DNA of 36,851 nucleotides, taken from assembly GCA_021299095.1 (NCBI GenBank), contig JAJTFW010000033.1, positions 1-36,851 of the forward strand, read 5' to 3'. A program made the translations under genes and the position numbers. This DNA is from Sphingobacteriales bacterium (GTDB taxonomy: Bacteria; Bacteroidota; Bacteroidia; AKYH767-A; OLB10). The notes beneath the pieces are model-generated. The model worked only from the letters and a program-made list of their open reading frames with translations. It was not told the DNA's origin and made no database searches. Shown one piece after another: positions 1 to 36,851 of this stretch (the stretch's first letter is position 1; every line of letters starts with the position of its first letter).

Positions 1-1608
1 TACGTTGCCATCACATACCGTCGTGTCAGTAACGATGTCGGCGCTGGTGGTATTATCAATCAGCAGAACGGCTAACGTATCGGTTCCGCTCAGGAAACGT
101 CCGCAGTCATTCGCAATGGTATTGCCATCGGAACCTCCTGCGTTTTGTACAATCAGGTAAAGTGTTCCCGGAGCACTTTGGAATCCGGCCATCTCAACAA
201 GAATCTGGTTCGTCTTGAGGCCGTTCGGGCTGCAGTATCCCCATACGTTGTCGATCGGATAGGTATTACCGGCTCCATCAACAAGTTGTACGTCGGTACC
301 ATCGTTTGCAATGGAGTAACAGTAAACGCTATCGGACAGTGTGACGGTGAAGCTATCGAAAAGACACTCCAGTGAATCGGTTATAGGACCCCACACGCTG
401 TTGTCGGTTACAACAATGTTCACCGTGTCCTGGAATTCGGGAATTTCAGAACCGCACTCCGAGAGCAGGGTGTTTCCGTCGAGACCGCGCTTGATCCAAA
501 CATAGGTGCTGCCTACAGTAAGGGGGTTGAGGAAGGTCACCAGCAGGGAATCCGTCTCACCGTTACTGCAGTTAATCGGCTGTACGTTGATGACCGGATT
601 GGGAATGCCTTGCGGGCTCAGAACACGGAAATCGGTAGGAGCAGCAGACCCGCACTGGAAGGTGGTGTCGAAGGGGATGACCACCTGGCGGTCATTACAA
701 GCGGCTACCAATTGACCATTTGCTCCGGTCAGGATACCATTACTGAACGAGGGGAAGATCTGGTTGCACTGCTGCACAATGTTGATTTGAATGTCGCGCT
801 TCACGGAACCGATGACCACTCCATTGCGGTACTCACGTACCAATACGCACATTACCGCTACTTGGACCTGTGATGGAATGAAATTGATTACACCGGCTGC
901 AGAGTTGATCGTGATTGGAATTGAGGAAGCGCAAAAGTTGGTGGGTGAATAGGGCGCGATGTAGGTGTTGGGAATCGGGTTGTTGGGGCATGCGCCGAAC
1001 TGGCCGTCTTCAGCAGTCACCAGTGAAAACACCAGGGAGTCTCCGTCGATATCAGTTGCTCCCTGATCGTAGAAGAACTGATTGCCTACGCAGAAGCGGG
1101 TGTATGCCAGGTTCGAGAAGGTTGGTGAAGAGTTGGTTGGCGCAGTGATGTTGTCAAGGCGTGCACTTACATACATGCCGTTCGGCTGCAGGGTAGTGAT
1201 TGCGTTGTTGCGGCAGCAGTCGGCCCAGGTGAATTCCCAGTCGGATGCGGCAACCGGAAGGTTGATGATGGCCTCGTAAACGTATTCTTCGATGTCTCCT
1301 ACACCTCCTGGACATACCGGGTTTGCCGTTACGCAGGGCGTGTTGGGTACGGGAGTAAATCCTGCTTGGGGCGCGGTTACCGTACCACTTTGTCCTGTGC
1401 TTGCCGAGTAGTAGCAAAAGGTGACCTGAGTTGGCGCATCAATACCGACACAATCCCGGTAGAACTTGAGGCGCACGAGGTACTGGTTTGGCGTACCGGT
1501 GTAGGTGTAAGTAAGGTCGACACCGGCCATGTGTGAGGCTTGCGAACTTTGCGGTGCCAGCATCAATCCGGCAAGGACCAATGCAATCAGGGTAATTAGC
1601 TTTTTCAT
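1..1608 (-). CDS. Large secreted adhesin-like protein, N-terminal 536 codons (runs off the left edge)
   Basis: The frame is open from an ATG at 1608 to base 1, so the C-terminus is missing. It begins MKKLITLIALVLAGLMLAP followed by QSSQA, a clear signal peptide. The mature part opens SHMAGVDLTYTYTG and then VRLKFYRDC, the usual opening of a family of very large Bacteroidota surface proteins whose far end normally carries a T9SS/gliding-motility sorting domain. Cysteines and short Ig-like beta segments recur (for example FTWADCCRNN, FGACPNNPIP). The start lies 32 bases after the stop of the anti-sigma-like gene, with no -7 box seen in between, so it is probably the last gene of the sigma/anti-sigma transcript. 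An outer-surface location is expected from the family. That it is a T9SS client is inferred, because the C-terminus is outside the window. Substrate or partner unknown. Confidence 0.8.
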   Translation of the reverse strand, partial: MKKLITLIALVLAGLMLAPQSSQASHMAGVDLTYTYTGTPNQYLVRLKFYRDCVGIDAPTQVTFCYYSASTGQSGTVTAPQAGFTPVPNTPCVTANPVCPGGVGDIEEYVYEAIINLPVAASDWEFTWADCCRNNAITTLQPNGMYVSARLDNITAPTNSSPTFSNLAYTRFCVGNQFFYDQGATDIDGDSLVFSLVTAEDGQFGACPNNPIPNTYIAPYSPTNFCASSIPITINSAAGVINFIPSQVQVAVMCVLVREYRNGVVIGSVKRDIQINIVQQCNQIFPSFSNGILTGANGQLVAACNDRQVVIPFDTTFQCGSAAPTDFRVLSPQGIPNPVINVQPINCSNGETDSLLVTFLNPLTVGSTYVWIKRGLDGNTLLSECGSEIPEFQDTVNIVVTDNSVWGPITDSLECLFDSFTVTLSDSVYCYSIANDGTDVQLVDGAGNTYPIDNVWGYCSPNGLKTNQILVEMAGFQSAPGTLYLIVQNAGGSDGNTIANDCGRFLSGTDTLAVLLIDNTTSADIVTDTTVCDGNV

Positions 1609-1640
1609 AGCTGTTGGTTGGTTTTCAATTGAATGGATGT

Positions 1641-2717
1641 TCATCGGAAGAGTTGAAGGGTTCCTTTTTGTTGGATAGGGCCGGCTTCTGATGAGCCGAC
1701 GAATATATCAAAAATGTAGGTGCCTTCCGGGGCGAACTCCCCTGTAGAGAGTCGTCCATCCCAGCCCTGGGAGAGGCTCCGGGTCCGGAATTGCAGGCGG
1801 CCGTCCCGGGTGTAAATACGCAGCTCTCCATCGATGGAGTCGGCACCTTCAACAGCGAAGCGTTCGTTGACACCGTCGCCATTTGGACTGAAGGCGTTGG
1901 AAATGCGGCCAAGGACGGTGATGTTTTCGCAGATCTGCTGGCCTGTCGATTCACAGCAAATGCTGTAGGTGCCGGGTTCACTGCAGCCGAAACTGACACC
2001 CGCACCCGAGCGTGTTTTGGTACCGTCAGGCAGGATGAACTCAACCGGGCGCCCCTGCTGGTTGCTCATCGCCGTTACACGCAACGGCGCAAACCCCGCA
2101 CGCGAAGAGAGAATCAGTTTTAAGGGAGTTGCCGAAGCAAGTTTTTCCACGGATTGACTTGTTGCACCTGAAGGCGAAGCGCTTTTGTTCGTACCGGAGA
2201 CCGAAGCACTGGCCTGGCCTGTTGGAGTTGACCCGGTTGCTCCATCTTGCTTGTGCTCGGGCACTTGTAGTGAAGGGCTCTGAGCAGCGGAAGGAAGTAC
2301 CTCTTTGTTTGCCGGCATTGAGGTCTCAGCCTGCAGAGCATTTGGAGATGACCCCGTCTGAACTAGCAGGTCTCCATGTTGCGTTTCGGTCAGTGCACCG
2401 GCAGTCTCTACTTCAGATTCGTCCTTCGGCTTGGTTTGATCCGGAATCTGCTGCTCCGAAACAGGAGCTTGAGTCGGCTCCGAATTCAGCAGTACCCATC
2501 CGCCAACCAGGCTTCCCCCCAACAGAGCGGCAACAATGATTTTTTTAATCAGGCTGGTACCCACCGAAACCGTTTCGGGCTGGACCGTGGGTGCGGTAGG
2601 GGTTGACACGGGCAGGTGCGCGGAAACTTGCTCCCACATGCCTTGAGGCACCTCAGGACTGAATCCCTCCAGATGCTCCCGGATACGCTGCTCGAAGTTT
2701 CCGCCTTCGCTGTTCAT
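1641..2717 (-). CDS. Anti-sigma-factor-like membrane protein with PKD-like module and T9SS type B C-terminal domain
   Basis: 358 residues. Residues 1-57 are cytoplasmic-looking and resemble the short helix of Bacteroidota anti-sigma factors (FEQRIREHLEGF, then VPQGMWEQVSAHL). Residues 60-78 form one membrane helix after KK, uncleaved as far as can be seen. Residues 80-195 are a low-complexity Q/S/T/A/P linker. Residues about 199-268 form a PKD-like beta domain with Cys residues (YSICCES). Residues 272-358 are a gliding-motility/type B sorting domain (NAFSPNGDGVNE, GWDGR, EGTYIFDI, ending GTLQLFR). The ATG overlaps the stop of the upstream sigma factor gene (ATGA), which points to translational coupling. 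What is seen: the architecture and the overlap. What is inferred: that it restrains the neighbouring sigma factor and that its periplasmic part senses T9SS or surface status. It could instead be a plain T9SS substrate with a signal anchor. Confidence 0.85.
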   Translation of the reverse strand: MNSEGGNFEQRIREHLEGFSPEVPQGMWEQVSAHLPVSTPTAPTVQPETVSVGTSLIKKIIVAALLGGSLVGGWVLLNSEPTQAPVSEQQIPDQTKPKDESEVETAGALTETQHGDLLVQTGSSPNALQAETSMPANKEVLPSAAQSPSLQVPEHKQDGATGSTPTGQASASVSGTNKSASPSGATSQSVEKLASATPLKLILSSRAGFAPLRVTAMSNQQGRPVEFILPDGTKTRSGAGVSFGCSEPGTYSICCESTGQQICENITVLGRISNAFSPNGDGVNERFAVEGADSIDGELRIYTRDGRLQFRTRSLSQGWDGRLSTGEFAPEGTYIFDIFVGSSEAGPIQQKGTLQLFR

Positions 2718-3259
2718 GGTTTATGTTGTTCAATCGCCCTGACCAATGAGGCCCTGGCGCGTGCGTACTGTGATTTACTCGTGCCCTCGCTGATGTTCAG
2801 GAGTAGGGCAATTTCCTGGTGGGTGTACCCTTCAACAGCGTACAGATTGAATACTGCCCTGTAGCCTTCCGGAAGCGACCGGATGTGTTCGAGGAGGTCC
2901 GTTGCAGCCAAGCGCTCCAGAATTTCGGGTGGCGCCGTGGGTTCCTCGCTTGTGTCGAGTTCTGTCCAGTGGAGCCGCTGTTTGCGCAATTGCTCCAGCG
3001 CCGTGTTCACAACCACTTTACGCAACCAAGCTTCCAGTGCCCCCTCTCCCCGGTAACCCTGTAAGGTCCGGAAGGCCTTCAGGAATCCCTCCTGAAGCAA
3101 ATCTTCCGCCTCCTCGCGGGATGCTGCATAGCGTAAACACACGCCGAACATCTTGCGGGAGAAACGCTCAAAGAACTCGCGCTGCGCACCGGTATTGCCT
3201 CGTAATACGGCTTCTACCAGCTGCGCATCACCCATTTTCATCGGATTCTCATTAGACAT
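2714..3259 (-). CDS. ECF-type RNA polymerase sigma factor (sigma-70 family)
   Basis: 181 residues from the chosen ATG at 3259 (MSNENPMKMGDAQLV). The open frame extends 29 codons further but has no family similarity there, and a later ATG (MKMGD) is also possible. Region 2 is clear (FFERFSRKMFGVCLRYA, then EEAEDLLQEGFLKAF and WLRKVVVNTALEQLRK). Region 4 ends the protein with a helix-turn-helix (LPEGYRAVFNLYAVEGYTHQEIA, here two adjoining pieces, then NISEGTSKSQYARARASL). Length is typical of ECF sigma factors. It heads a unit with the anti-sigma-like gene (4-bp overlap) and the large adhesin. The sigma factor would direct RNA polymerase to a small regulon under control of its membrane partner. 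Targets are unknown, and no -7 box of the housekeeping type is evident upstream, so it may be autoregulated. Confidence 0.92.
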   Translation of the reverse strand: MSNENPMKMGDAQLVEAVLRGNTGAQREFFERFSRKMFGVCLRYAASREEAEDLLQEGFLKAFRTLQGYRGEGALEAWLRKVVVNTALEQLRKQRLHWTELDTSEEPTAPPEILERLAATDLLEHIRSLPEGYRAVFNLYAVEGYTHQEIALLLNISEGTSKSQYARARASLVRAIEQHKP

Positions 3260-3413
3260 GATGGGTTGCGAGGCGATTGCGTTGCATGTGAAAATAGGCT
3301 TTCCTGCAAATCGTTGATTATCAATTCTAAAATTTGAAACGCACACCGCTCGATCCGCCCAATTTGAATCGGGTCAAACTTTGCTCCGCCGTTATTCGGG
3401 GCCTTCTGTTTCT

Positions 3414-3421
3414 TACCTTTG
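3414..3421 (+). promoter_or_regulatory. Candidate -7 promoter box for lepA
   Basis: TACCTTTG matches the Bacteroidota TAnnTTTG -7 element exactly and lies 9 bases before the lepA ATG, which predicts a nearly leaderless transcript. No TTG is found at the usual -33 spacing. Confidence 0.55.
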
Positions 3422-3430
3422 CAGCCCCTT

Positions 3431-5218
3431 ATGGAGCACATCCGGAATTTCTGCATCATCGCGCACATCGACCACGGTAAATCGACTCTGGCCGATCGTC
3501 TGCTGGAGTACACCAACACGGTTTCCAAAAGGGACTTGCAGGCCCAGGTGCTCGACGACATGGATCTGGAGCGCGAGCGTGGTATTACCATCAAGAGCCA
3601 TGCAATCCAGATGGACTATGAACTGGATGGGAAGCGGTATGTGCTTAACCTGATTGATACGCCTGGCCACGTTGACTTTAGTTATGAAGTATCGCGTTCA
3701 ATTGCGGCATGCGAGGGTGCACTGTTGATTGTTGACGCAGCACAGGGCATTCAGGCCCAAACTATTTCCAATTTGTATCTGGCCCTCGAGAATGATCTTG
3801 AAATCATTCCGATCCTGAATAAAATCGATTTACCCAGCGCCGAACCCGAATTGGTCAAGGATCAGATTGTTGATCTCTTGGGCTGCAAGCGCGAAGACAT
3901 CATTCCCGCCTCAGGCAAAACCGGTATGGGTGTGTTCGATATCCTGCGGGCCATTATAGATCGGATTCCCCACCCACAAGGCGATGCCGAAGCTCCACTC
4001 AAGGCGCTCATTTTCGATTCGGTATTCAATTCATTCCGCGGGATCATTGCCTATTACAAAGTGCTGGAAGGCGAAATCCGCAAGGGCGATCATGTGAAGT
4101 TCGTGGCTACGGGTGCGGATTATCATGCCGATGAAATTGGTATCCTTCGTCTCGACAAGAGCCCGCGCGATGTGGTGAAGACGGGCGATGTGGGTTACAT
4201 CATTTCCGGAATCAAGAACGCCCGAGAAGTGAAGGTGGGTGATACCATTACACAAGTAGGCCGTCCTTGTCTGAATGCGGTGGCCGGATTCGAAGATGTG
4301 AAACCCATGGTTTTTGCCGGAATTTATCCGGTCGATACCGATGAATATGAGGAGTTGCGTACTTCCATCGAGAAGCTTCAGCTCAACGATGCATCCCTGG
4401 TGTTCGAGCCGGAATCTTCGGCAGCACTCGGATTCGGATTCCGTTGTGGCTTCCTGGGCATGCTCCATATGGAGATTATCCAGGAGCGTCTCGAGCGTGA
4501 GTTTGACATGACGGTGATTACCACCGTTCCGAACGTGTCCTATTTTGCCTACCTCACCAATGGTGAGAGTTTCGTGGTGAATAACCCGAGCGATTTCCCG
4601 GACCCGAGCAAGCTCGATCGCATTGAAGAACCATATATCAAAGCGACTATCATCACCAAAGCCGAGTTCGTAGGATCCGTGATGGGGCTGTGTATCGGTA
4701 AGCGCGGTGAAATCGTGAATCAAAGCTATTTGACAACCGATCGTGTCGAATTGATCTTCAACATGCCACTGGCCGAGATCGTATTCGATTTTTATGACAA
4801 GTTGAAATCGATTTCGAAGGGGTATGCTTCATTCGATTATCACCAGATCGGATACCGCGCATCTGATTTGGTTAGGCTCGATATCCGATTGAACAGTGAG
4901 CCGGTCGATGCGCTTTCCGCATTGATTCACCGCGATCATGCCTACACCTTCGGCAAGAAAATTTGCGAAAAGCTGAAGGAACTTATCACCCGACAGCAGT
5001 TTGAAATCGTGATCCAAGCCGCCATCGGCGCGAAAATCATCGCCCGTGAAACAGTAAAGGCGCTTCGAAAGGATGTAACGGCCAAGTGTTACGGCGGTGA
5101 TATTTCCCGTAAGCGAAAACTTCTCGAAAAGCAGAAGGAAGGAAAGAAGCGCATGCGTCAGGTAGGATCGGTTGAAATTCCCCAACAGGCATTTCTGGCG
5201 GTTCTCAAGCTCGACTAA
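3431..5218 (+). CDS. lepA: Elongation factor 4 (LepA), ribosomal back-translocating GTPase
   Basis: 595 residues, the normal length. A cytoplasmic translational GTPase that acts on stalled or mistranslocated ribosomes and aids 30S assembly. G1 (AHIDHGKST), G2/switch (ERERGITIK), G3 (DTPGH) and G4 (LNKIDLP) motifs are intact. The elongation-factor domains follow, with the LepA-specific C-terminal domain ([20 protein letters not shown]) ending [12 protein letters not shown]. The ATG at 3431 is chosen over an in-frame TTG at 3419 because the TTG lies inside the -7 box and the family starts at [16 protein letters not shown]. The following doxX-like gene begins 31 bases after the stop, so they may share a transcript. 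Confidence 0.98.
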
Positions 5219-5249
5219 GCGTATCCAACCGGTAACTTACCTTTAACTT

Positions 5250-5639
5250 ATGAAAAATCTCAACGATATCTCTCTGCTCGTTTTGCGTGTCAGTATGTCT
5301 GCATTGATGATCACGCAGCACGGTTGGCGCAAATTCGAGAAACTGCTTGCCGGCGGTAAAATTGAGTTTTATGATTTCATGGGCATCGGCGAAACGCCTA
5401 CCCTTGTTCTTACAGTCTTAGGCGAAGTCATAGCTCCCGCTTTTATCCTGTTGGGCTTATTTACACGTATCGCTGCAGCACCTGCTTTCATTACGATGGC
5501 AGTGGCGGCATTTATGGTTCATGCCGGAGATCCATTTTCCGATAAGGAGCATGCCTTGATGTATGCCCTTGTTTTCCTTTGTGTGATGTTGTCAGGTGCT
5601 GGCCAATATAGCCTCGATCACCGCTTGCGTAAGCGCTAA
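5250..5639 (+). CDS. DoxX-family small membrane protein
   Basis: 129 residues with about four membrane helices (near 9-25, 47-70, 74-92 and 100-115). The segment LLVLRVSMSALMITQHGWRKFEK and the GEVIAPAFILLGLFTR helix are typical of DoxX/SURF4-like proteins. Family members are inner-membrane proteins of mostly unsettled function, some linked to thiol or quinone metabolism; no specific substrate can be read here. A TACCTTTA sequence (5238-5245), a weaker -7 box, lies 4 bases before the ATG, so it may have its own promoter or be read with lepA. Its stop codon directly abuts the convergent CotH-type gene with no spacer. Confidence 0.88.
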   Translation: MKNLNDISLLVLRVSMSALMITQHGWRKFEKLLAGGKIEFYDFMGIGETPTLVLTVLGEVIAPAFILLGLFTRIAAAPAFITMAVAAFMVHAGDPFSDKEHALMYALVFLCVMLSGAGQYSLDHRLRKR

Positions 5640-7697
5640 TCAGTTTCTGAAAACGCGTGCGGTGGCTCGCTGGTCACCATTTTCCACTTCAATGAGCAAC
5701 ATGCCACTGGCGTACTTGCCGGGTTGAATCAAAATCCTCCCTTCGCTGGCAGGTTGTGTTTCGGAAAACAACACTTGTCCAAGTGAATTCCGAATCCGGA
5801 TGTGTACTTGTGAACCTTCGCCGAATGTGCCCACGAGCCAGATGTGTTCCCTTGCAGGGTTTGGATAGGCAAGTACGCGAAGTTCAACCGAGCGGCCTTC
5901 GTCCAACGATTGTGGAATACACACTCCCGGTAGGTTGGCGTCGAGCCAGGTTGAGCGGTTGGTAACCCAGTTTTTCAATTCTTGGATAACGCCGCCATAG
6001 GTACTGGGGTAAGGTGCAGGGTTGGGCCATACATACACACCCAGTATGGGCCAGCGCACAAAATTGCGAGCCTGTGCTTCGTCCAGCACCAAAGCCATAC
6101 TATCAATCCAGGCAAACAAAGCTGTATTACTCAAAACTCCCGCACGCAGTGACTCCCATCGGCAGCGTGCCCTATTGCTGAAATAGGGATCCTGCTGCAG
6201 CCTCACCCACCAAAATGGTACCTGATTGGGTGCGCTTGTGTTACTGTACAAGTGACTGTAGCCGCTAATCACATCACCACCATCATAGTTCGCGTTGCCC
6301 CAAGCAATGTCGAAATCCCATACCGGACCCATGACAAGCTGACCACCATCGTTAACCTTGCGTTTGTGGAAATAGCTGCTAATCCGGAATCCATCAATGT
6401 TCTTGGCGAACTCATTGATGATCAGGTAGTCGATCCACGAGTCGACCTCGATGAATGGTCTGTACCCTAAGAACTGGTCGGTGAATTGAATTCCGCGCAG
6501 GGCGTTTTCGAAGCTGTCGCAATACTGCTGGATGTATTGAATCTGCTGGGGTACAAGCGTATTCCCATCGGGGTATTCGTACAGAATATCGGGAGTAGGG
6601 CCTCCGTTGTAGGGAGGATATTGGCTGGGGAAGCCCCCAGTGACACTCCCAGTCTGCTTGTCGACTTTCAGGATGTATCCTCCGGTTAGGCTATCTCCAC
6701 TGATATCGGCAGGAGTCAGGTTTGCAATATCGACACGCCCCGGTCCACGTTTAATTTTTTCCAACAGGATGAAAATCCCCTGATACTGTCCGTTGATGAC
6801 GATTTCGCAGTGCCTGAAACGGGAGGCATAGTTTCCGAGTTGTTGTGCGATATGATAGCTGAGGCAGTTCCGAAGAAAGGTCTTGTCTGAATAACTTGCG
6901 TTGAAGATCCAGTCGCTTTCCGAGGGCATGCCTACCAGCGGTGTATCTGTTTCGTTGCCCAGTGAATCACGGATATCAAAGCCGTAGGATTTTTTGGGAA
7001 GTGTTTGGGAAAAGGATCCGCGTGTTTCAATGCCAATAGGACCAGCAAAGATGTTACCCTTGTCACCGATGTAATTGCGTTGGCCCGGACCGTTATCAAT
7101 CAGGTCAATATAGGCTGGAATTTTCGGATCATCGGGTATGCCGGCACCATAGGTGTTGATTCGTACGATGGGTAGATTGGACGATTGTAAGGCCAGGCCC
7201 GAGAAGGGCATAGGCGCAAACGTGAGGTACGCACCATTCATGAATCCTGCATCTACACCGGGCTTTGCATCACGCACTAGCAGGTTCCAGGTGCCGTTGG
7301 AATTCTGCCGGTTGTTCGCCGTAAAAAGCCATCCTTCTGGTCGATACGAACCGGTGAAAGGGGCATTGCCATTGTTGATACGTCCGGCAACGGTATCATA
7401 AAAACACGTCGACCAATAGTTGTCTCCCGAGCCTCCATTACGGGTACTCAGCTCGATTTTGGTTCCGTCAGGACATTCAAGGTAGATTTCAAGGTCACTC
7501 ACATAGGGGTGCGTGACGTTGATGCAAACCGATTTCAGTCCGAAGGTAGAGTCCGCCTGCACAGGAAGTCCGCTCACCGCAACGGGAAATGCAGTCAATA
7601 CACCATTGTCGGGGATGCTGCCGTTACTGCAGCTGAACGATTGTGACTGTGCAATGTGTGTGGAGCACAGTATCAAAAGTGCAAGAATTCGATACAT
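5640..7697 (-). CDS. Secreted CotH-kinase-family protein with P-domain and T9SS type A sorting domain
   Basis: 685 residues from the ATG at 7697 (MYRILALLILCSTHIAQSQ, signal peptide). An in-frame ATG five codons earlier overlaps a -7-like box and is rejected. Residues about 20-160 are a proprotein-convertase P-type beta domain (CINVTHPYVSDLEIYLECP, GTWNLLVRD). Residues about 170-560 are a CotH domain: KKSYGFDIRD, SDWIFNASYSDKTFLRN, GGYILKVDKQTG, and the VWDFDIAWGN motif that resembles the kinase metal-binding segment. The last about 80 residues are a type A sorting domain (YPNPAREHIW, IRNSLGQVLF, YASGMLLIEVENG). CotH proteins are atypical protein kinases in spores and are widespread as secreted proteins; the target here is unknown. 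Expected at the cell surface or released. It converges on the doxX-like gene with no gap. Confidence 0.92.
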   Translation of the reverse strand: MYRILALLILCSTHIAQSQSFSCSNGSIPDNGVLTAFPVAVSGLPVQADSTFGLKSVCINVTHPYVSDLEIYLECPDGTKIELSTRNGGSGDNYWSTCFYDTVAGRINNGNAPFTGSYRPEGWLFTANNRQNSNGTWNLLVRDAKPGVDAGFMNGAYLTFAPMPFSGLALQSSNLPIVRINTYGAGIPDDPKIPAYIDLIDNGPGQRNYIGDKGNIFAGPIGIETRGSFSQTLPKKSYGFDIRDSLGNETDTPLVGMPSESDWIFNASYSDKTFLRNCLSYHIAQQLGNYASRFRHCEIVINGQYQGIFILLEKIKRGPGRVDIANLTPADISGDSLTGGYILKVDKQTGSVTGGFPSQYPPYNGGPTPDILYEYPDGNTLVPQQIQYIQQYCDSFENALRGIQFTDQFLGYRPFIEVDSWIDYLIINEFAKNIDGFRISSYFHKRKVNDGGQLVMGPVWDFDIAWGNANYDGGDVISGYSHLYSNTSAPNQVPFWWVRLQQDPYFSNRARCRWESLRAGVLSNTALFAWIDSMALVLDEAQARNFVRWPILGVYVWPNPAPYPSTYGGVIQELKNWVTNRSTWLDANLPGVCIPQSLDEGRSVELRVLAYPNPAREHIWLVGTFGEGSQVHIRIRNSLGQVLFSETQPASEGRILIQPGKYASGMLLIEVENGDQRATARVFRN

Positions 7698-7701
7698 ACG
7701 T

Positions 7702-7709
7702 GCAAGATA
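7702..7709 (-). promoter_or_regulatory. Weak -7-like box before the CotH-type gene
   Basis: Read on the minus strand this is TATCTTGC, similar to the TAnnTTCG/TAnnTTTG boxes found elsewhere in the window, and it lies 4 bases before the ATG at 7697. It argues for that start over the upstream in-frame ATG, which would lie within the box. Confidence 0.3.
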
Positions 7710-7757
7710 CACATCCCACGTTTAAGAAAAGCAATGCGTGCACCAATACAGATGTCC

Positions 7758-9065
7758 TCAGTTCGGGTTGATTCTCTGGAGTTCGAAAGCGAATTCCGAT
7801 CCGGTACCCGGTTTGGATTGAATTAGCAGTTCAGTGTTGTGTGCATGTAAAAAACCTCGAACCAGTTGTAGTCCAAGTCCGTGTCCGCTCTCCTTGCTTG
7901 TCCCCTTTGTGGTGAAGGCATGTCCCGATCGAATGCGTTCGATTTCGTATGGGTCAAGTCCTTTCCCGGTATCACTGACTACGACACGGCAGGCGTTCCC
8001 GTTCGGAGCGAAGCGGATGCGTACCGTTCCACCCGGTGGAGTGAATTTGAAGGCGTTGCTGATCAGATTTCGGATGATGGCATCAATCATGTTCCTGTCA
8101 GCGTTTACATTGCAGGTGGGCGCAGGGTCACGGATGAATTCGATTTTCTTCTCTGATGGCAATAGACTAATGTGTCGATCGGCCATTTCGCCTAGCTCGG
8201 TCAGGGCCATTCTGTGTTCTTCGTAGGATAAAACACCTTTCTGTGCCCTGGCCCACAGTAGGAGGTTGTCAATCAAACCAAGTGTTGAGGAAGTTCTTTT
8301 GCGTATGTCGTTGAGAATGATCTCGCGTTGTGATTCTGAAGTGGAGGAATCAGCTAAGGCATCAAGCGCCAGACTCAGGACCGAAATCGGAGACCGTAGG
8401 TCATGTGATATGACCGACAACAGCTTGTCTCGGGTGTCGAGCGTAGCACGCAAGGTTCGATTCGATTCCTGCATTTCCTGTGTTTGTTCTACCAATCTGC
8501 GTTGGAACAAATCGTTGATGCGCACGATGAAAAAGATTTCGAGGATGCAGATTAACGAGGCACCGCCGATATTTAGCATCCATTCCAGTTTAAGTGCTTC
8601 GGAACTGAGAGCCGGTAGTTCTCCGATGCTGTATTCAGTGGTGATGAGCGTGGCAAATACGGCCAGACTTAAGAGCAGCAAACCGTATCCGATTTTTCGC
8701 TGTCTGCCCTGAAAAATAATCAGGGTTCCGATAAACAGCGGCAGGAAAAAGACCACGATAAGTGTTTCCCGTGGCGCCATTAGTTGTAATAGTGCGATGT
8801 AAAAAAGCGAGTGGACTACATTCCAAACCTTGCTGGTGATTCTATAGCCGATCCGGTGCAGGAAAAATGCGACGCCTGCTGACGGGAGTACCGACATGGT
8901 CGCCAGCATATGGTTTGTATTTCCGGTATAGTAATTTGCCAGGGTGTAAACACAGGCAAAGGCAGCAACCGTTGCCAACAGCGCCAGGTGGATTTGTTCA
9001 CTCTTGCGTTTGAGCAAGAGCCGCATCATGCGATCCGGTGTTCCGGACGTGCTATCAAATGGCAT
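7758..9065 (-). CDS. Membrane sensor histidine kinase (orphan)
   Basis: 435 residues from the ATG at 9065 (MPFDSTSGTPD). The frame is open to 9212, but that extra N-terminus looks like chance. MMRLLLKRKSE slightly downstream is an alternative start. The first about 180 residues form about six membrane helices with short loops, so the stimulus is likely membrane-borne. A coiled segment (RRLVEQTQEMQESNRTL) leads to the HisKA domain with phospho-acceptor H221 in SVISHDLRSPISVLS. The ATPase domain has N box (NLISNAFKFTPPGGTV), G1 (DTGKGLDP) and G2 (GHGLGLQLVRGF). It should autophosphorylate and pass phosphate to a response regulator, but no regulator gene is adjacent. A minus-strand TACATTCG box at 9134-9141 could be its promoter. 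It is divergent from purD. Confidence 0.92.
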   Translation of the reverse strand: MPFDSTSGTPDRMMRLLLKRKSEQIHLALLATVAAFACVYTLANYYTGNTNHMLATMSVLPSAGVAFFLHRIGYRITSKVWNVVHSLFYIALLQLMAPRETLIVVFFLPLFIGTLIIFQGRQRKIGYGLLLLSLAVFATLITTEYSIGELPALSSEALKLEWMLNIGGASLICILEIFFIVRINDLFQRRLVEQTQEMQESNRTLRATLDTRDKLLSVISHDLRSPISVLSLALDALADSSTSESQREIILNDIRKRTSSTLGLIDNLLLWARAQKGVLSYEEHRMALTELGEMADRHISLLPSEKKIEFIRDPAPTCNVNADRNMIDAIIRNLISNAFKFTPPGGTVRIRFAPNGNACRVVVSDTGKGLDPYEIERIRSGHAFTTKGTSKESGHGLGLQLVRGFLHAHNTELLIQSKPGTGSEFAFELQRINPN

Positions 9066-9115
9066 AGAAGCTGGTGTTGGAAGGGATTTGGAAGGAACCA
9101 CGCGAATCGTTTCGG

Positions 9116-9123
9116 TATCTTCG
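9116..9123 (+). promoter_or_regulatory. Candidate -7 box for purD
   Basis: TATCTTCG, the TAnnTTCG variant seen before several genes here. It is 58 bases upstream of the proposed TTG start of purD, leaving a leader of about 50 bases. Confidence 0.4.
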
Positions 9124-9133
9124 TGGGACAGAA

Positions 9134-9141
9134 CGAATGTA
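9134..9141 (-). promoter_or_regulatory. Candidate -7 box for the histidine kinase gene
   Basis: On the minus strand this is TACATTCG, 68 bases before the ATG at 9065. With the plus-strand box at 9116-9123 it would make an overlapping divergent promoter region. Weak evidence, from pattern only. Confidence 0.3.
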
Positions 9142-9181
9142 CGAATCCTACATGAATGTGTCATTCCGGCACACATAAAAG

Positions 9182-10483
9182 TTGTCCAAACCCGTGTTTC
9201 AATCCGTTCCATACAATATCCTTCTTCTGGGCTCAGGGGGACGCGAACATGCCTTCGCCCGCAGTTTGTCTGCGAGTCCCCGTTGCAAACACCTGTTTAT
9301 CGCACCGGGCAATGCCGGAACAGCCGCGCATGGCAGCAATGTCAGTATCAGTCCAACCGACTTCCCCGCCATTCGAGATCTGGTTCTCCGCGAGGATATC
9401 CAATTGGTCGTAATCGGTCCGGAAGATCCGCTGGTTCAGGGTGTCGTTGATTATTTCCGTGAGGATTCCGAACTCCGTCATATCCCGGTCATCGGTCCAA
9501 CACGATCGGGTGCCCGCCTCGAAGGCAGCAAGGAGTTTTCTAAGGGGTTCATGCAGCGACATGGCATTCCCACTGCAGCATACAAAAGTTTCGGTAAGGG
9601 TGAGGTGAAAGAGGCTCTAGATTTCCTGTCTACATTGTCTCCCCCCTATGTGATTAAGGCCGATGGTCTGGCTGCTGGTAAAGGCGTACTGATTCCCGAT
9701 ACGCTGCAGGTAGCGGAAGAGGGGGTGCGGGAAATGCTTGAATCCGGTCGCTTTGGGCAGGCCGGCGACCGCGTAGTGATTGAAGAATTCTTGCCCGGGA
9801 TCGAACTTTCCGTTTTTGTGCTCACCGACGGCCGCAATTACATCATCCTGCCAGAAGCTAAGGACTACAAACGTATCGGTGAAGGCGATACGGGACCCAA
9901 CACCGGAGGCATGGGTGCTGTCAGTCCGGTACCCTTCGCAGATTCCGACTTCATGCATAAAGTGGAGGAGTGCATCGTAAAGCCTACTGTAATCGGCCTC
10001 GATCAGGAAGAGATTCCCTACCGTGGATTCATTTTCATCGGGCTGATGAACGTAAACGGCGATCCTTTTGTTATTGAATACAACTGCCGGATGGGTGATC
10101 CCGAAACAGAAGTGGTGTTACCTTTGTTGGAGGCGGTTGCTGAGCAGCGCCTTGATCGCATGGAACTTGATGTTGATCCGCGGACAGCTACTACCGTAAT
10201 GATGGTATCGGGCGGATATCCGGGCAATTACGACAAGGGATTTGGTATCCGTAAACTTGATCAGGCCGGTGACGCAATCGTGTTCCATGCAGGTACGACT
10301 ATGCAGGATGGTTCAGTGGTGACCAATGGTGGCCGCGTGCTTGCGCTTACCGGTTTCGGCGTAGGGATTGCCGAGGCGCTTGAGCAGTCGTATGCAGCCG
10401 CGAAGGCCATCGATTTCGATTATGCCTATTACAGACGCGACATTGGCCGCGACCTGATGTCCGTTAATCATTCTACGGAATGA
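9182..10483 (+). CDS. purD: Phosphoribosylamine-glycine ligase (GARS)
   Basis: 433 residues. It catalyses ATP-dependent joining of 5-phosphoribosylamine and glycine, the second step of purine synthesis, using the product of PurF encoded at 13636-15534. The N-terminal GARS motif is NILLLGSGGREHAFA. The ATP-grasp region shows YVIKADGLAAGKGV, VVIEEFLPGIELSVF and NTGGMGAVSPVP, with metal ligands in VIEYNCRMGDPETE. Length matches the family. There is no ATG: an in-frame TAA at 9176-9178 is followed by a TTG at 9182 and a GTG at 9194, and the conserved domain begins a few codons later. I take the TTG. recO follows after 16 bases, so the two are likely co-transcribed. Confidence 0.97.
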   Translation: MSKPVFQSVPYNILLLGSGGREHAFARSLSASPRCKHLFIAPGNAGTAAHGSNVSISPTDFPAIRDLVLREDIQLVVIGPEDPLVQGVVDYFREDSELRHIPVIGPTRSGARLEGSKEFSKGFMQRHGIPTAAYKSFGKGEVKEALDFLSTLSPPYVIKADGLAAGKGVLIPDTLQVAEEGVREMLESGRFGQAGDRVVIEEFLPGIELSVFVLTDGRNYIILPEAKDYKRIGEGDTGPNTGGMGAVSPVPFADSDFMHKVEECIVKPTVIGLDQEEIPYRGFIFIGLMNVNGDPFVIEYNCRMGDPETEVVLPLLEAVAEQRLDRMELDVDPRTATTVMMVSGGYPGNYDKGFGIRKLDQAGDAIVFHAGTTMQDGSVVTNGGRVLALTGFGVGIAEALEQSYAAAKAIDFDYAYYRRDIGRDLMSVNHSTE

Positions 10484-10499
10484 GGAAATACGGAATAGT

Positions 10500-11225
10500 A
10501 TGCTGATCAAAACACGAGCAGTGGTTCTTGATGTGACACCGTATTCCGAGGCCAGCATCATTCTTAAAGCATATACGGCCGAGCACGGTTTGCAAAGTTT
10601 TCTCGTAAATGGAGTGCGCAAACAAAAGGCGCGTTTTCCATCCAATCTCTTTCAGCCGCTGACTTTACTCGAACTGGTGGCTTATATGCGCAAGCAAGGG
10701 GGGCTGCACCGGGTCTCGGAAGTGGATTTATCGCCTCCCCTGGTACACATACCATACGATACTGTCAAAACCACCGTCGCATTGTTTTTGGCTGAGCTCA
10801 TCTATCGCTCGGTTCGGGAGGAAGAACGCAATCCGGAATTGTTCGGGTTTATAGACCATGCCGTACAGATTCTGGATTTGCATCCACACACCGCCTCACG
10901 TTTTCACTTGGCTTTTTCTCTGCAACTGACCCGCTATTTGGGCTTTTTTCCCGGCGGAAGTCACGGCCCGCATGCTCCGTATTTCGATCTGCGGGAGGGT
11001 TTGTTCACGAGCCACCGCCCGCCGCACCCCTATGTGCTCGACCCTGAACTTTCGGCGCGATTTTATGCCCTGCTGCAGGTTGACTTGGAAGATGCGGAGG
11101 CGATGCGAATGGTGTCGTCCGAGCGTAAGTCCCTGCTCGATGCTATCATCTTGTATTACGAGTTGCATCATACTCAGGGCTTCAGTATTCGATCACACGG
11201 AGTGCTTGCCGAACTCATGGCTTGA
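10500..11225 (+). CDS. recO: DNA repair protein RecO
   Basis: 241 residues, the normal length. RecO helps RecF/RecR load RecA at single-strand gaps and anneals SSB-coated DNA. The N-terminal OB fold is recognisable (KTRAVVLDVTPYSEAS, then LQSFLVNGVRKQKARFP), followed by the helical domain (LAELIYRSVREEERNPELFGF, split across two helices, and RYLGFFPGG). The CxxC zinc knuckle present in many RecO proteins is absent, which is common in Bacteroidota. It lies 16 bases downstream of purD with no promoter box between, so it is probably expressed from the purD promoter. Confidence 0.95.
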   Translation: MLIKTRAVVLDVTPYSEASIILKAYTAEHGLQSFLVNGVRKQKARFPSNLFQPLTLLELVAYMRKQGGLHRVSEVDLSPPLVHIPYDTVKTTVALFLAELIYRSVREEERNPELFGFIDHAVQILDLHPHTASRFHLAFSLQLTRYLGFFPGGSHGPHAPYFDLREGLFTSHRPPHPYVLDPELSARFYALLQVDLEDAEAMRMVSSERKSLLDAIILYYELHHTQGFSIRSHGVLAELMA

Positions 11226-11236
11226 GCCGGCTTGAT

Positions 11237-11244
11237 TACCTTCG
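11237..11244 (+). promoter_or_regulatory. Candidate -7 box for the ALDH16-like pair
   Basis: TACCTTCG lies 14 bases before the ATG at 11259, just after the recO stop. No clear -33 TTG at standard spacing. Confidence 0.4.
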
Positions 11245-11258
11245 TCAAAATTTGAATC

Positions 11259-12731
11259 ATGAAGAAAGCCTCTTCACGTTCCCTGCAATTCGGTACGGAC
11301 TGGACATATGCTCCGGCTCCGGAGAGTTCAGCACACATCCAGTTTAACGAGCGCTACGGCCTGTTCATCAACGGGCGTTTTCAGGCGCCCTCCACCAGCC
11401 GTTATTTCGCCAGCATCAACCCGGCCACCGAGAAGGAAATCGCCCGCGTTGCCGAGGCCGGGTCGTCGGATGTCGATAAGGCTGTTCGTGCCGCACGCAC
11501 GGCTTACGAGAAGGTTTGGTCGAAGCTGTCTCCCTCAGAGCGGGGGAAGTACCTTTTCCGCATTGCACGGCTCATTCAAGAAAACGCACGCGAACTCGCC
11601 ATCATCGAAAGTATGGATGGTGGAAAACCGATTCGGGAAAGCCGCGACATCGATATCCCCCTCGTTGCGGCACACTTTTTTTATTACGCAGGCTGGGCCG
11701 ATAAACTGCAATTTGCATTCCCGGGCCGTAGCGCTTCTCCGATAGGTGTGGCTGCACAGGTCATACCCTGGAATTTTCCGCTGCTGATGGCCGCATGGAA
11801 AATAGCTCCGGCTCTTGCCTGTGGGAATACGGTGGTGCTCAAGCCGGCCGAAACAACGTCGCTTACTGCACTAAAACTGGCTGAAATCCTTCAAGAGGCC
11901 GACTTGCCGCCCGGCGTTGTCAACATCGTGACCGGTGCGGGCGCTACTGGAGCAGCATTGGTGTCACATCCCGGAGTAGACAAAGTGGCCTTTACCGGAT
12001 CAACGGAAGTGGGCAAACACATTATGCGCAGCATTGCCGGAAGTGGCAAGAAATATACACTCGAATTGGGGGGGAAGGCAGCCAATATCCTGTTCGAGGA
12101 TTGCGCGGTCGATCAGGCTGTAGAAGGGATTATCAACGGCATTTTCTTCAATCAGGGCCACGTTTGTTGTGCCGGTTCACGACTACTGGTACAGGAGGGG
12201 ATTGCGAAGGATGTGTTGCGGAAACTTAAGGATCGTATTTCCACTTTAATCGTTGGTGATCCGCTGGATAAGAACACCGATATCGGAGCCATCAATTCAA
12301 AGGCGCAACTCCAAAAAATAAAAACCCTGGTCAATGCCGGAATCCGTGAAGGGGGTGAATGCTGGCAAAGCGAATGCGAGATTCCCTCGAAAGGATTCTG
12401 GTTCAAACCTACCCTGTTCACCGGTGTGGCTCAATCGCACCGTATCGTTCAAGAAGAGATATTCGGACCTGTGCTGGCTGTTCAAACGTTCCGGACTCCC
12501 GAAGAAGCGGTTGAGAAAGCGAACAACACCCCATACGGACTCAGCGGCGGAGTCTGGACCGATAAGGGTTCTAAAATCTTTAAGATGACATCCCGCATAC
12601 GCGCAGGAGTCATGTGGGCCAACACCTACAATAAATTCGATCCGGCAAGTCCCTTTGGCGGTTACAAAGAAAGCGGAGTCGGCCGCGAAGGCGGACTTCA
12701 TGGTCTCTATCCCTATGTAAATCTTTCCTGA
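11259..12731 (+). CDS. Aldehyde dehydrogenase, catalytic half of a split ALDH16-type enzyme
   Basis: 490 residues covering a complete NAD(P)-dependent ALDH fold. Visible motifs: PWNFPLLMAAWKIAPALACG, the cofactor-site FTGSTEVGK, the glutamate motif LELGGKAANI, and the catalytic cysteine near residue 303 in NQGHVCCAGSR. The later part (IGAINSKAQLQKI, GFWFKPTLFTGV, WANTYNKFDPASPFGGYKES) matches what I recall of the ALDH16 family rather than ordinary betaine-type ALDHs. The next gene starts 10 bases on and resembles the second, non-catalytic ALDH16 domain. The enzyme would oxidise an aldehyde to an acid in the cytoplasm; the substrate is unknown. Assignment to ALDH16 is from remembered family features, not a search. 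Confidence 0.9.
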   Translation: MKKASSRSLQFGTDWTYAPAPESSAHIQFNERYGLFINGRFQAPSTSRYFASINPATEKEIARVAEAGSSDVDKAVRAARTAYEKVWSKLSPSERGKYLFRIARLIQENARELAIIESMDGGKPIRESRDIDIPLVAAHFFYYAGWADKLQFAFPGRSASPIGVAAQVIPWNFPLLMAAWKIAPALACGNTVVLKPAETTSLTALKLAEILQEADLPPGVVNIVTGAGATGAALVSHPGVDKVAFTGSTEVGKHIMRSIAGSGKKYTLELGGKAANILFEDCAVDQAVEGIINGIFFNQGHVCCAGSRLLVQEGIAKDVLRKLKDRISTLIVGDPLDKNTDIGAINSKAQLQKIKTLVNAGIREGGECWQSECEIPSKGFWFKPTLFTGVAQSHRIVQEEIFGPVLAVQTFRTPEEAVEKANNTPYGLSGGVWTDKGSKIFKMTSRIRAGVMWANTYNKFDPASPFGGYKESGVGREGGLHGLYPYVNLS

Positions 12732-12741
12732 TATCATCCCA

Positions 12742-13623
12742 ATGGCAACGCGAAAATCAACAGCTGCACCACGAACGGAATCCCGCATTGATGTGCGCAA
12801 GACCTATAAGTTGTACATCGACGGGAAATTTCCCCGAACGGAATCAGGACGACTCATGCCGGTCAGGAACAAGAAGGGCGAGATTCTTGCCAATGTATGC
12901 AAGGCATCTAAAAAAGACCTGAGAGACTCCGTTGTGTCAAATCGCAAAGCGCAGGAAGCTTGGGCCGCTCGTTCGGCCTATAACAAGGGCCAGATTTTAT
13001 ACCGGATTGCGGAAACATTGGAGAGCCGCCGTGCCCAGTTTGAACAGCAACTGGTGAATCAGGGCCTCGCGCAGGCTTCAGCCATCTCCGAGGTGTCGGC
13101 AGCGATTGATCTCCTGGTCTATTATGCAGGATGGACGGATAAATACATTCAGGTGTTCAGTTCGGTCAATCCGGTCGAGAGCGCTCATTTTAATTTTTCT
13201 TTTCCGGAACCAGTCGGTATTGCCGTCGTGATTGCTCCGCATGCACCCGGTCTCTTGGGATTGGTCGCCCTCACAGCACCTCTTGTGGCCGGCGGAAATA
13301 CCTGTACCGTACTCACATCGGAACACTTTCCACTTACGGCCATCGATTTTGCTGAAGCACTTGCCGCATCGGATGTTCCCGCCGGAGTGATCAATGTGCT
13401 TACCGGTAAGCGTGACGATTTGCTTGCTACCGCAGGTTCACACATGGATATCAATGCAATTGCTCACGTAGACCTTTCTGCCGATCAGCGTAAAGCCCTT
13501 GAATTGCAGGCTGCCGGTAACGTAAAGCGCATGATTGATTTCAACGGTGGAGAACTGCTTTCGCCTTATGCAATTCTGCAAGCTCAGGAAATCAAGACTA
13601 CCTGGCATCCGGTGTCTTTTTAA
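12742..13623 (+). CDS. Truncated, non-catalytic ALDH-like protein (second domain of a split ALDH16)
   Basis: 293 residues, far shorter than a usual ALDH (about 480-500). It begins with a basic tail, then KTYKLYIDGKFPRTESGR and a fold that follows the ALDH N-terminal NAD-binding half (YNKGQILYRIAETLESR, VPAGVINVLTGKRD). The LELGG glutamate motif and the catalytic cysteine region are missing, and the end jumps to KTTWHPVSF. The segments HMDINA and the KTTWHPV ending are what I recall from the C-terminal half of ALDH16 proteins. It is 10 bases after the active ALDH gene and surely co-expressed. Likely role: structural partner of that enzyme. The reading frame is intact and well conserved in composition, so this is not a decaying pseudogene. 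Confidence 0.85.
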   Translation: MATRKSTAAPRTESRIDVRKTYKLYIDGKFPRTESGRLMPVRNKKGEILANVCKASKKDLRDSVVSNRKAQEAWAARSAYNKGQILYRIAETLESRRAQFEQQLVNQGLAQASAISEVSAAIDLLVYYAGWTDKYIQVFSSVNPVESAHFNFSFPEPVGIAVVIAPHAPGLLGLVALTAPLVAGGNTCTVLTSEHFPLTAIDFAEALAASDVPAGVINVLTGKRDDLLATAGSHMDINAIAHVDLSADQRKALELQAAGNVKRMIDFNGGELLSPYAILQAQEIKTTWHPVSF

Positions 13624-13635
13624 AACAATCGGTTA

Positions 13636-15534
13636 TCAGTAGGCCCGTTCGTTCAGCCCTGACATGTAGTTGATGAATGCCCGGCAGGAAACGCGGTTTC
13701 CACCGGGTGTGGGATAGTCGCCGCTGAAGTACCAGTCGCCGGTATGCCCCGGGCAGGCTTCGTGCAGGCTTTCAATCTGCTGGAAAATGACACTGACTTC
13801 AGCTTCGCAGCCTTCGGGTGTGACCAGCCGTGCAATCCGCGCAGAGAGCTCCTCATTGCTGAAGGGTTCGTAAATACGCTTGACCACGTTGAGTGCATCA
13901 TTCCCTTTGGCGAGTTCGGTATGGCAGGCCGATAGCACTTCATCAAGTAGCTCTTCCATATTCCGCTCTTCGATGAGGCTGATGGCAGCCCTGAAGGCAA
14001 TCAGATCACCGATCCGGGCCATGTCGATTCCGTAGCAGTCGGGATAACGGATCTGCGGTGCAGAAGAAACAATAACGATTTTTCGCGGCTGAAGTCTATC
14101 CAGCATGCGAATGATGCTGTTTCGTAGCGTTGTGCCGCGTACGATGGAGTCGTCGATCACAACCAGGTTGTCGATGCCTGCGCGTACGGTACCATAGGTG
14201 ATGTCGTATATATGCGCCACCATATCGCCCCGATCAGAATCGTTGGTGATGAAGGTCCGCAACTTCGCGTCTTTAATGGCGATTTTCTCGGCACGCGGTC
14301 GCATGCTGAGAATATCACGTAAGGCCTCGGCTGGCAAGGGATTTCCCAACGCAAGGATTTTCTCCTGCTTTACTCCGTCGAGGAAATCCTCCATGCCCTT
14401 CATCATACCGTAAAAGGCTACTTCAGCGGTGTTGGGGATGTAGGAAAAAACCGTGTTTCGTAGATCCTTATCAATTGTGTCAAGAATGGAAGGACATAAA
14501 AGGCGACCGAGTCGGATGCGTTCGCGATAAATATCCTGGTCACTTCCGCGAGAGAAGTAAATACGTTCGAAGGAGCAGGATTTTTTTGGCAGGCTTTCAC
14601 GGACTTTTTCTTCGTGCACACTTCCGTCCTTGCGGATGATCAGGGCATGACCTGGTGTGATTTCACGGATCGTATTTGCGGGTACGTTGAATGCAGTCTG
14701 AATTTGCGGACGCTCTGACGTGACAATAACGACTTCATCGTCGGCATAGTACCAGGCCGGACGGATGCCCGAGGGGTCACGCAACACAAAGGCATCACCG
14801 TGCCCGATGAGTCCGGCCATGACATATCCTCCATCCCAATACTTGGAAGAGCGACGTAGAATGTTCGCGATATTCAGTTCGGCCGCGATGAATGGGCTGA
14901 TTTGTTGCTTGGTGTAGCCTTCCTGCTTGTAACGCATGTAGATCAGGTCGTTCTCCTCATCCAGCCAGTGACCGATATTCTCCATCACGGTCACAGTATC
15001 GGCTTTTTCACGGGGATGCTGACCAATGCCTACAAGATCCTGAAACAATTCCTCGACATTGGTGAGGTTGAAATTTCCGGCAACTACGATATTTCGGGTC
15101 ATCCAGTTGTTCATCCGTAAAAAGGGATGACAACTGTCGATACTGTTCCCTCCGAAGGTCCCGTATCTCAGATGGCCAAGTAACAGTTCGCCTGTGAAGT
15201 CGCAATGTTTCTTTAAATACGCAGCATCCTGCAGCTTAGCCGGATCCTGCTTTGCAAGTTCATTGAATGGGCGGTGAATGGTTCCGAAAATGGCCCCAAT
15301 GGCATTTTTCTCGACAGAGCGCTGCCGGTTGATGTAGCGCTCTCCTGGTTCCATGTCGAACTTGATGCAGGCAACTCCGGCACCATCCTGGCCTCGGTTG
15401 TGTTGTTTCTCCATTAGGAGCGACAACTTGTTGAGACCATACAATGCCGTACCGTATTTTTCCAGGTAAAAATCCAGTGGCTTCAGCAGGCGAACGAGGG
15501 CGATTCCGCACTCGTGGGTAAGCATATCGCTCAT
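13636..15534 (-). CDS. purF: Amidophosphoribosyltransferase (PurF, long Bacteroidota form)
   Basis: 632 residues, longer than the roughly 500-residue E. coli enzyme, as is usual for one Bacteroidota branch. It makes phosphoribosylamine from PRPP and glutamine, the first committed step of purine synthesis, and feeds PurD. The class II glutaminase domain starts at the expected nucleophile C9 (MLTHECGIALV), with MEKQHNRGQDGAG and a GHLRYGTFGGNS motif. The phosphoribosyltransferase PRPP loop is VVIDDSIVRGTT near residue 450. The N-terminal Cys would need removal of the first eight residues. A TACCTTTG box lies 17 bases before the ATG, so it has its own promoter downstream of the ACMSD gene. It converges on the ALDH16-like pair. 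Confidence 0.95.
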   Translation of the reverse strand: MSDMLTHECGIALVRLLKPLDFYLEKYGTALYGLNKLSLLMEKQHNRGQDGAGVACIKFDMEPGERYINRQRSVEKNAIGAIFGTIHRPFNELAKQDPAKLQDAAYLKKHCDFTGELLLGHLRYGTFGGNSIDSCHPFLRMNNWMTRNIVVAGNFNLTNVEELFQDLVGIGQHPREKADTVTVMENIGHWLDEENDLIYMRYKQEGYTKQQISPFIAAELNIANILRRSSKYWDGGYVMAGLIGHGDAFVLRDPSGIRPAWYYADDEVVIVTSERPQIQTAFNVPANTIREITPGHALIIRKDGSVHEEKVRESLPKKSCSFERIYFSRGSDQDIYRERIRLGRLLCPSILDTIDKDLRNTVFSYIPNTAEVAFYGMMKGMEDFLDGVKQEKILALGNPLPAEALRDILSMRPRAEKIAIKDAKLRTFITNDSDRGDMVAHIYDITYGTVRAGIDNLVVIDDSIVRGTTLRNSIIRMLDRLQPRKIVIVSSAPQIRYPDCYGIDMARIGDLIAFRAAISLIEERNMEELLDEVLSACHTELAKGNDALNVVKRIYEPFSNEELSARIARLVTPEGCEAEVSVIFQQIESLHEACPGHTGDWYFSGDYPTPGGNRVSCRAFINYMSGLNERAY

Positions 15535-15551
15535 GCAATTCTTCTAAGGCA

Positions 15552-15559
15552 CAAAGGTA
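15552..15559 (-). promoter_or_regulatory. Candidate -7 box for purF
   Basis: Minus-strand TACCTTTG, an exact TAnnTTTG match, 17 bases upstream of the purF ATG in the gap after the ACMSD stop. No -33 TTG at standard spacing. Confidence 0.5.
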
Positions 15560-15585
15560 GGCATTAGCCCCGCCTCCTGTACCGT

Positions 15586-16596
15586 TTAGGCCGTGAAGGT
15601 TTGTGAATCCAATCCCAGCCATTCCAGTGCGGTTCCGGCAAGCAGGCGCTCTTTCACCGAATCTGTATATGACATTGATTGAATGAGTTTTCCGGGCTCA
15701 AGTTCACCCAGAGGGAAGGGGTAGTCCGTTCCAAGTGCAAGGCGCTCCGGCCCCATGAGTTTGACCAAAAAGTCGAGCATGTGGGGGTCATGGACCAAGG
15801 TATCGAGGTAGAATCGATCCAGGTAGTGTCGAGGGTTGACGGGATTATCCACAGCAACCAAGTCTGGTCGCACATTGAATCCGTGTTCGATGCGTCCGAT
15901 CGAGGAAGGAAATGATCCACCGCCGTGAGCGAATGCGACCTTGAGGCCAGGTAGGCGTTCGAACACACCGCCGAAAATCATGGAGCAAATGGCCAGGGAG
16001 GTTTCTGCCGGCATCCCGACCAGCCACGGCAGCCAGTACTTCGCCATTTTTTCCTTACCCATCATGTCCCAGGGGTGCACAAATACCGAAGCTCCCAAGT
16101 CACGTGCTGCTTCAAAAACAGGGAAGAGTTCCGGTGCGTTCAGATTCCACTCGTTCACATGTGAACCGATTTGAATACCACGCAGCCCGATCTGCATGCA
16201 ACGTTCCAGTTCGCGGATCGCCAGTGTCGGATCCTGCAGCGGAACGGTACCCAACCCGACAAATCGCTTGGGATACGCGTGCACAATTCCAGCGATGTGG
16301 TCATTTAGGAACATGCTGAGGTCAAGGGCATCGGAAGCCTTGGCCCAATAGCTGAACATGACGGGAATGGTGCTAAGAACTTGTACATCCACTTGGTGCT
16401 TGTCACACTGGTGCATACGTACTCCAGGATCCCAGCAGTTGTCCTGGACCTCACGGAAAAAGCGGTCATCGATCATCATCCGTGCACAACAAGGCTTGTG
16501 GTGATCCAAGGAAATGAATCCTCCGTAGCCGTATTTGGCCTTGAAATCCGGTAGGTGCTCCGGAATGATATGTGTATGGATATCGATGGTCAGCAT
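15586..16596 (-). CDS. 2-amino-3-carboxymuconate-6-semialdehyde decarboxylase (ACMSD)
   Basis: 336 residues, the family length. A zinc amidohydrolase-fold decarboxylase that converts ACMS, the ring-opened product of HAAO, to 2-aminomuconate-6-semialdehyde. Ligands are in place: H7 and H9 (DIHTHIIPEH), H174 (VHPWDM), H224 (FAHGGG) and D291 (GTDYPFPLGE). The MFSYWAKASDAL and VPLQDP segments also fit ACMSD. It lies 39 bases downstream of the ALDH7-type gene on the same strand, so the two are probably one transcript. Partner genes are nearby but separate: AMSDH at 21013-22455 and HAAO at 26062-26589. By destroying ACMS it would divert flux from quinolinate and NAD synthesis to full oxidation. Confidence 0.95.
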   Translation of the reverse strand: MLTIDIHTHIIPEHLPDFKAKYGYGGFISLDHHKPCCARMMIDDRFFREVQDNCWDPGVRMHQCDKHQVDVQVLSTIPVMFSYWAKASDALDLSMFLNDHIAGIVHAYPKRFVGLGTVPLQDPTLAIRELERCMQIGLRGIQIGSHVNEWNLNAPELFPVFEAARDLGASVFVHPWDMMGKEKMAKYWLPWLVGMPAETSLAICSMIFGGVFERLPGLKVAFAHGGGSFPSSIGRIEHGFNVRPDLVAVDNPVNPRHYLDRFYLDTLVHDPHMLDFLVKLMGPERLALGTDYPFPLGELEPGKLIQSMSYTDSVKERLLAGTALEWLGLDSQTFTA

Positions 16597-16635
16597 AGGG
16601 CGGTGTTCCGCAGCGATGAGTGTTGACGGTTTATC

Positions 16636-18198
16636 TTAAACGTCGAAGCGGATTCCCTGGGCGAGCGGAAGCTCACTGGAGTAGTTGATGGTGTTGGTTT
16701 GTCGACGCATATAGATCTTCCAGGAATCGGATCCCGATTCACGGCCACCGCCAGTATCTTTTTCTCCGCCGAATGCTCCCCCGATTTCTGCACCGGAAGT
16801 TCCAATGTTGACGTTGGCGATTCCGCAGTCTGATCCCTCGTGTGAAAGGAATGCTTCGGCTTCACGCATGTCGAGCGTGAAGATTGAAGAAGAGAGACCC
16901 TGAGGCACGTCGTTTTGCATCGCAATGGCCTCATCGAGTTTTGTGTAACGCATCAGATACAGGATAGGAGCGAAGGTTTCTTCCTGAACGATGTGGTAGC
17001 GGTTTTCGGCTTCGATAAGACAGGGTGTGACGTATGTACCTGATGTAAATGCATCGCCGGAGAGGACGTCTCCGCCGGCAATGACCTTACCTCCTTCGGC
17101 CTTGGCAGCCGCAATGGCTTTCATGAAGTCTTGTACGGCCGACTGGTCGATGAGCGGTCCGACAAGTGTGGTTGAATCCAGCGGATGTCCGATGCGGATG
17201 TGTGCGTAAGCTGACTTTAATTGTCCCACAAAGGTGTCATATACGGCCTCGTGGATGAAGAGTCGTCGTGTGCTTGTACAACGCTGTCCGGCTGTTCCAA
17301 CAGCTCCGAAAAGTACTGCACGCAAAGCCATGTCAAGGTCTGCCTTGTCGGAAATGATGATGGCATTGTTACCTCCTAATTCGAGCAGGGAGCGTCCCAG
17401 ACGTTCTCCGACAATTTGTCCGGCACGACGTCCCACGCGGGTCGAACCCGTGACGGAAATGAGCGGCACGCGCTTGTCGGCAAGGAAGTTGTCGCCAACG
17501 TGCTTAGAGGAAGCGACCACCAGGTTCAATACGCCTTCGGGTACCTGGTTGTCGGCAAGAACCTGTTGCATAATGCGGTGTGTTGCCAATGCACAAAGTG
17601 GTGTCTTGGACGAGGGTTTCCAAATCACCACGTCGCCGCAAACCAGGGCAAGCATAGCGTTCCAACTCCAAACAGCAACCGGGAAATTGAATGCAGAAAC
17701 GACACCTACAATTCCAAGGGGGTGGTATTGTTCGTACATGCGGTGGCGTGAGCGTTCACTGTGCATGGTCAGTCCGTATAACTGCCTCGACAGACCGACT
17801 GCAAAATCGCAGATGTCAATCATTTCCTGCACTTCACCCAGACCTTCCTGGTAGATTTTTCCCATTTCGTAGGAAACAAGGCGTCCCAGTGGCTCCTTAT
17901 ACTTACGCAATTCATCCCCCATCTGCCGGACAATTTCGCCGCGCTTAGGAGCCGGCATCATCCGCCAGGTGACGAATGCCTGCTGTGCAGTCTGTACGAT
18001 GTGTTCGTAATCGGCAGTCGTAGCTTGTTGCACTCCAGCAATCCGTTTTCCGTCGGCCGGAGAAAAAGAGTCTAGTACTTCACCTTTGGTGTCCATCCAA
18101 CCGGTTCCGGTAGAGGCTCCGGGGTTGATATCGCTTATGCCTAGTTGGCGTAGCATGTCGGCCACCCCATGATCGTTTTGCAGGTTTGTTGTTCCCAT
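16636..18198 (-). CDS. ALDH7-family dehydrogenase, probable 2-aminoadipate-6-semialdehyde dehydrogenase
   Basis: 520 residues from the ATG at 18198 (MGTTNLQNDHG); an in-frame TTG upstream lies in the promoter box. The protein reads as antiquitin: FNFPVAVWSWNAMLALVCG, SVTGSTRVGR, LELGGNNAII, catalytic Cys near residue 307 in GTAGQRCTSTRR, and the hallmark GGEKDTGGGRESGSDSWK followed by MRRQTNTINYS. ALDH7 enzymes oxidise 2-aminoadipate semialdehyde (in equilibrium with piperideine-6-carboxylate) in lysine breakdown, and some also protect against aldehydes. It precedes ACMSD by 39 bases and likely shares its transcript, linking lysine and tryptophan catabolism. Substrate is inferred from family only. 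Confidence 0.92.
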   Translation of the reverse strand: MGTTNLQNDHGVADMLRQLGISDINPGASTGTGWMDTKGEVLDSFSPADGKRIAGVQQATTADYEHIVQTAQQAFVTWRMMPAPKRGEIVRQMGDELRKYKEPLGRLVSYEMGKIYQEGLGEVQEMIDICDFAVGLSRQLYGLTMHSERSRHRMYEQYHPLGIVGVVSAFNFPVAVWSWNAMLALVCGDVVIWKPSSKTPLCALATHRIMQQVLADNQVPEGVLNLVVASSKHVGDNFLADKRVPLISVTGSTRVGRRAGQIVGERLGRSLLELGGNNAIIISDKADLDMALRAVLFGAVGTAGQRCTSTRRLFIHEAVYDTFVGQLKSAYAHIRIGHPLDSTTLVGPLIDQSAVQDFMKAIAAAKAEGGKVIAGGDVLSGDAFTSGTYVTPCLIEAENRYHIVQEETFAPILYLMRYTKLDEAIAMQNDVPQGLSSSIFTLDMREAEAFLSHEGSDCGIANVNIGTSGAEIGGAFGGEKDTGGGRESGSDSWKIYMRRQTNTINYSSELPLAQGIRFDV

Positions 18199-18216
18199 AG
18201 CTGATTTTGAAGGCTG

Positions 18217-18224
18217 CAAAGGTA
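18217..18224 (-). promoter_or_regulatory. Candidate -7 box for the ALDH7-ACMSD unit
   Basis: Minus-strand TACCTTTG, 18 bases before the ATG at 18198. It overlaps the alternative TTG start and so supports the ATG. Confidence 0.5.
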
Positions 18225-18376
18225 CGCAATCCGCTTGCGTGTTTATTTATGTGTCTTTTGAGCGCCGTTTCTTTAATCCGCACAAAATCAGGCATTAATG
18301 CTATGTATTATCCGGCAGCGCTCGAAGGCGAACCAATTTCATTTTGGCTAAAACCGCTTAAAGTTTGGCGAAAAAT

Positions 18377-18390
18377 CTGATCTCGATCAG
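18377..18390. repeat. Inverted repeat in the divergent intergenic region
   Basis: CTGATC-TC-GATCAG, two perfect 6-base arms with a 2-base centre, in the 288-base gap between the divergent ALDH7 gene and the secreted choice-of-anchor-L protein gene. The size and symmetry suit a dimeric regulator, but only one copy was seen and no regulator is encoded nearby. The rest of the gap is AT-rich with no open frame I would call. Confidence 0.3.
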
Positions 18391-18471
18391 TGTCTCAGTT
18401 GTTCAATTGTCCATGTTTAAATCCTCTTCTGCATCGATTGAAAATCAAGGCTTTGGGGCATGGGATTCGAT

Positions 18472-18479
18472 TATTTTTG
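18472..18479 (+). promoter_or_regulatory. Candidate -7 box for the choice-of-anchor-L protein gene
   Basis: TATTTTTG fits TAnnTTTG and ends 7 bases before the ATG at 18487. A TTTG lies at 18452-18455, a 16-base spacer, slightly shorter than usual. It favours 18487 over the upstream in-frame ATG at 18460. Confidence 0.35.
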
Positions 18480-18486
18480 GCCCTCG

Positions 18487-21000
18487 ATGCCTATTAAACA
18501 CCACCGTTTGTTGACCCGGTTTTGCATCATGATGTTGTGCATTAGTGCACCAGCATGCTTTGTGTCACATGAGGTGAGGGCCCAATTACAGGTCACCCCC
18601 GCGGTTCCGGCGGTTCAGTTGGCCTCCACACTCGCAGGCCCCGGCGTATCGGTATTTAATGTGACGCATCTGGGAGATAGTCTCTCCATCGGTTCTTTTT
18701 CCTCGGCAGGGACTGCCCCTGGACTTAATTCCGGGATTCTGCTCAGCACGGGTCCTGTCGGAATTGCCATCGGACCCAACTCGGCGAACAATGCCGGCGC
18801 ATATTTCAATCGCGCAGGAGATTCACTGCTTGCAGGTTTTACTGCTGCGCCCTTGTTTGATGCCTCGGTTCTGGAATTCGATTTTGTGCCGCAAAGTGAT
18901 ACAGTCCGATTCCGCTACGTGTTCGCCAGCGAGGAGTATCCCGAGTTCGTGTGGGCCATCAATTCAATCAATGGAGGTTCAATGGGCTCCAGCGTTACGG
19001 TATCTGCGCCCTGCGATACGTTCAATGTCGGATTGTATGTCGATAACCTGGGCGGGCAGGTGTTGCAGTACGATGGATATACTGCGGTTATGCAGGCAGT
19101 GGCTCCCGTTATTCCCTGTGAAACGTATCACCTGAAGATTGTAATTGCGGATGCCGGCGATGGATTCTACGATTCCGGTGTATTCCTGGAAGCTGGAAGC
19201 ATGGTTTCGACACCGGTTGTTCTTGCAGGCAATGATACTTCTGTTTGTTCGGGAGCACAGGTTCAGTTGGGCACTTCACCAGCCGCCGGTTGGACCTACG
19301 CCTGGACTCCGGCTACGGGTCTCAGTTCAGCTACAAGCGCCATTCCAATACTCAACGCACAAAACACGGGTTCATCTGAAAATAGTACTATGTATGTTGT
19401 CAACGCCAGCAATGGATCTTGTGTGCTCACCGACTCTGTGCTCATAACGGTAACGCCCCAACCCCTTGCATCGTTTGTATTACCGGATGCCGTGTGTCAG
19501 TTCGATACGGTATCGCTGACCTATGCGATTTCTTCTATACCCAATGCACAAATAAATTGGGTGTTCGGTGGAAATCCTAGTACTCAGCTAGGTGTAGGTA
19601 GTATGGATTTATCATGGTCACAATCCGGACTATTTCCTGTGAATCTGATGGTACAGCAGGGTATTTGCTCTGATATGTTCAGCGATAGTATCCGGGTAAA
19701 TCCCTTACCCATTGCAGCCTTCACCGGTGGACCTGTTTCATCCTGTTTGCCGGTAAGTCTGCAAGTACAGACCTCCGCATCCAATGCAGGTATCACGATT
19801 GCATCCGCTAATTGGACCTTCGGAAACGGAACGAACGCGAATGGTGTATCAGCACAACATGAATATACAACACCCGGTTCGTATGCAGTGGGTTTGAGCT
19901 TATGTTCCGATCAGGGCTGCTGTTCTGACACATTGCTGGACAATTATGTAAATGCCTTCGCAGTGCCGCGGTTTTCACTCACCGGTGTTCCACCAACAGG
20001 CTGCGTTCCACACACTGCTACGTTTTCTGCGCAAGTCGATTCATTCGGGGTGCGTTTAGCCTCGGCCGATTTGGCCTATGGCGATGGAGTGGAGGAGAGT
20101 GGATTCTCGTTTTTGCATACATATACCGATACCGGATCTTTCGACGTATCCTACAGCATCTGCACGATTGAGGGCTGCTGCTCAGATACCCTGCTACCTG
20201 CATACATTCAGACGTATCCCACTCCTGTGGCTTCGTTCATCGCGCAGCCTCTGTCGGGTTGCTCACCGCTTGAGGTCAGCTTTAACGGGACCATTGACAC
20301 ACGCGGGGCGGTGATTAATTCAATTGACTGGGTTTTAGGAGATGGAAATTCTACGTCACAAGTTGATCAGTTCACGCACCGCTATGAAGATCCTGGTTCT
20401 TATTCGGTGGAGCTCACCGTTTGTTCCGACCAGGGATGTTGTGCAGACACGCTGCGGTCAGATTATATCGAGGTGTACCGTGAGCCTATCGCGGGCTTTC
20501 GTTATTTCCCGGAGGAGCCGGATGTCTTTCTTTCGCGGATTGCGTTTCAGGATGAGTCAGTATTTGCCGATAGCTGGGAGTGGTCTTTCGGCGATGGAAA
20601 TACCGCACAGTTCAGTATGCCGATACATCAATACACCGACACGGGATTGTATGAGGTACTGCAAATAGTTCGAACACTGGAAGGATGTGTTGATTCATCA
20701 CAACAGGTTGTCGATATCCGTCCGGTGCCATCCGTATGGATCCCATCTGCTTTCAGTCCGAACAACGATGGCCGGAATGATGTGTTTGCTGTAAAAGGCG
20801 ATTACCTGGTCGGTTTGCGTTGGCGCATTTACAACCGCTGGGGTGAATTGATTGCCACTGGCAGTGGCATCGGTTCGTCCTGGGATGGTACTACCCGCGA
20901 TGAGCCGGTTCAGGAAGGGATATACCTGTATGAGGTGGAAACGGAGGATGTGCGTAGCGGAGCGGAACAATTCCGCGGACGGGTAACCCTTATCCGTTAG
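18487..21000 (+). CDS. Secreted choice-of-anchor-L / PKD-repeat protein with T9SS type B sorting domain
   Basis: 837 residues from the ATG at 18487 (MPIKHHRLLTRFCIMMLCIS, signal peptide ending near VRAQ); 18460 is an alternative. Residues about 35-240 form a choice-of-anchor-L-type domain: RYVFASEEYPEFV, then YDGYTAVMQAVAPVIPCETY and IADAGDGFYDSGVFLEAGS. A linker with an Ig-like segment (ATGLSSATSAIPILNA) follows, then four or five PKD-type beta domains, three of which carry a CC pair (CSDQGCCSDT, CTIEGCCSDT, CSDQGCCADT). The end is a gliding-motility type B domain (IPSAFSPNNDGRNDVF, YNRWGELIATGSG, EGIYLYEVE, GRVTLIR). Such proteins are exported by T9SS and held on or released from the surface. 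Function unknown. It converges on the AMSDH gene with a 12-base gap. Confidence 0.93.
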   Translation: MPIKHHRLLTRFCIMMLCISAPACFVSHEVRAQLQVTPAVPAVQLASTLAGPGVSVFNVTHLGDSLSIGSFSSAGTAPGLNSGILLSTGPVGIAIGPNSANNAGAYFNRAGDSLLAGFTAAPLFDASVLEFDFVPQSDTVRFRYVFASEEYPEFVWAINSINGGSMGSSVTVSAPCDTFNVGLYVDNLGGQVLQYDGYTAVMQAVAPVIPCETYHLKIVIADAGDGFYDSGVFLEAGSMVSTPVVLAGNDTSVCSGAQVQLGTSPAAGWTYAWTPATGLSSATSAIPILNAQNTGSSENSTMYVVNASNGSCVLTDSVLITVTPQPLASFVLPDAVCQFDTVSLTYAISSIPNAQINWVFGGNPSTQLGVGSMDLSWSQSGLFPVNLMVQQGICSDMFSDSIRVNPLPIAAFTGGPVSSCLPVSLQVQTSASNAGITIASANWTFGNGTNANGVSAQHEYTTPGSYAVGLSLCSDQGCCSDTLLDNYVNAFAVPRFSLTGVPPTGCVPHTATFSAQVDSFGVRLASADLAYGDGVEESGFSFLHTYTDTGSFDVSYSICTIEGCCSDTLLPAYIQTYPTPVASFIAQPLSGCSPLEVSFNGTIDTRGAVINSIDWVLGDGNSTSQVDQFTHRYEDPGSYSVELTVCSDQGCCADTLRSDYIEVYREPIAGFRYFPEEPDVFLSRIAFQDESVFADSWEWSFGDGNTAQFSMPIHQYTDTGLYEVLQIVRTLEGCVDSSQQVVDIRPVPSVWIPSAFSPNNDGRNDVFAVKGDYLVGLRWRIYNRWGELIATGSGIGSSWDGTTRDEPVQEGIYLYEVETEDVRSGAEQFRGRVTLIR
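19711..20475 (+). repeat. Three tandem PKD-type coding repeats with paired cysteines
   Basis: Three units of about 83-87 codons (near 19711-19959, 19960-20220 and 20221-20475). Each runs from a hydrophobic A/S-F start through a Y-G-D-G or FGNGT turn to a GCC(S/A)DTL motif and a final Y. Units 1 and 3 are closest at the protein level (LCSDQGCCSDT and VCSDQGCCADT). They encode repeated beta domains that could be cross-linked by the adjacent cysteines. Confidence 0.7.
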
Positions 21001-21012
21001 GCTTTTTTTCGA

Positions 21013-22455
21013 CTAAAGTTTAATGCAGACATTCTTCTCCTCAGTGAAGAACTCCAGTGCTTCAAAACCGCCTTCACGACCTACACCCGAATCCTTCATG
21101 CCTCCGAAGGGAGTCCGCAGGTCTCTGAGTAGCCAACAATTCACCCACACGATTCCGCTGTGCAGCGCCGCTGCTACCCGGTGTGCCCGGGTTAGGTGCT
21201 GAGTCCAAACGGTGGCTGCAAGACCATAACGGGTGCTATTGGCATAAGCTACAACTTCTTCTTCGTTGTCGAACGGTTGCAAGGTAACCACAGGTCCGAA
21301 AATCTCCTCTTGGTTGGTGCGGCAATCCTGTCCCAGCCCCTCAATAACTGTTGGCGTAACGAAAAATCCGTCCTTGCATCGTCCCTCTGGCCTGATTCGT
21401 TCTCCGCCACACAGTACAGTTCCACCTTCTGTTTTAGCCAGTTCGATGTATGAAAGTACTTTTTCCATGTGCGTTTCGGATACCAACGCACCCATCCTGT
21501 TGTGCTCTTCGTTCGGATCCCCGGTTTTCAGCTTTCTGACTTCCTCTACGAAAGCCTCTTTGAAGCGCTCATAAATCGGTCGTTCGATAAACATGCGTGA
21601 GCCACAAAGGCAAATTTCACCTTGATTGGAAAAGGACGAGAGTACACTGGTCTTAACAGCTTTCTCGAAGTCGCAGTCGGCGAAGATGATGTTGGGATTC
21701 TTTCCGCCCAACTCCAGCGATAGTTTTTTAAACATCGGTGCAGCAGTACGCGCAATCTCTTCCCCTGTTCGAGTACCTCCGGTGAAAGATACCGCCTTGA
21801 TTTCCGGATGTTCCACAATGGCTTTTCCGACTTTATGCCCATATCCGTGGATGATGTTGAGCACTCCGGGAGGGAAACCGGCTTCGATTGCCAGTTCTGA
21901 AAGCATGAAGGCGGTTGCAGGTGTGATTTCCGATGGTTTTGCAATAACACAATTGCCTGATGCCAGCGCAGGAGCGATTTTCCAGCTGAACAGGTATAGC
22001 GGAAGATTCCACGGCGAAATACAGCCTACGATTCCGATGGGCTGGCGCAAGGTGTAATTGATGGCTGTACTCCCCATGCTGTGTGCAGCTGTGGATTGAT
22101 GTAAGGCCGCAGTGGCATAAAAGCGGAAATTACTCACAGCCCGTGGGATGTCCACCGTGCGCGCCAGCCAGACCGGCTTGCCATTATCGCGCGATTCGGC
22201 CTGGGCGAAGGGCTCCATCCTTTGCTCAATCAGCGTGCTTAGCTTCATCATGAGCTCGGAACGGTCCTCTGTGCGCATGGCACTCCAGGTAGGAAAAGCG
22301 TTGCGAGCCGCTTCAACGGCGCGCTCCACGTCGGATGCATCGCTATCCGGAATGCGGCCGTACACTTGCCCCGTGGCGGGCTCTACATTGTCGATGTAAG
22401 TCCCTGATGCGGGCTCCGTTAAATTTCCGTTGATGTAATTGAGCAGCGTTTGCAT
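21013..22455 (-). CDS. 2-aminomuconate-6-semialdehyde dehydrogenase (ALDH8-type AMSDH)
   Basis: 480 residues, full length. NAD-dependent oxidation of 2-aminomuconate-6-semialdehyde, the product of ACMSD, to 2-aminomuconate. Motifs: SPWNLPLYLFSWKIAPALAS, FTGGTRTGEE, LELGGKNPNIIF, the catalytic Cys near residue 281 in NQGEICLCGSR, and EEIFGPVVTL. The stretch GIVWVNCWLLRDLRTPFGG followed by GMKDSGVGREGG closely resembles ALDH8A1/AMSDH, including the paired-Cys EICLC. Together with ACMSD and HAAO it completes three successive kynurenine-pathway steps in the window. A TACCTTTG box lies 14 bases before the ATG. The deaminase for the next step is not seen here. Confidence 0.93.
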   Translation of the reverse strand: MQTLLNYINGNLTEPASGTYIDNVEPATGQVYGRIPDSDASDVERAVEAARNAFPTWSAMRTEDRSELMMKLSTLIEQRMEPFAQAESRDNGKPVWLARTVDIPRAVSNFRFYATAALHQSTAAHSMGSTAINYTLRQPIGIVGCISPWNLPLYLFSWKIAPALASGNCVIAKPSEITPATAFMLSELAIEAGFPPGVLNIIHGYGHKVGKAIVEHPEIKAVSFTGGTRTGEEIARTAAPMFKKLSLELGGKNPNIIFADCDFEKAVKTSVLSSFSNQGEICLCGSRMFIERPIYERFKEAFVEEVRKLKTGDPNEEHNRMGALVSETHMEKVLSYIELAKTEGGTVLCGGERIRPEGRCKDGFFVTPTVIEGLGQDCRTNQEEIFGPVVTLQPFDNEEEVVAYANSTRYGLAATVWTQHLTRAHRVAAALHSGIVWVNCWLLRDLRTPFGGMKDSGVGREGGFEALEFFTEEKNVCIKL

Positions 22456-22469
22456 GGGTGTTTAAGGCG

Positions 22470-22477
22470 CAAAGGTA
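22470..22477 (-). promoter_or_regulatory. Candidate -7 box for the AMSDH gene
   Basis: Minus-strand TACCTTTG, exact match, 14 bases before the ATG at 22455. Confidence 0.5.
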
Positions 22478-22525
22478 CATCAGGGAGGTGCATCGACAGT
22501 GCTTGCAGGAACCGGGGGTATTTCG

Positions 22526-22533
22526 TAGCTTCG
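22526..22533 (+). promoter_or_regulatory. Weak -7-like box before the secreted endonuclease/phosphatase-fold gene
   Basis: TAGCTTCG, a TAnnTTCG variant, 41 bases before the ATG at 22575. An ATG at 22539 opens only a seven-codon frame that ends before the gene. Confidence 0.3.
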
Positions 22534-22574
22534 TTACCATGGTTGGCCTCCCCCTGATTTAGGCTTTCCGCATC

Positions 22575-25172
22575 ATGTTACGGTCCCCGTCTGTCCTGCG
22601 GATCCTGCTTTGGATCCTGTTGGCGGTTGTTCCTTCTTCTGTATTTGCGCAGGGGTCGGATACGATCCGCGTGATTGCTTATAATCTTCTCGCATACCCC
22701 GATCCCAGCAGTAGTCCCTCCGCCGCAGCGGATACGGCCCTTCGAAATCCGTTCTATCGAACGGTTATTCATGCAGCTATGCCCGATATCCTTGTCGTTA
22801 GTGAGCTCAATTCACAGACAGGCTATAACGGATTTTTACAGCATGTGATGAATGCGAATGGTGCTCAGTATAGTGCGGCAACGTATGTGAATAGCAATGA
22901 TACAGAGCGTGGGCTGTATTACAAAACCGCTTCGTTTCAGTTCATCAGCAATATTGCGATTAAGACCGCTTTGCGCGACATCAATCAGTTCGTGCTGCGT
23001 CACATCGGCTCTGGCGATACCTTACGCATATTCGCTGTGCACCTAAAGGCCAGCTCCGGAAGTACCAACGAGCAAACACGACTGGCGGAGGTCGACAGTC
23101 TGCGTAAGGTCACCAATCAGTTGCACGCCGGAAGTAATTTTATCGTCTGCGGTGACTTCAATCTCTATGGAGCTTTCGAGCCCGCTTATCAGCGTTTGTT
23201 GCAGGTTCAGGCAGGCAATTCGGGTCATGTGCACGATGCACTTTCACTTAGCGGAACCTGGAACAATTCCAGTTATGCCATACACCACACGCAGTCGCCC
23301 CGAGTGCGCAGTTTCGCTGGTGGTGCAACCGGCGGAATGGACGACCGCTTCGATCTGATTCTCTACTCCACGGCCCTACAACAAGCAGGTGGAATGAAAG
23401 CGATTCCTTCCTCACTGAAAGCCTTCGGGAATGATGGTTTGCATTACAATGATTCTATCAACCGGCTGCCCAACAACGCCGTGGGTGCTGCGGTAGCCAA
23501 TGCCATTCACAATGCCTCCGACCATTTGCCGGTGCAAATGGATTTCGAGGTTCAGCTGCCGTTTGTTGCACTTGCCGATGTTTCCCCTCAAGCCGTTGTG
23601 CCACCTGCCAGCCTGTGCACACAGCAGGCAGCAACCTTCCAGCTTCTTGTGCGAAACAGCGGTACCGCTTTGCTCGATTTCAGTTCTGCTGCTCTTAATG
23701 CAACGCTTCGGGTGACTTCTCCTGGGGGTACAATCAGTCTGCTCTCACGGACCATTTCTTCGGGTACACTGTCTCCTGGTTCTGATACATTAATCAATCT
23801 TTTGGGATCGGCCAATTTGTCCCAGATTGGTACCTATTCGCTCAAGGCCTGGACATCGCTGACCTCGGGTCCTGATGTAAACCCGGGCAATGATACCTTG
23901 AATTCAGCCCCTCTTGTAATTGCAGCTCCTCCACTTGCAACAATTAGCCCATCGGGCACGATTACAGCTTGTCAGGGGGGCACGGTGACACTCACCGCTT
24001 CCGGTGGTAATTCATATCTCTGGAACACCGGTTCGACTTCCAACACATTGACATCTTCACTTTCAGAAACCTATACGGTAACGGTTACCGATGCTAACGG
24101 ATGTACTGCTGTTTCTACACCTGTTACCCTGAATTTTGTTCAATTGCCAATGGCAGATACTTTGTATTTCGAGAACATGGGACTGGTCGGTTCTACGACA
24201 AACATTTCTACCCATCAAAACGGCGATGGGTTTGAAAACGATCAGTTGTTTTTCAGTGGAACAGGTGATATCCGTAGCACATCAGCTTCAGCCGGTTATG
24301 TGGGGGCAAGTGCCGGGGCCAACATCTTCCTGACAAATAGTGCGGGGAGACAGTTTCAGGTCGACAGCATTGATACGTATCACTACACCAATCTTGAACT
24401 CACGTTTTCGGCGTTCAAAAACACCACAGGTACAACGGGCTCAGATTTATCAGTTCAATACAGTACCGATGGAAATACCTGGGTAACCATGGCGTTCCCC
24501 GCACTAGGTACGGGTGCCACATGGTATCAACGTACATCGCCAACAGAATTACCTGCAGTACCACGATTACTGCTTCGGTTTACCAATACAGGTTCTGTCA
24601 GCCAATACCGCATAGACGATTTGATTATGAAGGGCGTAAAACGTCCACGGGTGAGGCCTATGACCGGCACAACACTCTGTAACGGGAATGCAGTAACCCT
24701 TGAATGCTCTCAGGGCGACAACTACCTGTGGAATACTGGTGCTTCATCATCATCCGTAGACGTTACAACAGCAGGAACGTATACGGTCACGGTTGGTTGT
24801 ATTTCATCTCAGCCCCTTACCCTACAGCCTTGCGCCGGAACAGCATTGCAGCTTTCTGTTTTGGTCGAAGGAATGTACGCGGGTAACCAGAACCTGGTAC
24901 CACGATTGCTTTATGCAGGAAAGACACTTCGAACCGACCTTTGTGATTCCGTATCGGTGGATCTGATTCAGCCCAATGCACCCTACCAAACACTCTGCAC
25001 CGTGCAGGGCATTTTGAAAACGAACGGATTGCTGATTGCTGAGATCCCTGCGGCTTATACGGGGCAAGTCTGCTACATTCGGATGAGGGGTCTCGGTTGG
25101 GTACAAACTTGGAGCAAACAGCCGGTCCTAATCCAGTCCGCCGGTAACATTTTTAGCCTCTCGGCCCCTTGA
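22575..25172 (+). CDS. Secreted endonuclease/exonuclease/phosphatase-fold protein with CARDB and Ig-like domains
   Basis: 865 residues. Signal peptide MLRSPSVLRILLWILLAVVP to VFAQ. Residues about 30-330 are an EEP-fold domain with catalytic-type residues intact: N37 (VIAYNLLA), E77 (VVSELNS), FIVCGDFNLYG, and SDHLPVQMDF. Then come a CARDB-like domain (FQLLVRNSGTALLDF, VNPGNDTL), an Ig-like domain (ACQGGTVTLTASGGNSYLWN), a jelly-roll-like stretch (LSVQYSTDGNTWVTM), and a second Ig-like domain (TLECSQGDNYLWNTG). The last about 105 residues (LSVLVEGMYAGNQNLVP to IRMRGLGWVQTWS) resemble a terminal module I recall from other large Bacteroidota exoproteins. No standard type A or B T9SS tail is visible. 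Activity could be nuclease or phosphodiesterase; substrate unknown. It converges on the SDR with a 4-base gap. Confidence 0.9.
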   Translation: MLRSPSVLRILLWILLAVVPSSVFAQGSDTIRVIAYNLLAYPDPSSSPSAAADTALRNPFYRTVIHAAMPDILVVSELNSQTGYNGFLQHVMNANGAQYSAATYVNSNDTERGLYYKTASFQFISNIAIKTALRDINQFVLRHIGSGDTLRIFAVHLKASSGSTNEQTRLAEVDSLRKVTNQLHAGSNFIVCGDFNLYGAFEPAYQRLLQVQAGNSGHVHDALSLSGTWNNSSYAIHHTQSPRVRSFAGGATGGMDDRFDLILYSTALQQAGGMKAIPSSLKAFGNDGLHYNDSINRLPNNAVGAAVANAIHNASDHLPVQMDFEVQLPFVALADVSPQAVVPPASLCTQQAATFQLLVRNSGTALLDFSSAALNATLRVTSPGGTISLLSRTISSGTLSPGSDTLINLLGSANLSQIGTYSLKAWTSLTSGPDVNPGNDTLNSAPLVIAAPPLATISPSGTITACQGGTVTLTASGGNSYLWNTGSTSNTLTSSLSETYTVTVTDANGCTAVSTPVTLNFVQLPMADTLYFENMGLVGSTTNISTHQNGDGFENDQLFFSGTGDIRSTSASAGYVGASAGANIFLTNSAGRQFQVDSIDTYHYTNLELTFSAFKNTTGTTGSDLSVQYSTDGNTWVTMAFPALGTGATWYQRTSPTELPAVPRLLLRFTNTGSVSQYRIDDLIMKGVKRPRVRPMTGTTLCNGNAVTLECSQGDNYLWNTGASSSSVDVTTAGTYTVTVGCISSQPLTLQPCAGTALQLSVLVEGMYAGNQNLVPRLLYAGKTLRTDLCDSVSVDLIQPNAPYQTLCTVQGILKTNGLLIAEIPAAYTGQVCYIRMRGLGWVQTWSKQPVLIQSAGNIFSLSAP

Positions 25173-25176
25173 TTCT

Positions 25177-25962
25177 TTAAAGACAACCTGTCCTTCCACC
25201 ATCAACGGGAAGATTAATCCCCGTTATGTAGGCGGCTGCAGGACTTGCTAGAAATGCGATGGCATTCGCGATTTCTTCCGGTTCTGCAAAACGCCGCATC
25301 GGAATCTCATGCATCATTTCCTGTGTCACTGCAGTTTCGGTGCTACCTGCTGATTTTGATTTATTGCTGATGATGGAATACAGCCGCTGGGTTCCGGTCG
25401 CGCCGGGCAACACATTGTTTACCGTGATTCCGTCGGCCGCTACTTCGCTGGCCAGCGTCTTTGACCAGTTGGCAACTGCAGCACGTATGGTGTTGGATAC
25501 GCCAAGTCCATGCAAGGGCTGCTTCACGGATGTACTGATCACATTGATAATCCGTCCATATCCCAAGGCTTTCATGCCCGGTAGGACAGCCTGTGCCAGG
25601 ATGTGATTACACAAGAGGTGATTGGAAAAAGCCTGTGTGAATTCTTCCGTCGCTGCTTTCGTAATGGGTCCACCGGGAGGACCACCCGTGTTGTTGACCA
25701 AAACGTCGATGCGCGTAGTGCGGACCAGGTCTTCGAGACAGCTGCGAAGCCCTGCGGGATCGCTGTGATCGGCCACCACGTAGCGGTGCTGTTGTCCAGC
25801 ACTTTGATCAAGACTGGCTAACACCTCCTGCAGTTTGCCTTCATTGCGCGCGAGCAGAATTATGGTGGCGCCGTTCAAAGCCAGTTCACGGGCGGCTGCG
25901 AGACCGATTCCCTGCGTGCTACCGCATACCAGGGCGGTTTTATGGTCGAGGCGGATTTCCAT
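25177..25962 (-). CDS. Short-chain dehydrogenase/reductase-family protein with altered active site
   Basis: 261 residues, the normal SDR length. The N-terminal nucleotide motif is CGSTQGIGLA, with NNTGGPPGG replacing the usual NNAG and a normal end (AAAYITGINLPVDGG). The catalytic Tyr and Lys of YxxxK are absent: where AYxxxKAAV is expected the protein has VSNTIRAAV, so Tyr is Ser and Lys is Arg. A Ser at the first catalytic position (ISTS) remains. It is divergent from HAAO with back-to-back promoter boxes, and similar SDRs do appear beside kynurenine genes in related bacteria as far as I recall. It may act on a pathway intermediate by another mechanism, or bind without catalysis. Function not assigned. 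Confidence 0.88.
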   Translation of the reverse strand: MEIRLDHKTALVCGSTQGIGLAAARELALNGATIILLARNEGKLQEVLASLDQSAGQQHRYVVADHSDPAGLRSCLEDLVRTTRIDVLVNNTGGPPGGPITKAATEEFTQAFSNHLLCNHILAQAVLPGMKALGYGRIINVISTSVKQPLHGLGVSNTIRAAVANWSKTLASEVAADGITVNNVLPGATGTQRLYSIISNKSKSAGSTETAVTQEMMHEIPMRRFAEPEEIANAIAFLASPAAAYITGINLPVDGGRTGCL

Positions 25963-25977
25963 GGGATAATTAATGGA

Positions 25978-25985
25978 CGAAGATA
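25978..25985 (-). promoter_or_regulatory. Candidate -7 box for the SDR gene
   Basis: Minus-strand TATCTTCG, 15 bases before the ATG at 25962. It pairs with the plus-strand HAAO promoter to make a compact divergent control region of about 100 bases. Confidence 0.4.
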
Positions 25986-26007
25986 ACCCGAAACCTGGAG
26001 TCGCAGC

Positions 26008-26038
26008 TTGAGCCGGATGCAGGCATTGTGTACCTTAG
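26008..26038 (+). promoter_or_regulatory. Candidate promoter (-33 and -7) for the HAAO gene
   Basis: TTG at 26008-26010, a 20-base spacer, then TACCTTAG at 26031-26038, 23 bases before the ATG. The spacing fits the Bacteroidota promoter; the final G-for-T change in the box weakens it slightly. Confidence 0.45.
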
Positions 26039-26061
26039 CGAATCATTAACAGGATTTTATC

Positions 26062-26589
26062 ATGTCTATCGCCGCGCCGTTCAACCTGAAACAGTGGATT
26101 GACGAAAATCGTCACCTGCTGAAGCCACCCGTCATGAATCAGCAAGTATATAAGCTGAACGACGATTTCATCGTGATGGTGGTCGGTGGTCCAAATTCAC
26201 GCAAGGATTTCCACTGGGAAGAGGCCGAGGAGTTGTTTTATCAGCTTGAGGGAGACATCACCGTCACCATTCAGGAAGATGGCAAACCCCGTGACATTCA
26301 TATTCGCGAAGGTGAAATGTTTCTGCTTCCGCGCTGTGTACCGCATTCACCCCGCCGCGGACCCAATACCATTGGGCTTGTCATTGAGCGGTACCGCGAC
26401 GAGAATGAAAAAGATGCCTGTATGTGGTTTTGCGAAACGTGCAACCACAAACTTTTCGAGGAGTATTTTGCGCTCAAGGACATCGAGAAACAACTTCCCG
26501 ATGTGATGAATCGCTTTTATGCTTCTGAAGAATTGCGTACCTGCAAGGAATGCGGATCAATAATGGAACCGCCTAAGCCTGCGGCGTAG
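26062..26589 (+). CDS. 3-hydroxyanthranilate 3,4-dioxygenase (HAAO)
   Basis: 175 residues, the bacterial length. An Fe(II) cupin enzyme that opens the ring of 3-hydroxyanthranilate to ACMS, the substrate of the ACMSD encoded at 15586-16596. Iron ligands H51, E57 and H95 and substrate arginines R47 and R99 are at the expected places (NSRKDFHWEEAEELFY, PRCVPHSPRRGP). The C-terminal rubredoxin-like metal site is complete (CETC at 124-127, CKEC at 161-164). It is transcribed away from the SDR and stands alone on the plus strand. The upstream genes for tryptophan dioxygenase, kynurenine monooxygenase and kynureninase are not in the window. Confidence 0.97.
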   Translation: MSIAAPFNLKQWIDENRHLLKPPVMNQQVYKLNDDFIVMVVGGPNSRKDFHWEEAEELFYQLEGDITVTIQEDGKPRDIHIREGEMFLLPRCVPHSPRRGPNTIGLVIERYRDENEKDACMWFCETCNHKLFEEYFALKDIEKQLPDVMNRFYASEELRTCKECGSIMEPPKPAA

Positions 26590-26897
26590 TCATTATTGGG
26601 TTTTCAGTTTTAAATTACTGCCCCTTGCTTGCGTTCAGCGAATCTCGATAATTATTGTAACAATAGCTTTCGTATAGAGCAAGCTTGTCCAAGGACTTAA
26701 TTACGTCTTCTAATTTTAGTTGTGATCTCATTTTCCAGATTCAAAATTTAAACGCAGGGGTCGCAACGTTTTGCAGCGGCCGCAGAGAAACGATTTCAAA
26801 GGATTGCCCCTGTTTTTAATTTCTGGATGAACTCGCCTTCACGCCGTTGCGTTCGTGGCTTTTCTTGGCGTTCGCTGCGTTTAAGTCTTGGTATTCA
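26590..26897. other. 308-base intergenic region between convergent genes, no confident gene
   Basis: Lies between the HAAO stop and the stop of the convergent membrane protein gene. It holds a palindrome TATTGT-A-ACAATA (26653-26665), a minus-strand open frame of only 38 codons (26615-26731) that I do not call, and from 26748 a structured GC-rich element (see the repeat entry). I see no RNA gene. It could act as a two-way terminator or be the remains of a small mobile repeat. Confidence 0.6.
26748..26884. repeat. 137-bp element bounded by 10-bp perfect inverted repeats
   Basis: The left end is TTAAACGCAG (26748-26757) and the right end CTGCGTTTAA (26875-26884). Inside, CAGGGG (26755-26760) can pair with CCCCTG (26807-26812), which is followed by TTTTTAATTT. 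Between them are GCAACGTTTTGC and the self-complementary GCGGCCGC (26776-26783). The right third has imperfect direct repeats GCGTTCGTGGC and GCGTTCGCTGC. It looks like a small non-autonomous repeat or a structured terminator, resembling GCGTT-rich intergenic elements known in Bacteroidota. Only one copy is in this window. Confidence 0.5.
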
Positions 26898-27962
26898 TCA
26901 AAGCTTCAACCGTTCCGCCTTGATGTATTTCCGTATCCACCTGGGCAGTAAAATTGCTCCGATGAATAAATACGGATAATAGCTCAATATCCTCCACAGC
27001 ATACTTAAGGTAGAGGACAATCCCTGGGTGATGAATTCGCCGAGGAAACTACCGAACATGATTTCCGCTAGTCCGCTCCCTCCGGGTGTCGGACTCAGCA
27101 GGATGATGATGCCCATGATGACCTGTTTACCATACACCACATAATCATTGATTGGTGTAGTGGTATCGAAGGCATGTAGAATACAATTGACGATTGAGTA
27201 GCGCGCTGTCCAGGAGGCAAAGGTTGTTCCAATAGACCACAACCAGTAGGATTTATTCTGTCCCTTCAATCCCTGGGAGGCGATGACAAGTTGTTCGCCG
27301 GTTTCGATGGCATGGTGTTTCCAGCGTTTTAACAGAGGAACAGAAAACAGGGCCAGAAGGAGTTTGCGTACCACGTGTGGATTGACAAAAAGCGCATAGG
27401 CCACAAAGAGTTTATAAGCCAGAATCAGGAAGTAAACGGTCCAAAACGTAATGAAGATGCTATTCCCCACGGTGGTGTGCAGCTGCACTCCTGAAAACAA
27501 AGCCGATTTGCCTGCAGTGTAGTATAGCAGTGGGGCCATCACAGCCAGGAAAATTCCGTCGAGGAAAGACGAATTCATGATGGCGGTAATGCTGCGACCC
27601 ATGTTGATGCCTTCGCGGTTGAGGATGAAAATCGCGAACAGGAATCCGCCGCCCAGCATGCCGGGTGCAAGTGCCGAGCTGAACTCCCATAACATAATGA
27701 CTACAAAAGCCCGTCGCCAATCAAGGTGTTGATCGGTGAGAACACGGATACGCACCATATAGGCCCAGTCGCGCACAACTACCGAAACCACAGCCAACAG
27801 GATCCAGAGGGTGGAGGTACCGGTCCATTCAACGGCGGAGAATGCTTTCGCGTCAAAATCGCGCAGGAAGAGCCATGCGGTCACCAGCAGGCCGATGAGT
27901 ACCGGCCAAACGATCCGTTTCGGAGAAACGTGCCGTAGAATCTGTTTCCCGTCAAGGTGCAT
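26898..27962 (-). CDS. Flippase-like integral membrane protein (lysylphosphatidylglycerol synthase TM / YbhN family)
   Basis: 354 residues with about eight membrane helices. The family signature is visible: SSALAPGMLGGGFLFAIFIL in the middle and LLSPTPGGSGLAEIMFG near the end, where the P-G-G-S-G-xxE motif is typical. Homologues form the membrane half of aminoacyl-phosphatidylglycerol synthases or stand alone as putative lipid or polyprenyl flippases; this one has no synthase domain. The start overlaps the end of scpA by 11 bases, indicating coupled translation. The stop is followed on the minus strand by the structured intergenic region, which may hold its terminator. Substrate unknown. Confidence 0.85.
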   Translation of the reverse strand: MHLDGKQILRHVSPKRIVWPVLIGLLVTAWLFLRDFDAKAFSAVEWTGTSTLWILLAVVSVVVRDWAYMVRIRVLTDQHLDWRRAFVVIMLWEFSSALAPGMLGGGFLFAIFILNREGINMGRSITAIMNSSFLDGIFLAVMAPLLYYTAGKSALFSGVQLHTTVGNSIFITFWTVYFLILAYKLFVAYALFVNPHVVRKLLLALFSVPLLKRWKHHAIETGEQLVIASQGLKGQNKSYWLWSIGTTFASWTARYSIVNCILHAFDTTTPINDYVVYGKQVIMGIIILLSPTPGGSGLAEIMFGSFLGEFITQGLSSTLSMLWRILSYYPYLFIGAILLPRWIRKYIKAERLKL

Positions 27963-28740
27963 CCTCGGTAGGACCTTCGGAATGTTCGGGCGCCGACTCG
28001 GGCGTGGCGATCACGAAGCTGTTATAACCCTCGCCCATGAAAATCAGCAGAGTTTTGTTTTGGAGCAACTCAAGTAAAGCCAGGAAGGTAAAGACCGCAT
28101 GCAGTTTGCTGGTGCACTCCTCAAAGATGTCGGCGAAATTGACTTGCGGTTTGCTCAGCAGTTTGGTGCGGATGTAATCCTTTTGGTTTTCGATGGTGTA
28201 GGGTGGGGTCACAATCGTGTGCACCACACGGTTCTGCACATCTTCAAAACGCATCATCACCTTTTCGAAGGTGGCGATGAGGCGGTAGAGGGTCAGCTGG
28301 TTCAGTTCGCCCGCATATCCCGTTTCGCTAGCGGTGGCAAGCCGCGACAATTCATGCTGGATATTACCCCGCTGGAAGCGTTGCATACGCTCGTCCTCCA
28401 TTACGCGGAGTTCTTCTGCCGCCGCCTTGAACTGCTTGTAGTCGAGCAGCTGTCGCACCAAATCCTGGCGTGGGTCTATCTCATTGCCTTCTTCGTCTTT
28501 TTCGTAGCGGGGCAGGAGCAGTTTGGCCTTGATGCGCATCAGCGTGGCGGCCACCAGAATGAATTCGCTGGCCAGTTCGATGTTCATCTGCTGCATCTGG
28601 TGCATGTACTCGAAAAAATCATTTGTGATCCGCGCAATCGGGATATCGTGAATATCGAGCTCATCGCGCTCAATGAAGAACAACAAGAGGTCGAAGGGTC
28701 CTTCGAACTGGGGCAGGCGGATTTCGAAACTTTCTGACAC
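27952..28740 (-). CDS. scpA: Segregation and condensation protein A (ScpA, kleisin)
   Basis: 262 residues from a GTG at 28740 giving (M)SESFEIRLPQFEGPFDLLL, the standard family start. The frame stays open upstream to 28959, but that part would run through the terminator and the end of the outer-membrane protein gene, so it is rejected. Motifs: FEGPFDLLLFFIERDELDIH, IANDFF-like ITNDFFEYM, EFILVAATLMRIKAKLLLP, and the C-terminal winged helix (FTFLALLELLQNKTL). ScpA bridges the SMC ATPase heads together with ScpB in the chromosome condensation complex. scpB and smc are not in the window. Two short inverted repeats lie in its leader. Confidence 0.95.
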   Translation of the reverse strand: MSESFEIRLPQFEGPFDLLLFFIERDELDIHDIPIARITNDFFEYMHQMQQMNIELASEFILVAATLMRIKAKLLLPRYEKDEEGNEIDPRQDLVRQLLDYKQFKAAAEELRVMEDERMQRFQRGNIQHELSRLATASETGYAGELNQLTLYRLIATFEKVMMRFEDVQNRVVHTIVTPPYTIENQKDYIRTKLLSKPQVNFADIFEECTSKLHAVFTFLALLELLQNKTLLIFMGEGYNSFVIATPESAPEHSEGPTEDAP

Positions 28741-28762
28741 GGGGGATAGGTGGGGCAAATCA

Positions 28763-28776
28763 ACAGGATATCCTGT
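28763..28776. repeat. 14-bp perfect palindrome in the scpA leader
   Basis: ACAGGATATCCTGT, fully self-complementary, 22 bases before the GTG start of scpA. Next to it is a small hairpin CGGTA-AAAA-TACCG (28780-28793). Both sit between the terminator of the upstream gene and scpA, where a promoter must lie, so an operator or leader structure is plausible. Confidence 0.5.
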
Positions 28777-28810
28777 ATCCGGTAAAAATACCGTTTTTGG
28801 CTTTGGGTAT

Positions 28811-28843
28811 AAAAAAGAAAAGGCCCCGTTACCGGAGCCTTTT
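28811..28843 (-). terminator. Intrinsic terminator after the outer-membrane beta-barrel gene
   Basis: On the minus strand an 11-base stem AAAAGGCTCCG/CGGGGCCTTTT with loop GTAA (28818-28843; one T-G wobble) is followed by CTTTTTT. It is 21 bases after the stop at 28865 and separates that gene from scpA. Confidence 0.85.
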
Positions 28844-28864
28844 CGTATGGATTCGTTCTGGAAA

Positions 28865-29557
28865 TTAGAACTTGAAACCGAAGCGGAGACCGCCAGTGGT
28901 CTGAGCAGCGAAGCCACCAGATTTGCCACCAAGCAGGCTGAAATCAGTTGTTGTTCCACCAGCAGTGAGGGAAACTTCAGTGTCCTTCACAGTTGTGCTG
29001 TTGTAGCCCCAACCAACCTGTACACCCAGGTACATGCCATCGGTGAACCACCAATCAGCACCACCGTTCAGGGTCAGACCGAAAGAGGTAGAACCGCCAG
29101 TTACTTCAGCAGTTACTCCGTCAGCATAGTTGAGTTCTCCGTCAGCGTCAGGTCCAACGTTGTCCCACTCTTCTTTAGCAGAGTTCAGGGTGATGGGCAG
29201 TTCTACACCAACCCAAGGAGATACCTTGTCGCTTCCACCGAAATGCTTCTGGTAACCAGGACGGAAAACGATTGTTGAAGAAGACAGGGTCTGAGTTCCG
29301 GTAGCACCAGTTCCGTCGCCGTTTTCAGAGAAATTGTTCTCAGTCTTGTCAGTAGCGATTACGAAGCCCAGGGAGAGCGCAGCGTCATCGCCCAGGAAAT
29401 AACGGAAAGCGAGACCGCCACCGTACAGGTCGGTGGTGTTACCTGAAGTCAGGTTCAGGTTAACTTCCGTTGTTACATTGCCTTTGGTGGGCTTCTGTGC
29501 ATAAGCAGCAGAACCTACACATACCGCAGCAGCGGCCAGAATGAAGAGTTTTTTCAT
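28865..29557 (-). CDS. Outer-membrane beta-barrel protein
   Basis: 230 residues from the ATG at 29557 (MKKLFILAAAAVCVGSAAYAQ, a clean signal peptide). An in-frame ATG eight codons earlier is inside the promoter. The mature protein is a run of amphipathic beta strands (TTEVNLNLTSGNTTDLYGGG, ALSLGFVIATDKTENNFSE, VFRPGYQKHFGG, LNGGADWWFTDGMYLGVQVG) and ends in aromatic FKF, the usual OMP C-terminal signal. Predicted small porin-like or OmpA-barrel-type protein of about 8-10 strands, without a peptidoglycan domain. Pore or ligand function unknown. It is a single-gene unit with a strong terminator, a -7 box, a C8 tract and an inverted repeat upstream, suggesting tight or variable regulation. A run of nine A bases includes the start codon. 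Confidence 0.88.
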   Translation of the reverse strand: MKKLFILAAAAVCVGSAAYAQKPTKGNVTTEVNLNLTSGNTTDLYGGGLAFRYFLGDDAALSLGFVIATDKTENNFSENGDGTGATGTQTLSSSTIVFRPGYQKHFGGSDKVSPWVGVELPITLNSAKEEWDNVGPDADGELNYADGVTAEVTGGSTSFGLTLNGGADWWFTDGMYLGVQVGWGYNSTTVKDTEVSLTAGGTTTDFSLLGGKSGGFAAQTTGGLRFGFKF

Positions 29558-29580
29558 TTTTTTTTGATTTGGTTCGGTCA

Positions 29581-29588
29581 CAAATGTA
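29581..29588 (-). promoter_or_regulatory. -7 box of the outer-membrane protein gene
   Basis: Minus-strand TACATTTG, 23 bases before the ATG at 29557. The region where a -33 element should sit contains a run of eight G on the minus strand (29605-29612) instead of TTG. Confidence 0.55.
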
Positions 29589-29625
29589 TTCGCTTTGCAA
29601 TTCGCCCCCCCCTGATAAGGCTCAT

Positions 29626-29651
29626 TTAATGAACAATCAATTGTTTATTAA
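29626..29651. repeat. 26-bp inverted repeat upstream of the outer-membrane protein promoter
   Basis: TTAATGAACAAT-CA-ATTGTTTATTAA: 12-base arms with a single mismatch (a G-T pair) and a 2-base centre, 38 bases upstream of the -7 box. Good candidate for an operator of a dimeric activator or repressor. The remaining bases to 29738 are T-rich with no gene seen. Confidence 0.5.
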
Positions 29652-29738
29652 GGGGTTAAGCTGTGTCATTTTTTTTGTTTTTGCCTGTTTTTTAGCCAAA
29701 AAAGCCTCAAAAAGGGCCATTTGGTCTCAGGGCTGGGC

Positions 29739-30317
29739 TTAAAGAATGCCCTTTCTGAGGCTGATTTGGATTCCTGGGCGTACGATTTTAAGATCACCAC
29801 CCGCGCCAGAAGCGGACTCGAACTGGATAAAGACCTGAGGCTCGAGCTGGAGTTTATGTGTCAGACGGCGCGTTGTTCCAAAAGAACACCGTGCAATCAG
29901 CCGCTTGGCCGTAGTTCCCTCCCAAGAACCCAGATAGGCCCCGGATGTCTCCGCAAACATGCGGTTCTCGCCTACGCGAAGAAATAAGCCTGCGCCCGCC
30001 GACAGTTCGCGGGGTTCGTCATTTCTGTCGGTAAATGCCACAACAGCAACTGGGCCGAAGCGAAGGTGTGGTCCTGCTTTGATGCCCAGTTTTAACTCGC
30101 CGGCCGCAAAAACCGAGGCCTGGTTTCCGGGTACAGCGGCATAGGAAATGCCGGGATGTAGGGTCAAGCGTTCAACAGGGGGTTCTCCGGCCAGGCAGCT
30201 GACGGGCGCACAGGAAAGGATGCAGGCGAGAGAGGCCGCAGAAATAAGCCAAGCGCTTAAAGAAAAAGGCCGATGTTGCTCGGCCTCTCTCTTTCGTATA
30301 GTCACGTTCCGAATCAC
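29739..30317 (-). CDS. Small predicted envelope (beta-rich) protein of unknown function
   Basis: 192 residues if the GTG at 30317 is used; no later in-frame ATG precedes the hydrophobic segment. A basic start (IRNVTIRKREAE) leads to a signal-like stretch (SAWLISAASLACILSCAP) and then alternating beta segments (ELKLGIKAGPHLRFGPVAVV, LSAGAGLFLRVG, LQLEPQVFIQFES, IVRPGIQISLRK), as in small outer-membrane barrels. I do not recognise the family. The start codon overlaps the stop of the lipoprotein gene (GTGA), and a strong terminator hairpin lies within its first 20 codons. So either read-through couples the pair or the true start is different. The stop is followed by T-rich sequence. Confidence 0.55.
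   Translation of the reverse strand: MIRNVTIRKREAEQHRPFSLSAWLISAASLACILSCAPVSCLAGEPPVERLTLHPGISYAAVPGNQASVFAAGELKLGIKAGPHLRFGPVAVVAFTDRNDEPRELSAGAGLFLRVGENRMFAETSGAYLGSWEGTTAKRLIARCSFGTTRRLTHKLQLEPQVFIQFESASGAGGDLKIVRPGIQISLRKGIL
30261..30286 (-). terminator. Intrinsic terminator after the lipoprotein gene (inside the next open frame)
   Basis: Minus-strand stem AGGCCGA/TCGGCCT with loop GCAACA (30267-30286), followed by TTTTCT. It lies 28 bases past the lipoprotein stop and within the first codons of the downstream open frame, so it should reduce or regulate that gene's expression. Confidence 0.75.
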
Positions 30318-30748
30318 AGTCCGAATTCGACTTCAATGTTGCCGATGGTCGGATCGCTGATGCCGATTTTCAACACACTACCGCTGTTCACCAGCAAGTT
30401 GGCCGTGTCGCCGTCAAGCACAAGCTTGGTTTCGTTGTCGGCAAAGGCCCACGTTCCGGAGCTGGACTGCGGGTCAGCCGGATCGCACTTGGTTGCACCT
30501 TCGTCGTTGTTGACGGTACCATCCGTCAGAAAGCGGGTCAGGTTGTCGAGCTGACAGGGCTGCAAAAACTGCGTGGTAACATCGAATCCACCGATCCGTA
30601 CAGCTTCGACTTTCCAGTCCTTGTTGCACAATTTGGAGGTGTTGGTTACTGCGGGTGTTCCACCGCCGGTGTTGTTGTCATCGTCCTTGCTGCAGGAGAC
30701 TACAAAAAGAGCCGAGGCCAGGGCGAGAATGAGGGTGTACTTTTTCAT
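30314..30748 (-). CDS. Small lipoprotein, lipocalin-like
   Basis: 144 residues. A lipoprotein signal (MKKYTLILALASALFVVSC, lipobox ending at C19) is followed by an acidic SKDDDNN tether typical of Bacteroidota lipoproteins, including the sort that is exported to the outside face. The rest is a compact beta-rich domain (LCNKDWKVEAVRIGG, NLTRFLTDGTVNNDEG, GTWAFADNETKLVLDG) like the lipocalin-like or DUF-type lipoproteins common in this phylum: a W-K-V strand, a middle strand reporting remaining disorder, and a GTW-F strand. No ligand can be inferred. A weak TATACTTG box lies at 30779-30786 on the minus strand. A terminator follows 28 bases beyond the stop. Confidence 0.8.
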   Translation of the reverse strand: MKKYTLILALASALFVVSCSKDDDNNTGGGTPAVTNTSKLCNKDWKVEAVRIGGFDVTTQFLQPCQLDNLTRFLTDGTVNNDEGATKCDPADPQSSSGTWAFADNETKLVLDGDTANLLVNSGSVLKIGISDPTIGNIEVEFGL

Positions 30749-30778
30749 GGTTTTTGGAATGTGTTTCTAAGGAAGATG

Positions 30779-30786
30779 CAAGTATA
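30779..30786 (-). promoter_or_regulatory. Weak -7-like box before the lipoprotein gene
   Basis: Minus-strand TATACTTG departs from TAnnTTTG at one position and lies 30 bases before the ATG at 30748. It sits in the 75-base gap after the preceding gene. Confidence 0.25.
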
Positions 30787-30823
30787 CACAGACTTGTGGT
30801 GGAGGCCAAGTCAGTTCGATTTT

Positions 30824-31615
30824 TTATCGCAAGACCAGGGCTACGTTGCTGCGGATTTCTTCAGCGATGTGCAAAAAACAGCCCTCCGTAATCACCCCCA
30901 AGCGGTTGTCGTTGCTGGGAAAGGTTGCCAGGGCGTAGTCTCCACGCACTTCTTTGCCGCGCGGATCAAATACAGAATAGTGCACCATAACCTCACGGGT
31001 GTACACGCCGTTCACGATATCGAGGCAGGAATTATAATTTGTACGGATGTCAAGCTGGTTGATGCTCACTACCCAATCGCCGCCGTAGGTTTTTCTTAGG
31101 TCTGGAAGCAGGGTAGTGTCGCGGGGTTCGGCCGACATGTACTTGCCATCGCCACGGTTGGCCAGGGCCTGAGTCGCATCGAATTCCAATTCGGTGCGTG
31201 CAGCATTGCTCTTATCTGTTTTCCGATTGTTTTCTCCCCTGGCTTTTTGTTTGCTCAATACTCGTCGGCCAACGGCGCTGCGGTAAGTGTAGGCCGTGCG
31301 GTCGTAGAATTTTCCGATGAGTCGCCGGCCGGTACTGCTGCTATCGGTGCAAACCGCTGCACAAGAGCCCAAGGTCTCGAGCGCCGCAGATAGTTTTCTA
31401 TCTAGGGCCAGCCGAATGATTTGTTGTAATTGTACCTGTTCAAGCGAGGAAGCAGCGCAAATGTCGCGGTCGGCATCACTCAGGTAATATTCGGGCGGAT
31501 AGGGAATCAGCACGATTGAAGTACGTGGTAGACTGTCCGACTGGGCATCAGCTCCAATCGAACCCAAGAGGATCAGTAGCGCAATAAAACAATTTCTGGT
31601 TGAAAAAATGCGCAT
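30824..31615 (-). CDS. Secreted protein of unknown function
   Basis: 263 residues with signal peptide MRIFSTRNCFIALLILLGSI to GADAQ. I do not recognise the family. The middle is basic and helical (LIGKFYDRTAYTYRSAVGRR, SKQKARGENNRKTDKS). The C-terminal third looks globular and beta-rich (YGGDWVVSINQLDIRTNYNS, VMVHYSVFDPRGKEVRGDYA, GCFLHIAEEI). Three or four cysteines in the N-half (DICAASS, GSCAAVCTD) could form disulfides in the periplasm. It begins 8 bases after the rseP stop, so it is very likely co-transcribed with rseP, which hints at an envelope role but no more. Confidence 0.75.
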   Translation of the reverse strand: MRIFSTRNCFIALLILLGSIGADAQSDSLPRTSIVLIPYPPEYYLSDADRDICAASSLEQVQLQQIIRLALDRKLSAALETLGSCAAVCTDSSSTGRRLIGKFYDRTAYTYRSAVGRRVLSKQKARGENNRKTDKSNAARTELEFDATQALANRGDGKYMSAEPRDTTLLPDLRKTYGGDWVVSINQLDIRTNYNSCLDIVNGVYTREVMVHYSVFDPRGKEVRGDYALATFPSNDNRLGVITEGCFLHIAEEIRSNVALVLR

Positions 31616-31623
31616 CCTAGGGC

Positions 31624-32961
31624 CTAGTTAAGTACGTGCTTCCAGATGTCGTTGCCGACAGCGAACACCATCAGTGAAAGTAAAATCACCATGCCGACAA
31701 CCTGTGCTCGCTCCATGACCTTGTCGCTGAACTTAACGCCGATCACACTTTCGATCAACAGAAAAATCACATGACCGCCATCAAGCGCAGGAATGGGAAG
31801 CATATTCATGAATGCGAGTACCATAGAAAGCAATCCTGTAATTGCCCAGAACCGCCCCCAATCCCAAACACCTCCATAAATGGTTGCAATGCCGATGGGT
31901 CCCTGAACGGAATCGCTGGCCTTTTCTTCCCCGGTGAAAATTTTGCGCAAGCCTTTCACATTTGATACCAGGGCTTCCATTGCATCGGAGCTGCCGAATG
32001 CAAGAGCCGAAGCAAAGGTGTAAGGCTGCATAGTGTATTGCTCGCGGTTAACGGGTTGGGCATCGTAGGCGATGCCGATGCTGCCTTCCTCCGAGACACG
32101 AACCTTCATTTCCAGGGGATTTCCGTCCCGCTCGAGGCTGAGCGAAACGTCCTTGCCTTTCAGGCTGCTGACTGTAGTGGGCAGGTCGTCGCTCGATAAC
32201 AGGTCCCGCCCTTCAATGCCGGTGATGATATCGCCTGCACGCAATCCGGCTTGAGCGGCGGGTTTTCCTTCGGTCACCTTACCAACGGTATAATGTAGGG
32301 GGCCATAGCCGATGAAGCTCCAGCGTCCCGCAGTTGCAGCCTTGCGATAGAAGTTGTCTGGAACTTCAACCTCCAGGGTTTGTTCATTGCGCAGGACCGA
32401 TAAACGGGCACCGAACAATACACGGGTGGATAAAAGGTCTTCGAATCGCTCTACTTCTTTTCCATTAACGGCTGTTATGCGGTCGCCGTTTTGCAGTCCG
32501 ATATCGCGGCCAAGGCTATAGGCGTAAATGCCTTTGCCTTGGTTTACGTTATCGATGGGAAGGTATTCTTCCTTGAACTGGAGCAGAGTGAAGGTGTAAA
32601 TGGCGACACCCAGAATAGCGTTCATGGTAACGCCGGCAATCATGACGATGAGACGCTGCCAGGCCGGCTTTGCACGGAATTCCCAGGACTGTGGCTCGGT
32701 CGCCATTTGGGCAGTATCAAGGCTCTCATCGATCATCCCGGCGATTTTAACGTAGCCACCGAGTGGAAGCCATCCAATACCGTATTCGGTTTCTCCACGT
32801 TTGAAACTGAAGAGTTTTACTCCCCAGGCATCGAAGAAGAGATAAAATTTCTCCACCTTGATGCCGAAGGCACGTGCGGCCAGAAAGTGACCGAGTTCAT
32901 GAAGGGTAACGAGTATAGAGAGGCCCAGGATAAGTTGGGCGGCCATGATCAGTGCTTGCAT
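31624..32961 (-). CDS. rseP: Site-2 membrane metalloprotease RseP (M50 family)
   Basis: 445 residues, the usual length. A zinc protease in the inner membrane that cuts membrane-spanning segments, classically of anti-sigma factors after a first cleavage. The zinc motif HELGH is at residues 21-25 in the first helix, with the third ligand in NMLPIPALDGGH. Two PDZ-type stretches lie between (GLQNGDRITAVNGKEVERF and GLRAGDIITGIEGRDLLSSD). A second helix follows HLxxx-like WQRLIVMIAGVTMNAILG. It lies downstream of dxr, as in many bacteria, but has its own TACCTTTG box. It may act on the anti-sigma-like protein of this window, which is inference only. Confidence 0.96.
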   Translation of the reverse strand: MQALIMAAQLILGLSILVTLHELGHFLAARAFGIKVEKFYLFFDAWGVKLFSFKRGETEYGIGWLPLGGYVKIAGMIDESLDTAQMATEPQSWEFRAKPAWQRLIVMIAGVTMNAILGVAIYTFTLLQFKEEYLPIDNVNQGKGIYAYSLGRDIGLQNGDRITAVNGKEVERFEDLLSTRVLFGARLSVLRNEQTLEVEVPDNFYRKAATAGRWSFIGYGPLHYTVGKVTEGKPAAQAGLRAGDIITGIEGRDLLSSDDLPTTVSSLKGKDVSLSLERDGNPLEMKVRVSEEGSIGIAYDAQPVNREQYTMQPYTFASALAFGSSDAMEALVSNVKGLRKIFTGEEKASDSVQGPIGIATIYGGVWDWGRFWAITGLLSMVLAFMNMLPIPALDGGHVIFLLIESVIGVKFSDKVMERAQVVGMVILLSLMVFAVGNDIWKHVLN

Positions 32962-32999
32962 ACGCTCAAATAACCGCCCAGTCGATTGACGGTTCTCGA

Positions 33000-33031
33000 C
33001 AAAGGTATGAAATTGAGTAGGGGGAGTTCAA
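33000..33031 (-). promoter_or_regulatory. Candidate promoter (-33 and -7) for rseP
   Basis: Minus-strand TTG (33031-33029), 21-base spacer, then TACCTTTG (33007-33000), 38 bases before the ATG. It sits in the 76-base gap after dxr, so rseP need not depend on the dxr promoter. Confidence 0.5.
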
Positions 33032-33037
33032 GCCCAA

Positions 33038-34204
33038 TTATACTCGGGCATCTGCAACGGGCAACAGTCCTTCGGCGATTCGTCGGGCCATGCGGTCACT
33101 CTCGAGGTACACCTCCAGTTCGGCGCGTCCGTCGAAGTCCACCTGATCCATCACGCGCTCAATCAATTCGCCAATCTGCAGATAGCCGATGCGGTCAGCC
33201 AGAAATGCAGCCACTGCAACTTCGTTGGCGGCGTTCATCACACAAGGCACATTTCCACCCTGCTCCATGGCCCTGCGGGCTAGCGGAAGGCAGCGGAAGG
33301 TTTCCTCGTCCGGAGCTTCAAAGGTGAGGCTGGGGTACCGCGAAAAATCGAAGCGGGGAAAATCAGAATCGATGCGGTCGGGATAAGCGATGGCATACTG
33401 GATGGGCAGTTTCATGTCGGGAAGACCCATTTGTGCCTTCATGCTTCCGTCGCGGAACTGCACGATGCTGTGGATGATCGACTGGGGATGAACCACCACT
33501 TCGATTTGCGAAGGATCGAGTTCGAAGAGCCATTTCGCTTCAATCATCTCAAGTCCCTTGTTCATGAGGGTACTGGAGTCGATGGTGATTTTAGCGCCCA
33601 TGCTCCAGTTCGGATGTCGAAGTGCCTGCTCCCGCGTGATGGATTCCAAATCGTGACGTTTCCGGCCACGGAAGGGTCCACCCGATGCGGTCAGGATGAT
33701 TTTTTCGATCGGGTTGTGCATCTCTCCGGCAAGGCATTGGAAGATGGCCGAGTGTTCACTGTCCACCGGGTAAATTGGCACCCGTTGTTCGAGCGCCAAG
33801 CGGGTCACCAGATCCCCTGCCACAACCAGGGTTTCCTTGTTGGCCAAGGCGATGGGTTTTCGGTGACGAATAGCCGATAAGGTGGGCTCAAGACCCGCAA
33901 AACCCACCAGCGCCGTCAGCACGAGGTCGATGCTATCCATGCCCATGAGTTGGGTCAGGGACTCGATACCGCCGTAAACTTTTATGTCTGTGTCCGAAAG
34001 CGCTTCTTTTACCAGGCTGGTTTTGGAGGTGTCACAAATCACCACCACATTCGGTGTGAATAGCCTTGCTTGTGCAATGAGCAAATCGGCATTGCTGTTG
34101 GCACTGAGGAGTTCGACCTGGAAACGGGTGGGGTTGGCACGTACGACATCAAGTGCTTGGGTTCCGATGGAGCCGGTTGATCCGAGAATGGCAATGCGTT
34201 TCAT
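33038..34204 (-). CDS. dxr: 1-deoxy-D-xylulose-5-phosphate reductoisomerase (DXR)
   Basis: 388 residues, full length. NADPH-dependent conversion of DXP to MEP, the second step of the non-mevalonate isoprenoid pathway. The NADPH loop is GSTGSIGTQALDV at residues 7-19. The catalytic region has ALANKETLVVAGD, VDSEHSAIFQCL, LTASGGPFRGR and MGAKITIDSSTLMNKGLE with the metal-binding acidic residues. The C-terminal helical part (AANEVAVAAFLADRIGYLQI) is present. It is followed by rseP 76 bases on, the common dxr-rseP pair. A TACCTTCG box lies 16 bases before the start, back-to-back with the promoter of the J-domain gene. Confidence 0.97.
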   Translation of the reverse strand: MKRIAILGSTGSIGTQALDVVRANPTRFQVELLSANSNADLLIAQARLFTPNVVVICDTSKTSLVKEALSDTDIKVYGGIESLTQLMGMDSIDLVLTALVGFAGLEPTLSAIRHRKPIALANKETLVVAGDLVTRLALEQRVPIYPVDSEHSAIFQCLAGEMHNPIEKIILTASGGPFRGRKRHDLESITREQALRHPNWSMGAKITIDSSTLMNKGLEMIEAKWLFELDPSQIEVVVHPQSIIHSIVQFRDGSMKAQMGLPDMKLPIQYAIAYPDRIDSDFPRFDFSRYPSLTFEAPDEETFRCLPLARRAMEQGGNVPCVMNAANEVAVAAFLADRIGYLQIGELIERVMDQVDFDGRAELEVYLESDRMARRIAEGLLPVADARV

Positions 34205-34220
34205 GAGTCGTTGAACAAAA

Positions 34221-34228
34221 CGAAGGTA
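34221..34228 (-). promoter_or_regulatory. Candidate -7 box for dxr
   Basis: Minus-strand TACCTTCG, 16 bases before the ATG at 34204. Only 33 bases separate it from the plus-strand box of the J-domain gene, so the two promoters likely overlap. Confidence 0.45.
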
Positions 34229-34261
34229 GCTAAGGTTTTCACGCCGCAGCCGACTGGACCG

Positions 34262-34269
34262 TATCTTCG
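34262..34269 (+). promoter_or_regulatory. Candidate -7 box for the J-domain gene
   Basis: TATCTTCG, 9 bases before the ATG at 34279, predicting a near-leaderless transcript. It favours that ATG over the in-frame TTG at 34270. Confidence 0.45.
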
Positions 34270-34278
34270 TTGCAGCCT

Positions 34279-35256
34279 ATGGATTCCGCCGGTCATTATG
34301 TAGTCCTCGGTCTGGGCCCGTCCGCAACTGCGGCCGAGATCCGAAAAGCCTACCATCGGCTGGCGCTCCGGCATCATCCCGACACCAATCCGGGCGATGC
34401 TTCCGCCGCTGAGCGCTTCCGTCGTCTTGCCGAAGCCTATCGTGTCTTATCAGATCCGGAACTCCGGGCAGCCTACGATGCAGACGTTCCGGACAGCACT
34501 GCTGCAGTCTACCTGGTCTGTGAGGTCGATCGGATCCGGGTCAGTCAAAATGCAGGACTGGAGGTGGTTTTTTCTTTTCCGGCCGAAGGGAGGGCCTTCC
34601 AGAAACCCCGGATGCCGGGATGGTTGGTGACAGCAGGCCCAACGGTGGAGCAACGCTGGTATTCCCGATCTGCTGGTGCTTCTAACCGGGAAACGCGATT
34701 GCACTATACGCTCGCACCCCTCCAAAGTGGTTTTCTGAACATTCCTGCATGCAGGGTGATGATTCGCGGCAAGCTCTGCTATTCAACACCGGTTCAAATA
34801 CAGGTTGATCCGGCGGATTGTGTGTTCCGTCCAGGCGATCTTGCCGGAACGAATCCCGTACGCATCCATCTGCACCGCATCCGCGAAATCCGCTCTGGAA
34901 CATTGCGAAAGACACGCGTTTATGACCGAACCGTGCTAATCCCAAGGGGTGTTCTTGCTTCTTGGTACCACCGAATCGGATCCATACTAGCTTGGAGCTT
35001 CCCCTTAATCGGAGCCGGTTACAGCATGGTGCACCAGGGATCCGCATTGCTCGGTATGCTCGCGGGCGGATTGATAGCAGTTCCGGCAATCCGTTCCATG
35101 TACAGGCTGGCAGGAGTGAAACCCTTACGTACGACGGCCATGCAGGTTGAAGAAGTCAGACAATTTCTGGACGAGGGGTATATGCCCGGATTGATGCCCC
35201 CGATTTCACGCAGGCTTTCGAAACTTCAGGAGTATCTACGGCTTTGGCTCAGTTGA
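34279..35256 (+). CDS. Membrane J-domain protein with a BatD-like beta region
   Basis: 325 residues from ATG 34279 (MDSAGHYVVLGLGPSATAAE). Residues 5-70 are a complete J-domain with HPD at 33-35 (LALRHHPDTNPGDASAAERF, AYRVLSDPELRAAYD); it should stimulate a DnaK/Hsp70. No Gly/Phe or zinc-finger region follows, so it is a class C J-protein. Residues about 78-180 are beta-rich and resemble the domains of BatD-type proteins (GWLVTAGPTVEQRWYS, LHYTLAPLQSGFLNIPACRV, GKLCYSTPVQIQV). Two membrane helices lie near 233-251 and 254-272, with a short cytoplasmic tail. There is no signal peptide, so the J-domain faces the cytoplasm. Its 3' end overlaps the convergent AtpI-like gene by 21 bases. The BatD resemblance is my own reading and needs a profile search. 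Confidence 0.85.
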   Translation: MDSAGHYVVLGLGPSATAAEIRKAYHRLALRHHPDTNPGDASAAERFRRLAEAYRVLSDPELRAAYDADVPDSTAAVYLVCEVDRIRVSQNAGLEVVFSFPAEGRAFQKPRMPGWLVTAGPTVEQRWYSRSAGASNRETRLHYTLAPLQSGFLNIPACRVMIRGKLCYSTPVQIQVDPADCVFRPGDLAGTNPVRIHLHRIREIRSGTLRKTRVYDRTVLIPRGVLASWYHRIGSILAWSFPLIGAGYSMVHQGSALLGMLAGGLIAVPAIRSMYRLAGVKPLRTTAMQVEEVRQFLDEGYMPGLMPPISRRLSKLQEYLRLWLS

Positions 35257-35628
35257 TGATGCCTTGGCAGTAACGGCCGAAAACGCAGATGCTGTTTCAT
35301 AGGCCGTAGTGATCATGTAAAACAACAAAAAGCAAAGTGCCACGCCAATCACTTCCGCAGGTTTTACAAACCCCACAATGGTAATGATGAGTGTATACAG
35401 GAACAATTTGGCGGTGGTTGCACCCATGAAAAAACGCACATACGATTTCGCTTCCCGGATGCGGGTATGGAGTCCGTTCAGGATGAACAAGGTGATGCTA
35501 CCTGTAAGCATGGGAATCCACACGAATCCGGAGTAAAACCACTTTGCAGGCAAAAGCGGTTCAATTGCGACGTAAGCCAACGAGCCCAGAAGTAAGAGAA
35601 GTGAGAGTCGGAGCAGGGTTGTGCGCAA
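35236..35628 (-). CDS. AtpI-like four-helix membrane protein
   Basis: 130 residues, four membrane helices (near 7-22, 36-52, 72-88 and 93-110), basic between helices (RIREAKSYVRFFMG). The sequence is not diagnostic, but small proteins like this sit between atpZ and atpB in many Bacteroidota and are thought to help assemble or supply Mg2+ to the ATP synthase. It is 4 bases after the atpZ stop and surely in the same transcript. The tail is acidic-free and Ser/Ala-rich (SAVTAKASSTEPKP). In this window no atpB follows; a convergent J-domain gene overlaps its end. Confidence 0.6.
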   Translation of the reverse strand: MRTTLLRLSLLLLLGSLAYVAIEPLLPAKWFYSGFVWIPMLTGSITLFILNGLHTRIREAKSYVRFFMGATTAKLFLYTLIITIVGFVKPAEVIGVALCFLLFYMITTAYETASAFSAVTAKASSTEPKP

Positions 35629-35632
35629 AACT

Positions 35633-35860
35633 TCAGGGTTTTGTCAGGGTGCGTACGAGATAAATCAGGGAGCCGGCTACCGACAGGATCGCGAGAAACA
35701 ATGTAAAAGCGGGGAAACCTGGTGAGAACTTTTCGTCAAGCCAGGTACCGGCCCATGTCATGAATAGAATTGTAAGGGCCATCTGCAAACCGATGGCCGA
35801 GTACCGGAGGTACGAATCAAGCGGTCTTTTCGACGAGCTTTTCGGTGTTTCGCTCGACAT
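35633..35860 (-). CDS. atpZ: AtpZ/AtpI-family protein
   Basis: 75 residues with two membrane helices. The conserved elements are present: the Ser/Lys-rich start (SSSKRPLDSYLRYSAIGLQM) and the AGTWLDEKF loop that joins the helices, which in AtpZ proteins carries the G-x-W-L-D motif. AtpZ works with AtpI in supporting ATP synthase assembly and ion supply. The ATG overlaps the end of the bactofilin gene by 44 bases, so the two are translated in close coupling. It is followed by the AtpI-like gene 4 bases on. Confidence 0.85.
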   Translation of the reverse strand: MSSETPKSSSKRPLDSYLRYSAIGLQMALTILFMTWAGTWLDEKFSPGFPAFTLFLAILSVAGSLIYLVRTLTKP

Positions 35861-36251
35861 GCTTAATGTCCTTGATCACCGATCCCATGCTGCAGTTTCC
35901 GGTGAAACTGGCACCGATTTCAACCACCAGTTTACCGGTTGAGATATCACCGTTGACTTTGGCGGTCGATTTTAGAAATAGCATTTCGGTAACCGTTGTC
36001 TTTCCTTTGATGGAGCCGGAGATGTCTGCGCTCTGGCACACCACATCACCATCTACCTCACCTGTTGAGCCGATGACTACCTTGGCACGTGAAGTAACCG
36101 ATCCGCGGATTTTTCCATCAATCCGGACGTCGCCGTTCGATCGGATTTCGCCTTCAATGATGGTTCCGGCACCTATGATGTTGATAACCCCGTTGCCACC
36201 GGAATCTGCCGGACGGGTGATGACGCCTTTGTTTTTGAGTTGTTCAAACAT
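35817..36251 (-). CDS. Bactofilin (polymer-forming cytoskeletal protein)
   Basis: 144 residues from the ATG at 36251 (MFEQLKNKGVITRPADSGG). An in-frame ATG 14 codons upstream lies in the leader. Residues about 25-125 are the bactofilin beta-helix, visible as hexapeptide-like turns: GEIRSNGDVRIDGKIRGSV, AKVVIGSTGEVDGDVVCQSA, ADISGSIKGKTTV, STAKVNGDISTGKLVVE. Bactofilins self-assemble into filaments beneath the membrane and localise cell-wall or envelope machinery. A promoter with -33 and -7 elements lies upstream. Its co-location with atpZ is usual in Bacteroidota. Confidence 0.93.
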   Translation of the reverse strand: MFEQLKNKGVITRPADSGGNGVINIIGAGTIIEGEIRSNGDVRIDGKIRGSVTSRAKVVIGSTGEVDGDVVCQSADISGSIKGKTTVTEMLFLKSTAKVNGDISTGKLVVEIGASFTGNCSMGSVIKDIKHVERNTEKLVEKTA

Positions 36252-36290
36252 GACAATCAATAAGTTGGGTGAATTACAGAAAAACGTGGG

Positions 36291-36322
36291 CAAATATAAT
36301 TGTTTTATGGAGAAAAATACAA
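36291..36322 (-). promoter_or_regulatory. Candidate promoter (-33 and -7) for the bactofilin-atpZ unit
   Basis: Minus-strand TTG (36322-36320), 21-base spacer, then TATATTTG (36298-36291), 39 bases before the ATG at 36251. Its -33 part overlaps the stem of the dus terminator. Confidence 0.5.
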
Positions 36323-36351
36323 GCTTTAGGCAGATTTTTCCCGAAAGCTTG
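36313..36351 (-). terminator. Intrinsic terminator after the dus gene
   Basis: On the minus strand CAAGCTTT (36351-36344) pairs perfectly with AAAGCTTG (36327-36320), and the transcript continues TATTTTTCTC. It starts 32 bases after the dus stop. Confidence 0.7.
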
Positions 36352-36383
36352 AACAGAGGCTATCCCGGATGCGTTCGCCGGGG

Positions 36384-36851
36384 TCAGGATTCCGTTTTTC
36401 GGTACCGTTCACGGACTTCTTCCAGCACCTCCAGAACCCCTCCATACGTAGGGCTTGTGACCAAGCGCATGCGGAAATCCTTGAAGTGATCGAAGCCTTT
36501 GAAGTAGTTGGTGTAATGCCGTCGCATCTCCACAATGCCAACAAAGTCACCTTTCCAGCGCATGGAATAATCGAGGTGCGCTTTGCAGGTGTCTACCCGC
36601 TGATCGATATTGGGAGGAGGCAGGTGAGTGCCGTGTTCTCGAAAATGTTTGATCTCGTTAAAAATCCAGGGGTAACCGATGCTGGCGCGACCAATCATTA
36701 CGCCATCCACCCCATAGCGCGCCCTCATTTCGAGCGCTTTTTCCGGTGAATCCACATCCCCATTCCCAAAAATAGGGATGTGGATCCGTGGATTATTTTT
36801 CACTTTCCCGATAAGGGTCCAGTCAGCCGCACCTTTGTAGAGTTGGGCCCT
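36384..36851 (-). CDS. tRNA-dihydrouridine synthase, C-terminal part (runs off the right edge)
   Basis: The frame is open to base 36851 and ends at the TGA at 36384-36386, giving 155 residues of the C-terminal half. Diagnostic pieces: RAQLYKGAADWTLIGKVK at the edge, HIPIFGNGDVDSPEKAL, and the FMN/tRNA-binding GVDGVMIGRASIGYPWIFNE. The helical tail (RRHYTNYFKGFDHFKDFRMR, then LVTSPTYGGVLEVLEEV) follows. Dus enzymes reduce uridine to dihydrouridine in tRNA D-loops using FMN and NADPH. DusB-type is most likely in this phylum, but the subclass cannot be fixed without the N-terminus. A terminator follows. Confidence 0.95.
   Translation of the reverse strand, partial: RAQLYKGAADWTLIGKVKNNPRIHIPIFGNGDVDSPEKALEMRARYGVDGVMIGRASIGYPWIFNEIKHFREHGTHLPPPNIDQRVDTCKAHLDYSMRWKGDFVGIVEMRRHYTNYFKGFDHFKDFRMRLVTSPTYGGVLEVLEEVRERYRKTES

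Follow-up and report, generated by a model that had tools for sequence, protein, structure and literature searches.

In a Sphingobacteriales bacterium, an ECF sigma factor is encoded next to a membrane-anchored anti-sigma-like protein that ends in a T9SS type B-like CTD, and this sigma/anti-sigma switch appears, from genome comparison, to control genes for T9SS-exported proteins. The preferred reading, to which we assign a probability of about 0.6, is that a Dma-like anti-sigma factor couples the expression of T9SS cargo to the state of the T9SS by way of a CTD that acts as a probably non-exportable probe. Such a switch could let the cell keep production in step with export; the literature searched contained no account of matching T9SS cargo synthesis to export capacity outside PorXY-SigP. 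This reading would extend the Dma family from barrel-tethered to secretion-signal-tethered anti-sigma factors, and the elements that the locus offers can all be tested: a sigma factor, an anti-sigma factor with a domain of T9SS type, a promoter motif and the predicted regulon of cargo genes.

The locus, within the window (the whole 36,851-nucleotide stretch of DNA that was analysed), comprises the following features.

3259..3286, minus strand: predicted autoregulated ECF promoter, TGCAAC (-35) N17 CATCA (-10), a motif match
2714..3241, minus strand: ECF sigma factor gene, whose open reading frame opens at 3346
1641..2717, minus strand: anti-sigma-like protein, membrane-anchored, with T9SS type B-like CTD, 358 aa
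2610..2702, minus strand: N-terminal two-helix domain, aa 6-36, common to barrel-type relatives
2484..2552, minus strand: single transmembrane helix, aa 56-78, N-terminus predicted cytoplasmic
2127..2483, minus strand: disordered periplasmic tether, aa 79-197, 119 residues, from pLDDT and helix-CTD distances
1911..2126, minus strand: PKD-like beta domain, aa 198-269, from the model and from PKD_4 in relatives
1644..1904, minus strand: type B-like T9SS CTD, aa 272-358, with TRDG in place of NRWG
1..1608, minus strand: downstream secreted protein (MKKLITL...SHMAGVDLTY...), 536 aa up to the contig end

The sigma open reading frame matches Sigma70_r2 and Sigma70_r4_2 (Pfam) and TIGR02937 (NCBIfam). 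Because the promoter at 3259-3286 overlaps the upstream part of this frame, a start at 3241 is likelier than one at 3346, and the alignment of a conserved MxDExL also points to 3241. The sigma and anti-sigma genes overlap by four bases, ATGA, which hold the ATG of the latter and the stop codon of the former. The operon order in the window's family is sigma, anti-sigma, cargo: directly downstream in 18/18 CTD-type loci of this family (f1), as well as at locus L110, comes the gene for a large secreted protein that belongs to a single protein family (SHMAGVDLTY...) and whose relatives have a C-terminal type B CTD with NRWG intact. Genes of the same cargo family have a promoter copy to themselves in three genomes (G035, G063, G010). 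Two more probable T9SS cargo genes are found in the window, at 18460-21000 (plus strand) and 5640-7712 (minus strand), one with a type B CTD and the other with a type A-like tail, and elsewhere in the genome (G000:C36:2672-3218) a convergent pair of type B CTD genes has its C-termini facing within 40 bases.

The sequence-only reading had proposed that an anchored anti-sigma-like protein is coupled to the adjoining ECF sigma factor, and this pairing is borne out by the open reading frames, their domains, the ATGA overlap and a family of such pairs. With the anti-sigma protein as the sole query, nine full-length relatives were recovered, and each of the nine adjoins the best sigma relative from a separate search. 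Since relatives found by the anti-sigma protein alone adjoin sigma relatives found independently, a chance pairing is very improbable. A scan of genome contigs with the anti-sigma protein as query found no loci; the same scan with the sigma alignment found 80. Downstream proteins were gathered, starting from the sigma factor, from about 130 loci, and to score their CTD type we used a profile whose only input was 17 cargo CTDs from the window's genome. By this measure 41 sigma-linked proteins, the window's included, carry a type B CTD (E from about 1e-25 to 1e-11), and all 41 match both CHU_C (Pfam) and TIGR04131 (NCBIfam). The pairs span about ten family-level groups of Bacteroidota, the window's family and some nine others, and also occur in Flavobacteriales and Crocinitomicaceae records, including Crocinitomix catalasitica ATCC 23190; in every case collected, an ECF sigma gene adjoins the anti-sigma-like gene. 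As to the origin of the CTD type, the sigma tree requires 11 changes and the CTD tree 6, both with weak support. SprA is present in 41/41 CTD-type genomes; because it is also present in 16/19 other genomes tested, this is consistent with a tie to the T9SS and does not prove one.

An AlphaFold2 model of the window's anti-sigma protein, built on 13 sequences, contains helices at residues 7-17, 25-34 and 56-78, disorder over about 79-197, a beta domain at 198-269 and the CTD at 272-358, with pLDDT below 50 across residues 35-196. Tandem Ig-like proteins, such as latent PorU and the RgpB CTD, figure among the fold matches, with scores kept low by the disorder of half the model. CHU_C matches residues 272-355 (Pfam, E 1.1e-12), and comparison with the TIGR04131 model, which the sequence-only reading had called for, gave a match at 35.6 bits, barely above the cut-off of 35. 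The proposed PKD-like module fared less evenly: Pfam finds no PKD match in the window protein itself, and what stands behind the module is the beta domain of the model, a profile of which matches the PKD domain of ColH, together with PKD_4 in 18/41 members. Many relatives lack this module, and the sequence of the linker varies freely.

The membrane helix starts between residues 45 and 66 in 40/41 members, and at residue 82 in the remaining one. At least 121 residues separate its end from the start of the CTD in 41/41 (median 169). Over the 41 members the net charge is +43 before the helix and -25 after it; acidic residues number 95 after versus 20 before, and for this subset positive charges alone do not settle the topology. 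A cleaved signal peptide within the first 80 residues would have undone the anchored reading. The alignment consensus instead places a conserved 55-residue N-terminus ahead of the long hydrophobic helix 56-78, an arrangement unlike that of a cleavable Sec signal peptide, and, on the same consensus basis, an AxA cleavage site occurs in only 1/41 members. Kinship to FecR or RskA, with whose profiles the sequence-only reading had called for a comparison, is rejected, as neither the window protein nor the 41-member alignment matches such a profile in Pfam or NCBIfam. A profile search of the PDB likewise found no anti-sigma relative.

The relatives of this protein lie instead among sigma-linked proteins of another layout. 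Of 52 long non-CTD proteins encoded next to related sigma factors, 34 end in an OMP_b-brl_2 barrel, and alignment of the CTD-type proteins with these 52 by hhalign is confined to the N-terminal 38 columns (97%, E 8e-11). No barrel family is matched by the 41 CTD-type members, all of which have CHU_C in the barrel's place. Dual membrane-spanning anti-sigma factors (Dma) have been described in Bacteroides thetaiotaomicron, where Dma1 and Dma2 end in an outer-membrane beta-barrel (PMC13088901, Pardue et al. 2026). As judged by profile alignment, the N-terminal domain of the CTD type is homologous to that of the Dma-layout proteins, which are likened to Dma1 by layout. Given this shared domain and the barrel layout of Dma1 and Dma2, the predicted CTD-type protein is the Dma plan with its barrel exchanged for a T9SS CTD. 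Both have an N-terminal anti-sigma domain, one membrane helix, a long disordered tether, an outer-membrane-directed C-terminus and an adjoining ECF sigma factor. They differ in that a PKD-like module and a T9SS type B-like CTD here replace the beta-barrel, and in that the predicted regulon consists of T9SS cargo rather than of the vesicle or polysaccharide-use genes of Dma. Because the barrel is a defining feature of Dma, we do not file the CTD type under that name. The view that an anchored, T9SS-tagged regulator departs from the usual model thus holds in part: Dma1 and Dma2 share its plan with a beta-barrel (PMC13088901), which leaves it less isolated than had been stated, and the literature searched described no CTD-bearing anti-sigma factor, to which the 2024 PNAS paper on Dma1 might add such variants. 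The two types coexist in the window's genome, where a barrel-type anti-sigma gene with a divergent ECF sigma gene lies on another contig (G000:C52:21662-22975, L144:1063-2376).

Binding of the sigma factor by the N-terminal helices draws indirect support from an AlphaFold2 model of a barrel-type relative (L207), in which the sigma factor and the anti-sigma N-terminus were modelled as a read-through fusion on five alignment rows. This model has a pTM of 0.73 and places the two anti-sigma helices at pLDDT 86-93; the same two helices have pLDDT 56-64 in the window model without sigma, for which the alignment differed. The fold of the L207 sigma factor is nearest to chains solved with anti-sigma factors (SigW-RsiW, TM 0.68), compared with about 0.32 for RNAP-bound chains, and CnrH (PDB 4cxf) is among the fold matches of the fusion. 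The window protein resembles CnrY, the partner of CnrH, in having a very short two-helix anti-sigma domain ahead of its membrane helix, and differs in that it has no sequence match to CnrY and an unrelated periplasmic part.

The pattern TGCAAC-N17-NNTC(T/A) precedes the sigma gene in 30/43 CTD-type loci, where shuffled sequences would yield 0.14. Its distance to the start is about 45 bases and the spacing is 17 bases without exception (consensus TGCAAC-N17-CATCT); the pattern is also found before 10/57 barrel-type and 4/25 short-type sigma genes. The promoter is assigned to this sigma factor by autoregulation, and paralogous sigma factors may share the motif. A strict form, TGCAACC-N17-RTCTW, was searched for in 30 CTD-type genomes, and 87 distinct matches were examined: 39 lie within long open reading frames, 8 have no open reading frame after them and 40 are intergenic with a gene behind. 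Eight of these 40 precede the sigma gene itself. Pfam assigns a T9SS CTD to 17 of the other 28 complete proteins, of type B in 11 and of type A in 6; the binomial p for this count is about 1e-15 to 1e-19 at a background of 3-5% that was assumed rather than measured. A control with 13-nucleotide spacing gave 24 matches in 14 of the 30 genomes, none of them intergenic with a gene.

In 14 genomes with barrel-type pairs only, 30 strict matches were examined, and the 12 that are intergenic with a gene include two sigma genes and two or three cargo-like genes; the promoter is weakly enriched there and less tied to cargo. Because barrel-only genomes carry it before sigma genes and a few cargo-like genes, the motif belongs to a wider sigma group, and its predicted tie to cargo is strongest where a CTD-type pair exists. 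In the window's own genome, matches to a relaxed pattern are mostly intragenic, so that no regulon is visible beyond the operon, and in G006, G007 and G014 the sigma operon holds the only strict match in the genome. The link to T9SS traffic that had been supposed at this locus is strengthened by the cargo genes of related genomes, before which the sigma factor's own promoter motif stands. In one genome (G056), two paralogous short secreted proteins of unassigned family (L289, L291) are each encoded 40-43 bases after a strict copy.

The CTD of the anti-sigma proteins is altered in one respect. The NRWG strand, between the PNGDG loop and WDG, has its Arg in 48, its Trp in 44 and both in 43 of 50 cargo CTDs taken from the collected loci. 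Among 39 anti-sigma CTDs the Arg occurs in 12, the Trp in none and the pair in none, and the window's CTD reads TRDG at this site; Fisher p values for the comparison ignore relatedness and are a guide only. Conservation of the other hallmarks (PNGDGxND, WDG, GxY and the terminal L-x-R/K) matches that in cargo, except that the Gly in the last strand is weaker. The sorting domain was therefore wrongly called full and intact. Secretion of SprB in Flavobacterium johnsoniae depends on every one of five type B motifs, of which B, D and E are strand motifs and A and C loop motifs (PMC12618676). From the order of the motifs we infer that NRWG is motif B of that study, whose text prints no motif letters.

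No PorP/SprF-like shuttle gene is present in the window, and six are found elsewhere in the genome. With NRWG altered, all five SprB motifs needed and no PorP/SprF-like gene in the window, the anti-sigma CTD would be expected to be retained rather than exported. The protein is similar to T9SS type B cargo (TIGR04131/PF13585; SprB, Fjoh_3952; PMC12618676, PMC9143113) in its C-terminal CHU_C domain with PNGDG, WDG, GxY and a terminal basic residue. It differs from such cargo in being membrane-anchored and in lacking a cleaved signal peptide, the Arg-Trp of NRWG and a linked PorP/SprF-like shuttle, and a TIGR04131 match alone does not make a protein secreted cargo. Because it is anchored and lacks this Arg-Trp pair, the CTD is more likely a non-exported probe than cargo.

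Under the preferred reading, that of a Dma-like coupling through a CTD probe, the two-helix N-terminus would keep the sigma factor at the inner membrane, and the PKD-like and CTD-like domains would reach across the periplasm on the one membrane helix and a tether no shorter than 121 residues. There the CTD may sample the T9SS, be it the translocon, a PorP/SprF-like shuttle or cargo that is passing through. When the occupancy of the T9SS changes, proteolysis or a conformational change would release the sigma factor. The free sigma factor is predicted, from the enrichment of the motif, to transcribe TGCAAC-N17-CATCT promoters, namely that of its own operon, including the cargo gene in the window's family, and, in related genomes, those of dispersed cargo genes. 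In the FlgM/sigma-28 flagellar checkpoint, the sigma factor controls the late cargo of an export machine, and the anti-sigma factor carries a signal of that machine. The protein described here likewise bears the signal of the machine that exports its sigma factor's predicted cargo, but it is membrane-anchored, is directed to another machine and is probably not exported. In the PorXY-SigP/PorA pathway of Porphyromonas gingivalis, an ECF sigma pathway for the T9SS receives feedback from a T9SS CTD protein (PMC7712824). The window locus likewise ties a CTD protein to an ECF sigma factor; PorXY-SigP, in contrast, is a two-component system over T9SS machine genes, and PorA is a surface protein, not an anti-sigma factor.

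Three other explanations were weighed. There is perhaps one chance in four that the Dma-like anti-sigma factor uses its CTD as a reused Ig-like module that senses peptidoglycan, lipoproteins, membrane stress or the like without contact with the T9SS. Barrel-type relatives have roles in the control of the envelope and of vesicles (PMC13088901), the PKD module is absent from many relatives and the linker free to vary, and the loss of Arg-Trp in 39/39, with no PorP/SprF-like gene in the window, speaks against ordinary shuttle recognition. Against this reading stand the cargo-like conservation of the remaining hallmarks, SprA in 41/41 genomes and the sigma promoter before T9SS cargo genes. Clearly less probable is FlgM-like export, the model of the sequence-only reading, in which the T9SS takes the CTD as a true signal, pulls it or exports the cleaved periplasmic part, and so releases the sigma factor. 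A C-terminal CTD above the TIGR04131 cut-off, its conserved terminal motif and the cargo regulon are in keeping with export; against it stand the transmembrane anchor with no cleavage site, the missing linked shuttle gene and an NRWG strand that, taken as motif B, is altered in all, where SprB secretion needs every motif (PMC12618676). Finally, that the protein is ordinary T9SS cargo, its start placed too far upstream and the sigma gene a chance neighbour, is very improbable despite a PKD-plus-CTD layout normal for cargo, given a conserved N-terminal domain common to sigma-linked barrel proteins, sigma linkage in 9/9 relatives, no signal-peptide cleavage motif and the loss of Arg-Trp in 39/39.

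The sigma-linked relatives vary in other ways too. Several loci (L204, L111, L120, L188, L174, L190) encode two or three successive copies of the two-helix anti-sigma motif ahead of the membrane helix. A third, short class consists of the N-terminal motif and a membrane helix, with neither barrel nor CTD (L152, L154, L157, L167 and L173, in Chitinophagaceae and relatives, and L195, L209, L221 and L225). Barrel-type loci of Chitinophagaceae (L158, L160, L162, L164, L180, L212) have a variant promoter before the sigma gene, TGCAACG followed by TTGTCA at -10, suggesting a diverged specificity. In two barrel-only genomes, the strict promoter precedes genes for secreted repeat proteins that look to be of the DUF2807 type (L400, L421), a possible lead to the barrel-type regulon.
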